61,329 bases of DNA, from positions 1 to 61,329 of the forward strand of contig JAAFIY010000007.1 of assembly GCA_013297985.1 (NCBI GenBank), given 5' to 3'. Every line of letters begins with the position of its first letter. Position 1 is the stretch's first letter. The position numbers and the translations under genes were made by a program. Below, piece by piece: positions 1 to 61,329 of this stretch. A model generated the notes under the pieces. It was not told where the DNA came from and did no database searches. It saw only the letters and a program-made list of their open reading frames with translations. Source of the stretch: Comamonadaceae bacterium. Lineage in GTDB: Bacteria; Pseudomonadota; Gammaproteobacteria; Burkholderiales; Burkholderiaceae_C.

Positions 1-1697
1 GGGTTCCAATTGAGAATCTGGGTTTTCCAGGTGCCCGCCTTGGATTGCACATTGAAGGTTCGCGCCCACTGCACCGTCCGCACCATCGGCTCGCGTACGC
101 GCCCAAAGAAGCTGCCTTCTGGCTGGGTGCTGCGCGCCTCCACGTCGAGCAGCACCGCTTTCAGCGTGGCCGCCAAATCACCGCGCACCCCCTGGCCGTT
201 GTTGGCAAAGACACTGGCTACACGCTGCACATAAGCGGGGCTGGGGTCGCTGGTCACCATGCGCTGGATGAACTGGCGCGCCAAGAAGGGGGCTGTGTTC
301 GGGTGGTTGGCCAGGGTGTCCAGGGCAATCTTCAGAGCTTGGGGGCCGGGTGTGCCGGCTGGGATCGTCACGCCCAGGAAACGCTTCTCCAAGGGTGAGT
401 GCCTGGACGCGTCAAACCACATGGGTTCGCGGGCGGTCTCAATCACATTCACCATAGGGAAAGGTGACTTGGGACTGGTAACACGAGGGCGTGATAGGTT
501 CAAGTCATAGCCCGTAAACACGCGAGCCAAGTGCGTCACGTCTTCCGCGGTGTAGCTTTCCAAAGGCTGCCCATTGGCGCCAAGCTTCGCGGTGCCATCC
601 GGGTTGAGCACCTGCAAGCCAATGGAAAAAAGCTGCATGACCTCACGGGCATAGTTTTCGTCCGGCAGCCGACCGGTGGCAGCATCCCCCTTGGAATTGC
701 CTTTGGTGCTGAGGAAAACTCCCATCGCCGGATTCAGCGTCAACTCTTCGAGCAGCGTGCGGTAGTTGCCAAAAGCGTTTCGGTTGAGCAAATCCCAGTA
801 TTCGGCGATGCCGAAGCTGTCCCAGTTCAGATCCATGATGCCGCGCCAAGACACCACAAACACTTCTGACAAGGCCAGCGCCCAGCGTTTTCGCAGCTGG
901 TCGGGCGACTTAAAAAGTTGGTACCAAATGGCGTACCGATAGACGCCGCTGGCGAAAAAATACTCGTTGATATCGACGACCGAGTAGCCTTTTTGCACAA
1001 GCCAATCCCAGGCCGTTTGTCCCACCGGCATGGCGATTTGTTCATCCAGCCAAGCGCTGAAGCCCTTGGTGCTGACCGCTGCAATCTCCGCCTCGGTGCT
1101 TGAGAACTGCGCCTGCTGCAAAAACCGCGCGGCCTCTTGCGGACTGCCTGCACGCGCAATGGCGTTGTGCGCCGCTACTGATTCCGCAAAGCGGCTAAGC
1201 GGCCCCAGGTTGACGGCGATGTGGTTGGTGATGAGGCCTTTGCCAAACACCGTGCTGTCGGCTGCGATGGATAGCGTGATCTGGCTGCCGGTGTAGAGCC
1301 TGAATGTTTGCCCGCCACCTGTTTGGGTGGCGGGGGAGCGGGGGTAGAAGAACTCCGGGAAGGTGGCTTCGGCCCATGCGAAGAACTGATCCGGCGTGGG
1401 TGTGGGGGCGGTGGCGCGGCCTGTGGCGCTGCGCCCTTGCGCAGACGGCGCGGTAGGCAGCAAATCCAGGCGCAGCGGGGCGCTGGCCATCTCTTGCGCT
1501 GACAGCGGGGCCTGGGCCTCGTCCGCGCCGCCGCAGCCTGCCAGGGTGGCGGCCACACCGAATGCAGACACCGCTAGCAGCGGGGCCGAAGGTTCTGAAA
1601 GTTTTTGGGCTCTTTCGCCCGAATACTGGGCGGAAGCAGCTATGGAATTTGTAGCATCGTCAGGCGCAATGCGCGGTGCGCTGGCAAGTTCGCTCAT
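1..1697 (-). CDS. DUF1800 family exported protein (partial, C-terminus beyond left edge)
   Basis: The frame is open from an ATG at 1697 to the left edge (565 codons visible), with a good AGGAG ribosome site seven bases upstream. The N-terminus is long and Ala-rich and contains a lipobox-like LAGC at about residue 53, then a low-complexity linker. From about residue 170 the sequence matches DUF1800, including the hallmark RLPDENYAREVMQLFSIGL stretch. DUF1800 proteins are exported, of unknown function, and often paired with DUF1501 proteins; no DUF1501 gene is visible here. It starts 55 bp after gspE in the same direction, so it is probably the last visible gene of the T2SS operon and may be a secreted substrate (inference). 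One copy of the dispersed hairpin repeat (1628-1655) lies in frame in the N-terminal linker. Confidence 0.85.
   Translation of the reverse strand, partial: MSELASAPRIAPDDATNSIAASAQYSGERAQKLSEPSAPLLAVSAFGVAATLAGCGGADEAQAPLSAQEMASAPLRLDLLPTAPSAQGRSATGRATAPTPTPDQFFAWAEATFPEFFYPRSPATQTGGGQTFRLYTGSQITLSIAADSTVFGKGLITNHIAVNLGPLSRFAESVAAHNAIARAGSPQEAARFLQQAQFSSTEAEIAAVSTKGFSAWLDEQIAMPVGQTAWDWLVQKGYSVVDINEYFFASGVYRYAIWYQLFKSPDQLRKRWALALSEVFVVSWRGIMDLNWDSFGIAEYWDLLNRNAFGNYRTLLEELTLNPAMGVFLSTKGNSKGDAATGRLPDENYAREVMQLFSIGLQVLNPDGTAKLGANGQPLESYTAEDVTHLARVFTGYDLNLSRPRVTSPKSPFPMVNVIETAREPMWFDASRHSPLEKRFLGVTIPAGTPGPQALKIALDTLANHPNTAPFLARQFIQRMVTSDPSPAYVQRVASVFANNGQGVRGDLAATLKAVLLDVEARSTQPEGSFFGRVREPMVRTVQWARTFNVQSKAGTWKTQILNWN
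1628..1655 (-). repeat. dispersed Comamonadaceae-type hairpin repeat, copy 1 (intragenic)
   Basis: On the minus strand this reads GCTAC-N8-ATAGCTGCTTCCGCCC, the shared core of the family. It is in frame in the DUF1800 gene and encodes roughly ATNSIAASA. Confidence 0.75.
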
Positions 1698-1752
1698 GAG
1701 GGCTCCTAGGCCCCACCGAATTTGCCGCAATCCTGAATGCTTGGCTAGGGCT

Positions 1753-3141
1753 TTAGTCCCGAGTCACCCGCAACACCTCCTCTGCCGAGGTGATGCGCGC
1801 GTCCACCAGCCGCTGGCCATCGTCACGCAGGCTGACCAAGCCATCAGCCATCGCTTGCTGGCGAATGGCGGCCTCTGATGCATTGCCGTGGATCAGGGCG
1901 CGCTGGGCGTCGCTGACGCTCAGCAGCTCAAAAATGCCTGTGCGCCCCGCATAGCCGCTGTGGCCGCAGGCGGCGCATCCGGCACCGTGGCATTGGGTGC
2001 ACAGCCGGCGCACCAGGCGCTGGGCCAGCACGGCCAAGAGCGATGAGCTGAGCAAATAGGGCTCAATGCCCATGTCCACCAGCCGGGTGACGGCGCTGGG
2101 CGCGTCGTTGGTGTGCAAGGTGGCCAGCACCAGATGGCCGGTCAGGCTGGCCTGGATGGCGATTTGCGCGGTTTCGGCGTCGCGGATTTCGCCGATCATG
2201 ATCACATCCGGGTCTTGCCGCAGGATGGCGCGCAGTGCGCTGGCAAAGCTCAAATCAATGCGCGAATTGACTTGGGTTTGGCCGATGCCTGCCAGCTCGT
2301 ATTCGATGGGGTCTTCCACCGTCATGATGTTCAGCCGCGTGGCGTCAAGCGACTGCAGCGCGGCATACAGCGTGGTGGTTTTGCCGCTGCCGGTGGGGCC
2401 GGTCACCAGCACGATGCCGTGGGGCTGCTGCACATGGCCTGCAAAGCGTTTGAGCAGCGGGCCACCTAAGCCCACGCTGGTCAGGCTGATGCGGTTGTCG
2501 GATTTGTCTAGCAGGCGAAGCACGGCACGTTCGCCATGCGCGGCGGGCAGGGTGGACACGCGCACGTCGATGGCGCGGGTGCCCATGCGCAGGCTGATGC
2601 GGCCGTCTTGCGGCAGGCGCTTCTCCGCTATATCGAGCTCGGCCATGATCTTTAGGCGGCTGATCAGCGCGGCGTGCAGCGCGCGGTTGGGTTGCACCAC
2701 TTCGCGCAGTTCACCGTCGACTCGAAAGCGCACGACCGAATGGCGTTCATACGGCTCAATGTGGATGTCGCTGGCGCCGTCACGTGCGGCTTGCGTCAGC
2801 AGGGCATTGAGCATGCGGATGATGGGTGCGTCGTCACTGGTGGCCAGCAGGTCTTCCACCGCGGGCAGCTCTTGCATCAGGCGCGACAGATCCGCGTCGC
2901 CTTGCACTTCAGACACCACGGCGGCAGCGCTGGACTCACTTTGTGCATAGGCGGCGCTGATGCGCTGGGCCAGTGCGTCGGCTTCCAACATTTGCACATC
3001 GGCCACCGGGTGGCGGCGCAGCACTTCGCTGACCGCGCTGGCGCTGCTGGCGGTGTGCAGCCACAAGGTGGGGCGGTCGTGCTCGGCCTCTAGCAGCACG
3101 CCGCCCGCGCGGGCGAAGGCATAGGGCAGCGGGTGGCGCAT
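1753..3141 (-). CDS. gspE: type II secretion ATPase GspE
   Basis: This is the cytoplasmic hexameric ATPase that powers pseudopilus assembly in the T2SS. The 462-aa product has the N2 region at about 100-220, Walker A GPTGSGKT at 248-255, Walker B around DVIMIGE (312-318), the His box TLHTND (341-346) and a compact CxxC-x4-CxxC zinc motif (C381, C384, C389, C392). The start at 3141 was chosen because it lies four bases after the gspD stop. An upstream ATG at 3279 would overlap gspD by 134 bp and add a basic, Cys-rich tail untypical of GspE. The next gene is not gspF, as would be usual, but a DUF1800 protein. Confidence 0.95.
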
Positions 3142-3145
3142 GGGC

Positions 3146-5485
3146 TTAGCGGGCGGGTGCGCTGGTGGACGCCGGTTGCGCAGGCACCACTTGCAGCGGC
3201 TGCAAGGTGAGCGGCCCAGGTCGGTTGGGCATGGGCGCAGCGCCATCCACCGGCAGCACGGGGCTCGGGCGCGGCGCAATTTGGGTTTGGCCCACGCGCA
3301 TCAGGTCGTAGCGGTCCATGCTGAGTTGCTCTAGCGTGCTGGCGTCGCGGATGACCACCGGGCGCAAAAACACCATCAGGTTGCTCTTTTTGCGGCTGCG
3401 GTTTTCGCTTCGAAACAGATTGCCCACAAAGGGCAAGTCACCCAAAAACGGCACCTTGTCTTGGCTGGCGCCGTATTCGTCTTGCAGCAGGCCGCCCAGC
3501 ACCACGATGGCGCCGTTGTCCACCAGCACATTCGATTCAATCGAGCGCTTGTTGGTGGTGGGCCCGGTGGGGCTGGTCAGGGTACCGGGCTGCACGCTGG
3601 ACACCTCTTGGTAGATGGCCAACTTCACCGTGCCGTTTTCATTGATTTGGGGACGCACCCGCAGCGTCAGGCCCACGTCGCGCCGCTCGATGGTCTGAAA
3701 CGGGTTGACCGATCCACCGCCCGAGTTGGTGTTGGTGAACTGGCCCGTGATAAAGGGTACGTTTTGTCCGATGACGATCTTGGCTTCTTCGTTGTCTAGC
3801 GTGAGCAGGTTGGGGGTGGACAAGATGTTGCCGTCGCCCTTTTCTTCCAAGAACCGCGCCAAAAAGCCCAGCACGTACACGCCGTTGGTGCGGTGGGCAA
3901 TGCCAAAGTTGCCGCCTTGGCCAGGTCGCACCGTGCCGCTGGCCGCGTTCAAGGCCAAGTCGATGATGTTGTTGCCGCCGGTGCCAAAGTTGGTGCCCAA
4001 GAGGCCAATGTTGGTATTGCCGTCGCGGCCCAAGGCGCCTTGCCACTGAATGCCAAATTCAGCGGCCTTCTCGGCGTTGACTTCCACAATCAAGCTTTCC
4101 ACCAGCACCTGGGCGCGCTTTTGGTCGAGCTGATCAATCACTGCGCGCAACTGCCGCATCACCGGCGCAGGCGCGGTGATGATGAGCGAGTTGGTGGCCG
4201 GGTCGGCCTGGATCATGCCGCCGGTATTGGGCTGGTTGGCATTGGCGCCGCCGCCAAAGTTGGCCGACGCGCCGCTGCTGGCCGCGCCGCTGGCCGAGGT
4301 GCTGGTGGCCATGCCGGTGTTCAGCCCGCCGCCGGTGCTCAGCGACGGGCTGGGTGCTGGGCCAGAGGGTGCAGCGCTGCTGCCGCCAACGCCGCCGCGT
4401 CCGTCAGCCGCCATGGCCGCGCGCAGCGTGGTGGCCAGCTTGGCGGCGTCGGCGTTCTTTAAGTACACCACATGGATGTTGCCCGCATCGCCGTTGGCGG
4501 TTTGCGCGGAAGGTTGGTCAAGCCGCTCGACCAATGATTTGACCAGCGCCAGCCGCGCCGGGTTGGCGGCGCGCACGATGAGTGCGTTGCTGCGCGGCTC
4601 GGCCATCAGCGTGGTGCGGTACAGAGTGTCGGCCTGGCCTTGCGCGGGGGCGCCGCCGCCTGCAGCACCGGCCGCGCCGCCTTCAATCAAGCGGCTCACG
4701 ATGGGCAGCAATTCGCTGGCAATGGCGTGCTTGAGCGCGATCACTTCCACGTCGGTGGCGGGGGCCACGTCCATGGCCGCAATGATGCGGGCCAGGCGGC
4801 GCAGGTTGTCGGCGTAGTCGGTGATCACCAGCGAGTTGTTGCCAGGGTTCACGTTGATGGTGTTGTTGGCGCCAATCAAGGGGCGCAACACCGGCACCAG
4901 GTTGGCCGCACTTTCATGCTGCAGGCGAAAAATTTGCGTCTGAATCTGCCCGCCGGTGGCTTGTGGCACGGTGCCGGGCTCCACCACCGTCACACCAGCG
5001 GATTGCAGGCGGGCGTCGGCCTCGGGCACCACTTTGTCGAGCCCGTCGGCACTCACCACGCTAAAGCCCTGCAAGCGCAGCGCGGCCAAAAACTGCTGAT
5101 AGGCCGTGGCGGGGGGCACGGCGCGTTCGGTGGTGAGGGTGATGCTGCCGCGCACCCGGGGGTCGACCACCACATTGCGGCCGGTGATGACAGCCATGGC
5201 GCGGGCCACGGCTTCAATGTCGGCACCCACAAAGTTCAAAGTGACGGGCTCACCACGCCGCGCGGGCTGGCCTTGGGCGTTGGTGAGCACGGGCGCCGGG
5301 GTGGTCGGCACTGGGCTGGCCGCAGTGGAGGGCGCCACCGTGGATGGTGGGGCGGGTTGTGCCGAAACATTCAAAGAAAAAACGGCTGTACCGCCCACAA
5401 ATAGGCCGCAAGCAGCTATTAAAAATATAGCGTTTGCCAGAGGCGTTCGGCGCAGCGGTGCGGTGGAGGTGGGCAGGGCTTGCAT
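3146..5485 (-). CDS. gspD: type II secretion outer-membrane secretin GspD
   Basis: GspD forms the multimeric outer-membrane channel of the T2SS. The 779-aa product has an N-terminal hydrophobic export signal (about residues 18-40), repeated N-domains (STN/secretin N), Gly/Ser/Ala-rich linkers, and a C-terminal secretin domain with the conserved [14 protein letters not shown] motif. The start at 5485 lies seven bases after the gspN stop; an ATG at 5599 would overlap gspN by more than 100 bp. The signal segment contains a dispersed repeat copy (5406-5431) that encodes part of the hydrophobic core (AIFLIAACG). This means the export signal itself includes repeat-derived sequence. Confidence 0.95.
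5406..5431 (-). repeat. dispersed hairpin repeat, copy 2 (inside gspD signal region)
   Basis: On the minus strand it reads GCTATATTTTTAATAGC followed by TGCTTGCGGC, close to the family consensus. It is in frame in gspD. Confidence 0.8.
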
Positions 5486-5492
5486 GTGTGGT

Positions 5493-6371
5493 TCAACCCA
5501 AAGTGATGATCGAGCGCGCGCCTTGGCGTCGCCCCAGGATATTGAGCAAATTGGCCAGCGCGTCGGCGCGTTCGGGCTCGGCGGATGCTTCACCCGCAAA
5601 ACGCAGTCGGCCCGACAAAAACTGACCTTGGCCGTTGAGCAGCAAGGGGCCTTGCAGCGTGGTCAGGGTGAGCTGTGGCACCTCGCCGCCGGCCAGTACC
5701 GCCTGGTAGCTGCCCATGGGCCGCACGGTGGACAAGCGCGAAGCCACTTCGTGCGCCTGCAGCGTGACCTGGCCTTGCATCTGCCAGCCGCCAGAGCGTT
5801 GTTGCAGCACCAGCGCCTGGGTGCTCAGCACCAAGCGCGCTTGCGGCTGCACGGTATTGAGTGGCGTGCCCAAGCCCGCCAGCCAATCCGATGGCAGCCG
5901 CGCCTGGTGGTCGGCCAGACTGACTTGCCAACTTGTCGTGGCAGTCGGGCCGGTCGTCTCAGCCGCGCGTTGCAGGCTAACGCCCCAGGGCGTGGCCACG
6001 CAACAGTCAGATTGCAGGGTGCCACGCAGCGCGGGCGCTGCGCCAGCCCAACTGGGGCGCAGTTGCCAATACCAGCGGCCGGGCAGGGCGGATTGGTCTT
6101 GGCTGCCGGTGCCGCCAGTCACGGCCAGTTGCGCTGAGCCACGCCACAGCGTGCCTTGCGGCGCATTGAGCAGCACCCGGCCTTGGCTGAAGTGGTCCAC
6201 GGCAGCGGCGGCCCAGCGGGCGGGCGCAAAGGGCAGCAGTGCCAAGCCGCCACCCAGCAGCGCGCCTGCTAAGGCCCAGTGCCAGGGTGCGCGGCTGGGT
6301 GCCCGCCCGGGTGCCGCAGGCGCAGCTGAGGGCGTGCTGCGTTGGCTGCGCTTTTTCTGAGGGGCATTCAT
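5493..6371 (-). CDS. gspN: type II secretion protein GspN
   Basis: GspN is an accessory inner-membrane T2SS protein with one transmembrane segment and a periplasmic domain. The 292-aa product has a basic, Ala/Pro-rich cytoplasmic N-terminus, a hydrophobic segment at about 31-55 and a beta-rich periplasmic region with the GTLWRGSAQL pattern typical of the family. Its ATG overlaps the gspM stop (ATGA at 6368-6371), consistent with translational coupling. It is the least conserved call of the cluster, supported by both pattern and position between gspM and gspD. Confidence 0.85.
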   Translation of the reverse strand: MNAPQKKRSQRSTPSAAPAAPGRAPSRAPWHWALAGALLGGGLALLPFAPARWAAAAVDHFSQGRVLLNAPQGTLWRGSAQLAVTGGTGSQDQSALPGRWYWQLRPSWAGAAPALRGTLQSDCCVATPWGVSLQRAAETTGPTATTSWQVSLADHQARLPSDWLAGLGTPLNTVQPQARLVLSTQALVLQQRSGGWQMQGQVTLQAHEVASRLSTVRPMGSYQAVLAGGEVPQLTLTTLQGPLLLNGQGQFLSGRLRFAGEASAEPERADALANLLNILGRRQGARSIITLG

Positions 6372-6886
6372 GGTGTGGTGCCGCCCACGCCAATCGACAA
6401 GCTGCCGCTAATCAGGCTAGCGCCTGCGCTTGCTTCGCCAGCCGAGGCCGCAGAGGTCGTGGCGGCAGGCTTGATTTGCAACTGCCCAGGCGTGGCAAAG
6501 GCTTGCACCCGCACCGCGTGCAGCCAGCGCGCCAGGGCTTCGGGGGGCAGGCCTTCAAAGCGCACTTGGGCGGTGTCGGCGTTCCACGCAATTTGGGCGC
6601 GCGGGCCCAATTGATCGCGGGTGATTTGGGTGATCTGGCGGCGTGCGTCGTCGGCGCTGGGCGCCAATTGGGCGCGCAGGCCTTGGGCTTCGGCCTGGGC
6701 GCTGCGCATCTGGGCCAATTGCGCTTCAAGTTGCGCCAAGCGAGGTGGCGCGCTGCGCAGGGTTTGCAGGGCGGGTGCGACGGCCCACAGCCATAGCAGC
6801 GCCAGCGCCACCAGGGCCGCGCCTGCGCCCAACACGGTGCGTTCACGTGGGGCGCGCTGGGCCCACCAGGTTTTCAGCGCGTTCAT
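6368..6886 (-). CDS. gspM: type II secretion protein GspM
   Basis: GspM is a bitopic inner-membrane protein that binds GspL in the T2SS platform. The 172-aa product begins MNALKTWWAQRAPRERTVLG, has one transmembrane helix at about 22-40, then a coiled-coil stretch and a small ferredoxin-like periplasmic domain. The start at 6886 gives an ATGA overlap with the gspL stop. An in-frame ATG at 6976 would add 30 residues of unlikely composition and intrude into gspL. Confidence 0.9.
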   Translation of the reverse strand: MNALKTWWAQRAPRERTVLGAGAALVALALLWLWAVAPALQTLRSAPPRLAQLEAQLAQMRSAQAEAQGLRAQLAPSADDARRQITQITRDQLGPRAQIAWNADTAQVRFEGLPPEALARWLHAVRVQAFATPGQLQIKPAATTSAASAGEASAGASLISGSLSIGVGGTTP

Positions 6887-8115
6887 CGGGCAGCCCCTGC
6901 GGGGCTGGGGCGCAGCAGCAGCCCATCGCCCTCGATGCGGGCCTGCACGCCCAGCGTTTGCAAGGCGGGTGCCCAACTGGCGTCGGCGCTGCTGGCCAAT
7001 CCGCGCAGGCGCAGGCCCTCACCGCTGTATTCGATGCCTTGCACCACCGGCACGGGGCGGCCTGCGCTGGTGTGCAAATCGGCCCAGCGGGCCAGCAGCC
7101 ATTCGGCGTCTGAGGGGCTGAGCTGGCCACGGCTGCGACGCAGCGCGCTCAGCTCGCGCTGCATTTGCAGCGGGGCGTCAACGATCACGGTTTGGCTGGG
7201 GAAGGTCTCGGTGAACACCCGGTTGATGTCTTGGCGCAGTTGCTGCGCTTGGCGCTCTTGCTGCCAAGCGGCAGCGTTGAGCCCCAGCACGTTCACCGCC
7301 AGCAACGCGGCCACGCCCCAGCGCAGGGGTGCCCAGGCGGGGGCGCTGCGCAGGCTGTCCCACACACGCCCCAGCGCTTGGCGGCGCAGTTGGGCGGCGC
7401 TGCGGGCCAGCGGGCCCTGGGCCAAGTCCCAGGAGTGGCTGGCGGCGGCGGCGCTCAGGGTTTCGGGGCGTGAGCGCAGTTGGGGCGTGCGGCCCAGCAG
7501 GCGCTCGGCCAAGCTGGCCACCGCGGGTTCAGCGATGAGCAGCCGATCAGCGTGCAGGGCGTCGCGGCGCTTCCAGTAGCTGACGGCATCTGGCGTGAGC
7601 GGCAGGCGGTGCACTCCGTGCGCGTCAGCCCACAGCAGATGCTCGCCGCTCGTGTCGTGTGTGCAGTGCAAGGCGCTCGGCGCCGCATCGGCAGGTGTGG
7701 GCGCAGCGCTGGGCACCAGACGGGCTACGGGCCCCAAGCGGGCTTCTAGCGGGGCCAGGGCGGCTTCGAGTGCGGCGCGGTCGCAGGCGGCCACCCACGA
7801 AGGTGCGGCCTCGCTGCCCGCCGGCGCGGGGCCCAAGGCTAGGTGCAGCCGGGCCGGGTCGTCTAACAAATGGTCTTCGAGCAAGCCTTCCAGCACCGCG
7901 CGCAGACGGTGGCGGGCCGAGGCCGCCAGGGCACCGCGCGGGAGGGTGACTGAGTGCCACGACAAGGCGGCTGCGTCCACCACGCCCACCCAGCCTTGCG
8001 GGCCTGCGGCGGGCAGCAAATCGCGCACGGCGTGTCCGTGGCGGTCGCCTTGCGCCCACGCCAGCGCCGCATCGGGCGACGCATGGGGCTGAATCAGGAC
8101 GTGCAGGGCGCTCAT
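6883..8115 (-). CDS. gspL: type II secretion protein GspL
   Basis: GspL links the GspE ATPase to the inner-membrane platform. The 410-aa product has an actin-like cytoplasmic domain over about the first 250 residues, a transmembrane helix near 270-290 (WGVAALLAVNVLGLNAAAW) and a C-terminal periplasmic ferredoxin-like domain. It overlaps gspM by four bases. A 77-bp spacer separates it from gspK and carries no obvious terminator, so the operon probably continues through. Confidence 0.92.
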   Translation of the reverse strand: MSALHVLIQPHASPDAALAWAQGDRHGHAVRDLLPAAGPQGWVGVVDAAALSWHSVTLPRGALAASARHRLRAVLEGLLEDHLLDDPARLHLALGPAPAGSEAAPSWVAACDRAALEAALAPLEARLGPVARLVPSAAPTPADAAPSALHCTHDTSGEHLLWADAHGVHRLPLTPDAVSYWKRRDALHADRLLIAEPAVASLAERLLGRTPQLRSRPETLSAAAASHSWDLAQGPLARSAAQLRRQALGRVWDSLRSAPAWAPLRWGVAALLAVNVLGLNAAAWQQERQAQQLRQDINRVFTETFPSQTVIVDAPLQMQRELSALRRSRGQLSPSDAEWLLARWADLHTSAGRPVPVVQGIEYSGEGLRLRGLASSADASWAPALQTLGVQARIEGDGLLLRPSPAGAAR

Positions 8116-8192
8116 GGGGTTAACGGAGATTCGGGCGAGATGTCACAAAGCGGCGAAAAATCGGCAAACCGCAATGATGCTTGATGAATGCG

Positions 8193-9161
8193 TCAGGGCG
8201 ATTGGGCCACGCCGCCCCGGCTGCGCCACAGCACCCGCACATCCAGGCCGTCGCGCTGCACCAGGGCGACTGCGTCAAACGTGGTTTGCTCCAGCCGCAG
8301 TCGAGCCTGCACTTCAAAGAACCGGCTGGCCACGCCGTGCTGGCTGTCGTTAAACAGCACCTCAGGGCGGTTGATGAGCGACTGCGCTTCGCTGATGGAA
8401 CGAAACGGCTTGAGGGCGCGGCCTTCGGTAAGCCGCCGGGCGTCGGCCGCCGTCAAGCCCGCAATCGTGGCCATCAGCACCGTGGCGTTGGCGGTGTTCA
8501 GGTTCACCGGCGTGCGCGCGGGCAGCAGCGTGGCATAGGGCGCCAAGCGGGCGATGGTGGCGGCGTCCACCCCCAACCAGGCCAGATCGGCCAAGCGCTG
8601 CGGCACCAGCGGCCCGGGGGTGGTGGCCGCAGCGCCGGCGCGGGCGGCGTCCTGGGCGGCGCGCAAGCCGTCGGCCAGGCTGCGCGCTAGGGCGGGGTTC
8701 AAAGCCAGGGCAGTCAGCAAGCGTTCGGTGCTGTGCAAGGCGGGCTCAGACAGCGCACCTGCATCGACTAGGTTGGCCAGATTGAGCTTGGCCTGGGCGT
8801 CGCTGATGCGGCCCTGCAAAAAGGCGGCCAGCCATTCGTCGCGGGTGTCGGCGTTGCGGTCGGCGGCCAAAAAGCTGGACAAACGGGCTTCGGCCAGCGG
8901 CACGGCCCAGGGTTCGCCCAAGTGGTCGGGGCCGCCACTGCGGCCGTCTTCGCGCAAGATGAGCCGCGCCCAATCCAGCGCGCCATGCAGCACGCCAGCG
9001 GCTTGCTGGCGTTGGCGTTCAGACTGCTCAGCTTCAATCAACTGCCACTGCTGCCACATGGATTGCGCGGCCAGGCTGGCGGCCAGGGCCACCATGAGCA
9101 GCGCCACCAGCAAGGCGGCGCCGCGCTGGTGGCGGGGCGGTTGGGGTAGGCCGGGCTTCAT
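8193..9161 (-). CDS. gspK: type II secretion minor pseudopilin GspK
   Basis: GspK caps the pseudopilus tip with GspI and GspJ. The 322-aa product has a prepilin leader ending RHQRG before a hydrophobic AALLVALLMVALAASLAAQS segment, without Glu at +5, as is normal for GspK. The C-terminal half carries the helix-hairpin-helix-like PVNLNTANATVL motif typical of the family. The start at 9161 overlaps the gspJ stop (ATGA); an ATG at 9194 is a less likely alternative. Confidence 0.93.
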   Translation of the reverse strand: MKPGLPQPPRHQRGAALLVALLMVALAASLAAQSMWQQWQLIEAEQSERQRQQAAGVLHGALDWARLILREDGRSGGPDHLGEPWAVPLAEARLSSFLAADRNADTRDEWLAAFLQGRISDAQAKLNLANLVDAGALSEPALHSTERLLTALALNPALARSLADGLRAAQDAARAGAAATTPGPLVPQRLADLAWLGVDAATIARLAPYATLLPARTPVNLNTANATVLMATIAGLTAADARRLTEGRALKPFRSISEAQSLINRPEVLFNDSQHGVASRFFEVQARLRLEQTTFDAVALVQRDGLDVRVLWRSRGGVAQSP

Positions 9162-9910
9162 GAGCGCACCGGGGTTAGGTCGGGCCGCAGCCATTGGTGC
9201 AGCACATCACCTGCCAGCGGGTGGCCAGCGGGCAGGGTCAGGCGCAGCTCAATGCCTTCGGGCACCGGGGCGGTCAGGCCGCTGCTGGGGCGTTCGGCGC
9301 TGTCGGCGGCCGACAGCGGGTTGACCCAGGCGCCGTCGCGGAAGTAGCGCAGTTGCCAATCGGGCAACGCTATCAAAACAGTAGCTGCTTGCGCCGTGGA
9401 TACGCCGGATGCAGCCGATTGGGCTTGAGGGCTTGGAGCACCATCGGGCCAGCGCAGCGGCGGTGTACTGGCCTGTTGCCAGGCTGCAAACCAGGCGCTG
9501 CGATCGCGCAGCGGTGGCGATGCCCAGCGCCACCAGTGGTGGGTGGCACCGGCCAACACCGGGTCAGCGCCTACAGCAGCCGTCGGGGCCAGTTGGCGCG
9601 ACCAGCTCACCACTTGCAAGGCGCTGCCGTCGGCGGTGTCGATGCGGCGGGTGATGCGCAGGCTGCGGCCGTCCCAGTCGAGCGTTTGCACACCGGCATT
9701 GAGCTCCATGGCGTCGAGATCGGTTTGCCACTGGGCCAGGGCGGTTTGCAGCACGGCCAGTTGCGCTTGGCGGGTGTGGGTGGCTTCGGTGGTGCGCAGG
9801 TGCAAATCCAGCGCGCGCAAGCTCAGGGCGCTTAGCAGCGCGAGCACCGCCAGCGCAGCCAGCAGCTCGACCAGCGTCAGGCCCAGATGGCGGCGGCGCG
9901 GGATTGTCAT
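9158..9910 (-). CDS. gspJ: type II secretion minor pseudopilin GspJ
   Basis: GspJ is a tip-complex pseudopilin. The 250-aa product has the leader MTIPRRRHLG, a prepilin peptidase site before LTLVELLAAL (Glu at +5) and a long hydrophobic helix. The start at 9910 overlaps the gspI stop as ATGA. An ATG at 10048 would give an implausible 46-residue leader. A dispersed repeat copy (9369-9394) lies inside the coding region and contributes the segment around AATVLIALP. Confidence 0.92.
   Translation of the reverse strand: MTIPRRRHLGLTLVELLAALAVLALLSALSLRALDLHLRTTEATHTRQAQLAVLQTALAQWQTDLDAMELNAGVQTLDWDGRSLRITRRIDTADGSALQVVSWSRQLAPTAAVGADPVLAGATHHWWRWASPPLRDRSAWFAAWQQASTPPLRWPDGAPSPQAQSAASGVSTAQAATVLIALPDWQLRYFRDGAWVNPLSAADSAERPSSGLTAPVPEGIELRLTLPAGHPLAGDVLHQWLRPDLTPVRS
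9369..9394 (+). repeat. dispersed hairpin repeat, copy 3 (inside gspJ)
   Basis: It reads GCTATCAAAACAGTAGC then TGCTTGCGC on the plus strand, opposite to gspJ. It keeps the gspJ frame open. Confidence 0.8.
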
Positions 9911-10299
9911 GTGCGGCCCACCACGGTGGAGGCGCGCAACAGCGGCCCAAAGCTGTCGCGCACTTCGGCGTCGACCCTGCGAAAGCTGGGGTTGGGGGTG
10001 GTGCGCACTTGCACCAACACCTGCAGGCGCTGGGGGCCTTGTACGCAATCAGAGGTGGCGTCGCCCACGGCGGGCAAGGTGCGGGCCAGCCGGGCTTGAA
10101 CCAGTGCGTTGTCGGCGCAGAGCTGAGCGGCCGTCAGCAGCGCTTGGCGTTCATTGAGTCGGATGAGTGCGCTGCTGCCCTGGCTGAGCGCCACCAGCGC
10201 CAGCGCCAGAATAGCCAGCGCCACCAGCACCTCGATCAAGGTGAAGCCGGTGGCGTGGCGGCGCTTGCGGTGCACGGCTGGCAGCGGGGGCGTCGTCAA
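9907..10299 (-). CDS. gspI: type II secretion minor pseudopilin GspI
   Basis: GspI is a minor pseudopilin of the T2SS tip. The mature part begins FTLIEVLVALAILALALVAL after HRKRRHATG, with Glu at +5. There is no suitably placed ATG. I chose TTG at 10299, which overlaps the gspH TGA in the same TTGA fashion as the ATGA overlaps elsewhere in this operon (130 aa). GTG at 10275 would give a more typical 10-residue leader, and ATG at 10344 would overlap gspH by 49 bp. Identity is secure; the start is not. Confidence 0.88.
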   Translation of the reverse strand: MTTPPLPAVHRKRRHATGFTLIEVLVALAILALALVALSQGSSALIRLNERQALLTAAQLCADNALVQARLARTLPAVGDATSDCVQGPQRLQVLVQVRTTPNPSFRRVDAEVRDSFGPLLRASTVVGRT

Positions 10300-10757
10300 G
10301 GCTGCTGCACCGCAAAGGGCCGAATGCCGTCGGTGCTCACCCACAGCGACTGCAAAGGCGAGGCGGCGGGCTCAGCACCTGCTGGCGCCTCACGCCACAG
10401 CTGCAGGGCCTGGGGTGGCACGATGGGCTCTGGGCCAAGAGTCTGGCGTTGGCCTTCCAGCGGCGTGCGCCAGCGCACCCGAGCGTCCTCAGGCAGCAGC
10501 CGCAAGGCCGGTTGCCCTGGCGCCGTACCGTCCGCAAACACCACCACGGCGCCACCTTGCACTTGCCACCAGCGCGGCTGGCCGGTGGATCGTGACAGCA
10601 CCCGCTGCGCTTGCAGCACAGCTGCGACCCGTTCAGCGTCGCGCTGCAGGGCGCGTTGGGGGTCAGCAGGCCAGGCCAGCGTGACCACGGCGGTGGCCAA
10701 GCCCAACAGGGCCAGCACCAGCATGACTTCGATCAAGGTGAAGCCGCGTGGCGGCAT
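10296..10757 (-). CDS. gspH: type II secretion minor pseudopilin GspH
   Basis: GspH is a minor pseudopilin. The 153-aa product has a very short leader MPPRG, then FTLIEVMLVLALLGLATAVV with Glu at +5, and a C-terminal globular part with Trp/Gly-rich beta strands. It follows gspG by 27 bp and overlaps the proposed gspI TTG. Confidence 0.92.
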   Translation of the reverse strand: MPPRGFTLIEVMLVLALLGLATAVVTLAWPADPQRALQRDAERVAAVLQAQRVLSRSTGQPRWWQVQGGAVVVFADGTAPGQPALRLLPEDARVRWRTPLEGQRQTLGPEPIVPPQALQLWREAPAGAEPAASPLQSLWVSTDGIRPFAVQQP

Positions 10758-10784
10758 GGGGCCTCTTTGCGCCGCAGCGGGCGC

Positions 10785-11252
10785 CTAGTTCCAATTGCCG
10801 ATGTCGGCGTTCTTGCCCTCGCCGCCGGGCTGGCCGTCAGCGCCAAGGCTGAACACATCGATTTCGCCACGCACGCCGGGAGCCAAATATTGGTAGGCGC
10901 GGCCCCAGGGGTCGGTGGGCAGCTTTTCCAAGTACGGGCGCCAGTTGGGCGGCACCGGGGCTGTGCCGGGCCGGGTGATCAGGGCTTGCAGACCTTGTTC
11001 AGTGCTGGGAAATCGTTGGTTGTCTAGCTTGTACAGGCGCAGCGCCTGCATCAGGGTGTTGACGTCGGTGCGGGCGGTGGTGCTGCGGGCGTCGTCGGTG
11101 CGGTCGAGCACATTGGGCACGATGAGCGCGGCCAACACGCCCAAGATCACCAGCACCACCATCAATTCGATCAGGGTAAAGCCGCGCAGGCGCCGCCGTT
11201 GCGGCGGTGCGGCCAAGCGTGGGGGCAGGAAACTTGTCAGGATGGCGGGCAT
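10785..11252 (-). CDS. gspG: type II secretion major pseudopilin GspG
   Basis: GspG is the major pseudopilin, polymerised to push substrates through the secretin. The 155-aa product has a prepilin site RRLRG before FTLIELMVVLVILGVLAAL. Its C-terminal region carries the GspG signature LPTDPWGRAYQY and GEIDVFSLGADG, which holds the calcium site. The leader is about 23 residues, longer than usual, and no ribosome site precedes the ATG at 11252, so the true start may be an internal non-ATG codon. It is the first gene of the minus-strand operon; 74 bp separate it from divergent gspC. Confidence 0.93.
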   Translation of the reverse strand: MPAILTSFLPPRLAAPPQRRRLRGFTLIELMVVLVILGVLAALIVPNVLDRTDDARSTTARTDVNTLMQALRLYKLDNQRFPSTEQGLQALITRPGTAPVPPNWRPYLEKLPTDPWGRAYQYLAPGVRGEIDVFSLGADGQPGGEGKNADIGNWN

Positions 11253-11326
11253 GGATGATGTGGCGCAACAAAAAGCAATCAGCGGCGGTGCCCAGCGGGC
11301 ATCAGTCGGCTCATGATAATGAGGCG

Positions 11327-11923
11327 ATGCGTCTTCACCATGTTCCCCCTAAGTTTCGCCAGCGCGGCGCCGTGTCGGCCTCTGTCTGGCCCGCGGTGCT
11401 AAGCAAATCAAGCGCCCTGCTGGTGTGGGCGGCGGTGGCGGCCTGCGCCGTGGCCTGGGGCTTGCGCGTGTGGGGCCAAGGCGGGGGTTGGGCGGCGGCG
11501 GCGCCGTCATCCCAAGCGCCTGCTTGGGAACCCACCGCCAGTTTGGTGGCGCTGGGTTTGGGCCAACGCGCTGCGCTGAGCTCTGCCAGCCCGGTGGCCG
11601 CCGCGCCTGCGCCAGAAGTGGCGGCGCGCCTGCAACTGTCGGGCGTCGTGGCCACGGGTGATGGGGGCGCTGCCCTTATCAGCGTTGACGGGCAGCCCGC
11701 CCGGGTGGTGCGCGTGGGTCGCGCTGTGGCTGACGGCTGGGTGCTGCGCAGCGTGCAGCCGCGCGAAGTGCTGCTGGTGCGCCGGGGCGAGCGGGCCACG
11801 CTGGTGTTGCCCGCTGCATCCACCGCCTCCACGCCAGCGCCACGCATGGCCGCGCCCATCTCAACCCCCGCTGCACCTGCGGCAGACCCCAGCGGCAATG
11901 CCAATGCCCAAGTGGCGCGCTAG
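11327..11923 (+). CDS. gspC: type II secretion protein GspC (short form)
   Basis: GspC links the inner-membrane platform to the secretin. The 198-aa product has a transmembrane helix at about 28-48 and a homology region (about 95-165, LQLSGVVATGDGGAALISVD) that contacts GspD. It ends in an Ala/Pro-rich tail without a PDZ domain. The start at 11327 has GAGG five bases upstream; an upstream ATG at 11207 would run into the gspG coding region. It is transcribed divergently from the rest of the operon. Confidence 0.88.
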   Translation: MRLHHVPPKFRQRGAVSASVWPAVLSKSSALLVWAAVAACAVAWGLRVWGQGGGWAAAAPSSQAPAWEPTASLVALGLGQRAALSSASPVAAAPAPEVAARLQLSGVVATGDGGAALISVDGQPARVVRVGRAVADGWVLRSVQPREVLLVRRGERATLVLPAASTASTPAPRMAAPISTPAAPAADPSGNANAQVAR

Positions 11924-11971
11924 ACCCACCGTCGACACCCCCCCGTCGACCGCCGTGCTAAATCCAACGCC

Positions 11972-13891
11972 ATGGCCAACCCCAGCACCGCGACTCCACT
12001 GCCGTCGCCTGACACCCACCCGTCTAGCAGCCTGATCGCCCAACTGGCGCGCGACTTGGCCGCGCATGCGCCGTTTGCGCAAATGAGCCATAGCGATCTG
12101 CATGCGGTTGTCACGGCGTGTGACCAAGCCTATTACGCGCCTGGAGAGGTATTGCTAGAGCCCTCCTCAGGCGTGGTTGGGTACCTGTTCATCGTGCGCC
12201 AGGGGGTGGTGTCGGGCGTAAAGGGCATGGCTAATTTGTCCGGCGGGGCCTTTCAGTTTGAGGCGGGCGATATGTTCCCCGTCAGCGCCGTGCTGGCGCA
12301 GCGGGCGGTGACGTCCACCTACCGCGCGGTGGGCGACTGCTTTGTGTTGCGCATGCCCTTGGCGCAGGTGCAGCAGCTCATCGAGCGCAGCGGTCCCTGG
12401 GCTGATTTTTTGAATCGGCGGGTGCAGCAGTTTTTGGAGTTGTCGCGCCGAGCCTTGCAGGTGGCGTATGCATCGCAGGCCTTGGCCGAGCAATCCTTGG
12501 AAGCACCCTTGGGCTCGCTACTGCGCCGCGCGCCGGTGTACTGCGCGCCCCACACCCCGCTGGTGCAGGCGCTTTCGGCCATGCAGGCGCAGCGCCTGGG
12601 CTGCATGCTGGTGGCCGATGAGGCCAAGCGGCCCGTGGGCATCTTGACGCGCGGCGACGTGTTAGGCCGCGTGACCTTGGCCGGGGTGGGGCTGGACACC
12701 CCGATTGGCCAAGTGATGGTGCATCCGGTGCGCACACTTGGCTTGCAGCAAACCGCTGAAGACGCCGCACTGTTGATGAGCCGCCACCACCTGCGCCATG
12801 TGCCGGTGGTGAATGCGGCGGGCGAGTTGGCAGGTCTGGTGTCTGAACGCGATCTGTTCGCGATGCAGCGCCTGAGTCTGAAGCAGGTGAGCAGCGCCAT
12901 CCGCGCCGCGCCCGATTTGCCAGCCGTGCGCCAGTCTGCGCAAGACATTCGCCGCTTTGCAAAAAGTCTTCTGAGCCAAGGCGTGCAGGCCCGCCAGTTG
13001 ACGGCGCTCATCAGTCATTTGAACGATGTGCTGGCCCAGCGCTTGGTGGAGCTGTATGCCCAAGCCCATGGTGTGCATGGCCTGCAGTGGTGCTGGATTG
13101 CGCTGGGGTCTGAAGGCCGCAGTGAACAGACGATCAGCACCGATCAAGACAACGCCCTGATTTTGGGCGACTCGCTCAACGACGAGACCGTGGAGCAACT
13201 GCGCGCCATGGCGCGCGACGTGAATGACGCGCTGGACCAATGCGGCTACCCGCTGTGCAGGGGCGGCGTGATGGCCCGTGAGGACGCCTGCTTCTTGCAC
13301 CTGAGTCGATGGCGCGAGTGCTTTGACGAATGGATCGCCCACGGCAGCCCGCAAGACTTGCTCAATGCCAGCATCTACTTTGATTTTCGGGCGCTGGCGG
13401 GTGCCAGCGCGTTGGCCGACACCTTGCGCCAGCACGTGACCGAAGCCGCCCGCGCCACGCCGCGCTTTGTGCATCAGATGGCGGTGAACGCGCTGGACCG
13501 CCCCCCGCCGCTGAACTGGATGGGCGCCCTGGCCACCGATGAAGACGGTCGCATCGATCTGAAACTGCAGGGCGCCGCGATGGTGGTGGACGCCGCGCGC
13601 ATCTACGCGCTTACCCACGGCCTGCCGCAGACCAACACGCGCGACCGCCTGATCGCAGCCGGCGGCCCCATGGGCGCGCCTGCACCCGAAGTTGAAGCCT
13701 GGGTGGTTGGCTTTGAGTTTTTGCAGATGTTGCGCTTGCGTCAGCAGTTAGATGCAGACAGGGCTGATGCGCATCCCAATTCAGTCGCGCCTGCCGCGCT
13801 CAATGAAATTGATCGCCGCATGTTGAAAGAAGCCCTGCGGGTGGTGCGCGGCCTACAGCAGCGGCTGCAGATGGACTTTGTGCGGCACTGA
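11972..13891 (+). CDS. cNMP-binding / CBS-pair / DUF294 nucleotidyltransferase-like protein
   Basis: The 639-aa cytoplasmic protein has a cNMP-binding fold at about 35-150, two CBS repeats at about 180-300, and a GlnD-like nucleotidyltransferase core (DUF294) with GSEGRSEQTISTDQDNA at 379-395, the predicted metal/nucleotide site. A DUF294 C-terminal domain follows at about 490-630. Such proteins are thought to sense nucleotides, but no reaction is settled. The next gene starts one base after its stop and encodes a DnaQ-like exonuclease. In related bacteria this pair often sits next to an acetate/solute:sodium symporter gene; none is present here. Confidence 0.88.
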   Translation: MANPSTATPLPSPDTHPSSSLIAQLARDLAAHAPFAQMSHSDLHAVVTACDQAYYAPGEVLLEPSSGVVGYLFIVRQGVVSGVKGMANLSGGAFQFEAGDMFPVSAVLAQRAVTSTYRAVGDCFVLRMPLAQVQQLIERSGPWADFLNRRVQQFLELSRRALQVAYASQALAEQSLEAPLGSLLRRAPVYCAPHTPLVQALSAMQAQRLGCMLVADEAKRPVGILTRGDVLGRVTLAGVGLDTPIGQVMVHPVRTLGLQQTAEDAALLMSRHHLRHVPVVNAAGELAGLVSERDLFAMQRLSLKQVSSAIRAAPDLPAVRQSAQDIRRFAKSLLSQGVQARQLTALISHLNDVLAQRLVELYAQAHGVHGLQWCWIALGSEGRSEQTISTDQDNALILGDSLNDETVEQLRAMARDVNDALDQCGYPLCRGGVMAREDACFLHLSRWRECFDEWIAHGSPQDLLNASIYFDFRALAGASALADTLRQHVTEAARATPRFVHQMAVNALDRPPPLNWMGALATDEDGRIDLKLQGAAMVVDAARIYALTHGLPQTNTRDRLIAAGGPMGAPAPEVEAWVVGFEFLQMLRLRQQLDADRADAHPNSVAPAALNEIDRRMLKEALRVVRGLQQRLQMDFVRH

Positions 13892-13892
13892 C

Positions 13893-14564
13893 ATGTCTGA
13901 CTTGTGGCAGCGCTTGGCGGGCTGGCTGCGTGGGCACGGCGGCGGCGCGTTTGTGGCCAATCCGCAGCGGTGGGTGGTGCTGGACTGTGAAACCAGCGGA
14001 CTGAACCCAATGCGCGACCACTTGCTGGCCATCGCCGCCGTGGCCGTGCAGCCCGACTGGGCGGCGGGGCGCCTGCGCATCGTGCCGGCCGACAGCTTTG
14101 AAGTGGTGGTGGCGCGCAGCGCTAGCGGCGAGCACGACCGCGGCAACATCTTGCTGCACGGCATCGGTGTGCAGGCCCAGGCGCAAGGCGTGCCCTTAGT
14201 GGATGCGATCCACGGCTGGTTGGTTTGGCTGGGCGCGTCACCCGTGCTGGCATTTCATTCGGGCTTTGATGAGGCGCTGCTGCTGCGGCACTGCAAGCTG
14301 GCAGGCATGCCCAAACCGCCTAACCCGTGGCTGGACATTGAACACCTGTGCGAAGTCACCCACGAGCGGGTGCTGGCCAAAACGCTGGACGATTGGATGG
14401 CGCACTTTGACATCCACTGTGCCCAGCGCCACCGAGCCGCAGCTGATGCCTATGCCGAAGCCGAATTGCTGCAGCGCATTTGGCCCGACATCGCACGGCA
14501 AGCGGGCAGCTTTGCCGATGTGCAGCGCTTGGCTGAGATCCGGCAGTGGCTGGTGCGGCCTTGA
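13893..14564 (+). CDS. DnaQ-like DEDDh 3'-5' exonuclease
   Basis: The 223-aa protein is of the DnaQ/RNase T superfamily. Exo I is VVLDCETSGLNP (D31, E33), Exo II is the AFHSGFDEALL segment, and Exo III is HRAAADAYAEAEL with the catalytic His and Asp. It lacks the extra domains of DNA polymerase III epsilon. The start at 13893 is one base past the previous stop, so the two genes are surely co-expressed; an ATG at 13878 would overlap the upstream gene. It probably acts with the CBS/DUF294 partner in nucleotide signalling or nucleic-acid turnover (inference). Confidence 0.87.
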   Translation: MSDLWQRLAGWLRGHGGGAFVANPQRWVVLDCETSGLNPMRDHLLAIAAVAVQPDWAAGRLRIVPADSFEVVVARSASGEHDRGNILLHGIGVQAQAQGVPLVDAIHGWLVWLGASPVLAFHSGFDEALLLRHCKLAGMPKPPNPWLDIEHLCEVTHERVLAKTLDDWMAHFDIHCAQRHRAAADAYAEAELLQRIWPDIARQAGSFADVQRLAEIRQWLVRP

Positions 14565-14594
14565 GTGGACGTTGGCGACCTCAAAAACGCAGTC

Positions 14595-14635
14595 GCTACT
14601 AATTTTGTAGCTAACTACGCCCTATTGACGGGCGC
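14595..14635 (+). repeat. dispersed hairpin repeat, copy 4
   Basis: GCTACTAATTTTGTAGC followed by TAACTACGCCC, a short loop and GGGCG. It lies between the convergent exonuclease and ilvA genes, where it could serve as a terminator. Confidence 0.7.
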
Positions 14636-14660
14636 AGCAGCCCGATTGGCCTAAATGCAA

Positions 14661-16283
14661 TCAAGGCGCACCCAAGAACAGCTTGTAAGCCGGGTTGTCA
14701 GACTCGTCCACGTGCGGGTAGCCCAGGGTGGCCAAAAACTGCTTGAACTTGGGCTGGTCTGCTGCGGGCACCTGCATGCCCACCAAGATGCGGCCGTAGT
14801 CAGCGCCCTGGTTGCGGTAATGAAACAGCGAGATGTTCCAGCCCGGCTGCATGTGGGTGAGGAACTTCATCAACGCGCCGGGCCGCTCGGGGAACACAAA
14901 GCGCAGCAGGCGTTCTTCTTGGGCCAGCGGCGAGCGGCCGCCCACCAGGTGGCGCAAATGCTCTTTGGCTAGTTCGTCGTGGGTCAAATCCAGCGCGGCA
15001 AAGCCGTGGCGCTTTAAGCGCGCAACGATTTTGGGTGACTCGCCCCGGCCGTGGGTGCTCAGGCCCACAAACACATGGGCGCGGCGCTCGTCGCCAATGC
15101 GGTAATTGAACTCGGTGATGCTGCGCGGCCCGCCGGGCAGGCTGACCACGGCATCGAGAAACTTGCGAAAGCTGCCGCGCTCTTCATTGATGGTGACGGC
15201 CAAGAGAGCCTCGCGCTCTTCGCCCACCTCGGCCCGTTCAGCCACAAAGCGCAGGCGGTCAAAGTTCATGTTGGCGCCACACAAAATGGCGGCCAGGGTC
15301 TGGCCTTTGAGTTTGTGCTGCGCAGCGTAGGCCTTGAGCCCCGCCACGGCCAACGCACCAGCCGGTTCGACAATGCTGCGGGTGTCCACAAACACGTCTT
15401 TGATGGCGGCGCACACGGCGTCGGTGTCCACCACCACGTAGTCATCCACCAGCCCGCGGGCGATGCGAAAGGTTTCTTCGCCCACCAGCTTGACGGCGGT
15501 GCCGTCGGAGAACAAGCCGACGTCGGTCAAGGTTTGGCGCCGCCCCGCGTGTACGGAGCGCAGCATGGCGTCGGAGTCGTTCATCTGCACGCCGATGACT
15601 TTGATGTCGGGCCGCACCGCCTTGATGTAGTTGGCCACGCCGCTGATCAGCCCGCCGCCACCTATGGCCACAAACACCGCATGCAGCGGGTCTTGGTGCT
15701 GGCGCAAGATTTCCATGGCAATGGTGCCCTGCCCCGCAATTACATCGGGGTCATCAAAGGGGTGCACAAAGCTCAGGCCATCGCGCGCTTCAATGGTTTT
15801 GGCATGGGTGTAGGCGTCGCTATAGCTGTCGCCATGCAACACCACGTCTCCGCCCAGATTGCGTACCGCGTCCACCTTGAGTTGCGGGGTGGTCACCGGC
15901 ATCACGATGACCGCTCGGCAACGCAGGCGGCTGGCGGCCAGTGCCACGCCCTGAGCATGGTTGCCGGCCGATGCGCAAATCACGCCGCGCTGAATGGCGT
16001 CGGCGCTCAAGTGGGCCATCTTGTTATATGCCCCGCGCAGCTTGAAGCTGTGCACCGCTTGCTGGTCTTCGCGCTTGAGCAGCACCGTGTTGCCCAGCCG
16101 TCGGCTGAGGGCCCGGGCGGTGTCCAAGGCCGACTCCACCGCCACGTCATACACCTTGGCAGTGAGTATTTTTTGTAGGTATTGGGGTGGCGTCAGGTTT
16201 TTGCTGGCGACCTGGCTGTGAGCGATGGTTTTGGCTTTGGGGGCGCGGGTGGGCGACGCGGTGGGAGTCGTTTTAGCTTTCAT
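14661..16283 (-). CDS. ilvA: threonine ammonia-lyase, biosynthetic
   Basis: A PLP enzyme that deaminates threonine to 2-oxobutanoate, the first step of isoleucine synthesis. The 540-aa product has the PLP lysine in HSFKLRGAYNKM (K81), the Gly-rich phosphate loop GGGGLISG, and two C-terminal ACT-like domains for isoleucine feedback. This marks it as the biosynthetic rather than the short catabolic form. An N-terminal Lys/Thr/Ala-rich extension of about 28 residues precedes the usual LTPPQYLQKIL start and may be disordered. The start at 16283 is the ATG closest to the conserved region; 16340 is an alternative. Confidence 0.95.
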   Translation of the reverse strand: MKAKTTPTASPTRAPKAKTIAHSQVASKNLTPPQYLQKILTAKVYDVAVESALDTARALSRRLGNTVLLKREDQQAVHSFKLRGAYNKMAHLSADAIQRGVICASAGNHAQGVALAASRLRCRAVIVMPVTTPQLKVDAVRNLGGDVVLHGDSYSDAYTHAKTIEARDGLSFVHPFDDPDVIAGQGTIAMEILRQHQDPLHAVFVAIGGGGLISGVANYIKAVRPDIKVIGVQMNDSDAMLRSVHAGRRQTLTDVGLFSDGTAVKLVGEETFRIARGLVDDYVVVDTDAVCAAIKDVFVDTRSIVEPAGALAVAGLKAYAAQHKLKGQTLAAILCGANMNFDRLRFVAERAEVGEEREALLAVTINEERGSFRKFLDAVVSLPGGPRSITEFNYRIGDERRAHVFVGLSTHGRGESPKIVARLKRHGFAALDLTHDELAKEHLRHLVGGRSPLAQEERLLRFVFPERPGALMKFLTHMQPGWNISLFHYRNQGADYGRILVGMQVPAADQPKFKQFLATLGYPHVDESDNPAYKLFLGAP

Positions 16284-16385
16284 CGTGCCGCCGATTGTCT
16301 GGCACGCTGACCGGCGCCTGACCGGCGTGCGTGGCATCATCCGCGCCCCTCGCAGTCAGCGAGACCAGCGGCAAAGGAGCACACG

Positions 16386-16838
16386 ATGGAATGCACAGTG
16401 AGATGGACTGGGGCCAACGGCACGCAGTCAGGCATGGGCTTTGTGGCCGAGACCGGATCAGGCCATGTGCTGGCCATGGACGGCGCGCCGGATGACACCC
16501 GCCCTGACATGGGTGGGCGCAACCTAGCGCCCAGGCCGATGGAGACGGTGTTAGCCGGCACCGGTGGCTGCACCGCCTATGACGTGGTTTTGATTCTCAA
16601 GCGCGGTCGACACGACGTGCGCGGCTGCAGTGTCAAGCTGGTGGCGGATCGCGCCGAAGCTGACCCCAAGGTATTCACCGCCATCCGCATGCACTTCGCT
16701 GTGACCGGGCGCGGCGTTCCAGCCGCAGCTGTAGAGCGGGCAATTGCACTGAGCCACGAGAAGTACTGTTCGGCCAGCATCATGCTGGGCAAAACAGCGC
16801 AGATCACCACCAGTTTTGAAGTGGTTGAGGTGACCTGA
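16386..16838 (+). CDS. OsmC family peroxiredoxin-like protein
   Basis: The 150-aa protein of the OsmC/YhfA family has the two conserved reactive cysteines, C62 in GTGGCTAYD and C128 in EKYCSAS. These are expected to reduce organic hydroperoxides or serve related thiol chemistry. A strong AAAGGAG site lies upstream of the ATG. It is a single gene between ilvA (divergent) and coq7 (convergent). Which OsmC subfamily it belongs to is not certain from the sequence alone. Confidence 0.9.
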   Translation: MECTVRWTGANGTQSGMGFVAETGSGHVLAMDGAPDDTRPDMGGRNLAPRPMETVLAGTGGCTAYDVVLILKRGRHDVRGCSVKLVADRAEADPKVFTAIRMHFAVTGRGVPAAAVERAIALSHEKYCSASIMLGKTAQITTSFEVVEVT

Positions 16839-16891
16839 CCAGGCCCTTGCAGCTCACTTCAGCTCGCTTGAGTAGCTTTGCGGGCCAAAAG

Positions 16892-17524
16892 CTAGATGCG
16901 GTGGGCCACCGTGGTCATCAATCGGCCTGCAGCGCGCATCAGGCCGCGCACGGCGGGCGAGAGCGGGACTGCTCCTGCCGCCTGGGCGTGCTCAGCATGG
17001 CGCACCTCGTCGGCCTTCATCTGAGTGACGATGGCCCTAGACGACACATCGGCTTGGGGCAACAGGTCTAGGTGCGAATGCAGATGCGCTTCTACCTGGC
17101 GTTCAGTCTCCACCACAAACCCGCGGCTCACGGCGTCGCCAGCACGCCCCGCCGCATACCCCAGCGCAAACGCGCCTGCGTACCACAGCGGATTGAGCAA
17201 CGATGGGCGGTCACCAAGTTGTTCTAAGCGGTGTGCAGTCCACGCGAGGTGATCGGTCTCCTCTTGGGCTGCGGCCAAGCACTCGCGGCGCATCTGCGCA
17301 CTGCGCGTAGCCATTGCCTGGCCCATGTAAAGCGCCTGAGCGCAGACCTCGCCGACATGGTTCACTCGCATCAGCGCGCCAGACAGGCGACGTTCGGCCC
17401 CGGTCAGGGCCGTGGCTGATCTGTCGGCGCCCGCCAGTGGCACCGGGCGACGCGCCCGCGCAGGGCTTGCCACCGTGCGCAATGCGTGGTCGGTCGCGGC
17501 AATCAGCGTGTCGACGGGGTTCAT
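16892..17524 (-). CDS. coq7: demethoxyubiquinone hydroxylase Coq7
   Basis: A di-iron, membrane-associated monooxygenase for the penultimate hydroxylation in ubiquinone biosynthesis. The 210-aa product carries the ferritin-like iron ligands: Glu in [11 protein letters not shown], ExxH in EETDHLAW, ExxH in QVEAHLHSH and ExxH in DEVRHAEH. The start at 17524 ([10 protein letters not shown]) matches the usual family N-terminus. An ATG at 17608 would add 28 residues of random-looking sequence. Confidence 0.93.
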
Positions 17525-17990
17525 GAGCAAAGAGTCTAGGGCAAACCCTGGTTCAGAGGCCGTTGTGGGTTGTTTTTGGTCGTTTTGAGCGGCTTCAAGT
17601 CCAATCATTTACCGTTTGTCGGCGCAGCGGGCCTGCGGCGCAGGAACCCCCACCCCCTGTGATGGGCGTCACGCCCATAACCTGTCATTGGTGCAAAAAT
17701 TGCTTCGGGAAAATCTGATCCGCCCATCGGGCGTTTTTCATCCCCCGAAACTCCTTGGCGTTGCGCTTTGTTGCACCCCTGCAACGAATCGCCGGGTGCC
17801 AGCGCAAAACCGGCGCATTTCCTTTGCGTCGGTGCACGCGGTCTGGTGCAATCGCATCAACTTCCTGAATGGAGGTTGGCCCGGGTTGCCCGGCAGGCGG
17901 CGTGCACCAGTCGCCCGGTTCAAATGCCGGGCGTCGAGCGCGGCGTCGGCTCCGGTCGGAGCCCTATGTTTAACCTTGGAGAATCTCGCG
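17525..17990. promoter_or_regulatory. coq7-porin intergenic region with palindrome and structured porin leader
   Basis: This 466-bp stretch holds no convincing gene. It has a 17-bp palindrome at 17662-17678 (ATGGGCGT-c-ACGCCCAT), a GTTGCA-CCCC-TGCAAC hairpin at 17770-17785, and three hairpins close to the porin start: CCGGG/CCCGG at 17881-17893, CGCCCGG/CCGGGCG at 17912-17933 and GGCTCC/GGAGCC at 17948-17963. It probably contains both divergent promoters and a long porin leader; I cannot place the promoters securely. Confidence 0.5.
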
Positions 17991-19013
17991 ATGAAAAAAT
18001 CTCTGATTGCGCTCGCCGTGCTGGCCGCTTCTGGCGCTGCGATGGCTCAGTCTTCGGTCACGCTGTTCGGTATCGTTGACCTCGGCGTGCGCAACGTGAA
18101 GCAAGGTGGTCAAAGCCTGTGGGGGATGTCGAAAGACGGCATCAACTCCAGCCGTTTGGGCTTCCGTGGCGTTGAAGATCTGGGTGGTGGCATGCGCGCC
18201 GGCTTCTGGCTGGAAGGCGCTCTGACCTCTGACACCGGCGATGGCCGCACGACTGGCGCCGCTCTGGACTTCCAGCGCCGCAGCACCGTGAGCGTGATGG
18301 GTGGCTTCGGCGAAATTCGCCTCGGCCGCGACTACACCCCGACCTTCTGGAACCACACCGTGTTTGATCCGTTCGGCACGAACGGCGTGGGTTCGTCGGT
18401 GAACACCTATGGCGGCGCCGTGACCGGTGCAACCGTGGTGCGCTCCAACAACACCATCGGCTATTTCCTGCCCGGCAACCTGGGTGGCATCTACGGCCAA
18501 GCCATGATCGGCCTGAAAGAAACCAAAGCCGCCAACTCGGCTAGCGACTACGCTGGTTTCCGTGTGGGCTATCAGCAAGGTCCCCTGAACGTGGCCCTGG
18601 CCTACGGTCAAGAAGGCACCGCTACCGCTACCGGCTCTAACCCCAAGCGTTGGAACCTCGGCGGTTCGTACAACCTGGGCGTGGCTAACCTGATCGGTCA
18701 GTACACCCGTGCTACCGCTCCTGGCAGCCTGAAGCTGAACCACTGGATGCTGGCTGCTACGGCTCCTGTGGGCCCCGGCCTGCTGAAGGCTTCGTATACC
18801 CGCAGCGACTACAACGGTTCGAACGACGCCAACCAGATCGCCCTGGGTTACGAGTACAACCTGTCGAAGCGCACCGCTCTGTACACCACCTACTCGCGTA
18901 TCGCCAACAAAGGCGGCGCCGCCTTCTCGGTGGGCGCGTTTGCTGGCCAGCCGGCCACCGCTCCTGGTGGCAAGTCGACCGGCTTCGAAGCTGGTCTGCG
19001 TCACTCGTTCTAA
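17991..19013 (+). CDS. trimeric outer-membrane porin (OmpC/Omp32 type)
   Basis: The 340-aa product has a classical signal peptide (MKKSLIALAVLAASGAAMAQ), mature start SSVTLFGIVDLG, repeated amphipathic beta strands and a C-terminal Phe (LRHSF), the outer-membrane assembly signal. The FGEIRLGRDYTP segment resembles the L3 constriction region of betaproteobacterial porins. GGAGA lies nine bases upstream of the ATG. Codon use is noticeably biased (CTG, GGC, ACC), as expected for a very abundant protein. A strong terminator follows at 19055. An in-frame ATG at 17616 would remove the signal peptide position and is rejected. Confidence 0.95.
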   Translation: MKKSLIALAVLAASGAAMAQSSVTLFGIVDLGVRNVKQGGQSLWGMSKDGINSSRLGFRGVEDLGGGMRAGFWLEGALTSDTGDGRTTGAALDFQRRSTVSVMGGFGEIRLGRDYTPTFWNHTVFDPFGTNGVGSSVNTYGGAVTGATVVRSNNTIGYFLPGNLGGIYGQAMIGLKETKAANSASDYAGFRVGYQQGPLNVALAYGQEGTATATGSNPKRWNLGGSYNLGVANLIGQYTRATAPGSLKLNHWMLAATAPVGPGLLKASYTRSDYNGSNDANQIALGYEYNLSKRTALYTTYSRIANKGGAAFSVGAFAGQPATAPGGKSTGFEAGLRHSF

Positions 19014-19054
19014 TCGACTGGCAGCCCTTGCGGCTGCTGGCGATCAGATCGTCT

Positions 19055-19093
19055 AAAGCCGTGGGTCGCCTAGCGACCTGCGGCTTTTTTTTT
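19055..19093 (+). terminator. rho-independent terminator of the porin gene
   Basis: AAAGCCG and GGTCGC pair with GCGACC and CGGCTTT around a CTA loop, with a two-base internal TG/TG mismatch, and a run of nine T follows. It lies 41 bp after the porin stop. Confidence 0.88.
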
Positions 19094-19146
19094 GACCAGA
19101 AGGCGCGTTTTTTGAAGTTTTCTTTGCGAGTGAACAAGGTTGCGCG

Positions 19147-19929
19147 ATGAGCTCAAGTGGACTTGACCCCGTCACCCGACGCCGCTGGCTGGGTGCGAGT
19201 CTGGCAGCCGTGACCGTGTCCGGACTGACCGCCTGCGCAACTACGGATGGCGCCTTGTCGCCAGCCGCCACCGAGATTGCGGACAGTGCTTGGGCCCAAA
19301 ACGCCTTGGGTGCCGAATCTGCGCCGTGGCAACATAAGACCTTTCCTGGCAAGAAGCCCAACCGGATGACCGTGCGCAACCACGATGGTCGTCTGGCGCT
19401 GGCTGTTCAATCCAGGGCCTCGCTGTCGGTGCTGCGCAAGGCCGTATCCATCGAAGCCAGCCGCAATCTGCGTCTGCGATTTACCTGGGCTGCTGAAGCA
19501 CCGGCCACTCATGCCAACATCGGCACGCGCGAGCATGACGACTCGCCTCTGCGCTTGGTGTTGACCTTTGACGGTGACAGAGCTCTTTTTTCGCCGCGCA
19601 ACACGGCGCTCAGCGACTTGGCTCTTGCCCTGACCGGCGAGCCTATGCCCTATGCGACGCTGATGTACGTTTGGTGCCCCAGTCGCCCAGTCAATGAGTC
19701 GGTGGTGAATCCGCGCACAGATCGCATTCGTTCTGTAGTGGCGCAGACCGGCGCCCAAAGTGCCAGGCGCTGGCAAAGCATTTCGCGCAATGTCAGTGCA
19801 GACTTTGCAAGCGCATTTGGCGAAGCACCGGGACAACTGATCGGCGTGGGTCTGATGACCGATACCGACAACACGCAAACCGAAGTACAGGCGTGGTACG
19901 GCTCCATTGAACTCGACCACGCGGCTTAA
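19147..19929 (+). CDS. DUF3047 family lipoprotein
   Basis: The 260-aa protein begins with a twin-arginine-like RRRWLGASLAA segment and a lipobox (SGLTAC), so it is likely a periplasmic lipoprotein. The rest matches DUF3047, with the TLMYVWCPSRPVNESVVNP segment and the terminal VGLMTDTDNTQTEVQAWYG stretch typical of that family. Function is unknown. It follows the porin terminator and has its own start; no operon partner is evident. Confidence 0.82.
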   Translation: MSSSGLDPVTRRRWLGASLAAVTVSGLTACATTDGALSPAATEIADSAWAQNALGAESAPWQHKTFPGKKPNRMTVRNHDGRLALAVQSRASLSVLRKAVSIEASRNLRLRFTWAAEAPATHANIGTREHDDSPLRLVLTFDGDRALFSPRNTALSDLALALTGEPMPYATLMYVWCPSRPVNESVVNPRTDRIRSVVAQTGAQSARRWQSISRNVSADFASAFGEAPGQLIGVGLMTDTDNTQTEVQAWYGSIELDHAA

Positions 19930-20133
19930 GTCTGCCGCGCTGCGTAGGCCTGAAAACGGTGACCATTTGGGCCCGGGCGCAGCCACCTGCGTCGGCCTCG
20001 GAACGACACTCCCCGCGCCACGCAGTATTTCCCGGGCAAACTCCGGTGTTTCTCGGTGTCGCACCGCTCCCGGTTTGGGGCATAGTCGGGCTTCGTTATT
20101 TTCAAGTGCTTACAGGCACAGGATGAACCTTCC

Positions 20134-21729
20134 ATGAAATACAAGCCCACACTGCTCGCGTTGGCCGTGGTTGCCGCCTCGGTATTCGCACTCGCCACCC
20201 CGGCAGACGCCAAGACCTTCCGCTGGACCAGTGCCAGCGACATCCCGACCTTGGACATCCATTCGCAGAACAACGCGCTGGGCAACGGCGTGCATGCTGC
20301 GGTGTATGAGGCCTTGGTCTACTACAACAGCCGCACCTTTCGCGTTGAGCCGCAACTGGCAACTGCTTGGCGTGATGTCAGCCCCACGCAAATGCGCTTT
20401 ACCCTGCGCCAAGGCGTCAAGTTCAGCGACGGCAGTGCGCTGACTGCTGACGACGTGGTGTTTTCCATCATGCGTGCCAAGGCCCGCACCTCTAACTACG
20501 CCATCTTTACCCAGGGCATCGATCGCGCGGTGAAGGTCGACAACAACACGGTTGATCTGATCTTGACCGGCCCCAACCCTGTCCTGCTCAACCAGCTCAC
20601 CGAGCTGCGAGTGATGAGCAAAGCCTGGGCCGAGAAGAACAATTCAGTTGAGCCAAAAGACATTCGTACGCAAGAGGAAAGCTTCGCGCACCGCAACGCA
20701 ATGGGCTCGGGCCCGTTCATGGTGCGCAGCTGGCAGCCCGACCAACGCCTGACCATGGTGCGCAACCCCAACTGGTGGGGCTGGGCCCTCAACCCCGAGA
20801 CCAATGTCACGGAAATCATTTACAGCCCGATTCGTTCAGAGGCCACTCGTGTGGCCGCTTTGCTGTCTGGCGAAGTTGACATGGTGTTGGACCCAAGCCC
20901 CCAGGATTTGGGCCGCCTGCGCAACAACGCCAATCTGAAGGTGATCGACGGAGTTGAGAACCGCACCATCTTTTTGGGGATGGACCAGCACCGCGACGAA
21001 CTGGTGGGCTCCAACGTCAAAGGCAAGAACCCGTTGAAAGACGTGCGGGTGCGTCGCGCGTTGTACCAGGCCATTGACATCCAAACCATCAACCGCGTCA
21101 CCATGCGTGGCCTGAGCCAGCCCACTGGCGCCTTGGTGGCGCCGATGGTGGCGGGCTGGACTGAGCGCGTGCATGACCGGCTGCCGTTTGATCAAGACCT
21201 CTCGCGTCGCCTATTGACTGAGGCCGGCTACCCCCAAGGCTTTGAGGTGGACTTTGCCTGCCCGAACAACCGCTACATCAACGACGAAGAAATCTGCCAA
21301 GCCATCACTGCCATGTGGGCGCGTGTGGGTGTGCGCGCCAAGCTGCGCACGCTGCCGCTGGTGACCTACTTCCCCATGATCCAGCGCTATGAAGCCAGCA
21401 TTTACATGCTGGGCTGGGGCGTGCCGACGTTTGACGCGCTGTACAGCCTGCAGTCACTCACCCGCAGTGTCGGCACAGGCGCAGATGGCAATTACAACGT
21501 TGGCCGTTACAGCAACCAGCGCATGGACTACGTGGTTGATCGTGCCAAGGTAGAAACCGACGGCCCGGTGCGCAACCGCCTGCTGACCGAAGGTCTCCAA
21601 CTGCAAAACGACACGGTCGCCCACATTCCGCTACACAACCAGATCATTCCCTGGGCGCTGAAGAAGAGCGTGGATGTGGTGCACCGCGCGGACAACCGCA
21701 TCGACTGGCGCTTGGTCAAGGTCAACTAA
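20134..21729 (+). CDS. peptide-type ABC transporter substrate-binding protein (receptor 1)
   Basis: The 531-aa SBP_bac_5 (DppA/OppA) family receptor has a Sec signal peptide ending PADAK. It binds peptides or related solutes in the periplasm for the downstream permease. It has the family FTLRQGVKFSDG and LLTEAGYPQGF motifs. AGGATG lies ten bases upstream. It is a clear paralogue of the second receptor at 24289, sharing RVAALLSGE, TIFLGMDQ, KGKNP and RLPFDQ. The 204-bp upstream gap shows no confident promoter. Confidence 0.93.
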   Translation: MKYKPTLLALAVVAASVFALATPADAKTFRWTSASDIPTLDIHSQNNALGNGVHAAVYEALVYYNSRTFRVEPQLATAWRDVSPTQMRFTLRQGVKFSDGSALTADDVVFSIMRAKARTSNYAIFTQGIDRAVKVDNNTVDLILTGPNPVLLNQLTELRVMSKAWAEKNNSVEPKDIRTQEESFAHRNAMGSGPFMVRSWQPDQRLTMVRNPNWWGWALNPETNVTEIIYSPIRSEATRVAALLSGEVDMVLDPSPQDLGRLRNNANLKVIDGVENRTIFLGMDQHRDELVGSNVKGKNPLKDVRVRRALYQAIDIQTINRVTMRGLSQPTGALVAPMVAGWTERVHDRLPFDQDLSRRLLTEAGYPQGFEVDFACPNNRYINDEEICQAITAMWARVGVRAKLRTLPLVTYFPMIQRYEASIYMLGWGVPTFDALYSLQSLTRSVGTGADGNYNVGRYSNQRMDYVVDRAKVETDGPVRNRLLTEGLQLQNDTVAHIPLHNQIIPWALKKSVDVVHRADNRIDWRLVKVN

Positions 21730-21838
21730 GCGTCCTGCGCCCAGCCCATGGCCGACGCTGGATTGGCCCTGGGCCGTTTCGCCCCTGCCCTATGTCCTGT
21801 CCGCGACGGCGTTGCGCTATCGGTACGGAGGCCAGGGT

Positions 21839-21876
21839 GCCTCAGACAGACTTGGCTGAGGCCCGCTTCTTGCGGG
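21839..21876 (+). promoter_or_regulatory. double hairpin after receptor 1
   Basis: GCCTCAG/CTGAGGC (21839-21862, 10-nt loop) is followed at once by CCCGC/GCGGG (21862-21876, 5-nt loop). There is no T run. This resembles the 3' stabilising or attenuating hairpins that raise receptor expression above permease expression in ABC operons. Confidence 0.6.
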
Positions 21877-21942
21877 TCGGTATAAGTCATGTCACTGCGC
21901 GCGTGAGCCACTGGTAGCATCGCGCGCTTTCCAAGATTGCCC

Positions 21943-22923
21943 ATGCTTGCATTTATCCTGCGCCGTTTGCTCCAGGCCGTTGTGGTCATGGTGACTGTGG
22001 CCTTTATTGCCTTTTTGCTGTTTCAGTACGTCGGTGATCCAGTCGTCTTTTTGTTGGGCCAAGACGCGACGCCTGATCAAGTGCGGGAGATGCGGCAAGC
22101 CCTGGGGCTGGATCAGCCCTTCATCATCCAGTTTTGGCACTTCTTGGCTAACGCCGCCCAAGGAGAATTTGGCTTGAGCTTACGGCAAGGCGCGAAGGTG
22201 TCGCGGCTGATCGCTGAGCGTTTCCCGGCAACGCTGGAATTGGCCATGGTGGCGGCTCTGTTGGCGCTGATCGCGGGCATTCCGATGGGCGTGTACGCGG
22301 CGCTCAAGCGCGGCACCTTCATGGCACAGGTGTTCATGACGATTTCGCTGCTTGGCGTGTCATTGCCCACCTTCCTGATCGGCATCATGCTGATCTTGTT
22401 GTTTGCAGTCACCTTAGGCTGGTTCCCCAGCTTCGGGCGCGGCGATGTGGTTCAGGTGGGTTGGTGGTCGTCTGGCTTGCTGACGGCCAAGGGCTGGCAC
22501 CATATCGTGTTGCCTGCGGTGACGCTGGCGATTTTCCAGCTCACCCTCATCATGCGGCTGGTGCGCGCCGAGATGCTGGAAGTGCTGCGCACCGACTACA
22601 TCAAGTTTGCCCGCGCCCGCGGCTTAAGCAACCGTGCCATTCACTTTGGCCACGCGCTCAAAAACACATTGGTGCCAGTGATGACGATTACCGGGCTGCA
22701 GTTGGGCGGCCTCATTGCGTTTGCCATCATCACCGAGACTGTGTTTCAGTGGCCGGGAATGGGCTTGCTCTTCATTCAGGCGGTGACCTTCGCCGACATT
22801 CCGGTGATGGCCGCCTACTTGTGCCTGATCGCCCTCATTTTTGTGGTGATCAACTTGATCGTTGACTTGCTTTATTTTGCGGTGGATCCGCGTCTGCGCG
22901 TGGGCAAGGCTGGGGGTCATTGA
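21943..22923 (+). CDS. peptide ABC transporter permease (DppB/OppB type)
   Basis: The 326-aa inner-membrane permease has six predicted helices. The first is close to the N-terminus (FILRRLLQAVVVMVTVAFIAF), and the EAA loop (ARARGLSNRAIHFGHALKN) contacts the ATPases. It is one half of the permease heterodimer; the partner lies at 25991. The ATG at 21943 is preferred over a TTG six bases upstream. The M20 amidohydrolase gene follows after two bases. Confidence 0.93.
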   Translation: MLAFILRRLLQAVVVMVTVAFIAFLLFQYVGDPVVFLLGQDATPDQVREMRQALGLDQPFIIQFWHFLANAAQGEFGLSLRQGAKVSRLIAERFPATLELAMVAALLALIAGIPMGVYAALKRGTFMAQVFMTISLLGVSLPTFLIGIMLILLFAVTLGWFPSFGRGDVVQVGWWSSGLLTAKGWHHIVLPAVTLAIFQLTLIMRLVRAEMLEVLRTDYIKFARARGLSNRAIHFGHALKNTLVPVMTITGLQLGGLIAFAIITETVFQWPGMGLLFIQAVTFADIPVMAAYLCLIALIFVVINLIVDLLYFAVDPRLRVGKAGGH

Positions 22924-22925
22924 GC

Positions 22926-24251
22926 ATGGGCAGCATGGCCGCATCGCTGACGCCGGGCTCCGCGTGGATGCAGGGCGCAGAGTGGGCCGCCGCTGATTGG
23001 GTCACTGAGCGTCCACCCAGCGTGCGCTACGCGGCAGGCGGCGATGCGTTTGCGGCGATTCGGGCCTTCCACCCCGAGCTTGCAGCGCTGCGTCGCGATT
23101 TGCACGCTCACCCAGAGTTGGGCTTTGAAGAGGTCTACACCTCGCGGCGGGTGGTGGAAGCCCTCCGTGTGTGTGGCGTGGACGAGATCCACACCGGCAT
23201 CGGCAAGACCGGCGTGGTGGCTCTCATCCAAGGAGCAGCGCGCAAATCCAGCGGCCTCAAAGGTGTGGCGCCGGGCCAGGGCATCGGGTTGCGGGCTGAC
23301 CTGGATGCGTTGCCCATGCAAGAGCACAACCAGTTTGCCTGGGCGTCGCGCAAGAACGGTTTGATGCACGGTTGCGGCCACGATGGGCATACCGCCATGT
23401 TGCTGGGGGCCGCGCGTTACTTGGCCCAATCCCGGCGCTTTGACGGGACCGCCGTGCTGATTTTTCAGCCGGGTGAAGAAGGCTATGCCGGTGCCCGCGA
23501 AATGATTCAAGATGGGCTGTTCGACACATTTGATGTGCAAGCCGTCTACGCCATGCACAACTGGCCAGCTATGCCACCCGGCCAAGTGGGCGTGAACCCA
23601 GGCCCCATGATGGCAGCGGCGGACCGCATCACCATCGAAGTCACAGGCAAGGGCGGCCACGGGGCCCATGCCTATTTGGCGGTAGACCCCGTGTTGGTGG
23701 CGGCGCATCTGATCACCGCCGTGCAGTCCATCGTGTCGCGCAATGTCAAAGCCATTGACAGCGCCGTCATCAGCATCTGCGCTATGCACGCGGGTGACCC
23801 GGGTGCCATGAGCGTGATTCCCGGCACCGCCCGTTTGGTGGGCACCGTGCGCACGTTCAAGCCTGCCGTACAAGACTTGGTAGAGCGACGGCTGCATGAA
23901 CTGTGCGCGGCCATCGCTCAGGGTTTTGGCGCCACTGCCACCGTGAACTACGAACGCTTGTATCCAGCCACCACCAACTCCGTAGCTGAAGCTGAGCACG
24001 CCGCTGCAGTGGCGCGCCGCGTGGTGGGTGACGCGGCCGTACACACCGCCATGGAGCCCAGCATGGGCGCCGAAGACTTCTCATTCATGCTGCAACATAA
24101 ACCCGGCGCCTACCTGCGCTTGGGCCAAGGCGGCGCTGAATCGGGCTGCTTTCTGCACAACGCCACATTTGATTTCAACGACGACATCTTGCCCCTGGGT
24201 GCAGCCTTGCACTCAGGTTTGGTGGAGTCGTCATTGCCCCTGCGCACCTAG
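22926..24251 (+). CDS. M20 family metallo-amidohydrolase (hippurate hydrolase/aminoacylase-like)
   Basis: The 441-aa cytosolic zinc amidohydrolase has metal ligands in HGCGHDGH (C150, H152), the catalytic Glu pair in QPGEEGYAGA (E184-E185), a dimerisation domain in the middle, and a C-terminal metal His in the FLHN segment. The family cleaves N-acyl or N-aroyl amino acids and some dipeptides. Its position between the permease and receptor genes suggests it hydrolyses the imported compound (inference). No signal peptide is seen. An overlapping TTG at 22920 is a possible alternative start. Confidence 0.92.
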   Translation: MGSMAASLTPGSAWMQGAEWAAADWVTERPPSVRYAAGGDAFAAIRAFHPELAALRRDLHAHPELGFEEVYTSRRVVEALRVCGVDEIHTGIGKTGVVALIQGAARKSSGLKGVAPGQGIGLRADLDALPMQEHNQFAWASRKNGLMHGCGHDGHTAMLLGAARYLAQSRRFDGTAVLIFQPGEEGYAGAREMIQDGLFDTFDVQAVYAMHNWPAMPPGQVGVNPGPMMAAADRITIEVTGKGGHGAHAYLAVDPVLVAAHLITAVQSIVSRNVKAIDSAVISICAMHAGDPGAMSVIPGTARLVGTVRTFKPAVQDLVERRLHELCAAIAQGFGATATVNYERLYPATTNSVAEAEHAAAVARRVVGDAAVHTAMEPSMGAEDFSFMLQHKPGAYLRLGQGGAESGCFLHNATFDFNDDILPLGAALHSGLVESSLPLRT

Positions 24252-24288
24252 TTAGGTTGCGTGCCAGCACTTTCTCCGGAGGAAACCC

Positions 24289-25878
24289 ATGAACTTCAAC
24301 AAAAAAATCGTGGCGGCCGCCCTGGCGGTGTCATTTACTGCTATCTCTTTGATAGCGACTCCGTTGCACGCGCAAACCGTGCGCGTGGCCAACCAGGGCG
24401 ATGCGCTGTCCATGGACCCGCATTCGCTCAATGAATCGCTACAGCTCAGCGTCACCGGCAACGTGTATGAGCCGCTGGTGGACCGCAACTCCAAGTTGGA
24501 GTTGACGCCCGGCTTGGCTACCGCTTGGCGCCAAACCTCACCCACCATTTGGCGCTTTGAGCTGCGCCGCAATGTGCAGTTTCATGACGGCACGCCTTTC
24601 ACCGCCGACGACGTCATCTTTACTTTTGCCCGCGCCTCGGGTGAAGGCTCAGATATGCGCAGCTACACCAACGACATCAAAGAAGTGCGCAAGGTCAACG
24701 ATTTCGTGGTCGAGATCGAAACCAAAGCACCGTTTCCGATCCTGCCCGATGTGATTTCGCTCGTGTACATCATGAGCAAGAAGTGGGCGGAAACCAACCA
24801 GGCCACCCGCCCGGTGGACCGCCGCCGCGGGGTGGAAAACGCGGCCAGCTTCCGCGCCAATGGCACCGGCCCCTTCCGCCTGCGCGAACGCCAGCCCAAT
24901 GTGCGCACCACGTTTTCGCGCAATGGCAACTACTGGGGCAAGATTGAAGGCAACGTCACCGAAGTCGTCTTCACCCCCATCGGTAATGACGCCACCCGCG
25001 TCGCTGCGCTGCTGTCAGGTGAAATCGATGTGATGGAGCCCGTGCCGGTACAAGACATCGCACGTGTCAATGCCAGCGCCAACGCAAGTGCCATGGCCGG
25101 GCCCGAGCTGCGCACGATCTTTTTGGGCATGGATCAGCGCCGCGATGAACTGCTGTACAGCAGCGTCAAAGGCAAGAACCCCTTCAAAGACAAGCGGGTG
25201 CGCCAAGCCTTCTATCAAGCCATCGACATTGCGGGCATTCAGCGCACGGTGATGCGCGGCGCCGCCACGCCCACCGCGCTGATGGTGGCGCCCGGCATCA
25301 ATGGCTTTGACGCCAACCTCAACCGACGCCTGCCGTTTGACCAAGAAGCCGCCCGCCGCCTGTTGGCCGAAGCCGGTTACCCGCAGGGCTTTGAAGTGAC
25401 GATGAACTGCCCCAACGACCGCTATGTCAATGACGGCCAAATCTGCGAAGCCGTTGCCGCCAACTTGGCCCGCGTGGGTGTCAAAGTCAACCTGCAGGCC
25501 GAGACCAAAGGCACCTATTTCCCCAAAATCTTGCGCCGCGACACCAGCTTCTATTTGCTGGGCTGGACGCCCGGCACCTACGACAGCCACAACCCGCTGA
25601 ACGCGTTGATGCGTTGTGTGGACGCGCAAGGCAGCGGCCAGTTCAACCTGGGCTCGTACTGCAATCCCAAGGTGGATGAACTCACCCTGAAGATTCAGTC
25701 AGAAACCGACAAGGCCAAGCGCCAAGCCATGATTTCTGAAGCCTTCAAGATCCACCAAGACGACATCGGCCACCTGCCGCTGCACCAGCAAGCCCTGGCC
25801 TGGGGCGTGTCCAAGAAGGTGCAGATCACCCAGCGCGCTGACAACTTCATGCCCTTCCGCTTTATCTCGGTGAAGTAG
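24289..25878 (+). CDS. peptide-type ABC transporter substrate-binding protein (receptor 2)
   Basis: This 529-aa SBP_bac_5 receptor has a signal peptide ending LHAQ and a very strong ribosome site (GGAGGAAACCC before the ATG). It is a paralogue of the receptor at 20134 and lies in the same transcription unit. Its signal peptide contains a dispersed repeat copy (24340-24373) that encodes the TAISLIAT core. The strong ribosome site and the hairpins after it suggest it is the more highly expressed receptor. Confidence 0.93.
   Translation: MNFNKKIVAAALAVSFTAISLIATPLHAQTVRVANQGDALSMDPHSLNESLQLSVTGNVYEPLVDRNSKLELTPGLATAWRQTSPTIWRFELRRNVQFHDGTPFTADDVIFTFARASGEGSDMRSYTNDIKEVRKVNDFVVEIETKAPFPILPDVISLVYIMSKKWAETNQATRPVDRRRGVENAASFRANGTGPFRLRERQPNVRTTFSRNGNYWGKIEGNVTEVVFTPIGNDATRVAALLSGEIDVMEPVPVQDIARVNASANASAMAGPELRTIFLGMDQRRDELLYSSVKGKNPFKDKRVRQAFYQAIDIAGIQRTVMRGAATPTALMVAPGINGFDANLNRRLPFDQEAARRLLAEAGYPQGFEVTMNCPNDRYVNDGQICEAVAANLARVGVKVNLQAETKGTYFPKILRRDTSFYLLGWTPGTYDSHNPLNALMRCVDAQGSGQFNLGSYCNPKVDELTLKIQSETDKAKRQAMISEAFKIHQDDIGHLPLHQQALAWGVSKKVQITQRADNFMPFRFISVK
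24340..24373 (+). repeat. dispersed hairpin repeat, copy 5 (inside receptor 2 signal peptide)
   Basis: GCTATCTCTTTGATAGC then GACTCCGTTGCACGCGC, a more diverged copy. It keeps the 5-bp GCTAT/ATAGC stem and the reading frame. Confidence 0.6.
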
Positions 25879-25881
25879 CTC

Positions 25882-25926
25882 GGCGCCGCGTTGGCGGCGC
25901 CTGCGCGGGCCCCGTGGTGGGCCCGC
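25882..25926 (+). promoter_or_regulatory. double hairpin after receptor 2
   Basis: Two perfect 8-bp GC stems in a row: GGCGCCGC/GCGGCGCC at 25882-25901 with a 4-nt loop, and GCGGGCCC/GGGCCCGC at 25905-25926 with a 6-nt loop. A weak T-rich stretch follows (TGTGTTTGT). It could act as a partial terminator or protect the 3' end of the receptor mRNA. Confidence 0.65.
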
Positions 25927-25990
25927 TGTGTTTGTAGATTGCCTTTGTTGACGATTGCCTGATCAGTGGCTTTGCAGCCCGCCGCTTGCT

Positions 25991-26902
25991 ATGTCCAACC
26001 CTATTGCGCGCTGGCTTGACACCGATGTCGGCCACAGCTTCAAGACTTCGCCCGTGGCCATGGTGGCGGCCGCGATTGCGCTGATCTGCGCATTCGCTGC
26101 CGCCTTTGCGCCGTGGATTGCGCCGCACAACCCGTTTGATTTGGCCACGCTGGAACTGGGCGACGCCCGCTTGCCGCCGGCCTGGTCTGACGAAGGCACG
26201 ATCAAGTACCCACTGGGCACTGACGACCAAGGGCGCGACATCTTGTCAGCGCTGATGTATGGCGCGCGCATTTCCCTGGTGGTGGGGGTGATCTCGGTGG
26301 TGCTGTCGGTGGTGATCGGCGTGGGCTTGGGCTTGATCGCCGGTTTTCTTGGCGGCTGGATTGATGGCTTGCTGATGCGTCTGTGCGACGTGATGTTGTC
26401 TTTCCCGCCCATCTTGATTGCGCTGCTGATTGCCGGCGTGGGCCGTGCCCTGTTTCCCAACGCGCAGGAGTCCTTGGCCTTCGGCGTGTTGATTTTGGCC
26501 ATCACGCTGACGGGTTGGGTGCAGTACGCCCGAACGGTGCGCGGCACCACGCTGGTAGAGCGCAACAAAGAGTATGTGCAGGCCGCCCGTGTCACTGGCG
26601 TGGCGCCTCTGCGCATCATGGTCAAGCATGTGCTGCCCAACGTGATGGGCCCGGTGCTGGTGCTGGCCACCATCCAAGTGGCCACAGCCATCATCACCGA
26701 GGCGACGCTGTCCTTTCTGGGCGTGGGCGCGCCGCCCACTTCACCATCGCTGGGCACACTGATCCGCATCGGCAATGACTATTTGTTCTCAGGTGAATGG
26801 TGGATCACTGTCTTCCCCGGCCTGATGCTCATCATCATTGCGCTGTCGGTGAACCTGCTGGGCGACTGGTTGCGCGACGCTCTCAACCCCAAACTACGCT
26901 AG
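25991..26902 (+). CDS. peptide ABC transporter permease (DppC/OppC type)
   Basis: The 303-aa inner-membrane permease is the partner of the DppB-type protein. It has the family PLGTDDQGRDILSALMYGAR motif after the first helix and the EAA loop ARVTGVAPLRIMVKHVLPN. The ATG at 25991 gives a normal N-terminus; a TTG at 25955 would add 12 residues. The ATPase gene follows nine bases later. Confidence 0.93.
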   Translation: MSNPIARWLDTDVGHSFKTSPVAMVAAAIALICAFAAAFAPWIAPHNPFDLATLELGDARLPPAWSDEGTIKYPLGTDDQGRDILSALMYGARISLVVGVISVVLSVVIGVGLGLIAGFLGGWIDGLLMRLCDVMLSFPPILIALLIAGVGRALFPNAQESLAFGVLILAITLTGWVQYARTVRGTTLVERNKEYVQAARVTGVAPLRIMVKHVLPNVMGPVLVLATIQVATAIITEATLSFLGVGAPPTSPSLGTLIRIGNDYLFSGEWWITVFPGLMLIIIALSVNLLGDWLRDALNPKLR

Positions 26903-26911
26903 GGCGCCGCC

Positions 26912-27919
26912 ATGAGCCTGTTGCAAGTCAAAAACTTGGTGGTGGAGTTTCCCAACCGGCGCGGCACACTGCGCGCCTTGGACGACATTTCATTTGAGAT
27001 TGCGCCCGGCGAAATTCTGGGTGTCGTGGGCGAATCAGGCGCGGGCAAGTCGCTCACTGGCGCGTCCATCATCGGCCTGTTGGAGCCCCCGGGGCGCATT
27101 GGCAGCGGCCAAATCCTGCTGGAAGGTCGGCGCATTGACAACCTGCCGTATGAGCAAATGCGCGCCATTCGCGGGCGCCGCATCGGCGCTATTTTTCAAG
27201 ACCCATTGACCTCGCTGAATCCCTTGTACAGCGTGGGCCGCCAACTCACTGAGACCATCCTGGCGCACCTGCCCGTGTCTGCTGATGAGGCCAAGCAGCG
27301 TGCCATCAAGCTGCTGCAAGACACCGGCATTCCGGCCGCCGCCGAGCGCATTGACCACTATCCGCACCAGTTCAGTGGCGGTATGCGTCAGCGAGTGGTG
27401 ATTGCGCTGGCCTTGGCGGCTGAGCCGCAACTCATCGTGGCCGATGAGCCCACCACGGCCTTGGACGTGTCGATTCAAGCGCAGATCATCACGCTACTCA
27501 AAAACATCTGCAAAGAGCGCGGTGCGGCTGTGATGTTGATTACCCATGACATGGGCGTGATTGCCGAAACCTGTGACCGCGTGGCGGTGATGTACGCCGG
27601 GCGTATTGCCGAAATCGGCCCAGTGCATGAAGTCATCAACCACCCCGCGCACCCCTACACCGTAGGCTTGATGGCCAGCATTCCCGACATCTTGGTGGAG
27701 CGTGAACGCCTGAACCAAATCGATGGCGCCATGCCCCGGCTGAATGCGATTCCCCGGGGCTGTGCCTTCAACCCCCGCTGCCCCAAAGTGCATGAACGCT
27801 GCATGCAAGAACGCCCCGATCTGATATCCGCTGGTGTCACCCGTGCAGCCTGTTGGCTGCATGCCGACCGCCCCGCAGACGCTGCGGGCGCAACCACGAC
27901 CATGGGAGCCGCCGCATGA
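26912..27919 (+). CDS. peptide ABC transporter ATPase (DppD/OppD type)
   Basis: This 335-aa ATPase energises import. It has Walker A GESGAGKS, signature FSGGMRQRV, Walker B LIVADEPTTALD, H-loop ITHD and the C-terminal oligopeptide-transporter extension with RGCAFNPRCPKVHERC, whose cysteines bind an iron-sulfur cluster in relatives. It overlaps the next gene by four bases (ATGA). Confidence 0.95.
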   Translation: MSLLQVKNLVVEFPNRRGTLRALDDISFEIAPGEILGVVGESGAGKSLTGASIIGLLEPPGRIGSGQILLEGRRIDNLPYEQMRAIRGRRIGAIFQDPLTSLNPLYSVGRQLTETILAHLPVSADEAKQRAIKLLQDTGIPAAAERIDHYPHQFSGGMRQRVVIALALAAEPQLIVADEPTTALDVSIQAQIITLLKNICKERGAAVMLITHDMGVIAETCDRVAVMYAGRIAEIGPVHEVINHPAHPYTVGLMASIPDILVERERLNQIDGAMPRLNAIPRGCAFNPRCPKVHERCMQERPDLISAGVTRAACWLHADRPADAAGATTTMGAAA

Positions 27920-28965
27920 GCGCCGCCACCATTGAAAACACCGTGGGGTCTGGCAGCCCGGCAGCCACTGTGCCGCTGGTGCAGGCGCAAGACCTGGCCA
28001 TGATGTTTGATGTCTCTGCGCCCTGGCTCAACCGGGTGCTGGAAGGCAAACCCCGCCAGTTGCTGCATGCGGTTGATGGCGTGAGCTTTGATATCCCTCG
28101 CGGCCAAACACTGGCGCTGGTGGGCGAATCCGGCTGCGGCAAAAGCACGGTGGCGCGCTTGCTGGTGGGGCTGTACCGGCCCACCCGCGGCACGATGATT
28201 TTTGATGGATCAGACGCTCACAAAACCTTTCAGACGCCGCAAGGCCGGGTGCTGCGCCGACGCATCCAGATGATCTTTCAAGACCCCTACGCCAGCCTGA
28301 ATCCGCGCTGGTCAGTGGAGTCGATCGTGGCCGAGCCCCTGCTTGAACATGGCCTGCTGCAGCCCGGCCCCGAGCTGAAAGACCGAGTGGGTGAACTGCT
28401 TAAGTCAGTGGGCTTGTCGCCACTGGACATGATCAAGTTTCCGCACCAGTTCAGCGGCGGGCAGCGCCAGCGCATCAGCATTGCGCGTGCCTTGGCCACC
28501 GAGCCTGACTTTTTGGTCTGTGACGAGCCCACGTCCGCACTAGACGTGTCGGTGCAGGCGCAGGTGCTCAACATCATGAAAGACCTGCAGCGCAAGCAGG
28601 GTCTGACCTATCTGTTCATCAGCCACAACCTCGCGGTGGTGCGCCATGTCAGTGACCGCGTCGGCGTGATGTACCTGGGCCGTTTGGTGGAAGTGGCCGA
28701 CAAGCACACCCTGTTTGCCGCGCCGCGCCATCCGTACACCCGCATGCTGCTGGACGCCATTCCCAAAATGCACGACACCGGGCGCGCCCGCACACCGGTG
28801 CAAGGCGAAGTGCCCAATCCGCTGAACCCACCGACGGGTTGCGCCTTTCACCCGCGCTGCCCGCATGCCAATGCGCGCTGCTCAGCCGAGCGGCCCAAGC
28901 TGCAAACCATTGGCGGCGTTTCAGTGGCCTGTCACGCGGTGGAGGAAGGGCGCATCGGCACGTAG
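27916..28965 (+). CDS. peptide ABC transporter ATPase (DppF/OppF type)
   Basis: The second ATPase subunit, 349 aa, has Walker A GESGCGKS, signature FSGGQRQRI, Walker B FLVCDEPTSALD, H-loop ISHN and the C-terminal TGCAFHPRCPHANARC cysteine motif. The start at 27916 overlaps the previous stop. It is the last gene of the transporter unit; a dispersed repeat lies 43 bp downstream. Confidence 0.95.
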   Translation: MSAATIENTVGSGSPAATVPLVQAQDLAMMFDVSAPWLNRVLEGKPRQLLHAVDGVSFDIPRGQTLALVGESGCGKSTVARLLVGLYRPTRGTMIFDGSDAHKTFQTPQGRVLRRRIQMIFQDPYASLNPRWSVESIVAEPLLEHGLLQPGPELKDRVGELLKSVGLSPLDMIKFPHQFSGGQRQRISIARALATEPDFLVCDEPTSALDVSVQAQVLNIMKDLQRKQGLTYLFISHNLAVVRHVSDRVGVMYLGRLVEVADKHTLFAAPRHPYTRMLLDAIPKMHDTGRARTPVQGEVPNPLNPPTGCAFHPRCPHANARCSAERPKLQTIGGVSVACHAVEEGRIGT

Positions 28966-29007
28966 GTACCAGCGCGCTATCACCGCGCCGTGACCGCGCA
29001 GACGACT

Positions 29008-29034
29008 GCTATCGATTTTATAGCTGCTTGCGCA
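29008..29034 (+). repeat. dispersed hairpin repeat, copy 6
   Basis: GCTATCGATTTTATAGC then TGCTTGCGCA, a near-canonical copy between the convergent dpp-type operon and the EAL gene. Confidence 0.85.
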
Positions 29035-29098
29035 CTATTCACCGGCGGAAGCGGCCAATTGGCTCTGAGCCCGCCCGGCGCTGCGGGTACCGCGCTGA

Positions 29099-31447
29099 TC
29101 AAGGGCGATACAGAGACCGGCAGGCACTAAACGGCCGGTCATCAAACACATGGCGCAGCGCGCCCTGGCGCATGAGTTGAACGCCCGCCTGCTCGGCCTG
29201 CATGACCGAAAGCCCCCAACGCCTGCGCATCCATTCCACGTAGTCACTGCCGGTGGCGCAACGGCGATGCAGCGCCACGCCGCGTTCGTGCTCGCCCAAG
29301 ACCAAGCCTTCCACGGCTTCTCCGCGTGCAGCGGCACGCAGCGCCTGGGCAATTTCGCGCTGAGTCTCACTGACCGGTTGCGCTTGGTTGCTGGTGGGAT
29401 CGTTCAGCACATAAAACAAGTCGGCGTCTTCAAAGTCGTGCTCGCCCACCACGTGAGACATCAGCCCCAGGGCCACCAAGCGCTGTCCCATGCGCACCGC
29501 CTCGGCGCGGCCCACCCGCTGGCGCTCGACGATCCAGTCCACCGCTTCGCGGCCCAGAAAGCAGTTTGGGTAGGTGCGCAAACGCCAACGCCGGTCGCGA
29601 ATATCCAAGCCCGCACCGGCGCTTGTGGCGCCAGGGCCGCTCGTGCGGGGTGCGCGCATCGCCGCACACAAGGCAGCCGCCGCCTCATCCGACAAGCCCG
29701 GATTGAGCGCTGGCACCGCAGCCTCAGCCACAGCGGTCTGAATTTGTAGCTCGGCGTGGTGGTTGTCCAGCCAGCGGGCAAAGGCGTCAATGGGCATGGG
29801 TCGCGCCATCAGGTAGCCCTGTGCATAGGTCACGCCGCGTTGGTGCAGGTAGTCCCATTGTTCGCGGGTCTCCACCCCTTCTGCGATGAGCGGCACGCCC
29901 AATTGGGTGGCCAAGCCAATGATGGCGTCTAGCACCGGGCGGCGCACGGTTTGGCTGTCAATGGTGCGCACAAAGCTCTGGTCGATCTTGATGCGGTCAA
30001 TGCGCAGCCGCTCTAGTAGCGCCAAGCTGCTCTGGCCGGTGCCAAAGTCGTCCAGCGCGATGCGCCAGCCTGCGTCGCGCAGGCCGCTCAAGGCGTGGGC
30101 GGCGCGGCCGTCGACGATGTCGCGCTCAGTCAGCTCAATGAACACATGCATCGCAGGCAAGGTGTCGGGCCGAAACACCTCGGTCAGTCGATGTGCAAAG
30201 TCAGCACGCGCCAATTGCCCGGGCGTCACATTGACCGAAAAATACAGTTGCGGATAGCGCCGTGCCAAGCCGCCCAATCGATAGGCGGCGAGGTTCATCA
30301 CCAGATCAGACATCTCATTGATCAGCCCGCTGCGCTCGGCCTCTTCAATGAACTCACCCGGCGACACCACGCCGCGCTGCGGGTGCTGCCAGCGCATCAA
30401 AACTTCGCCACCGACGCAGCGGCCGGTCTGCAGCTCCACGATGGGCTGCACCCAGGGTTCAAACTGCCGCCGCCGCAACCCGCCAGCGATGCGATGCACC
30501 AGCCGCGCACGCAACATCACAGAGCGCCACATGCCCAGCACCACCACCGCGCCCAACAGCAGACCCGCCAAGGTCCAAATGGGCAAGCTGGCCAAACTAG
30601 AGGCGAGCAGCGCAGATTTGGTCACGTCGGCCGCGACATCAAGCCCATAACGTTCGGAGTGGGCCACCTGGCGCAGCCAGGGCACGGCCAGCTCACGCGT
30701 GGTCAGATCAGTACCCAGCAATGACGACAAAGGGCGGCCGTTGGGTGTCAACAGCTCAATCGACACAGTGGCCAAGACCTGACTGAGATCAGGCACTTGT
30801 TTCAGCAACTGGGGATCGAGCAGTTGGGTGGTGAATGCGCGCCGGTCCAAATCGGCTTTGAACACCCGCTTGTCCACCATGGGCCGCTCGACCACTAGGC
30901 GTGTCTCAATCGTCTGCCGGGTGTACAGGTTGACTTCGCCGCGGGTCTGCTCGCGCATGTCGGGGTCAGCGGCTAGCGGCCCCAGCGGCCCGCACAGGCG
31001 CTGGCCGTCGGCACTCATCACCATCACTTGAGTGAGCAACTCCGACTGCAAGCTGTGGCGAACCAAGGCTGCGCTGACTTCGGCGGTGCAAGCGTCGAGC
31101 GGGCCTTGCAGGGCGCGGTCTTGCGCCACCGCATCGAGCTCATCGCGTACCTGATCTAGCACCTGCTGGACGGCGACCAAGGCCACCCGGCTGGCTTCGT
31201 TTGCACGCGACTGAAAGAAAATGGCCAATCCGGCCGCTACCGCGATCACCGTCGCCAGCGTGCAGGCCGCAATCACCATCAGTGCGCGGCGTCCGCTCAG
31301 TGATAGAGGCCGCTGGCGGCGGGTGTCGCTGTCTACTGCGCCCAGATCGGCCATGCTCTCCAGCCAGCGCAACCCACGGCCCCACTGACTGGCCAAGCCG
31401 CGCGGGTTGTCTGCAGCGGGCGTTGATGGGGCGTTGCCAGTGGCCAT
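29099..31447 (-). CDS. CSS-motif EAL phosphodiesterase with two C-terminal DEP-like domains
   Basis: The 782-aa membrane protein has helices at about 55-77 and 288-307 bounding a periplasmic CSS-type sensor (Cys120 and Cys152; CSS cysteines form redox-sensitive disulfides in known members). The EAL domain (about 317-560) is complete: E348 in EVLMRW, N406, E438, D466-D467 in DDFGTG, K487, E523 and Q543. Active c-di-GMP hydrolysis is therefore expected. Beyond it lie a DEP domain at about 614-682 (RTYPNCFLGREAVDWIV, later FEDADLFYVL) and a more diverged repeat at about 722-781 (GSDYVEWM, later FSACRSLYRP). DEP domains are mainly known from eukaryotic signalling. The combination is unusual; the first DEP call is fairly sure, the second less so. 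Confidence 0.87.
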   Translation of the reverse strand: MATGNAPSTPAADNPRGLASQWGRGLRWLESMADLGAVDSDTRRQRPLSLSGRRALMVIAACTLATVIAVAAGLAIFFQSRANEASRVALVAVQQVLDQVRDELDAVAQDRALQGPLDACTAEVSAALVRHSLQSELLTQVMVMSADGQRLCGPLGPLAADPDMREQTRGEVNLYTRQTIETRLVVERPMVDKRVFKADLDRRAFTTQLLDPQLLKQVPDLSQVLATVSIELLTPNGRPLSSLLGTDLTTRELAVPWLRQVAHSERYGLDVAADVTKSALLASSLASLPIWTLAGLLLGAVVVLGMWRSVMLRARLVHRIAGGLRRRQFEPWVQPIVELQTGRCVGGEVLMRWQHPQRGVVSPGEFIEEAERSGLINEMSDLVMNLAAYRLGGLARRYPQLYFSVNVTPGQLARADFAHRLTEVFRPDTLPAMHVFIELTERDIVDGRAAHALSGLRDAGWRIALDDFGTGQSSLALLERLRIDRIKIDQSFVRTIDSQTVRRPVLDAIIGLATQLGVPLIAEGVETREQWDYLHQRGVTYAQGYLMARPMPIDAFARWLDNHHAELQIQTAVAEAAVPALNPGLSDEAAAALCAAMRAPRTSGPGATSAGAGLDIRDRRWRLRTYPNCFLGREAVDWIVERQRVGRAEAVRMGQRLVALGLMSHVVGEHDFEDADLFYVLNDPTSNQAQPVSETQREIAQALRAAARGEAVEGLVLGEHERGVALHRRCATGSDYVEWMRRRWGLSVMQAEQAGVQLMRQGALRHVFDDRPFSACRSLYRP

Positions 31448-31588
31448 GGGGTGGATGCGTCAGCCGTCCGGCAATTGGTCAACACGCCAAACGCCGCAGG
31501 TAGGTCGGACAGCCATCATATCGGCCACAGAGCCCTTACCTTTTGGCCACCAGGCGCCCCTGTGCCGCCCCTAGATCAACCCACTAAT

Positions 31589-31630
31589 GCTACTTAATTG
31601 ATAGCTACAGGCGTTTGTATATAGGGCGCA
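31589..31630 (+). repeat. dispersed hairpin repeat, copy 7
   Basis: GCTACTTAATTGATAGC then TACAGGCG, a loop, and AGGGCGC. It lies just after hexR, in the gap between hexR and the EAL gene. It may help end hexR transcription. Confidence 0.7.
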
Positions 31631-31639
31631 GGGTGCTGA

Positions 31640-32521
31640 TCAGGCATAGCGTTTGCTGCGTAGGTTGTCTTTCATGCGCTTGAGCTGTGGCTGCACCTTG
31701 GGGCCCAGCTTCAGGGCCACGGCAGTGGCCAGCACATCCACGATCAACAGGTGCAGCAAGCGCGACACCATCGGGCTGTAGCGGTCATAGCCCTCGGGGT
31801 GATCTGCAGCCAAATGCACCAGGCCTGCACTGGCCAAAGGAGAGCCACTGGCCGTAATCACGATGGTGGTGGCCCCATTGCGACGGGCAATGTCGCAGGT
31901 ATCCATCAAGTCGCGGGTGCGCCCTGAATTGCTGATCACCACCACGCAATCCCCCGGGCCCAGCAGCGTGGCGCTCATCACCTGCATGTGGCCGTCGGTG
32001 TGGGCAGCAGTGTGCACGCCCAGCCGAAAAAATTTGTGCTGCGCATCCAGCGCCACGATGCCCGAGTTACCCACACCAAAAAACTCAATGCGCCGCCCGT
32101 CGGTGCAGGTCTGCGCCAAGGCCTGCACGGCGCGGTCAATCATCACTGTGCTGGCACCGTTGCGATAGCGCAGGAAAGCCGCGACGGCGTTGTCGGTGAC
32201 CTTCACCATCACCTCGGCGGTTTTGTCATTGGCCGTCACACTGCGGTGCACAAAGGGCACGCCTTCGCTCACGCTGCCCGCCAGCTTGAGCTTGAAGTCA
32301 CTCAAGCCCGCATAGCCCACGCTGCGGCAAAAGCGCACGACGGTAGGTTTACTCACGTGGGCGCGCTCGGCCAAGGCGCTGATGGGTTCACGCGCAAAGG
32401 CGCGGGCGTCGGCCAGCACCAAGCGGCCCACGCGCTGTTCTGCGGGGGCCAGGGTGCTCAGGCCCGCCGCGATTCGGTCTAACAAGGTGCTGCCCGCACC
32501 GGCTAGCTCTGCTTCAGGCAT
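31640..32521 (-). CDS. hexR: RpiR/HexR family transcriptional repressor
   Basis: The 293-aa regulator has an N-terminal HTH_6 domain (ERAHVSKPTVVRFCRSVGY) and a C-terminal SIS sugar-phosphate domain (GVGNSG, VVISNSGRTRD). HexR proteins respond to KDPG and control zwf and other Entner-Doudoroff genes. It overlaps the end of zwf by eight bases, so the two are co-transcribed. A HexR-like box lies in front of zwf. Several nearby ATGs (32521, 32527, 32536, 32569) could serve as start; I chose the one nearest the conserved region. Confidence 0.88.
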   Translation of the reverse strand: MPEAELAGAGSTLLDRIAAGLSTLAPAEQRVGRLVLADARAFAREPISALAERAHVSKPTVVRFCRSVGYAGLSDFKLKLAGSVSEGVPFVHRSVTANDKTAEVMVKVTDNAVAAFLRYRNGASTVMIDRAVQALAQTCTDGRRIEFFGVGNSGIVALDAQHKFFRLGVHTAAHTDGHMQVMSATLLGPGDCVVVISNSGRTRDLMDTCDIARRNGATTIVITASGSPLASAGLVHLAADHPEGYDRYSPMVSRLLHLLIVDVLATAVALKLGPKVQPQLKRMKDNLRSKRYA

Positions 32522-33998
32522 CTTCATTCCAGGCATGTCCATCACGGGCCAACAAGGCAGTGGCAGCACCCGGGCCCCAACTGCCAGCGGGATAAGGGCG
32601 CGGCGCTTCAGTGCTGGTGCGCCAATGGGCCAGCAGGGGCTCTACCCAGCCCCAAGCGGCTTCTTGCTCATCGCGCCGTACAAACAAATTGAGGCGCCCG
32701 GCCAGCACATCCAGCAGCAGGCGTTCGTAGGCGCCCACGCGTTCGGCACCAAAGCGACGGTCGAAGTCCAGATCCAGCCGCACAGGCGACAAAACGCCCG
32801 CGCGCTGGGCGCCGCGTTCGTCGCCTTGCGCCATCAGGTGTAATTCGATGCCGTCGCGCGGCTGCAGATGAATCACCAAGCGGTTGGGTGCGGCAGGCCC
32901 GGCGGTGGCAAACACGGTGTGGGGCACAGGGCGAAAGTGCACATCAATGCGCGCTTCTCGCCCCGCCAACCGTTTGCCGGTACGCACATAAAAGGGCACG
33001 CCCGCCCAGCGCCAGTTGCGCACCTGGGCACGCAAGGCCACAAAGGTCTCGGTGTGGCTGCCTGGGGCCACGCCCGCCTCTTGCGCATAGCCCGGCACCG
33101 CGCCACTTGGGCCATGGCCCGCCGCGTACTGCCCGCGCACAGCGTGTTGCAGCAGGGCGTGTTCATCCCAGGGTGCCAGGCTGCGCAGCACCTTGAGCTT
33201 TTCGTCGCGAATGGCGTCGGCATCAGCCGAGGTGGGTGGCTCCATGGCCAAGGCGCACAGCAGTTGCAGCGCGTGGTTTTGCACCATGTCACGCAGAGCG
33301 CCGGTGCTGTCATAAAAGCCGCCGCGCTGCTCCACACCCAGTTCTTCGGCCAGGGTGATCTGAATCTGCGCAATGTGCTCGCGCCGCCAAAGCGGCTCAA
33401 ATAGCGTGTTGCCAAAGCGCAGGGCCAGCAAGTTTTGCACCGAGGGCTTGCCCAGGTAGTGGTCAATGCGAAACACCTGGTGCTCGGCAAAGGCGCTGAG
33501 CACGGTGTCGTTGATGGCGCGGTTGCTGGCCAAGTCGTGACCCAGGGGCTTTTCAAGGACGATGCGCCATGCGTCATGCCCGCGTGCGCTGGCCGCGCGG
33601 CCACCCAGACCCACCGCATCCAGGCGCTGCACCACGGGTGCGAACAAGTTGGGTGCGGTGGCCAGGTACATCACCACCGTGTCGGCCCGGCGGGACAACA
33701 GGCTGGCGGCTAAGGCCGGGTAGTCCGCGTCGGTGGACAAGTCCATGCGCTGGTAGTGCAGCAGTTGGGCAAAGCGCGCGAATTCATCGGCGCTGGGTTG
33801 CTTGGCGCCCTCCACGCGGCCAAAGCGCTCGGCAATGCGCTGGCGGTATTGATCGTGGGTGAGGTCGTCACGGCCCACGCCAATGATTCGGCCGTTAGCC
33901 GGCAGCGTGCCGTGGCGGTGGGCCTGCAACAGGGCGGGCATCAGCTTGCGCCAGGCCAAATCGCCCGTGCCGCCAAACAGGATCAGATCAAATGACAT
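32514..33998 (-). CDS. zwf: glucose-6-phosphate 1-dehydrogenase
   Basis: It oxidises glucose 6-phosphate to 6-phosphogluconolactone with NAD(P)+. The 494-aa product has the N-terminal dinucleotide fold FGGTGDLAWRKL, the substrate/active-site motif FRIDHYLGKPSVQNLL and the C-terminal domain around EAAWGWVEPLL. The start at 33998 (MSFDLILFGGTG) is the family norm; an ATG at 34115 adds 39 unlikely residues. No typical ribosome site precedes the ATG, and a HexR-like box sits nine bases upstream, so the transcript may have a very short leader. Confidence 0.96.
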   Translation of the reverse strand: MSFDLILFGGTGDLAWRKLMPALLQAHRHGTLPANGRIIGVGRDDLTHDQYRQRIAERFGRVEGAKQPSADEFARFAQLLHYQRMDLSTDADYPALAASLLSRRADTVVMYLATAPNLFAPVVQRLDAVGLGGRAASARGHDAWRIVLEKPLGHDLASNRAINDTVLSAFAEHQVFRIDHYLGKPSVQNLLALRFGNTLFEPLWRREHIAQIQITLAEELGVEQRGGFYDSTGALRDMVQNHALQLLCALAMEPPTSADADAIRDEKLKVLRSLAPWDEHALLQHAVRGQYAAGHGPSGAVPGYAQEAGVAPGSHTETFVALRAQVRNWRWAGVPFYVRTGKRLAGREARIDVHFRPVPHTVFATAGPAAPNRLVIHLQPRDGIELHLMAQGDERGAQRAGVLSPVRLDLDFDRRFGAERVGAYERLLLDVLAGRLNLFVRRDEQEAAWGWVEPLLAHWRTSTEAPRPYPAGSWGPGAATALLARDGHAWNEDA

Positions 33999-34006
33999 GA
34001 TGGACA

Positions 34007-34023
34007 ATGTAATTAAGTTTCTA
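34007..34023. promoter_or_regulatory. candidate HexR operator upstream of zwf
   Basis: The 17-mer ATGTAATTAAGTTTCTA matches 13 of 17 positions of the HexR box as I recall it (TTGTAATTAAATTACAA). The left half is almost complete. It lies nine bases upstream of zwf, whose operon ends with the HexR gene, which fits autoregulation. Confidence 0.6.
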
Positions 34024-34201
34024 ATTTTCATTGGAAGGCGTACCCGTTGTCCACTCGTGACTCGGGTGTTTTCCCGGTTCTTGGGGCTAACCCCAAGTTG
34101 GCAGGCGCCCCGCATTGATAGCCTTGAGACTCGTAATTTGGTTACTCGCTCTGGCTCTTTTTGAGACCTGTGCGGGGGCTCCTATCGTCAAGAGGTTTGG
34201 A

Positions 34202-35254
34202 ATGTCTGCAATGCGAGAGTCAAAGTTCGGTCGGCATTCGCTGGCTGCGGGTCTGCTGGGAGCCGCTTGGGTATTGAGCGCGCCGCTGGCTTGGGCGCAG
34301 GGCCAGGTCAATGTGATCTGCTCCGTGCAGGCCGAGTGGTGCAACCTGATGGCCACCACCTATTCGCGCACCAGCGGCACGCGCGTGAACATGACCATGA
34401 AGGGCTCGGGCGAGGCGCTGGCGCAGCTCAACGCCGAACGCGCCAACCCCAAGACCGACATTTGGTTTGGCGGCACCGGTGACCCACATTTGCAAGCTGC
34501 CGAGCAAGGCCTGACGCAGGACTACCAAAGCCCATCTCTTAAAGACCTGTATCCGTGGGCGCAAAAGCAGGCCAAGGATTCGGGCTTTCGCACCGTGGGC
34601 GTGTACTTGGGGCCGCTGGGTTTTGGCATGAACACCGAGCTGCTGGCCAAAAAGAAGATTGCGGCTCCACAAAGCTGGGCTGATTTGTTGAAACCCGAGC
34701 TGCGCAACGAAGTGCAAATGGCCAACCCCGCCAGCAGCGGTACCGCCTACACCATGATCGCCACGCTGGTGCAACTGATGGGCGAGGAAAAGGCCTTTGA
34801 ATATCTGCGTGCGCTGCATCGCAACGTCAGCACCTACACCCGAAGCGGCACCGGTCCGGTGAAGGCGGCGGCCCGGGGCGAAACCACGGTATCCATCAGC
34901 TTCATCCACGACGTGACCACTGAGCAAGTGGGGGGCTTCCCCGTACAAAGCGCGTCGCCATCTGAGGGCACGGGCGCTGAAATTGGTTCTATGAGCATCG
35001 TGAAAAACAGCCCCAATGCCGACGCCGCCAAGCGCTTTTACGAATGGGCGCTCACCCCCGGTGCGCAGCAGTTTGGTTTGGCGGCGCGGCAGTTCCAGTT
35101 GCCCAGCCACACCAAAACCCCGCTCGATCCGCGCATGCCTGATTTCAAAAAAATCAAGCTCATCAACTACGACTACGCCAAGTACGGCGCCAGCGCCGAG
35201 CGCCGCCGCCTGATTGCGCGCTGGGAGCGCGAAGTACAAAACGCGCCCAAGTAA
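34202..35254 (+). CDS. ABC transporter substrate-binding protein, ferric/organophosphate type
   Basis: The 350-aa periplasmic receptor has a signal peptide ending LAWAQ and a type II binding-protein fold related to FbpA/AfuA. Motifs include VICSVQAEWCNLMATTY, the NPKTDIWFGG segment and PNADAAKRFYEWAL. The start at 34202 has AGAGG nine bases upstream. Annotation pipelines often call such proteins iron receptors, but AfuA and PhnS relatives bind sugar phosphates or phosphonates. The location between zwf-hexR and tal-pgi makes a phosphorylated sugar substrate worth considering (inference). Confidence 0.85.
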   Translation: MSAMRESKFGRHSLAAGLLGAAWVLSAPLAWAQGQVNVICSVQAEWCNLMATTYSRTSGTRVNMTMKGSGEALAQLNAERANPKTDIWFGGTGDPHLQAAEQGLTQDYQSPSLKDLYPWAQKQAKDSGFRTVGVYLGPLGFGMNTELLAKKKIAAPQSWADLLKPELRNEVQMANPASSGTAYTMIATLVQLMGEEKAFEYLRALHRNVSTYTRSGTGPVKAAARGETTVSISFIHDVTTEQVGGFPVQSASPSEGTGAEIGSMSIVKNSPNADAAKRFYEWALTPGAQQFGLAARQFQLPSHTKTPLDPRMPDFKKIKLINYDYAKYGASAERRRLIARWEREVQNAPK

Positions 35255-35301
35255 GCACCGCGACGCCGCTGACTGGTTGCATTGGCTTGACCGCCCTGCG
35301 C

Positions 35302-37542
35302 ATGCGTTCGCCGCCCATGCCCACCCGTGATGCCCGCGCTTGGCTGTGGGCCTGGGTGGCGGTGGGCCTGCTGGCCTATGTGCTGCTACCTTGGTACATG
35401 GTGGCTGACCATGCCGGGCTGACCCAGCTAGGCAAGGTGTGGACTGGCCCCACCGACGGTGGCGAAGCGGCCAATGCCTGGCTGCACATCACCCAGGTGG
35501 GGCGCACCTGGCTCTTGTGGGGCGTGGCAGGTTTGGCGGTGGCCGCAGTGGGTTTGGTGCAAAGCGCGGGCCGGGCGCAGGGCGCGTGGCTGGTGGCGGG
35601 CGGCTTGCTGGGCCTGAGCGGTTTGCTGGTCAGCGGCTTTGCCATTGGTGCGCGGGGCTGGGCGTTTGAAGGGCTGGGAGCCGCCTTGGGGCCGCTGGCT
35701 CTGGGGCAGCCGGGCATGGGCCTGGGGGCGCTGGCCGTGATCACTTCGCTGTTGGTGCTGACAGCGGCTGGCTTGGCTCGGCGCGGCTTTTTCAAAGGTG
35801 ACGTGTTCGTGGCCGGGGCGGGGCTGGGCTGCGGCGCGCTGTTGCTGACCTTTATCGTCTTTCCCGTCAGCAAGGCCCTGATGGCGGCGTTTTATGCCGA
35901 AGACGGCAGCCTGGCCCCCGCCCTGCTGTGGGAGCGTGTGGCCACCGGTCGCAACTTTGGCCTGGGCTGCCTGGCCAGCGCGAGCGGGCGCTGCGGGGTG
36001 GCATGGAACACGCTGTTTTTGGGGCTGATGACGGCCGCCAGCACCACCGTGCTGGGCACGCTGATGGCGCTGGCGGCCGAGCGCGGCCCCAAGTCCCTGA
36101 ACAAACCTTTTTCAGTGATGGCGCTGCTGCCCATCATCACCCCGCCTTTTGTGGTGGGCCTGGGGCTGATCTTGCTGTTTGGCCGCGCGGGCCTGGCCAA
36201 CCAGTTCTTGGAATGGGCCTTTGGCATCCCGCCCACCCGTTGGTTTTACGGCTGGTTTGGGGTGTGGGTGGCGCAGACGTTTGCTTTTACGCCCATCGCG
36301 TTTCTCATCATGCGCGGCGTGGTGCAGGGCGTGGGCCCCAGCCTGGAAGAAGCGGCGCAAACCTTGGGTGCCAGCCGCTGGCAGACCTTTCGCACGGTGA
36401 CGCTGCCGCTGCTCAAACCCGGGCTGGCCAATGCCTTTTTGGTGGGCTTTATTGAAAGCATGGCCGACTTTGGCAACCCCATCGTGGTGGGCGGACAGTT
36501 TTCGGTGCTGTCCACCGAGATCTTTTTTGCCATCGTGGGCGCGCAATACGACCAGGGTCGCGCCGCGTCGCTGGCGTGGATCCTCACCTTCTTCGCACTC
36601 ACGGTGTTTGCACTGCAGCGGGCCTTGTTGGCGCGGCAGAACTTCACCACCGTATCGGGCAAGGGTGACGCGGGCGTGGCCATGCCCTTGCCCGATGGGG
36701 TGCGGCGCTTGGTGTGGGGCACCGTGGGGCCATGGATGCTGTTCACCTTGGTGGTGTACGCGTTTGCGTTCGCAGGCGGGTTTGTGAAGATTTGGGGGCG
36801 CGACTACACGCCCACGCTGCGGCACTTCATCACCGCGTTTTCGCTCGAATGGGGGCCCAATGGCTTGCTGTGGACGGGCGCGGCGTGGAACAGCTTCATC
36901 AACACGATTCAGCTCGCGGCCATTGCCGCGCCGCTCACCGCCACGCTGGGCCTGTTGATTGCGTGGCTGCTGGCGCGCACCGAATTTCGCGGCCAAAACG
37001 CGTTTGAGTTTTCGGCCCTACTGGCGTTTGCCATACCCGGCACCGTGCTGGGGGTGAGCTACATCCTGGCGTTTAACGTGCCGCCGATTGAACTCACCGG
37101 CACCGGCATCGTGATCGTGCTGTGCTTTATGTTTCGCAACCTCCCCGTGGGCGTGCGGGCGGGCACGGCGGCTTTCAAGCAGCTCGACCGGTCATTGGAT
37201 GAGGCATCCATGATGCTGCGCGCGGGCAGCGTGCAAACGCTGCGCCATGTGGTGCTGCCGCTGCTCAAACCCGCACTGGTGGCGGCGCTGGTGTATAGCT
37301 TTGTGCGGGCAGTCACCACCGTCAGCGCGGTGATCTTTTTGGTCACGGCTGAATACGACTTGGCCACCACCTACATCATCGGCCGCGTGGGCAATGGCGA
37401 CTACGGTGTGGCGCTGGCGTATTGCACGGTGCTGATCGTGCTGATGTCGGCGGTGACTGCGCTGATCCAGTGGGCGGTGGGTGAACGCCGCCTGGGCCGC
37501 CGCGGTGTGGGCGCGGGCGGCGCACCGGCTGCCGGGCATTGA
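35302..37542 (+). CDS. ABC transporter permease, fused two-domain FbpB/PhnU type
   Basis: This 746-aa inner-membrane protein carries two BPD_transp_1 units: one beginning near WNTLFLGLMTAASTTVLG with EAA loop LEEAAQTLGASRWQTFRTV, the second near WNSFINTIQLAAIAAPLTA with EAA loop LDEASMMLRAGSVQTLRHV. Extra N-terminal helices (about the first 200 residues) precede the first unit. A single chain therefore replaces a permease dimer, as is common in FbpB-type systems. The start could be ATG 35302, ATG 35317 or TTG 35287. Confidence 0.92.
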   Translation: MRSPPMPTRDARAWLWAWVAVGLLAYVLLPWYMVADHAGLTQLGKVWTGPTDGGEAANAWLHITQVGRTWLLWGVAGLAVAAVGLVQSAGRAQGAWLVAGGLLGLSGLLVSGFAIGARGWAFEGLGAALGPLALGQPGMGLGALAVITSLLVLTAAGLARRGFFKGDVFVAGAGLGCGALLLTFIVFPVSKALMAAFYAEDGSLAPALLWERVATGRNFGLGCLASASGRCGVAWNTLFLGLMTAASTTVLGTLMALAAERGPKSLNKPFSVMALLPIITPPFVVGLGLILLFGRAGLANQFLEWAFGIPPTRWFYGWFGVWVAQTFAFTPIAFLIMRGVVQGVGPSLEEAAQTLGASRWQTFRTVTLPLLKPGLANAFLVGFIESMADFGNPIVVGGQFSVLSTEIFFAIVGAQYDQGRAASLAWILTFFALTVFALQRALLARQNFTTVSGKGDAGVAMPLPDGVRRLVWGTVGPWMLFTLVVYAFAFAGGFVKIWGRDYTPTLRHFITAFSLEWGPNGLLWTGAAWNSFINTIQLAAIAAPLTATLGLLIAWLLARTEFRGQNAFEFSALLAFAIPGTVLGVSYILAFNVPPIELTGTGIVIVLCFMFRNLPVGVRAGTAAFKQLDRSLDEASMMLRAGSVQTLRHVVLPLLKPALVAALVYSFVRAVTTVSAVIFLVTAEYDLATTYIIGRVGNGDYGVALAYCTVLIVLMSAVTALIQWAVGERRLGRRGVGAGGAPAAGH

Positions 37543-37578
37543 GGCACCTGCCAATGGCCCTGAACAAATTAGCCGATT

Positions 37579-37619
37579 GCGCCCGTAAAACCTGCGCAAG
37601 CAGCTACAAAAATAATAGC
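37579..37619 (-). repeat. dispersed hairpin repeat, copy 8
   Basis: On the minus strand GCTATTATTTTTGTAGC then TGCTTGCGCAGG, a loop, and CGGGCGC; one of the most complete copies. It lies inside an operon, between permease and ATPase genes. Confidence 0.88.
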
Positions 37620-37660
37620 AATCAGGGTTTGCAGGCCCTGTGTGTGGAAGGCAGGCCTAT

Positions 37661-38728
37661 ATGAGCGACACCCCCGGCATTGAGTTTCGCAACGTCACCA
37701 AGCGCTATGGCCGCGGGGCCGATGCGCCGCTGGCGGTCAAGGGCATCAGCTTCGTGGTGCCGCAGGGCACGCTCACCACCATCTTGGGGCCGTCGGGCTG
37801 CGGCAAAACCACCACCTTGCGCATGATTGCCGGGCTGGAATCGGCCAGCTCGGGGCAAATATTCATTGCTGGGCGCGATGTGACCACGCTGGGCCCTGCA
37901 GAGCGCAATGTCAGCCTGGTGTTTCAGAACTACGCGCTGTTTCCGCACATGGATGTGCTGGCCAATGTGATGTATGGCCTGAAGATGTCGCGCGCGCCCG
38001 ATGCATCAGCCCGCCCGCGCGCCCAAGCCGCCTTGAAGAGCGTTGGCCTGGTGGGTTTTGATAATCGCTTGCCTGCTGCACTGTCCGGCGGCCAACAGCA
38101 ACGGGTGGCCCTGGCCCGTGCGCTGGTGCTAGAGCCGGCGGTGCTGCTGTTTGATGAGCCGCTGTCTAACCTAGACGCCCGGCTGCGCCGCGAAATGCGC
38201 GAAGAAATCCGCAGCCTGCAGCAGCGCCTGCAGCTCACCGTGGCCTATGTCACGCACGACCAAAGCGAAGCCCTGGCCGTCAGCGACCAAATCATCGTGA
38301 TGGACCACGGTGTGATCGCGCAGGCTGGTTCGCCGCGCAGTTTGTACGAATCGCCCACCAGTGCCTTTGTGGCCGGTTTCATGGGCGAGGCCATGCTGTT
38401 TGACGGCGTGGCCGATGCCAGCGGCGCTGTCACCGTGGGGCCGCTCGCCGTACCTGCGCGGGCAGACCGCACCCGAGTGGCCGCAGGTGCGGTAAAGGTG
38501 GCGGTGCGGCCCGAGGCCTGGCGCATCGCCGATCAGCCCAGCGCGCAGGCCCTGGCGGCCAGCTTGGTGAAAAGCGCCTACCTGGGCCACAGCTACGAAC
38601 TCACCTGGCGCACCGCCTTGGGCGACATCTTGGTGATTGCGCCGCATCTGGCCGCGCCGCCTGCGGTGGGCAGTGCTGCGCATTTGACGCTGGCCGACCA
38701 GGGCGTGTCGGTGGTCAGTGCCACCTGA
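37661..38728 (+). CDS. ABC transporter ATPase, FbpC/PotA type
   Basis: The 355-aa ATPase has Walker A GPSGCGKT, signature LSGGQQQRV, Walker [14 protein letters not shown]-loop VTHD and a C-terminal TOBE-like regulatory domain (about 280-350). GGAAGG lies upstream of the ATG at 37661. It completes a receptor-permease-ATPase set with the two preceding genes, although a 118-bp gap carrying a dispersed repeat separates it from the permease. Confidence 0.93.
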
Positions 38729-38793
38729 GAGCGCGGCGGGATCGTTTGGGTTTCGATACCCCGCAGCGCTGCGGGACAGCCACAATTCAGTTT

Positions 38794-39744
38794 ATGAATC
38801 AGCTCGACGCCCTCAAACAGCACACCACCGTGGTGGCCGACACCGGCGACTTTGCACAACTGGCGCAATACCAGCCGCAAGACGCCACCACCAACCCGTC
38901 GCTCATCTTGAAGGCGGTGCAAAAGCCCGACTACGCGCCGCTCATGCAGCAGGTGGTGCAGCGCTTTAGCAGCCGCGCCATGGACGAGCAGGTAGATCGC
39001 CTGCTGGTGCGCTTTGGCTGCGAAATTCTGGCGGTGATTCCTGGGCGCGTCAGCACCGAAATTGACGCCCGCCTCAGCTTTGATGCCAATGCCACCATCA
39101 CCCGGGCGGAGCGAGTCATTGAGCTCTACCAAGCCGAAGGCATTGACACCACCCGCGTGCTCATCAAAATTGCCAGCACTTGGGAAGGCATCCAAGCTGC
39201 CGCCGCTTTAGAGCGTCGCGGCATCACCACCAACCTCACTTTGCTGTTTGCGTTTTGCCAGGCGGTGGCCTGCGCCCAAGTCCGAGTGCGCCTGATCTCG
39301 CCTTTTGTGGGCCGCATCTACGACTGGCACAAGAAGGCCGCAGGCAGCACCTGGGTAGAAGCTGAGCGTGCAGGCGCCAATGACCCTGGCGTGCAATCGG
39401 TGCGCCGCATTTTTGAGCACTACAAGCACTTTGGCGTGGCCACGCAGGTGATGGGTGCGAGCTTTCGCAACTTGGGCCAGATTACCGCGTTAGCAGGGTG
39501 CGATCTGCTCACCATCGCCCCCGATTTGTTGGCGCAAATGGCGGCCAGCAACCAGCGTGTGCCCAAAGCCTTGGACGCCGATGCTGCCCGCGCGCTGCCG
39601 CTGGAGCCCGTCACGCTGGACGAAGCCGCATTCCGCTACGCGCTCAATGACGACGCCATGGCCACCGACAAGCTCGCTGAAGGCATTCGCGCCTTTGCGG
39701 CCGACACCGTCAAGCTCGAAGCCTTGATGCGCGCTGCTGCATGA
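38794..39744 (+). CDS. tal: transaldolase
   Basis: This pentose phosphate pathway enzyme transfers a dihydroxyacetone unit between sugar phosphates. The 316-aa product is of the classical TalB class, with the Schiff-base lysine K125 in [13 protein letters not shown], the N-terminal TTNPSLI motif and [13 protein letters not shown]. The start at 38794 is at the family position; an ATG at 38746 would add 16 residues. Its stop overlaps the pgi start (ATGA), making a tal-pgi operon. Confidence 0.95.
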
Positions 39745-41420
39745 GCCCTGCAATCCCGCCATTTGGCCCACACACGCCGCAGTGGGGGGCCTTGCAAGCG
39801 CACTTTGCGCAAGTGGCGCCGCTTGGCCGCATCGACGTGCGCGCCGCCTTCGCAGCCGACCCCCAGCGCTTTGACCGCTTTAGCCAAAGTGCGGCTGGCC
39901 TGCGGGTCGATGCATCCAAGCAATGGCTGCTGCCTGAGACCCAAGCGCTGCTGCTGGATTTGGCGCAAGCGGTGGCTTTGGGTGCTGCCCTACAGCGCGT
40001 GTGGCGCGGCGAGCTGGCCAACCCCACCGAAGGCCGAGCGGTAGGCCACCTGTGGCAGCGGGTGCTGACGCCTGAGGAATGGGCCCGCGTGGGCACGCCC
40101 ACCGCGCTCCAAGCCGAATCGGCTGCATCCGCCCAAATGACGGCGCAAGCAGCTATTAAAAACATAGCAAATGATGATTTAACGCCTGCTGCGCTTGCGG
40201 CCATTGCCCGCGCCCAAGCGCAGCGCCGCGAGGTGCTGGCACTGGCTGAAGCGTGGCGTACCCGCAGCGGCTTCACCGACGTCATCCACATCGGCATTGG
40301 CGGCTCAGACCTGGGCCCGCAGATGGTGGTGAAGGCGCTGGCCGGTGCGCAAGTTGCGCCCACAGCCCTGAACGTGCATTGGGTGGGCAATGTCGATGGC
40401 CATGAGCTGGCGGGCGCCCTGGCCCGCTGCAAACCACACAGCACCTTGTTGGTGGTGGCCAGCAAAACCTTCACCACCGCTGAGACGCTGCGCAACCTGC
40501 ATTCAGCCCTGCAGTGGCTGCAAGACGGCGTGGGCGCTTCGCGGGCCGCAGCGCAATGGGTGGCCATTACGGCTCACCCGGCCAATGCGCGCGCTCATGG
40601 GGCGCAGCAGGTGTTGAGCTTTGACGAAAGCGTGGGTGGGCGCACTTCGGTGTGGAGCGCCATTGGCTTTGTGGTGGCCCTGGTGCTGGGGCCGGCCGCC
40701 TTTGTGCAGCTGTTGGCGGGCGCCAGCGCCATGGATGCGCATGCATTGCAAGCGCCGCCTGCGCACAACCTGCCGCTGCGTCTGGGCCTGCTGGATGTGT
40801 GGCTGCGCAGCCTTTGCGGGCTGCCCACCCGCTGCGTCGCGCCGTACCACAGCGCCCTGGGCCGCTTGCCCGCCTACCTGCAGCAGTTGGAGATGGAAAG
40901 CGGCGGCAAAGGCGTTGATCTGAAGGGTGAGCCCCTGCGCGCACCTAGCTCCGCCGTGGTTTGGGGTGAGCCGGGCACCAATGCACAGCATGCGTTTTTT
41001 CAGATGCTGCACCAGGGCACCGATGTGGTGCCGGTGGAATTCATTGTGGTGGCGCAAGCCAGCCACAGCTTGCATGCCGAACACCATCAGGCGCTGTTGG
41101 CCAATGCGCTGGCCCAGTCGCAGGCCTTACTGCGCGGCAGTGCCCACGTCGACGGGCATCGGCACTTTGAAGGCAACCGGCCCAGCACCACCCTCGTGCT
41201 GCCGCAGTTGGATGCGTGGCATTTGGGCGCGCTGATTGCGCTGTATGAGCATCGCGTCATCGTGGCCGCCGCCGTGTGGGGCATCAACCCTTTTGATCAG
41301 TTTGGCGTAGAGCTGGGCAAGGTGCTGGCGCGCGATCTGCAGCCCCGGCTTGCAAACGGCGATGCGCAGGGCCTGGACGCCTCGACCGCCGGTCTGCTGG
41401 GCTGGCTACGCAGCGCCTAG
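39741..41420 (+). CDS. pgi: glucose-6-phosphate isomerase
   Basis: It interconverts glucose 6-phosphate and fructose 6-phosphate. The 559-aa product has [20 protein letters not shown], the catalytic Glu in [11 protein letters not shown] and neighbours, the [20 protein letters not shown] block and the C-terminal signature lysine region [13 protein letters not shown]. An in-frame dispersed repeat (40143-40168) adds QAAIKNIAN in a linker between the N-terminal part and the first SIS domain, a variable region where insertion should be harmless. Confidence 0.95.
40143..40168 (-). repeat. dispersed hairpin repeat, copy 9 (inside pgi)
   Basis: On the minus strand GCTATGTTTTTAATAGC then TGCTTGCGC, a canonical copy located wholly within pgi without breaking the frame. 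Confidence 0.88.
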
Positions 41421-41439
41421 GCGCGGCTTGGGGCGGGCC

Positions 41440-42414
41440 ATGGTCATGCGCATTTGTATTTGTTTTCCGCCCGACCAAGGGGCCGAGCGTTGGGCCCAGG
41501 CGCTGGCAGCTGCTCCAGAGCTGCAGCCTTGGCAGCCCCAGGTGGAGGTGTGGAAAGCTGATCCCAAGGACGCGGCTGAGTCGGCCGACTACGCCCTTGT
41601 TTGGCGCGCCCCACAAGCCTTCTTTGATGCCCAGCCGCTGCTCAAAGGCATCTTTACGGCTGGGGCTGGCGTGGATGCGTTGAGCGGCTTGCGCTTGCCC
41701 CCTGCCGCCACGCTGGTGCGCTTGGTTGACGCGGGCATGGCCAGCCAGATGGCCGACCACGCGCTGTGGGCGGTGCTGCACCATCAGCGCCGGATGGACG
41801 CCTACCAGGCGCAGGCGCGCAGCGGCCAGTGGCAGCCACATCCGCCCGAGGACAAGGCCGATTGGCCCGTGGGTGTCTTGGGCTTTGGCGTACTGGGCCA
41901 GGCGGTGGCCCAAGCCTTGGCGCAGCGCGGCTTTGCGGTGCGGGCATGGGCGCGAACGCCACGTGAGGACGCAGTGCCTGCCGGTTTGACCGACGCGGTC
42001 TACGCGGGCGAATCCGGTTTGGTCGAGCTGCTGCAAGCCAGCCGGGTGCTGATCTGCCTGCTGCCACTCACGCCGCAGACTCGGGGCCTGCTCGACAAAG
42101 CGCGTTTGGGCGCGTTGAAGCCCGGTGCTTTGCTGGTGAACTTGGCGCGTGGCGGCCATGTGGTGCAGGCCGATTTGATGGCTGCGCTGGATGACCCCGC
42201 CCACCCGCTGACTGCAGCGGTGCTGGATGTGTGCGAACCCGAACCCGCACCACCCGAGCACCCCTTTTGGCACCACCCGCGCATCGTCCTGACGCCGCAC
42301 ATCGCAGCCGCGACCTTGCGCGCGGAATCGGTGGCGCAAATCGCCCAAGGCATTTCAGCTCTGCAACGCGGCGAGCGCCCCAGCGGTTGGGTGCCGCCGC
42401 AGCGGGGCTACTGA
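41440..42414 (+). CDS. glyoxylate/hydroxypyruvate reductase A-like 2-hydroxyacid dehydrogenase
   Basis: The 324-aa NAD(P)-dependent D-2-hydroxyacid dehydrogenase has the Rossmann motif GVLGFGVLGQAVAQAL, catalytic Arg in LVNLARGGHVV, Glu in LDVCEPEPAPPEHP and His in TPHIAA. The layout matches the GhrA subfamily, which reduces glyoxylate and hydroxypyruvate. Starts at 41440 and 41446 are both possible. It follows pgi by 19 bp, so it may be co-transcribed with tal-pgi. Confidence 0.88.
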   Translation: MVMRICICFPPDQGAERWAQALAAAPELQPWQPQVEVWKADPKDAAESADYALVWRAPQAFFDAQPLLKGIFTAGAGVDALSGLRLPPAATLVRLVDAGMASQMADHALWAVLHHQRRMDAYQAQARSGQWQPHPPEDKADWPVGVLGFGVLGQAVAQALAQRGFAVRAWARTPREDAVPAGLTDAVYAGESGLVELLQASRVLICLLPLTPQTRGLLDKARLGALKPGALLVNLARGGHVVQADLMAALDDPAHPLTAAVLDVCEPEPAPPEHPFWHHPRIVLTPHIAAATLRAESVAQIAQGISALQRGERPSGWVPPQRGY

Positions 42415-42454
42415 CACCTTTACACCCCTACACCTCAAACCTCACGCCTCACAC

Positions 42455-42494
42455 CGCAGCGCCACAGCGCCACAGCGCCACAGCGCCACAGCGC
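42455..42494 (+). repeat. 8-bp tandem repeat (CACAGCGC), about five units
   Basis: Four perfect head-to-tail copies of CACAGCGC (42463-42494) are preceded by one copy with a single change (CGCAGCGC). The array ends 45 bp upstream of the chorismate mutase start. Confidence 0.9.
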
Positions 42495-42539
42495 ATACTG
42501 TGGGCAGCTTCGGTACAGCTTTTCCACTCAGTCCCGCCC

Positions 42540-42929
42540 ATGTCCATCCCTGCGCCCCCAAGCGGCCACACCGAGCCAGACCCGCACGCTCCTGCGGCCT
42601 ATCGCTTCACTGATTCAGCCTATGTGCCGCTGGCTGACAAACTGTCTGAGTTACGCGCCCGAATCGATGGGCTCGACGAGCAGATCGTGGCCCTGTTGGC
42701 GCAGCGAGCTGCTTGTGCCAAGGATGCCGCTCGCTTTAAGTCTTCGCTGGCCCAGGTGCGAGCGCAAGCGCGTCAGCAGCAGGTGTTAGACCATGTGCGC
42801 GAGCTCGCCACCCAGCACAACCCAGGGCTCGACGGCTTTGAAGACGTGGTGGAGCAAACCTATCGGACCCTGGTGAGCGGCTTGGTAGACGCACAGGGAC
42901 GCTTACACCCAAAGCTCATACCGATCTAG
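42540..42929 (+). CDS. chorismate mutase family protein (AroQ/PchB fold)
   Basis: The 129-aa protein has an all-helical chorismate mutase II domain after a 35-residue N-terminal tail. Conserved positions include LRARIDGLDEQIVALLAQRA and DAARFKSS, with the Arg and Lys that bind the substrate carboxylates. Such stand-alone proteins can be chorismate mutase (to prephenate) or isochorismate pyruvate-lyase-like; the sequence alone does not decide. No aromatic or siderophore genes lie nearby. An 8-bp tandem repeat precedes it. Confidence 0.8.
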   Translation: MSIPAPPSGHTEPDPHAPAAYRFTDSAYVPLADKLSELRARIDGLDEQIVALLAQRAACAKDAARFKSSLAQVRAQARQQQVLDHVRELATQHNPGLDGFEDVVEQTYRTLVSGLVDAQGRLHPKLIPI

Positions 42930-43048
42930 CGGCCAAAGCCGCCGTCGCACCCCACCCCACAGCCGGTGGCGGGGCGCTGCCAGGTGCTGCAGCGCGTTTC
43001 AACACAGTAGACCGAACCCGGGGACAACCCTAGTGGCCGCAGGCTTAC

Positions 43049-43074
43049 TGCATGCAACAATGCATACGTTAACG
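43049..43074. promoter_or_regulatory. candidate operator of the sugar-acid operon
   Basis: Inverted repeat TGCAT-gcaaca-ATGCA (43049-43064) is followed by the palindrome CGTTAACG (43067-43074), about 22 bp before the first gene. The site resembles FCD-type GntR operators, and such a regulator is the second gene of the operon. Confidence 0.45.
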
Positions 43075-43095
43075 CGTGGATTGTGACTCCGGTCC

Positions 43096-44127
43096 ATGTT
43101 CTCGCTAACGCATGCGCCCATGACCTCTGCACCCCTCACCACCCCTTTTGCGCCCTTGGCTGTCGCATCGCTCGAGGCGCTCGGCACCATTGGCAGCGGC
43201 TTGGTGCGGCCTGAATGCGTACTGGCTACCGCAGGGGGGGACTTCTTTACCGCCGACTGGCGCGGTGGGGTGGCCCATCGAAAGCCGGACGGCAGGGAAG
43301 CGCTGTACCTGGGGCGCACGTCGGACGCCCAGCCCCTGCGGCCCAACGGCATTGCGTTGCTGGCCGACGGCAGTTTTTTGCTGGCGCATTTGGGTGACAC
43401 CGCCGGTGGTGTTTATCGCTTGCAGCGCGATGGCACCACCACGCCCTGGCTGATGGCGGTAGACGGGTTGGATCTGCCGCCCAGCAACTTTGTGTTGCCC
43501 GATGCGCTGGGCCGAACTTGGATCACCGTCAGCACCCGCCAGCAGCCTCGTGCGGCGGCTTACCGCAGCGATGTGGCAGACGGCTTTATCGTTTGTGTGC
43601 AGCCCAACGGGCGGGCCGCCGTGGTGGCCGATGGCCTGGGCTACACCAATGAAGTGGCGCTGCATCCGTCAGGCCAATGGCTGTATGTGAATGAGACTTT
43701 TGCACGGCGCTTGTCTCGCTTTGCCCTGCGCAGCGACGGCCGCCTAGGCGTGCGAGAAACCGTCACCACCTTTGGCGAAGGCACCTTTCCCGATGGCTTG
43801 GCGTTTGACGAAGAAGGCCACGCCTGGGTGGTCAGCATCGTCAGCAACCGCCTGATTCGCGTCGCGCCTGACGGCACCCCCACGCTGTGGCTGCAAGACG
43901 TTGATGCAGAGCATCTGGCCTGGGTAGAAGACGCCTACCGCAGCCACAGCATGGGTCGGCCGCATCTAGACCGGCAAACCAGCCGCGTACTGCGCAACAT
44001 CTCCAGCATCGCGTTTACCGGCACAGACCGGCGCACCGCCGTCTTGGGTTGCCTGCTGGGCGACACGCTGGCCACTTTGCGCTTGCCCGCAGCAGGCGTG
44101 CGCCCTGTTCATTGGGAGTATTCATGA
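43096..44127 (+). CDS. SMP-30/gluconolactonase family protein
   Basis: The 343-aa six-bladed beta-propeller is of the SMP-30/gluconolactonase/LRE family, expected to hydrolyse sugar lactones to aldonates with a divalent metal. Typical segments are GLGYTNEVALHPSGQWLYV and GTFPDGLAFDEEGHAWV, which hold the metal ligands (Asn, Asp), and RPECVLA at the first blade. It opens a ten-gene operon and overlaps the GntR gene by four bases. An ATG at 43120 is a possible later start. Confidence 0.88.
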   Translation: MFSLTHAPMTSAPLTTPFAPLAVASLEALGTIGSGLVRPECVLATAGGDFFTADWRGGVAHRKPDGREALYLGRTSDAQPLRPNGIALLADGSFLLAHLGDTAGGVYRLQRDGTTTPWLMAVDGLDLPPSNFVLPDALGRTWITVSTRQQPRAAAYRSDVADGFIVCVQPNGRAAVVADGLGYTNEVALHPSGQWLYVNETFARRLSRFALRSDGRLGVRETVTTFGEGTFPDGLAFDEEGHAWVVSIVSNRLIRVAPDGTPTLWLQDVDAEHLAWVEDAYRSHSMGRPHLDRQTSRVLRNISSIAFTGTDRRTAVLGCLLGDTLATLRLPAAGVRPVHWEYS

Positions 44128-44804
44128 CCACGCCGCAGTCAGCGCCCACCGTATCGCTGGTCGACGCCGCCTATGAGCAAGTGCGTCGCCGCTTGCTGGA
44201 TAACGTGTGGCCACCCGGCCACCGCGCTCTTGAGCAAGAGGTCGCACTGGCCTTGGGCATGAGCCGGACGCCAGTGCGCGAAGCGCTCATCCGGCTGCAG
44301 AACGAAGGCTTGGTGGAACTGGTACCGCGCCACGGTATGCGGGTGCTGCCTTTGTCTGCGGCCGACATGCGCGAGATCTATGAAATCTTGACCGCCCTTG
44401 AAAGTGTGGCCGCCTTCCGACTGGCTCAGCGCAAACCCACCAAGGGCGAACTGGCCCCACTGATTGACGCCACCCGCGCCATGGATCGGGCTTTGAAGGC
44501 CGGCGACCTGGATGCCTGGGCCGCTGCCGACGAACAGTTTCACGCGCAGCTCATTGACCTAGCAGGCAACCGGCAACTGCAAGCCACAGTGATGAACTAC
44601 TGGGACCGTGCCCACCGCGCCCGCATGTTCACTTTGCGCCTGCGGCCCAAGCCGGTGAACTCCACCAAAGAGCACATGGCGATGGTGGATCGCCTGTTGA
44701 GCGGTGATGCCGATGGCGTCGCGCAGGTGGTGCGCGAACACCGCGAACGCGCCAGCCGCGAATTGCTGGCCATCTTTGACCAATACCGCTTGTCACAAGT
44801 ATGA
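44124..44804 (+). CDS. GntR family regulator, FCD subgroup
   Basis: The 226-aa regulator has an N-terminal winged helix (EQEVALALGMSRTPVREALIRL) and a C-terminal all-helical FCD ligand domain with metal-binding His residues in DEQFHAQLI and the later EHMAMVDRL and EHRER segments. FCD regulators sense carboxylates and sugar acids. It is embedded in the operon with ATGA overlaps on both sides, so it probably controls its own unit through the repeat at 43049. Confidence 0.92.
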   Translation: MTTPQSAPTVSLVDAAYEQVRRRLLDNVWPPGHRALEQEVALALGMSRTPVREALIRLQNEGLVELVPRHGMRVLPLSAADMREIYEILTALESVAAFRLAQRKPTKGELAPLIDATRAMDRALKAGDLDAWAAADEQFHAQLIDLAGNRQLQATVMNYWDRAHRARMFTLRLRPKPVNSTKEHMAMVDRLLSGDADGVAQVVREHRERASRELLAIFDQYRLSQV

Positions 44805-45883
44805 AAAGCACCTCTGGCTACCGCATTGCCGTGCTGCCCGGCGACGGCATTGGAACTGAAGTGGCCGCTGCGGGTGTGGCGGTCTTGAACGCCCTGGCCC
44901 CGCGCATCGGCCGCCAGTTTGAGTTGCAACACCACCCCGCAGGTGCGCAGCACTACCTGGACGCGGGGGTGGCACTGCCCACAGCCACCCTTGATGCCTG
45001 CCGCGCAGCAGACGCCATTTTGTTTGGCGCCATGGGTCTGCCCCATGTACGCAGCGCCGATGGCACCGAAATCATTCCGCAGTTGGACATTCGCTTTGCG
45101 CTGGACCTGTACGCAGGTGTGCGGCCCATCCGCACCTTTGCGGGCTTGCCTTCGCCGCTGGGCGACCCGCGCGCCGCGCAGATTGATTTGGTGTTGGTGC
45201 GCGAAAGCACCGAAGGCCTCTTCTACGCCCGAGGCCGTGGCGTGGTCGAGGGCGATGCCGTGCTGGACACCATGAAGATCACCCGCGCGGGTACCGCCCG
45301 CGTGTGTGACTTTGCTTTGAACCTGGCGCAACAGCGCAAAGCGCGCGGCAAGCGCGGCCATGTCACCAGCGTCGACAAAGCCAATGTCTTTGCGTCTATG
45401 GCGTTTTGGCGGGCCATCTTCGCCGAGCGCGCCAAGGCCTTCCCCGAGCTCAGCACAGAAGATGCCTATGTCGATGCCATGGCGCTTAACTTGGTCATGA
45501 AGCCCTGGGCCTACGACGTCTTGGTCACTGAAAACATGTTCGGCGATATCTTGTCGGACCTGATTGCCGCCTTGGCCGGTGGCATGGGCATGGCCCCGTC
45601 GGCTGACATTGGCGACCGCTACGCGCTATTCCAGCCCGCACACGGAACGGCACCCGACATTGCAGGCCAGGGCATCGCCAACCCCACCGCCATGCTCTTG
45701 TCGGTGGCCATGATGCTGGACTGGTTGGGACATCGCGACAGTGACTTGGCACTGACCGATGGCGCCCGTGCCCTTGAGCGTGCGGTAGAGCGCACCTTTG
45801 CCGACGGCGCAGCCCGCCCGCGTGAATTTGGCGGCAGCAGCGGCACCGCAGACATCACCCGCGCGGTGATCGAAAGGCTGTAG
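44801..45883 (+). CDS. isocitrate/isopropylmalate/tartrate-type dehydrogenase
   Basis: The 360-aa NAD(P)-dependent beta-decarboxylating dehydrogenase family member has VLPGDGIGTEV, VRESTEGLFYARG, VDKANVF (catalytic Lys) and NMFGDILSDLIAALAGGMGM with the metal Asp residues. The substrate-specificity loop differs from LeuB, and there are no leuC/leuD neighbours, so a role in oxidising a hydroxy-acid such as tartrate or a tetronate (or its phosphate) is more likely. In the operon it would either supply 3-oxo-acid to the OtnK-type kinase or decarboxylate the kinase product. Confidence 0.88.
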   Translation: MKSTSGYRIAVLPGDGIGTEVAAAGVAVLNALAPRIGRQFELQHHPAGAQHYLDAGVALPTATLDACRAADAILFGAMGLPHVRSADGTEIIPQLDIRFALDLYAGVRPIRTFAGLPSPLGDPRAAQIDLVLVRESTEGLFYARGRGVVEGDAVLDTMKITRAGTARVCDFALNLAQQRKARGKRGHVTSVDKANVFASMAFWRAIFAERAKAFPELSTEDAYVDAMALNLVMKPWAYDVLVTENMFGDILSDLIAALAGGMGMAPSADIGDRYALFQPAHGTAPDIAGQGIANPTAMLLSVAMMLDWLGHRDSDLALTDGARALERAVERTFADGAARPREFGGSSGTADITRAVIERL

Positions 45884-45885
45884 TC

Positions 45886-46932
45886 ATGACGGCTCGCGTC
45901 GCTGTCGTTGGGGCGGGCTACTTTGCCCCTTTTCACCTGCAAGGCTGGGCAGAGGCTGGCGCGCAGGTCGTGGCGATCTGCGACCTAGATAGAGCCAAGG
46001 CGCAGTCTCTAGCTGAAAAGTTTGCTATCAAAAATGTATTTGTCAGCGCAGATGAGATGCTGGCAGCTAGCGCGTGTGAGGTGGTGGACGTGGTGCTGGC
46101 CCCACAAGCCCAAGCGCCTGTGGTGTTGGCTGCCCTGCAGGCGGGGCGAACGGTGATTTGCCAAAAACCCTTCGGGCGCGATTGGGCTGAGGCACAGAGC
46201 ATGACTGCCGCCGCGCAAGCGGCTGGCACCGCGCTGGTGGTGCACGAAAACTTCCGCTTCACGCCCTGGTTTCGTGAATGCCACCGTTTGATTGATGCGG
46301 GCTTCTTTGGCCGCTTGCATGGCATGACTTTTCGGCTGCGGCCGGGCGATGGCCAGGGGCCTGCAGCCTACCTGGATCGCCAGCCCTACTTTCAGCAGAT
46401 GCCGCAATTTTTGGTGCGTGAGACGGCGGTGCACTTTATTGACACCTTTCGCTATCTGATGGGTGAAGTGCGCGCCGTGACTGCGCGGCTGCGCCGCTTG
46501 AACCCGGTCATTGCGGGCGAAGACGCCGCGCTCATCGTGTTTGAGTTTGACGACGACCGCAGCGCCTTGTTTGACGGCAACCGGCTCAACGACCACGTCG
46601 CCAACGATCCGCGCCGCACCATGGGTGAGATGTGGCTCGAAGGTGAACGCGGCGTGCTGCGCCTAGACGGTGAGGCCCGCCTGTGGTTCAAGCCGCATCG
46701 CGGCAGCGAAACCGAGCATGCCTATGACCGGGGCACTTCAGCCGCATTCGGCGGCGCTTGCACTGCGCTGCAGGCGCATGTGCTGGCCCACCTTGCACAC
46801 GGCGCGCCGCTTGAGAACACCGCCACTGACTACTTGGCCAACCTGCGGGTGCAGGCCGCCATCTACCACTCACACGCTGTTGGGTCGCGCGTGTTGATGG
46901 ACCGTTTTGACCCGCACACATCCCGTTCGTGA
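45886..46932 (+). CDS. Gfo/Idh/MocA family oxidoreductase
   Basis: The 348-aa NAD(P)-dependent sugar oxidoreductase has an N-terminal Rossmann motif VVGAGYFAPFHLQGW, the family QKPFGRDWAEAQ segment (lysine of the EKP-like motif) and a C-terminal alpha/beta domain with HFIDTFRYLMG containing the catalytic His/Asp. Members oxidise a sugar hydroxyl or C1; with the SMP-30 lactonase in the operon, C1 oxidation to a lactone is a natural guess. It starts two bases after the preceding stop. Confidence 0.9.
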   Translation: MTARVAVVGAGYFAPFHLQGWAEAGAQVVAICDLDRAKAQSLAEKFAIKNVFVSADEMLAASACEVVDVVLAPQAQAPVVLAALQAGRTVICQKPFGRDWAEAQSMTAAAQAAGTALVVHENFRFTPWFRECHRLIDAGFFGRLHGMTFRLRPGDGQGPAAYLDRQPYFQQMPQFLVRETAVHFIDTFRYLMGEVRAVTARLRRLNPVIAGEDAALIVFEFDDDRSALFDGNRLNDHVANDPRRTMGEMWLEGERGVLRLDGEARLWFKPHRGSETEHAYDRGTSAAFGGACTALQAHVLAHLAHGAPLENTATDYLANLRVQAAIYHSHAVGSRVLMDRFDPHTSRS

Positions 46933-46945
46933 AGGAGACACCACC

Positions 46946-47938
46946 ATGACGTTCATCAAAACCTGCCTGGGCGCGGCTGCCGCTTTGTTGATTGCGGCCA
47001 GCGCCCAGGCGCAGACCACACTCAAATTCAGCCACACCGATCAGCAAGCAGGCGCGCGCCAAGCCGCTGCGCAAATCTTTGCCCGCAAGGTCGAAGAGCT
47101 CACCCAGGGCCGCTATCGGGTTCAGGTGTTTTGTTGCTCGCAGTTGGGCAATGACCCCAAGAACATTGAGCAACTGGCCTTGGGTGGGATTGATTTCACC
47201 GTGTCGGCCACCGGCTCGTATGCGCCGCATGTACCCAGCCTCAACCTCACGATGATGCCGTTCTTGGTGGATAGCTACGCACAGGGCTGGAAGCTCTACG
47301 ACACCAGCCCGTGGTTGAAGGCGCAGTTTGACAAAGCGCCCGCCAAAGGTTTTCGCTTCTTGGCGACTTGGGAGGCAGGCTTTCGCAGCATGACCACCAA
47401 AGAGCCGCTCAACTCACCCGACGACGCCAAGGGCAAGAAGCTGCGCACATTCCCCAACGAAATGATGCGGTGGACGCTGGAAGCCATGGGTTTCAACATC
47501 CAGATCATGCCCTTGCCCGAGGTGTACCTGGGCATTCAGCAAGGTGCAGTCAGCGGGCAAGAAAACCCCATCGACACCATCTTCTCCAACAAGTTCTTTG
47601 AAGTCGCACCGCACCTGACGCTGACCAACCACGTCTACAGCCCGCTGCCGCTGGCCATCAGTGAAAAAACCTGGGTGAAGTTGTCCGCAGCCGATCAAAA
47701 AGCCATCACTGAGGCCGCGCAGATTGCGGGCAAGTTCAGCCGCGAAATGATCGCGGGCAACGACGACAACCAGCTCAAGGAAATGGCGTCCAAGGGCGCC
47801 AAGATCAACGCCAAACCCAATGTGGCGGCATTCCGTACCGCTGTGCAGCCGGTGTATGGCAAGGCGCGCGACAAGTACGGTGCTGACGTGGACGCGTTCT
47901 TGAAAGACGCCGAAGCGGTGCGCAAAACCGTCAAGTAA
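46946..47938 (+). CDS. dctP: TRAP transporter solute receptor (DctP)
   Basis: The 330-aa periplasmic receptor has a signal peptide ending ASAQAQ and a DctP fold. It includes the Arg-containing LRTFPNEMMRWTLEAMG segment, where the conserved Arg normally binds the substrate carboxylate, and PEVYLGIQQGAVSGQENP. A strong GAAGGAGA site precedes the ATG at 46946. The substrate is probably an aldonate or other sugar acid, judged by neighbours. Confidence 0.94.
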   Translation: MTFIKTCLGAAAALLIAASAQAQTTLKFSHTDQQAGARQAAAQIFARKVEELTQGRYRVQVFCCSQLGNDPKNIEQLALGGIDFTVSATGSYAPHVPSLNLTMMPFLVDSYAQGWKLYDTSPWLKAQFDKAPAKGFRFLATWEAGFRSMTTKEPLNSPDDAKGKKLRTFPNEMMRWTLEAMGFNIQIMPLPEVYLGIQQGAVSGQENPIDTIFSNKFFEVAPHLTLTNHVYSPLPLAISEKTWVKLSAADQKAITEAAQIAGKFSREMIAGNDDNQLKEMASKGAKINAKPNVAAFRTAVQPVYGKARDKYGADVDAFLKDAEAVRKTVK

Positions 47939-47946
47939 AGCCAGCC

Positions 47947-48477
47947 ATGGTTACGCAAGCTCCGCTTCTGGCGCCCGCAGCGCCCGCACCCTTGCCCATC
48001 CGAGGACTAGGTCGCTTGGTGGATTGGGCAGTGATCGCTATTGGCGCGTCGATGGCCACCTTGGTGTTCACCAATGTGGGCTTGCGCGTCATTGGCAAAG
48101 ACCTGGCCTGGGTGACCGAGCTGGGCGAGCTGCTGATGGTGTGGGTCACCTTCTTGGGTGGGGCCTGCGCAGCGCAGCGCGGCGCGCACATGACGATCAC
48201 CGAGTTCATCGACAAGTTGGCTCCAGCCAAAAGACGCTGGGCCGATGCGGCAGTGCAGGGCCTGTGCCTGGGCATGCTGCTGATCTTGGTTCGCTATGGG
48301 TGGTCGTTGGTCAGTACCAATTGGGACAACCAGCTGACAGTGCTGGAATGGCCGATGGCGGTGCAGTACATGGGCATGGCGGTGGGCTGCACCCTAATGG
48401 CCGTGTTTGTGGCCTTTGATGTCTGGCAAATCTTGCGCGGCGTGGCCCGCGAACACCGTTATCCCGCAGGGGACTGA
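47947..48477 (+). CDS. dctQ: TRAP transporter small permease (DctQ)
   Basis: The 176-aa inner-membrane protein has four predicted helices and the DctQ pattern (VTELGELLMVWVTFLGGACAAQRGAHM). It partners DctM in sodium-coupled import. It starts eight bases after dctP and ends one base before the DctM start region. Confidence 0.92.
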   Translation: MVTQAPLLAPAAPAPLPIRGLGRLVDWAVIAIGASMATLVFTNVGLRVIGKDLAWVTELGELLMVWVTFLGGACAAQRGAHMTITEFIDKLAPAKRRWADAAVQGLCLGMLLILVRYGWSLVSTNWDNQLTVLEWPMAVQYMGMAVGCTLMAVFVAFDVWQILRGVAREHRYPAGD

Positions 48478-48478
48478 G

Positions 48479-49768
48479 ATGCTGGCCCTCGTTCTATTTG
48501 GTATTTTCTTTGCCATTGCCTTGGCGGGTGTGCCGCTGCTGTATGCCATTTTGATCACCACCGTGGGCGTGATCTGGCTGAACGGTCTGACCCACCCGTT
48601 GGAGACGATCTTCTTGTCTTTCATCGGCGGCGTGGAGCCTTTCATCTTGATGGCGGTGCCGCTGTTCATGTTTGCCGGTGAACTGCTGGCGCAAGGCGGC
48701 GTGGGCCAGCGCATCGTGGCCTTTGCGCGGGTGTTGTTTGGCTGGTTGCCTGGCGGCCTGGGCGTGGTCACGGTGGCCAGCTGCACCTTGTTTGGCGGGG
48801 TATCGGGCTCGGCCATCGCCGACACAGCGGCGATTGGTTCACTGGTGATCCCCGCCATGATTGCGCGGGGCTACTCGCGCGGCTTTGCTGCGGCGTTGGT
48901 CGCGGTGGCGGGCACCATTGCCTTGCTGATGCCGCTGTCCATTCCGTTCTTGGTGTACGCCTTCATCAGTGGCGTATCGATGCGCAGCTTGTCGATGGCG
49001 GGCCTGATCCCCGCATTTCTCACCGCCCTAGCGCTGATCGCCGTGTGCATTTGGCACGGCAAGCGCAGCGGCTGCGACAACGGTGACGAGCGTTCCTCTC
49101 CCGCGCAAATTTGGGCGGCTGCCAAAGACGCGGGACCTGCCCTGTTGATGCCCGTGATCATCATCGGCGGCATCTGGAGCGGCGTCTTCACCCCCAGCGA
49201 ATCCGCAGCGATTGCGGTGGCCTATGGCTTGGGGGTGTCGCTGTTTTGGTACCACGATATGTCTTGGCGCCGCGTTCCGCAACTCTTGCTTAATGCCTTC
49301 ATCACCAGCGCGACGGTGATGTTGGTGATTGGCGCCACGGGCGCTATGGCGTGGCTGATCACTGTGGAGCAAGTCGCGCAGCAAATGGCAGACTGGATTG
49401 GCCTGTTCGCCAAAGAGCCGTGGATGTTTTTGCTGCTGTTCAACATCTGCCTGCTGCTTTTGGGCATCTTCATTGAGCCGCTACCGGCCATGCTGCTGGC
49501 TGCGCCGCTGTTCTTGCCGCTGGCTAAGCACTTCCAACTCGACATGGTGCATGTGGGCGTTCTGATGACTGCGAATTTGGCCATTGCGCTATACACACCA
49601 CCGGTGGGTGGTACGCTTTTTGTAGCAGCCAAGCTGGCCAAGGCCGGTATTGGCGAAATCACGCGGGCGCTGTGGCCTTTGATGGCGGCCACCGTCACCA
49701 TCGTGATGGTGGTGACCTACATCCCCGAGCTGTCGCTGTGGCTGCCCCGATTGATTCAGTCTTGGTGA
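48479..49768 (+). CDS. dctM: TRAP transporter large permease (DctM)
   Basis: The 429-aa inner-membrane transport subunit has about twelve helices, with the family LFMFAGELLAQGGVGQRIV, the GGVSGSAIADTAAIGSLVIPAM re-entrant loop region and a C-terminal NLAIALYTPPVGGTLFV motif. The start at 48479 is chosen because it directly follows dctQ; an ATG at 48407 would overlap it by 71 bp. Confidence 0.94.
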   Translation: MLALVLFGIFFAIALAGVPLLYAILITTVGVIWLNGLTHPLETIFLSFIGGVEPFILMAVPLFMFAGELLAQGGVGQRIVAFARVLFGWLPGGLGVVTVASCTLFGGVSGSAIADTAAIGSLVIPAMIARGYSRGFAAALVAVAGTIALLMPLSIPFLVYAFISGVSMRSLSMAGLIPAFLTALALIAVCIWHGKRSGCDNGDERSSPAQIWAAAKDAGPALLMPVIIIGGIWSGVFTPSESAAIAVAYGLGVSLFWYHDMSWRRVPQLLLNAFITSATVMLVIGATGAMAWLITVEQVAQQMADWIGLFAKEPWMFLLLFNICLLLLGIFIEPLPAMLLAAPLFLPLAKHFQLDMVHVGVLMTANLAIALYTPPVGGTLFVAAKLAKAGIGEITRALWPLMAATVTIVMVVTYIPELSLWLPRLIQSW

Positions 49769-49772
49769 TCTC

Positions 49773-50066
49773 TTGATACAAGCCTTGGTGGTTGAATTTC
49801 GAATCAAGCCCGCACAGGTGGACGCGTTTGCGGCAGCCATCATCGACAACGCCCGTGCCTCGCGCGAGACCGAAGCGGGCTGTCGCCAGTTTGATGTGTG
49901 CCGCGATCCTGCCAACCCCGCGCTGTTTTTTTTGTATGAGCTGTACGACGACGAAGCTGCGATACAAACGCACCTTTGCTCGCCGCATTTCCTACAGATG
50001 AACGCACTCACCGCTGACTGGGTTGAAAGCAAAACCGTCTGGCGCTACGCCCGTGTAGCGCCATGA
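49773..50066 (+). CDS. antibiotic biosynthesis monooxygenase (ABM) domain protein
   Basis: The 97-aa ferredoxin-like ABM protein, similar in size to LsrG and YgiN, has the ESCR-like ASRETEAGCRQFDVCRDP and FFLYELYDDEAAIQTH motifs. The only plausible start is TTG at 49773, four bases after dctM. It overlaps the kinase gene by four bases. In sugar operons such small proteins may isomerise or oxidise a metabolite; the exact role here is unknown. Confidence 0.85.
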   Translation: MIQALVVEFRIKPAQVDAFAAAIIDNARASRETEAGCRQFDVCRDPANPALFFLYELYDDEAAIQTHLCSPHFLQMNALTADWVESKTVWRYARVAP

Positions 50067-51322
50067 CGCTGCTGCTGGGCTGCATTGCCGACGACTTCAC
50101 CGGCGCCACTGATCTGGCCAACAACCTGGTGCGTGCAGGCATGCGCACCGTGCAGACCATTGGCGTGCCTGGCCGTGATGACCTGGCCGACGCGCAAGCG
50201 GTGGTAGTGGCACTTAAGTCACGCACCGCACCCGTCGCAGAAGCGATTGAGCAGTCGTTGGCGGCATGCAGGTGGTTGCGCACACGCGGGGCGCAGCAGA
50301 TTTACTTCAAGGTGTGCTCCACCTTTGATTCCACGGCGCAAGGCAATATCGGCCCGGTGGCTGAAGCTTTGATGGCGGAGCTGGGCGCTGGCTTTGCCAT
50401 CGTCACCCCGGCGTTTCCTGAGAATGGCCGCACGGTGTTCAAAGGGCATTTGTTTGTGGGCGACGTGCTGCTGTCCGACAGCCCCATGCGCCACCACCCG
50501 CTCACGCCCATGACCGACGCCAACCTGGTTCGGGTGATGCAGGCGCAGTGCCAGCGCGAGCGAGTGGGCTTGATCGCGCATGGCACGGTGGCAGCCGGTG
50601 TGCGGGCCGTGCGCGAGCGCATGGCCGATCTGCAAGAGCAGGGGGTGCTCTTTGGCGTGGCAGACGCACTGGGCGACGACGATTTGCACACGCTGGCCGC
50701 TGCCGGGCAGGGCCAGTTGCTGTGTGTGGCGGGCTCTGGCCTGGCCATCGGCATCCCGACGCTGCACGGTCTGGCGCCCAGCCCGCAAGCCGCGCAGTTA
50801 CCTGCGCCGCGTGGTGCGCTGGCGGTGGTGTCGGGCAGCTGCTCGGCACAGACCAATGCCCAAGTGGCGCATTTCATCGCCCAGGGCGGCGCTGCGTTTG
50901 CCATCGACCCCCTGCGCATCGTGGCAGGCGAAGACCTGGCCCAGCAAGCACTGGCCTGGGCCACGCCGCGCCTGGGGGCGCAACCGGTGCTGGTGTACGC
51001 CACGGCGGAAGCGGCAGCGGTGCGCGAAGTGCAGGCCCGCCTGGGTGCGCAGCGCGCGGGCATGTTGGTGGAAGACACCTTGGCTCGCGTGGCGCAAGGC
51101 TTGGTGGGTGCGGGCGTGGGGCAGTTGTTGGTGGCAGGCGGCGAAACGTCTGGCGCCTGCGTGCAGCGTCTGGGTATCAAGCAACTGCGCATCGGGCCGC
51201 AAATTGATCCGGGTGTGCCTTGGTGCTACGCGCCTCATGCAGGTGGGCTGCATCTGGCGTTGAAGTCAGGCAACTTTGGCGGGGTGGAGATGTTCCGCCG
51301 TGCCTTCTCGCTGCTGGCCTGA
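50063..51322 (+). CDS. four-carbon acid sugar kinase, OtnK type (DUF1537)
   Basis: The 419-aa kinase has the N-terminal GCIADDFTGATDLANNLVRA and the C-terminal VAGGETSGACVQRLGI and GPQIDPGVPWC motifs of the four-carbon acid sugar kinase family. Its N-terminus looks closest to 3-oxo-tetronate 4-kinase (OtnK), from memory of the family. Such kinases act on tetronates or 3-oxo-tetronates and feed DHAP-forming steps done elsewhere by PdxA2 or OtnC. Neither of those is present here; an IPMDH-type enzyme is. Confidence 0.92.
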   Translation: MTLLLGCIADDFTGATDLANNLVRAGMRTVQTIGVPGRDDLADAQAVVVALKSRTAPVAEAIEQSLAACRWLRTRGAQQIYFKVCSTFDSTAQGNIGPVAEALMAELGAGFAIVTPAFPENGRTVFKGHLFVGDVLLSDSPMRHHPLTPMTDANLVRVMQAQCQRERVGLIAHGTVAAGVRAVRERMADLQEQGVLFGVADALGDDDLHTLAAAGQGQLLCVAGSGLAIGIPTLHGLAPSPQAAQLPAPRGALAVVSGSCSAQTNAQVAHFIAQGGAAFAIDPLRIVAGEDLAQQALAWATPRLGAQPVLVYATAEAAAVREVQARLGAQRAGMLVEDTLARVAQGLVGAGVGQLLVAGGETSGACVQRLGIKQLRIGPQIDPGVPWCYAPHAGGLHLALKSGNFGGVEMFRRAFSLLA

Positions 51323-51404
51323 GCCGTCAGTACACCCACGGGGGTCGAGCGCACTTGAGATGTGCTCGAATGTGCGTTTGGTTTTTCTTGACCCCGAGCG
51401 CGCC

Positions 51405-52415
51405 ATGTCTCATTCCATCACCCGTCGGCAGTTTCATCGCACAACCTTTGGCCTGACGGCTGCAAGCGCCATCGGCGTACCGCTGTTGGCCCCTACATCG
51501 GCCTATGCCCAGGGCGACTACCCCGCGCGGCCCATTCGCGTGATCGTGCCTTTTGCGGCGGGCTCCACGCCGGATGCTTTCATCCGCAGCCTGCAAGAGC
51601 GCCTGGGCCAAGCGCTGCGCCAGCCGCTGGTGATTGAAAACAGGGTGGGCGCGGGCGGTAATGTGGGCACCGACGCGATTGCCAAGGCCACGCCTGACGG
51701 CTACACCATCGGCGTGTCGATTACCGGGCCGCTGGTCAACAACACGGTGCTGTTCAAGCGCTTGCCGTATGACCCGTTTCGCGACCTGGCACCCATCAGC
51801 TTTGGCGTGCACCAACCCAATGTGCTGGCGGTGAATGCATCGCTGGGTGCCAACACGCTCAAAGAACTCTTGGACCTGCTGCGCGCCAACCCTGGCAAAT
51901 ACAACTACGCCAGCATTGGTGCGGGCAGCTTGTCGCACCTGAGCATGGAGCTCATCAAGATTCGCACCAACAGCTTTGTGGTGCACATTCCCTACACGTC
52001 CTCACCCGCTGCCGTGACCGCGTTGCTGCAGGGTGATGTGCAGATGGCGTCGCTGGCTCCGCTGGCAGTCATGCCGCATGTGCAAAGTGGCCGCTTGCGG
52101 GCCTTGGCCGTGAGCACAGCCAAGCGTGTACCGCAGTTGCCCAACTTGCCCACCCTGGGCGAAGGCGGCATCAAAGACGCCGACGGCACGGCGTGGATCG
52201 GCGTTGTAGCCCCATCTGCGACACCTGCGCCCATCATCGAACGCCTGAACCGTGAGTTTGTGGCCGCGCTGCGTGACCCCGCCGTGGTGGAGCGCTTGCG
52301 CAATCAGTACATGGATCCGCAGCCCAGCACCCCGGCTGAGTTCACCGCCTTCATGCGGGCCGAGTTGGCCAAGTGGGGGCCTGTCATCAAACGCACGGGT
52401 GTGACGATCGATTGA
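51405..52415 (+). CDS. Bug family periplasmic solute receptor (tripartite tricarboxylate type)
   Basis: The 336-aa receptor has a twin-arginine-like signal (TRRQFHRTTFGLTAAS) and the Bug motifs RPIRVIVPFAAGSTPDAFIR, NRVGAGGNVGTDAIAKA and PDGYTIG. It lies 82 bp after the kinase and is the last gene before a strong terminator, so it is likely co-transcribed. No TctA/TctB permease is nearby, as is usual for the many orphan Bug proteins of Burkholderiales; it may sense rather than transport. Confidence 0.92.
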   Translation: MSHSITRRQFHRTTFGLTAASAIGVPLLAPTSAYAQGDYPARPIRVIVPFAAGSTPDAFIRSLQERLGQALRQPLVIENRVGAGGNVGTDAIAKATPDGYTIGVSITGPLVNNTVLFKRLPYDPFRDLAPISFGVHQPNVLAVNASLGANTLKELLDLLRANPGKYNYASIGAGSLSHLSMELIKIRTNSFVVHIPYTSSPAAVTALLQGDVQMASLAPLAVMPHVQSGRLRALAVSTAKRVPQLPNLPTLGEGGIKDADGTAWIGVVAPSATPAPIIERLNREFVAALRDPAVVERLRNQYMDPQPSTPAEFTAFMRAELAKWGPVIKRTGVTID

Positions 52416-52431
52416 CGCGTTGAGGCATTTC

Positions 52432-52471
52432 GCTATTTATTTGATAGCTGCTTCCGCCCAAAAATAGGGCG
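52432..52471 (+). repeat. dispersed hairpin repeat, copy 10
   Basis: GCTATTTATTTGATAGC then TGCTTCCGCCC, a 7-nt loop, and GGGCG. Its second half forms the left arm of the terminator at 52447-52485. Confidence 0.85.
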
Positions 52472-52485
52472 TAAGCAGCCTTTTT
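52447..52485 (+). terminator. rho-independent terminator of the sugar-acid operon, built from the repeat
   Basis: GCTGCTTCCGCCC pairs with GGGCGTAAGCAGC (13 bp, one mismatch) around AAAAATA, followed by CTTTTTG. It lies 31 bp after the last gene of the operon and just before the end of the convergent DUF962-type gene. Confidence 0.85.
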
Positions 52486-52487
52486 GC

Positions 52488-52826
52488 TTAGCCTGCTGGG
52501 TCAGCGCGGCGCAGCAAGCGGTCAAACGTCAGCCGATGGTTGGCCGCAATAAACCACCACGGCGAAAAGTCGGTGCGACGCCAGCGCGCGTCGCCCACGT
52601 CGGCGCTGCGCTCCAGCAGGCGGTGGCCGATCAGGCCAGGCGCGCCATGCACCAGCGGAAACAGCAGCGCCGCCAGCTTCCACCAGCCCGGTGCCAGCGC
52701 GCAGGCCCCAAGCCACCCCAGACCGGCCAGGGTGCCGCCCACATGTAGCGCCACATTCAGCGGATGGCGGTGTTCGGGCAGAAAAACCTCACGATAAAAG
52801 CGACGGAATGAAATGGGCTGGGACAT
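52488..52826 (-). CDS. DUF962/Mpo1-like small membrane protein
   Basis: The 112-aa protein has two hydrophobic segments and a His-rich pattern (FRRFYREVFLPEHRHPLNV, LHVGGTLAGLGWLG, HGAPGLIGHRLLE) that resembles the DUF962/Mpo1 family. In fungi Mpo1 is an iron-dependent 2-hydroxy fatty acid dioxygenase. The bacterial role is unknown. The start at 52826 follows from family length; an ATG at 52877 is possible. It is divergent from a TetR gene, with a perfect palindrome between them, so the regulator probably controls it. Confidence 0.68.
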   Translation of the reverse strand: MSQPISFRRFYREVFLPEHRHPLNVALHVGGTLAGLGWLGACALAPGWWKLAALLFPLVHGAPGLIGHRLLERSADVGDARWRRTDFSPWWFIAANHRLTFDRLLRRADPAG

Positions 52827-52893
52827 GCTAGGGCTCCAAGGGGCCAAGGTGGATAAAGGCCGGGTTGACGTCCTCAACCCAGTGGCCCATGAT

Positions 52894-52909
52894 GCGAGTA
52901 ATTACTCGC
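52894..52909. promoter_or_regulatory. candidate TetR operator (perfect 16-bp palindrome)
   Basis: GCGAGTAATTACTCGC is a perfect inverted repeat without spacer, centred between the divergent DUF962-type and TetR genes. Size and position fit a TetR-family operator. Confidence 0.7.
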
Positions 52910-52930
52910 TTTAGCCACTCGCGTTCTGGG

Positions 52931-53578
52931 ATGGCTTCACCGCTCATGCCCCGTACTCCGCGCGCCGCGCTGCGCCCCCGCAAAGCCCCCAGCCAGGCAC
53001 GTTCGTGGGTGATGGTGGATACCTTGCTGGCAGCAGCGACTCGCGTTTTGGCGCGCGAATCGCTGGCGGGCTTTAACACCAACCGTGTGGCCGAGGTCGC
53101 AGGCGTCAGCGTCGGATCGCTGTACCAATACTTTCCCAACAAGGCCGCGCTGGTGGTGGCCTTGATTGATCGCGAGCAGGCAAAGCTGGCGCAGGCGCTG
53201 GAAGAAGTCGTACACGCCAACGCTGGCCATAGCCTGGCCGATGGCTTGCGCGCCCTGGCTTGCTTGGCCATTGATCAGCAGTACCGTGACCCTGTCTTTG
53301 CCGCTGCGCTGGACCATGAAGAACGGCGCCTGCCCATTGGCACCCAGTTGCGCCAGCATGAACAGCGTTTGGGTGCGGCGGTACTGGCGTTTTTGCAGCA
53401 GCACGCCCAAGAGTTGCCGCCAGATCGGGTGTCGCCCGTGGTGGCGCGTGACTTGTTGCTGATCGCCCGTGCGCTGGTAGAAGCCGACGCGCAAGAAGCC
53501 CGCAAAGCGCCCCCCGATTTGTCCGAGCGCCTGTTGCGTGCCTTGAGTGGCTATTTGGGTGTGGGGCAGCGGCGTTAG
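52931..53578 (+). CDS. TetR/AcrR family transcriptional regulator
   Basis: The 215-aa regulator has an N-terminal HTH (RVAEVAGVSVGSLYQYFPNKAALVVALI) and a helical ligand domain with a TetR_C-like LLLIARALVEAD stretch. I chose the start at 52931 (52946 also possible) because an ATG at 52865 would place the palindromic operator inside the gene. The ligand is unknown. It is followed by a short inverted-repeat cluster that may end transcription. Confidence 0.9.
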   Translation: MASPLMPRTPRAALRPRKAPSQARSWVMVDTLLAAATRVLARESLAGFNTNRVAEVAGVSVGSLYQYFPNKAALVVALIDREQAKLAQALEEVVHANAGHSLADGLRALACLAIDQQYRDPVFAAALDHEERRLPIGTQLRQHEQRLGAAVLAFLQQHAQELPPDRVSPVVARDLLLIARALVEADAQEARKAPPDLSERLLRALSGYLGVGQRR

Positions 53579-53587
53579 TCGGCTGGA

Positions 53588-53619
53588 AATTGGGGTCAGA
53601 CCCCAATTGGTTGGGGTCT
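53588..53619 (+). repeat. inverted-repeat triplet TTGGGGTC / GACCCCAA / TTGGGGTC
   Basis: AATTGGGGTC-A-GACCCCAATT is a perfect 21-bp palindrome (53588-53608). A third arm, TTGGGGTC, follows after TTGG, so the middle arm can pair with either neighbour. It begins 10 bp after the tetR stop. Confidence 0.8.
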
Positions 53620-53638
53620 GCTATTGAAAAGATAGCTG
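53620..53638 (+). repeat. dispersed hairpin repeat, copy 11 (short)
   Basis: GCTATTGAAAAGATAGC then TG; only the first hairpin of the family is preserved. Confidence 0.65.
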
Positions 53639-53713
53639 TATGTGGCGTTTTTTTGGCGGAAGCGGCTGTTTTGCTGCTGAGGTTTGTGTGGTGCTCGGTT
53701 TGGACGCTCTGCC

Positions 53714-53831
53714 CAAAAGCACAACAGCCGAGCGGGCAGCCCGATAGCTCCATGTCCCCCGAAGAGTCCACTGGACTCTTCTCCTCCTTTACTTACGCCA
53801 TCGGGCCGCCCACTCGACTGCTGCGCTTCCG
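53714..53831 (-). ncRNA. candidate structured RNA: 32-bp helix with nested hairpin
   Basis: On the minus strand, the 32 nt from 53831 to 53800 pair with those from 53745 to 53714 over their full length, with 25 Watson-Crick and seven G-U pairs. On the plus strand the same seven positions are A-C mismatches. The loop contains a perfect 10-bp hairpin GAAGAGTCCA/TGGACTCTTC (53761-53781) and, on the minus strand, an AAAGGAGGAG stretch. No promoter is identified. I believe similar sequence recurs in other Comamonadaceae genomes but cannot verify this. Confidence 0.6.
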
Positions 53832-54021
53832 TCACGGCCGTTGAACCCTGGGTGCTGCACACCACGTGCGGAAGTTCGTCACCTACCCAACCCCCGCACA
53901 GCACGGGCGACGAGTTCGTCACCCAACCAAAATACCGGCGAAGCACACCACACGCTGACCACCGAGCGCGAGCGTCCGCACAAGCCCGCTCACCTCCGAT
54001 GAAGAAGCAAGCCCCCAAAGC

Positions 54022-54053
54022 AAAAAACCCGCAAGCCTTTCGACCTGCGGGTT
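54022..54053 (-). terminator. rho-independent terminator of groESL
   Basis: On the minus strand AACCCGCA pairs with TGCGGGTT around an 11-nt loop, followed by TTTT. It lies about 53 bp past the groEL stop. Confidence 0.85.
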
Positions 54054-54105
54054 GGGTGCAAGCAGTGGATTCAGTTGCGTGAACTGAATCCCTCGCGCAC
54101 AGGCT

Positions 54106-55896
<1,791 letters not shown>

Positions 55897-55900
55897 TGGT

Positions 55901-56194
55901 TTATTTGGCTTCCACAACCGCAAACAGGTCTTCTTCTTTCATGACCAACAGCTCGTCGCCATCAACCTTCACGGTCTGGCCGCTGTATTTGCCGAACAGC
56001 ACACGGTCGCCCACTTTGACGCCGACGGCGCTGATCTCGCCCTTGTCGTTCTTCTTGCCCGGGCCCACGGCCAGCACTTCACCTTGGTCCGGCTTCTCGG
56101 CCGCGTTGTCGGGGATGACGATGCCCGAGGCGGTTTTGGTTTCGTTTTCGAGACGCTTGACGATCACGCGATCGTGCAGGGGACGAAGCTTCAT
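55901..56194 (-). CDS. groES: co-chaperonin GroES (10 kDa)
   Basis: The 97-aa lid of the chaperonin starts [16 protein letters not shown], with the mobile loop [18 protein letters not shown] that contacts GroEL. A strong CAGGAGAACTC ribosome site precedes the ATG. It is the first gene of groESL, controlled by the CIRCE element at 56372. Confidence 0.98.
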
Positions 56195-56371
56195 GAGTTC
56201 TCCTGAACTAGTTGGAACAAAAAACGAACTTGCGGTGAATGAAAGCGCTCATGCCGTACACCCGTAGGGCGCAGCGGCGTGAGTGAGCGCTTATTTCTGG
56301 CGAGCCGGTGATCGACCGACCACCCTGTGTGCCCACCGCCAAACCTCGCAGCCGACAACAAAGTTGCGCTG

Positions 56372-56398
56372 CTAGCACTCGCCGGATTCGAGTGCTAA
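56372..56398 (-). promoter_or_regulatory. CIRCE element (HrcA operator) of groESL
   Basis: TTAGCACTC-N9-GAGTGCTAG on the minus strand matches the CIRCE consensus TTAGCACTC-N9-GAGTGCTAA with one change at the last base. HrcA represses heat-shock operons through this site. Confidence 0.95.
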
Positions 56399-56425
56399 TG
56401 ATAAGGGCAGTTTGTGACGCTTCAA
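56398..56425 (-). promoter_or_regulatory. groESL promoter
   Basis: On the minus strand TTGAAG (56425-56420) and TATCAT (56403-56398) are separated by 16 bp, a housekeeping-type promoter. CTTGAAG followed by CCCTTATC after 12 bp also resembles a sigma-32 site. The CIRCE starts at the last base of the -10 box. Confidence 0.7.
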
Positions 56426-56516
56426 GGTCACCCGGCAAAACCCCAGGCTCCGGCGGGTTGGCGCCGCCCGGCGGGCCAGTGCGCGCATCCGGCGCGCCGT
56501 GCCCATGGCCGACGGC

Positions 56517-57551
56517 TCAGGTGTCGATTTTCACGCCCGCCTGTTTGGCCACTTGGGTCCACTTGGCCGTCTCGGTGCGGATGAAATCAGCAAACTTTTG
56601 CGCGCTGCCGCCGCCGTCTTCGGCGCCAAAGGCGTCCATGCGCTCTTGCACATCGGGCATGGCCAAGACTTTGTTCAAGTCGTCGTTCATGCGTTGCACC
56701 ATGCCGGGCGGCAGGCGCCCCGGGCCCACCAGGCCATACCAGGTGGTGGCCTCAAAGCCTTTAAAACCGGCTTCTTCCATGGTGGGCACGCTGGGGTGGC
56801 CTTTGGCGCGCTTCAGGCGGGTTTGCGCAATGGCCACCACCTTGGTGCTTTTGACATGCGGGGTGGCAGACGTCATGGTTTCAAAACAAAAGTCCACCTG
56901 CTGGCCCATCAGGTCAGTGAGCGCGGGGCCGCTGCCGCGATAGGGTATGTGCAGCGCAAACACCTTGGCCTGCAGCTTGAACATCTCCAGCGCAAAGTGC
57001 TGGGCCGACCCCGCCCCGGCGCTGGCAAAGCTGATGCGCCCCGGCTTGGCTTTGCAGGCCGCCACTACATCAGCCACCGTGCGGGCTGGGTTGTTGGGGT
57101 GACCAATCAGCAAGTTGGGCGTGACGCCCACCAACCCGATGGGGCTGAACTGGCTGGCCACGTCGTAGTTGATCTTGGTGCCCTGGCCGATGCTGTTAAG
57201 CGCTGGCCCCAGGGCGTGGCTGTTGATGTGCGCCATCAGCAGCGTGTTGCCGTCGGGGGCGGCTTTGGACACCTGGTCTGCCGCAATCACGCCCGCTGCG
57301 CCACCGCGGTTTTCAATGATCACCGGGTTGCCCCACAGGGTTTGAAACTTCTGCCCCACCACCCGCGCCATGGCGTCAGTGCCCCCGCCCGGCGGAAAAC
57401 CCACCATGATGCGGATGGGGCCGCTGGGCAGGCCGGTGCCCTGGGCGCGCACACGCGGCGCAGCCACAGCGGCGACCAGCGCGCCCGCGCCAGTGGCCAA
57501 GAACAAACGGCGGCGGGCCAGGGGGGCGGCGGTGATCGTGGGGCGTGTCAT
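56517..57551 (-). CDS. Bug family periplasmic solute receptor
   Basis: The 344-aa receptor has a twin-arginine-like signal (ARRRLFLATGAGALVAAVAA) and the Bug motifs GPIRIMVGFPPGGGTDAMARV, NRGGAAGVIAADQV and APDGNTLL. A strong GAGGAGAC site precedes the ATG. It is downstream of the aminotransferase gene in the same direction, separated by 130 bp that hold a dispersed repeat, and has no TctA/TctB partner in view. Confidence 0.92.
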   Translation of the reverse strand: MTRPTITAAPLARRRLFLATGAGALVAAVAAPRVRAQGTGLPSGPIRIMVGFPPGGGTDAMARVVGQKFQTLWGNPVIIENRGGAAGVIAADQVSKAAPDGNTLLMAHINSHALGPALNSIGQGTKINYDVASQFSPIGLVGVTPNLLIGHPNNPARTVADVVAACKAKPGRISFASAGAGSAQHFALEMFKLQAKVFALHIPYRGSGPALTDLMGQQVDFCFETMTSATPHVKSTKVVAIAQTRLKRAKGHPSVPTMEEAGFKGFEATTWYGLVGPGRLPPGMVQRMNDDLNKVLAMPDVQERMDAFGAEDGGGSAQKFADFIRTETAKWTQVAKQAGVKIDT

Positions 57552-57615
57552 GGGTGTCTCCTCGTGGGGGGTCTGATGGCCGCCGCGCTCTGTGGCGCGA
57601 TCATTGGCCCAAATT

Positions 57616-57656
57616 GCTACAAAAATAATAGCTGCTTCGGCTTATTTTCAGGGCGC
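57616..57656 (+). repeat. dispersed hairpin repeat, copy 12
   Basis: GCTACAAAAATAATAGC then TGCTTCGGC, a loop, and AGGGCGC. It lies between the aminotransferase stop and the Bug gene. Confidence 0.85.
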
Positions 57657-57681
57657 AGAGGCCGTTTTCTTCTTGGGGTTT

Positions 57682-58920
57682 TCAAGCGGCCTTGGCCAAG
57701 GCTTGGGCGGGGACGTGGCTGCTCAGGTGGTCCATGGCAGCCTGCACGCCGCTGGCTTGCAGCCGAATGCCCGACAGCTTCAGGCCCATCTCTACACCGC
57801 TGAGCATGGCCATCAGCGTCAAATCGTTGCAGTCGCCCAGGTGGCCCATGCGGAACATGCGGCCTTTGACTTTGCCCAGCCCGGTGCCCAAAGACAAATC
57901 AAAGCGGCTGTGAATCAGGCGGCGCAGGCCGTCGGCATCCACGCCCACAGGGGTGATCACGCCTGTGAGCACCGGTGAATACACCGCCGGGTCCGCGCAC
58001 TGAATGGGCAGATCCCAAGCGTTGACGGCCGCACGGGTGGCCGCTGCCAGGCGCTGGTGGCGGGCAAACACCACATCCAGCCCTTCGCCCTGAATCATCT
58101 CCAGCGCCTCGGCCAAGCCGTACAGCAGTTGGGTGCTGGGGGTGTAGGGGAAGTAGCCGGTGTGATTGACTTCCAACATCTCATCCCAAGCCCAGAAGGA
58201 CTTGGGCAGCGTGGATGTTTTGCTGGCCGCAATGGCTTTGGGGCTGAGCGCGTTAAAGCTGATGCCAGGCGGCAGCATCAGGCCTTTTTGCGAGCCGGAC
58301 ACGGTCACATCCACGCCCCATTCGTCATGCCGATAGTCGGCGCTGGCCAGGCCCGAGATGGTGTCCACCAACAGCAGCGCGGGGTGGCGGGCTGCATCCA
58401 TGGCGCGACGCACGGCGGCGATGTCGCTGGTGACGCCGGTTGAAGTCTCGTTGTGCACCACGCACACCGCTTTGATCTGGTGGCCCGCGTCGGCCTTCAG
58501 GCGGGCCTCGATCTGGTCCGCCTGCACACCACGGCGCCAGTTGGCCGGCAGGCCGGTGTCGTCATTGGCCGCAGCACCGATGAACTCAGGCTTAAGCCCC
58601 AGCCGGGTGGCCATTTTTTGCCACAGGCTGGCGAAGTGGCCGGTCTCAAACATCAACACCGTGTCACCGGCCGACAGCACATTCACCAAGGCGGCCTCCC
58701 ACGCGCCGGTGCCCGATGCCGGGTAGATCACCACCGGGTGCTGGGTCTTGAAGATCTTTTGCATGCCAAGCAAGCAAGCCTTGCCCAAGTCAGCAAACTC
58801 AGGCCCCCGGTGGTCAATGGTGGGGTAGCTGATGGCGCGCAAGATACGGTCAGGCACCGGCGAAGGCCCAGGTATCTGCAGAAAATGGCGGCCGGAGGGG
58901 TGGTTGTTCAGGTGCAGCAT
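57682..58920 (-). CDS. sgaA: serine/alanine-glyoxylate aminotransferase family enzyme
   Basis: The 412-aa class V PLP aminotransferase has IPGPSPVPDRILRA at the N-terminus, YPASGTGAWEAAL, VHNETSTGVTSDI, DTISGLASADYRHDEWGVDV (PLP Asp) and the Schiff-base lysine in SGSQKGLMLPPG. These fit serine-glyoxylate aminotransferase, which makes glycine and hydroxypyruvate, though close relatives use alanine or other donors. The start at 58920 gives the family N-terminus; an ATG at 58977 is possible. It is divergent from a GntR regulator, with a clear operator between them. Confidence 0.88.
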   Translation of the reverse strand: MLHLNNHPSGRHFLQIPGPSPVPDRILRAISYPTIDHRGPEFADLGKACLLGMQKIFKTQHPVVIYPASGTGAWEAALVNVLSAGDTVLMFETGHFASLWQKMATRLGLKPEFIGAAANDDTGLPANWRRGVQADQIEARLKADAGHQIKAVCVVHNETSTGVTSDIAAVRRAMDAARHPALLLVDTISGLASADYRHDEWGVDVTVSGSQKGLMLPPGISFNALSPKAIAASKTSTLPKSFWAWDEMLEVNHTGYFPYTPSTQLLYGLAEALEMIQGEGLDVVFARHQRLAAATRAAVNAWDLPIQCADPAVYSPVLTGVITPVGVDADGLRRLIHSRFDLSLGTGLGKVKGRMFRMGHLGDCNDLTLMAMLSGVEMGLKLSGIRLQASGVQAAMDHLSSHVPAQALAKAA

Positions 58921-58985
58921 CAAAGGCTCCGAATGCGCGTCGTTAGCTGTCTGCGGCCGCGCGTCTGGTGTGGACAAGCGGCTAT

Positions 58986-59004
58986 TTTGTATGCAAAATA
59001 CAAA
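58986..59004. promoter_or_regulatory. candidate GntR (FCD) operator
   Basis: TTTGTAT-GCAAA-ATACAAA is a perfect 7-5-7 inverted repeat in the 86-bp gap between the divergent sgaA and GntR genes. Its form matches known FadR/FCD-type sites. Confidence 0.75.
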
Positions 59005-59006
59005 GC

Positions 59007-59738
59007 ATGCAAGACTTTGACTTTGTGAGCCAGCCGCGCACCATGGCTGACATCATTGAAATCTCTCACCAATCGCTGCACGCCCAGGTAGCGCAGCGGC
59101 TGCGCACGCTGCTGATCGAAGGCCACATTGCGCCCGGCAGCAAACTCAATGAACGTGAGCTCAGCGAGCGGCTGCGGGTGTCGCGCACCCCCTTGCGCGA
59201 AGCCATTCGCATGCTGGCGGCTGAAGGCTTGGTAGAGCTGCTCACCAATCGCGGCGCCATTGCGGTGCGCCTGTCTGAGCAAGATGTGCACGACACGTTT
59301 GAGGTGCTGGCAGGGCTAGAGGCCCAGTCGGGCGCCTTGGCAGCGCAGCGCATCGCCCCGCCCGCGCTGCAAGAGCTGCAAGCCCTGCACTACGAGATGC
59401 TGGCCTGCTACACCCGGCAAGACCTGTCGGGCTACTACCGCATCAACGCGCAGATTCACCAAGCCATCAACCGCGCGGCGGCCAACCCGGTGCTGGAGCG
59501 CACCTACACCCAGATCAACGCCCGGGTGCAAGCACTGCGCTTTAAAAGCAACCAAGACGCCGCCAAATGGAAGCGCGCGGTAGCCGAACACGAACAGATG
59601 CTGGCCGCCCTGCAAGCGCGTGACGCCGCTGCCATGGCGCAACTGCTCACCACCCACCTGATGCACAAGCGCGATGCCGTCATGGAGCTGATGCGCACCG
59701 GGCAACTAAAGGGGCAAGGACAAGAGGCACGGACATGA
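59007..59738 (+). CDS. GntR family regulator, FCD subgroup
   Basis: The 243-aa regulator has a winged helix (NERELSERLRVSRTPLREAIRML) and an FCD domain with His residues in INAQIHQAI and AEHEQMLAAL. It probably controls both the divergent aminotransferase and the downstream oxidase, which it overlaps by four bases. The start could be 59007, three bases after the operator, or 59043; neither has a clear ribosome site, so a short or absent leader is possible. Confidence 0.9.
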   Translation: MQDFDFVSQPRTMADIIEISHQSLHAQVAQRLRTLLIEGHIAPGSKLNERELSERLRVSRTPLREAIRMLAAEGLVELLTNRGAIAVRLSEQDVHDTFEVLAGLEAQSGALAAQRIAPPALQELQALHYEMLACYTRQDLSGYYRINAQIHQAINRAAANPVLERTYTQINARVQALRFKSNQDAAKWKRAVAEHEQMLAALQARDAAAMAQLLTTHLMHKRDAVMELMRTGQLKGQGQEART

Positions 59739-61329
59739 CCGACCACAGCTTGCAACCGCATTTGGGCACTGCGGGTACGGCACCCTCCGACATGCCGCTG
59801 GGCGCCCAGCCTGTGGCCAATGACATCAGCCTGGCCTTGCAGCAGCGGCTGCGCCAGCACACCCAGGGTGAGGTGCTGTTCAAACACGCCGACCGGGGAC
59901 GCTACGCCACCGATGCGTCCATCTACCAAATCATGCCGGTGGGCGTGCTGGTGCCGCGCACGCTGGACGACGTGCATACCGCCGTCGACATCGCCCGGGA
60001 TTTGAAAGTGCCGGTGCTGCCTCGCGGTGGCGGCACCAGCCAATGCGGCCAGACCACTGGCGCGGCGCTGGTCATTGACTGCAGCAAGCATCTGCGCCAA
60101 GTGCTCAACGTGGATGTCGCCGCACAAACCGCCACGGTGCAACCCGGCCTGGTGCTGGACCACCTGAACGCGCAGCTCAAACCCCACGGCCTGTGGTACC
60201 CGGTGGATGTGTCCACCAGCGCGCAGGCCACGCTGGGCGGCATGGCGGGAAATAACAGTTGCGGCTCGCGCAGCATCGCCTACGGCAACATGGTGCACAA
60301 CGTGCTGGGCGCGCAACTGCGCTTAAGCGACGGCAGCAGCGCTGCCTTTGGCCCTTTGGCCCGGGCGACTGGTCGGGCTCGACAACTGGGTGAACAGGTG
60401 CGCGGCGTGGCGCAGGTGCTCGGCCCCGAAATTGAAGCCCACTGGCCGCGGGTGCTGCGCCGGGTGGCGGGCTACAACCTGGATGTGTTCCACCCCGTCA
60501 GCGAGCGGCCGTACACCGCCGATGGCTCAGTCAACCTGGCGCATCTGCTGGTGGGCACCGAAGGCACGCTGGGCTTTTATGAATCGCTCACCCTGCGCTT
60601 AAGCCCGCTGCCGCGCGCCAAGGTGCTGGGCGTGGTCAACTTCCCCACGTTCCGCCAGGCCATGGCCAGCGCGCAGCACATCGTCAAGCTAGGGCCCACC
60701 GCGGTTGAGTTGGTAGACCGCACGATGATTGATCTGAGCCTGACCAACCCGGCTTTTGCGCCCACCATCCGCACCGCGCTCACGCCCGCCATCAGCGGTG
60801 GCAAGCCGGCCGCCATTTTGTTGGTGGAATTCAGCGGCGAAACCCGCGCCGCCATTGAGCCCAAGCTGGCGCAACTGGCCGAACTGATGGGCGACCTGGG
60901 CCTGCCTCACAGCGTGGTGCCCATGGCCGACGAAGCCCCACAAAAAAACCTGTGGGAGGTGCGCAAGGCGGGCCTGAACATCATGATGAGCCTGAAGGGC
61001 GACGGCAAACCTGTCAGCTTCATTGAAGACTGCGCGGTGCCGCTGGAACACTTGGCCGACTACACCGATGCGCTGACTGAGGTGTTTGCCCGCCACGGCT
61101 CACGCGGCACCTGGTATGCCCACGCCAGCGTGGGCACCTTGCATGTGCGACCTATTCTGGACATGCGCACGGGCGGCACCCAAGGCGGCGCCGCCAAGAT
61201 GCGCGCCATGGCTGAAGAAGCCTCAGCCCTGGTGCGCAAGTACAAGGGCGCCTTCAGCGGCGAGCATGGCGACGGCTTGTGCCGCGGCGAATGGATCAGC
61301 TGGCAATTTGGCCCACGCATCACTGAAGC
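59735..61329 (+). CDS. FAD-linked oxidase, D-lactate/D-2-hydroxyacid dehydrogenase type (partial, runs off right edge)
   Basis: The frame is open for 531 codons to the window end, starting with an ATGA overlap with the GntR gene. It has a PCMH-type FAD-binding domain (LPRGGGTSQCGQTTGAALVI, GGMAGNNSCGSRSIAYGNM, LLVGTEGTLGF) and the beginning of the FAD-oxidase C-terminal domain (FSGEHGDGLCRGEW). Family members of this kind often continue with an iron-sulfur (CCG) part, about 950-1000 aa in total. With the aminotransferase it suggests a glyoxylate/2-hydroxyacid unit (inference). Confidence 0.9.
   Translation, partial: MTDHSLQPHLGTAGTAPSDMPLGAQPVANDISLALQQRLRQHTQGEVLFKHADRGRYATDASIYQIMPVGVLVPRTLDDVHTAVDIARDLKVPVLPRGGGTSQCGQTTGAALVIDCSKHLRQVLNVDVAAQTATVQPGLVLDHLNAQLKPHGLWYPVDVSTSAQATLGGMAGNNSCGSRSIAYGNMVHNVLGAQLRLSDGSSAAFGPLARATGRARQLGEQVRGVAQVLGPEIEAHWPRVLRRVAGYNLDVFHPVSERPYTADGSVNLAHLLVGTEGTLGFYESLTLRLSPLPRAKVLGVVNFPTFRQAMASAQHIVKLGPTAVELVDRTMIDLSLTNPAFAPTIRTALTPAISGGKPAAILLVEFSGETRAAIEPKLAQLAELMGDLGLPHSVVPMADEAPQKNLWEVRKAGLNIMMSLKGDGKPVSFIEDCAVPLEHLADYTDALTEVFARHGSRGTWYAHASVGTLHVRPILDMRTGGTQGGAAKMRAMAEEASALVRKYKGAFSGEHGDGLCRGEWISWQFGPRITE

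Follow-up and report, generated by a model that had tools for sequence, protein, structure and literature searches.

The window, that is, the whole stretch of 61,329 nucleotides analysed here, contains a hairpin located in a gap between a gene with a TetR_N domain (52865-53578, plus strand) and groEL (Cpn60; ORF as listed 54106-55806, minus strand, with a true start probably nearer 55749 than the listed ORF end); the groES ORF is located at 55901-56194. Both neighbours converge on the gap, which is gene-free, as the first-pass annotation had stated. Read on the minus strand, which is the sense strand of the element, the hairpin consists of the 5' arm of the main stem (53800-53831), the 5' side of a conserved internal loop (GGCGTAAGTAAAGGAGGA, 53782-53799), an apical hairpin of 9 bp with a 3-nt loop (53761-53781), the 3' side of the internal loop (GGGGGACATGGAGCT, 53746-53760) and the 3' arm of the main stem (53714-53745). 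The arms were delineated by folding and by pair counts across copies, and the two loop sides by their conservation across relatives, in which the pairing of the apical hairpin is kept while its length and sequence vary. The annotation had reported the inner hairpin as perfect and 10 bp long; the pairing is indeed perfect, but it extends over 9 bp (53761-53769 with 53773-53781). The ribosome-site-like AAAGGAGGAG that it had also noted is present, not as a stray ribosome site but as half of the two-sided internal loop.

Re-pairing of both arms (53714-53745 with 53800-53831) on the plus strand yielded the 25 Watson-Crick pairs and seven A-C oppositions previously counted (five A..C and two C..A), all seven of which become G.U pairs on the minus strand. 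Taken alone, the seven-of-seven bias in the window hairpin is weak (two-sided 0.016, hand arithmetic). The predicted fold of the minus-strand RNA for positions 53700-53845 had an energy of -88.4 kcal/mol (z -8.9), whereas that of the plus strand was -58.6 kcal/mol (z -4.7), with none of 200 shuffled sequences folding as well in either case; the annotated preference of the 32-bp hairpin for minus-strand RNA is thus borne out. A terminator-like hairpin after groEL (54026-54053, minus strand) is located upstream of the element on that strand, so that sense transcription of the window copy requires read-through. The element does not resemble an intrinsic terminator: a terminator search gave one weak 5-pair match inside the window stem, and in an alignment of 108 rows the stem was not followed by a conserved run of T.

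The flanks contain several smaller features. An imperfect palindrome common to many copies (GCTATTGAAAAGATAGCT, 53620-53637) marks the right end. A separate short palindrome (GGGGTCAGACCCC, 53592-53604), of the form GGGGTC(A/T)GACCCC, recurs at the termini of several copies and also next to the genome's own Y1 transposase (Y1_Tnp) gene (window 53592-53604; L140:1488-1500), and probably represents a REP class of its own. Just beyond the element (53873-53922), AGTTCGTCAC occurs as direct repeats at a distance of 40 nt, and similar TGACGAACTT units precede several copies elsewhere in the genome.

A BLAST search of the own genome gave 33 matches, from which 30 places were taken forward (one partial) and 29 were aligned. 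At the same 32 positions, these 29 copies contained 739 Watson-Crick pairs, 158 G.U pairs, 6 A.C pairs, 20 other combinations and 5 gaps. The stems fall into two main types distinguished by matching substitutions in the two arms, as in CCCGATAGC/GCTATCGGG versus CCCGCTGAC/GTCAGCGGG. The longer copies are about 570 bp in size and include an extra inner domain of about 200 nt, which the window copy lacks; the homology of the latter to their 3' half covers 53619-53855 (minus strand, query 332-567 of 572), with a short match to their 5' part at 53853-53883 (minus strand). One stem in this extra (5') domain showed no strand bias (G.U 6, A.C 5 in 16 matchable own copies). The inner domain of about 200 nt was also observed away from any full copy, at L285:1385-1572 (G000:C25:3884-4071) and G000:C58:237-441, and may therefore be an independent repeat. 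One canonical inverted pair on contig C180 was missed by BLAST. By plain DNA similarity in 40 genomes, the 3' half was found only in the own genome, with a single match elsewhere consisting of two stretches of 31-34 bases.

The first-pass annotation had suggested a covariance-model search of related genomes. Using a model built from the 29 own copies and scoring 10 candidates per genome, we obtained matches in 91 of 299 genomes of the home family (f1). The fetched matches had different stem sequences and the same loop, and relatives with almost wholly different stems have one purine-rich internal loop in common, ARGUMAAGGRGGA / GGRGGACAY. The exact loop pattern was present in 139 of 399 f1 genomes, representing 72 of 141 genera, with up to 32 matches per genome, against one match for the reversed control; in one of the 139 genomes (G100) the match is in coding sequence and looks like chance. 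Beyond the home family the loop motif is patchy. An order-wide sample gave matches in 14 of 399 genomes (3 from f1, 9 from family f13 and 2 from f21; one control match), and a class-wide sample in 3 of 274 (three control matches): the own genome, G697, in which seven copies were counted, and G817, whose single match has a poor stem. The highest number in any of the pattern searches, 54 matches, was recorded for G481 (family f21); among the matches listed (ten), all were on the contig minus strand and several had a common GCTCTTT-type apical loop.

Searches outside cellular genomes gave few matches. No viral contig matched the stem pattern, while the loop pattern identified 59 stretches on viral contigs; scoring of 48 distinct stretches left 3 with a real stem, located on 2 contigs. 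These genuine hairpins in the viral collection (L192/L224, in IMGVR_UViG_3300024949_000020, and L196) represent either host flank or a phage copy. Plasmids and phages yielded no match except for one of 33 bases in a Variovorax plasmid. The only record retrieved by a scan of genome contigs with the stem pattern, a MAG under the title Bordetella parapertussis, is without the loop and was dismissed as a chance match. Rfam 15 gave no family at gathering or relaxed thresholds for the window, 9 own-genome loci and 12 relative or own loci; for the 12 loci, the matches on hairpins were to miRNA models below gathering. A HEARO-type RNA was considered and had no Rfam match. A Cobalamin riboswitch (Rfam RF00174) is located near one relative copy (L139:5630-5864). 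A literature search that covered titles and abstract openings for part of the results gave no recognisable description of the hairpin motif.

To quantify covariation, we used 108 model matches in an alignment fitted to the model, for which reason the figures are flattered; the rows include antisense matches of the window and L072 and two rows of the C180 pair. The element is roughly 85-130 nt in size, with a stem of about 25-33 bp, a conserved internal loop rich in purines and an apical hairpin that varies. Paired cells amounted to 95.1% versus 53.8% in shuffles, cells with changes on both sides to 1608 versus 470, and the covariation score was 0.705 versus 0.147 in shuffled and at most 0.091 in slid alignments. 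The number of pairs with any both-side change (46 of 47) says little, since shuffles reach 44.1.

The stem mismatches show a strong strand preference. Of 114 distinct hairpins, two were dropped for their poor stems; the remaining 112, six of them from the own genome, contained 210 G.U and 20 A.C mismatches in a count that treats both strands alike, and in a further 24 own-genome hairpins the ratio was 114:1. Without own-genome loci, the counts were 180 and 20 in 106 hairpins from 59 genomes. Per genome, G.U exceeded A.C in 50 cases, the opposite held in 2 and 7 were ties, so relatives that lean away from minus-strand pairing, the outcome that would have spoken against the original proposal, made up 2 of 59. 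Together, the counts from the 29 own copies, the 95.1% paired cells and the 50 versus 2 genomes strongly support the action of selection on a minus-strand fold, as had been suggested for the window hairpin. A decaying inverted repeat whose arms are kept alike by template-switch repair without selection is extremely improbable. Template switching can change both arms together without selection and could in this way imitate covariation, but the excess of G.U over A.C in 50 genomes versus 2 contradicts such an origin, and the process would tend to erase a conserved unpaired loop. A strand-specific fold also suits single-stranded DNA, in which the same bias of G.T over A.C is expected.

Sequence conservation is concentrated in the loop. 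Within alignment columns 69-176, 22 well-filled columns reached 85% identity, all of them belonging either to the internal loop or to the apical stem's first pair, and no column outside this range did so among those filled in at least 54 of the 108 rows, which leaves the foot of the stem without a tag. Two variable loop purines (R80 and R167) swap reciprocally: 95 rows had A..G and 10 had G..A, with no A..A or G..G, while three further rows were uninformative or odd (one C..G in L100 and two antisense). All 139 pattern matches with a good stem fitted the swap (124 A..G and 15 G..A). In the 29 own copies the numbers were 22 and 6, with one exception, a G..G in L021, which is also without another loop G. 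Positions R70 and Y175 covary as well (G-C 57, A-U 43, G-U 1, others 2, gaps 5). Judged from these sequence patterns, a two-layer quadruplex might form by stacking of the four GG steps; alternatively, side-by-side pairing of the purines is conceivable.

We also examined the arrangement of the copies and their gene context. In the loci examined, some of which were fetched as pairs, 44 of 45 close pairs (<300 bp) were inverted (-/+), with a median pitch of 153.5 nt (range 138.5-265). By exact motif, 29 of 64 intergenic clusters were pairs and 35 single, although some of the single clusters have a diverged partner visible to the model only. The clusters were located in 28 convergent, 32 tandem and 4 divergent gaps, compared with 9, 30 and 28 for the remaining gaps of these loci; the contrast of convergent with divergent gaps gave p = 1.5e-7. 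Crude gene calls placed 9 of 73 clusters inside a called ORF, in a tally that includes five own-genome loci and from which repeated loci and clusters that were not flanked by called genes on both sides were dropped; with the same crude calls, hairpin orientation had no clear relation to gene direction. Neighbour clustering gave recurring sites only, and no partner gene; the neighbours are diverse. One such site, between aldehyde dehydrogenase-like and dioxygenase-like genes, was seen in three genera and another, beside a biotin carboxylase-like gene, in four (names read from translations).

The excess in convergent gaps and rarity in divergent gaps would suit a DNA-level site at the ends of converging transcription units, such as a cruciform or a gyrase or nucleoid-protein site, a role that has been proposed for some REPs. 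There is no evident reason why such a site should prefer G.U over A.C on one strand or keep two different purine strands in the loop, and we regard it as improbable. The two GGA-rich loop strands and the many copies per genome might point to a small RNA that acts in trans, or to a sponge that titrates a GGA-binding regulator, CsrA for example, yet the copies are dispersed at gene ends rather than confined to a few RNA genes, and a search for a promoter-like site near the window copy (53500-54150) found none; this we consider quite improbable too.

Indications of mobility came from genus g91. Eight aligned pairs in genome G273 had common flanks that end abruptly, and terminal inverted repeats (TIRs) of GGCTCTTTG, with up to four mismatches, bracketed 5 of the 12 hairpin loci first examined in this genome; they also bracketed the 10 loci subsequently chosen by their TIRs, four of which are without an exact hairpin. 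Exact duplications were found in two copies within the genus (ATGAAAAAA and TTTTTCTA, 8 and 9 bp), and others look approximate. An 817-bp element with GGCTCTTTG TIRs contains broken transposase pieces. One of these matched the NCBIfam models IS1_IS1595_Zn and IS256_N_4Cys above cut-off and the other an NCBIfam IS1595 transposase model at 64.7 bits (cut-off 75). A Pfam search of the pieces did not identify a DDE transposase domain; its matches, three in number, were weak and fell below cut-off. A strict test for TIRs and target duplications (TSDs) identified 2 of 138 clusters, the two g91 copies, versus 2 of 525 controls with mismatched flanks. The ends thus hold for one genus and are not extended to the window copy. 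In the own genome, two spaced repeat pairs (contigs C58 and C25) were considered as an autonomous partner, and no transposase was recognised by eye in their ORFs. With its dispersed copies, frequent inverted pairs and transposon-like ends in one genus, the family best fits the "structured mobile repeat" that the first-pass annotation had offered as one of its guesses.

Y1 transposases are the usual partners of REPs and read REP and IS605 ends as folded DNA. The hairpin might likewise serve as a recognition site in single-stranded DNA: when replication or transfer exposes the strand, a transposase or recombinase able to read folded DNA would use it. The strand-specific fold and the tolerance of G.T pairs suit such a site as well as they suit RNA, the copies are numerous, patchy and arranged in inverted pairs, and a Y1_Tnp gene (PF01797) was present in all of the first 8 motif-bearing genomes examined. 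However, no hairpin was found near the 11 Y1_Tnp genes of these 8 genomes (12 stretches; best model E 0.14 and 0.18), and in the own genome the Y1 gene adjoins the short GGGGTCTGACCCC palindrome and not the hairpin. Moreover, the gene was present in 15 of 20 motif-positive versus 16 of 20 motif-negative genomes and absent from five genomes with 7-19 motif copies. A RAYT partner was therefore rejected. Given also the diverse neighbour genes and that the ends visible in one genus are those of a double-strand element, we consider a single-stranded DNA site unlikely, though still deserving of attention.

The family behaves like REP/BIME elements, and its anatomy is different. According to the available part of one description (PMC3733652), elements of the GTAG and CGTC superfamilies are 20-40 bp in size with stems of 5-13 bp, and they share with the present family dispersed palindromes, inverted dimers, mostly convergent or tandem gaps, G-T pairs in the stems and some copies inside genes. 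The copies described here are dispersed, numerous, mostly intergenic and biased towards 3' ends, and they form inverted dimers with similar spacing. In contrast, the main helix of the model has 33 pairs in addition to the apical hairpin, a conserved internal loop replaces the GTAG or CGTC tag, and the flanking or co-occurring RAYT (PF01797) of the GTAG class has no counterpart in a link to the hairpins. The Beta-proteobacterial repeat element (BRE), as far as the accessible portion of its description extends (PMC3110155), is likewise about 90 bp, GC-rich, multi-copy and mostly intergenic, and consists of direct tandem repeats that align across the class, whereas close pairs are inverted and stems unalignable in our family. 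BRE is a possible relative, and perhaps even identical. REPINs form hairpins. In the REPIN/RAYT system, as outlined in part of its source, miniature repeats are moved in trans (PMC3116915); for the hairpin family, no link to a Y1 transposase was found. Copies in g91 resemble MITEs of the IS1595 family, for which TIRs and an 8-bp target duplication are characteristic, in their TIRs, in the 8- and 9-bp duplications of two copies and in the 817-bp relative with its broken IS1595-like pieces, but the hairpin family is wider than these ends.

The element is real, widespread and selected on one strand; its family and fold are demonstrated, and its function is inferred. We give about even chances to the reading that the window hairpin belongs to a dispersed, REP/BIME-like family in which the fold is maintained on a single strand and which likely acts as RNA at the 3' ends of transcripts. 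Read-through transcripts from either flanking gene would carry a hairpin in the good orientation. The internal loop, which has four GG steps and the reciprocal A.G pair, might be bound by a protein or form a compact purine core, and in that state could protect or fix the 3' end of the upstream message, by analogy with the 3'-end protection of messages proposed for REP elements. Copies may have been carried along in miniature transposons that an IS1595-like DDE transposase mobilised in trans, as the anatomy in one genus suggests. More tentatively, the hairpins could represent a widespread new class of structured RNA. In this reading, GGRGG would face GGRGG, and the purine core would contain either the reciprocal A.G pair or a G-quadruplex-like arrangement of two layers; the hairpins would often lie at gene ends as inverted pairs, such that transcripts from either side carry a working copy, and a host protein would read them and thereby determine the 3' ends of mRNAs in a large group of Proteobacteria. 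We hold this to be possible, with more doubt than confidence.

About one third of the sampled f1 genomes match the loop pattern, and yet no Rfam model matched the hairpin. The combination of a nearly free stem and an almost frozen loop amounts to a clean natural experiment, in which the A.G/G.A swap predicts mutants that should fail. Should the hairpin indeed fix the ends of mRNAs, it would be relevant to the role of REP-like elements in their hosts, a question of long standing.

In three genomes of one genus, a hairpin is located in a long ORF (L117:2850-3010, L122:2800-2960 and L134:2830-2970), the translations of which look like MutS. REPs have been reported inside repair genes, a likeness to these copies, of which two are on the ORF strand and one on the opposite strand.
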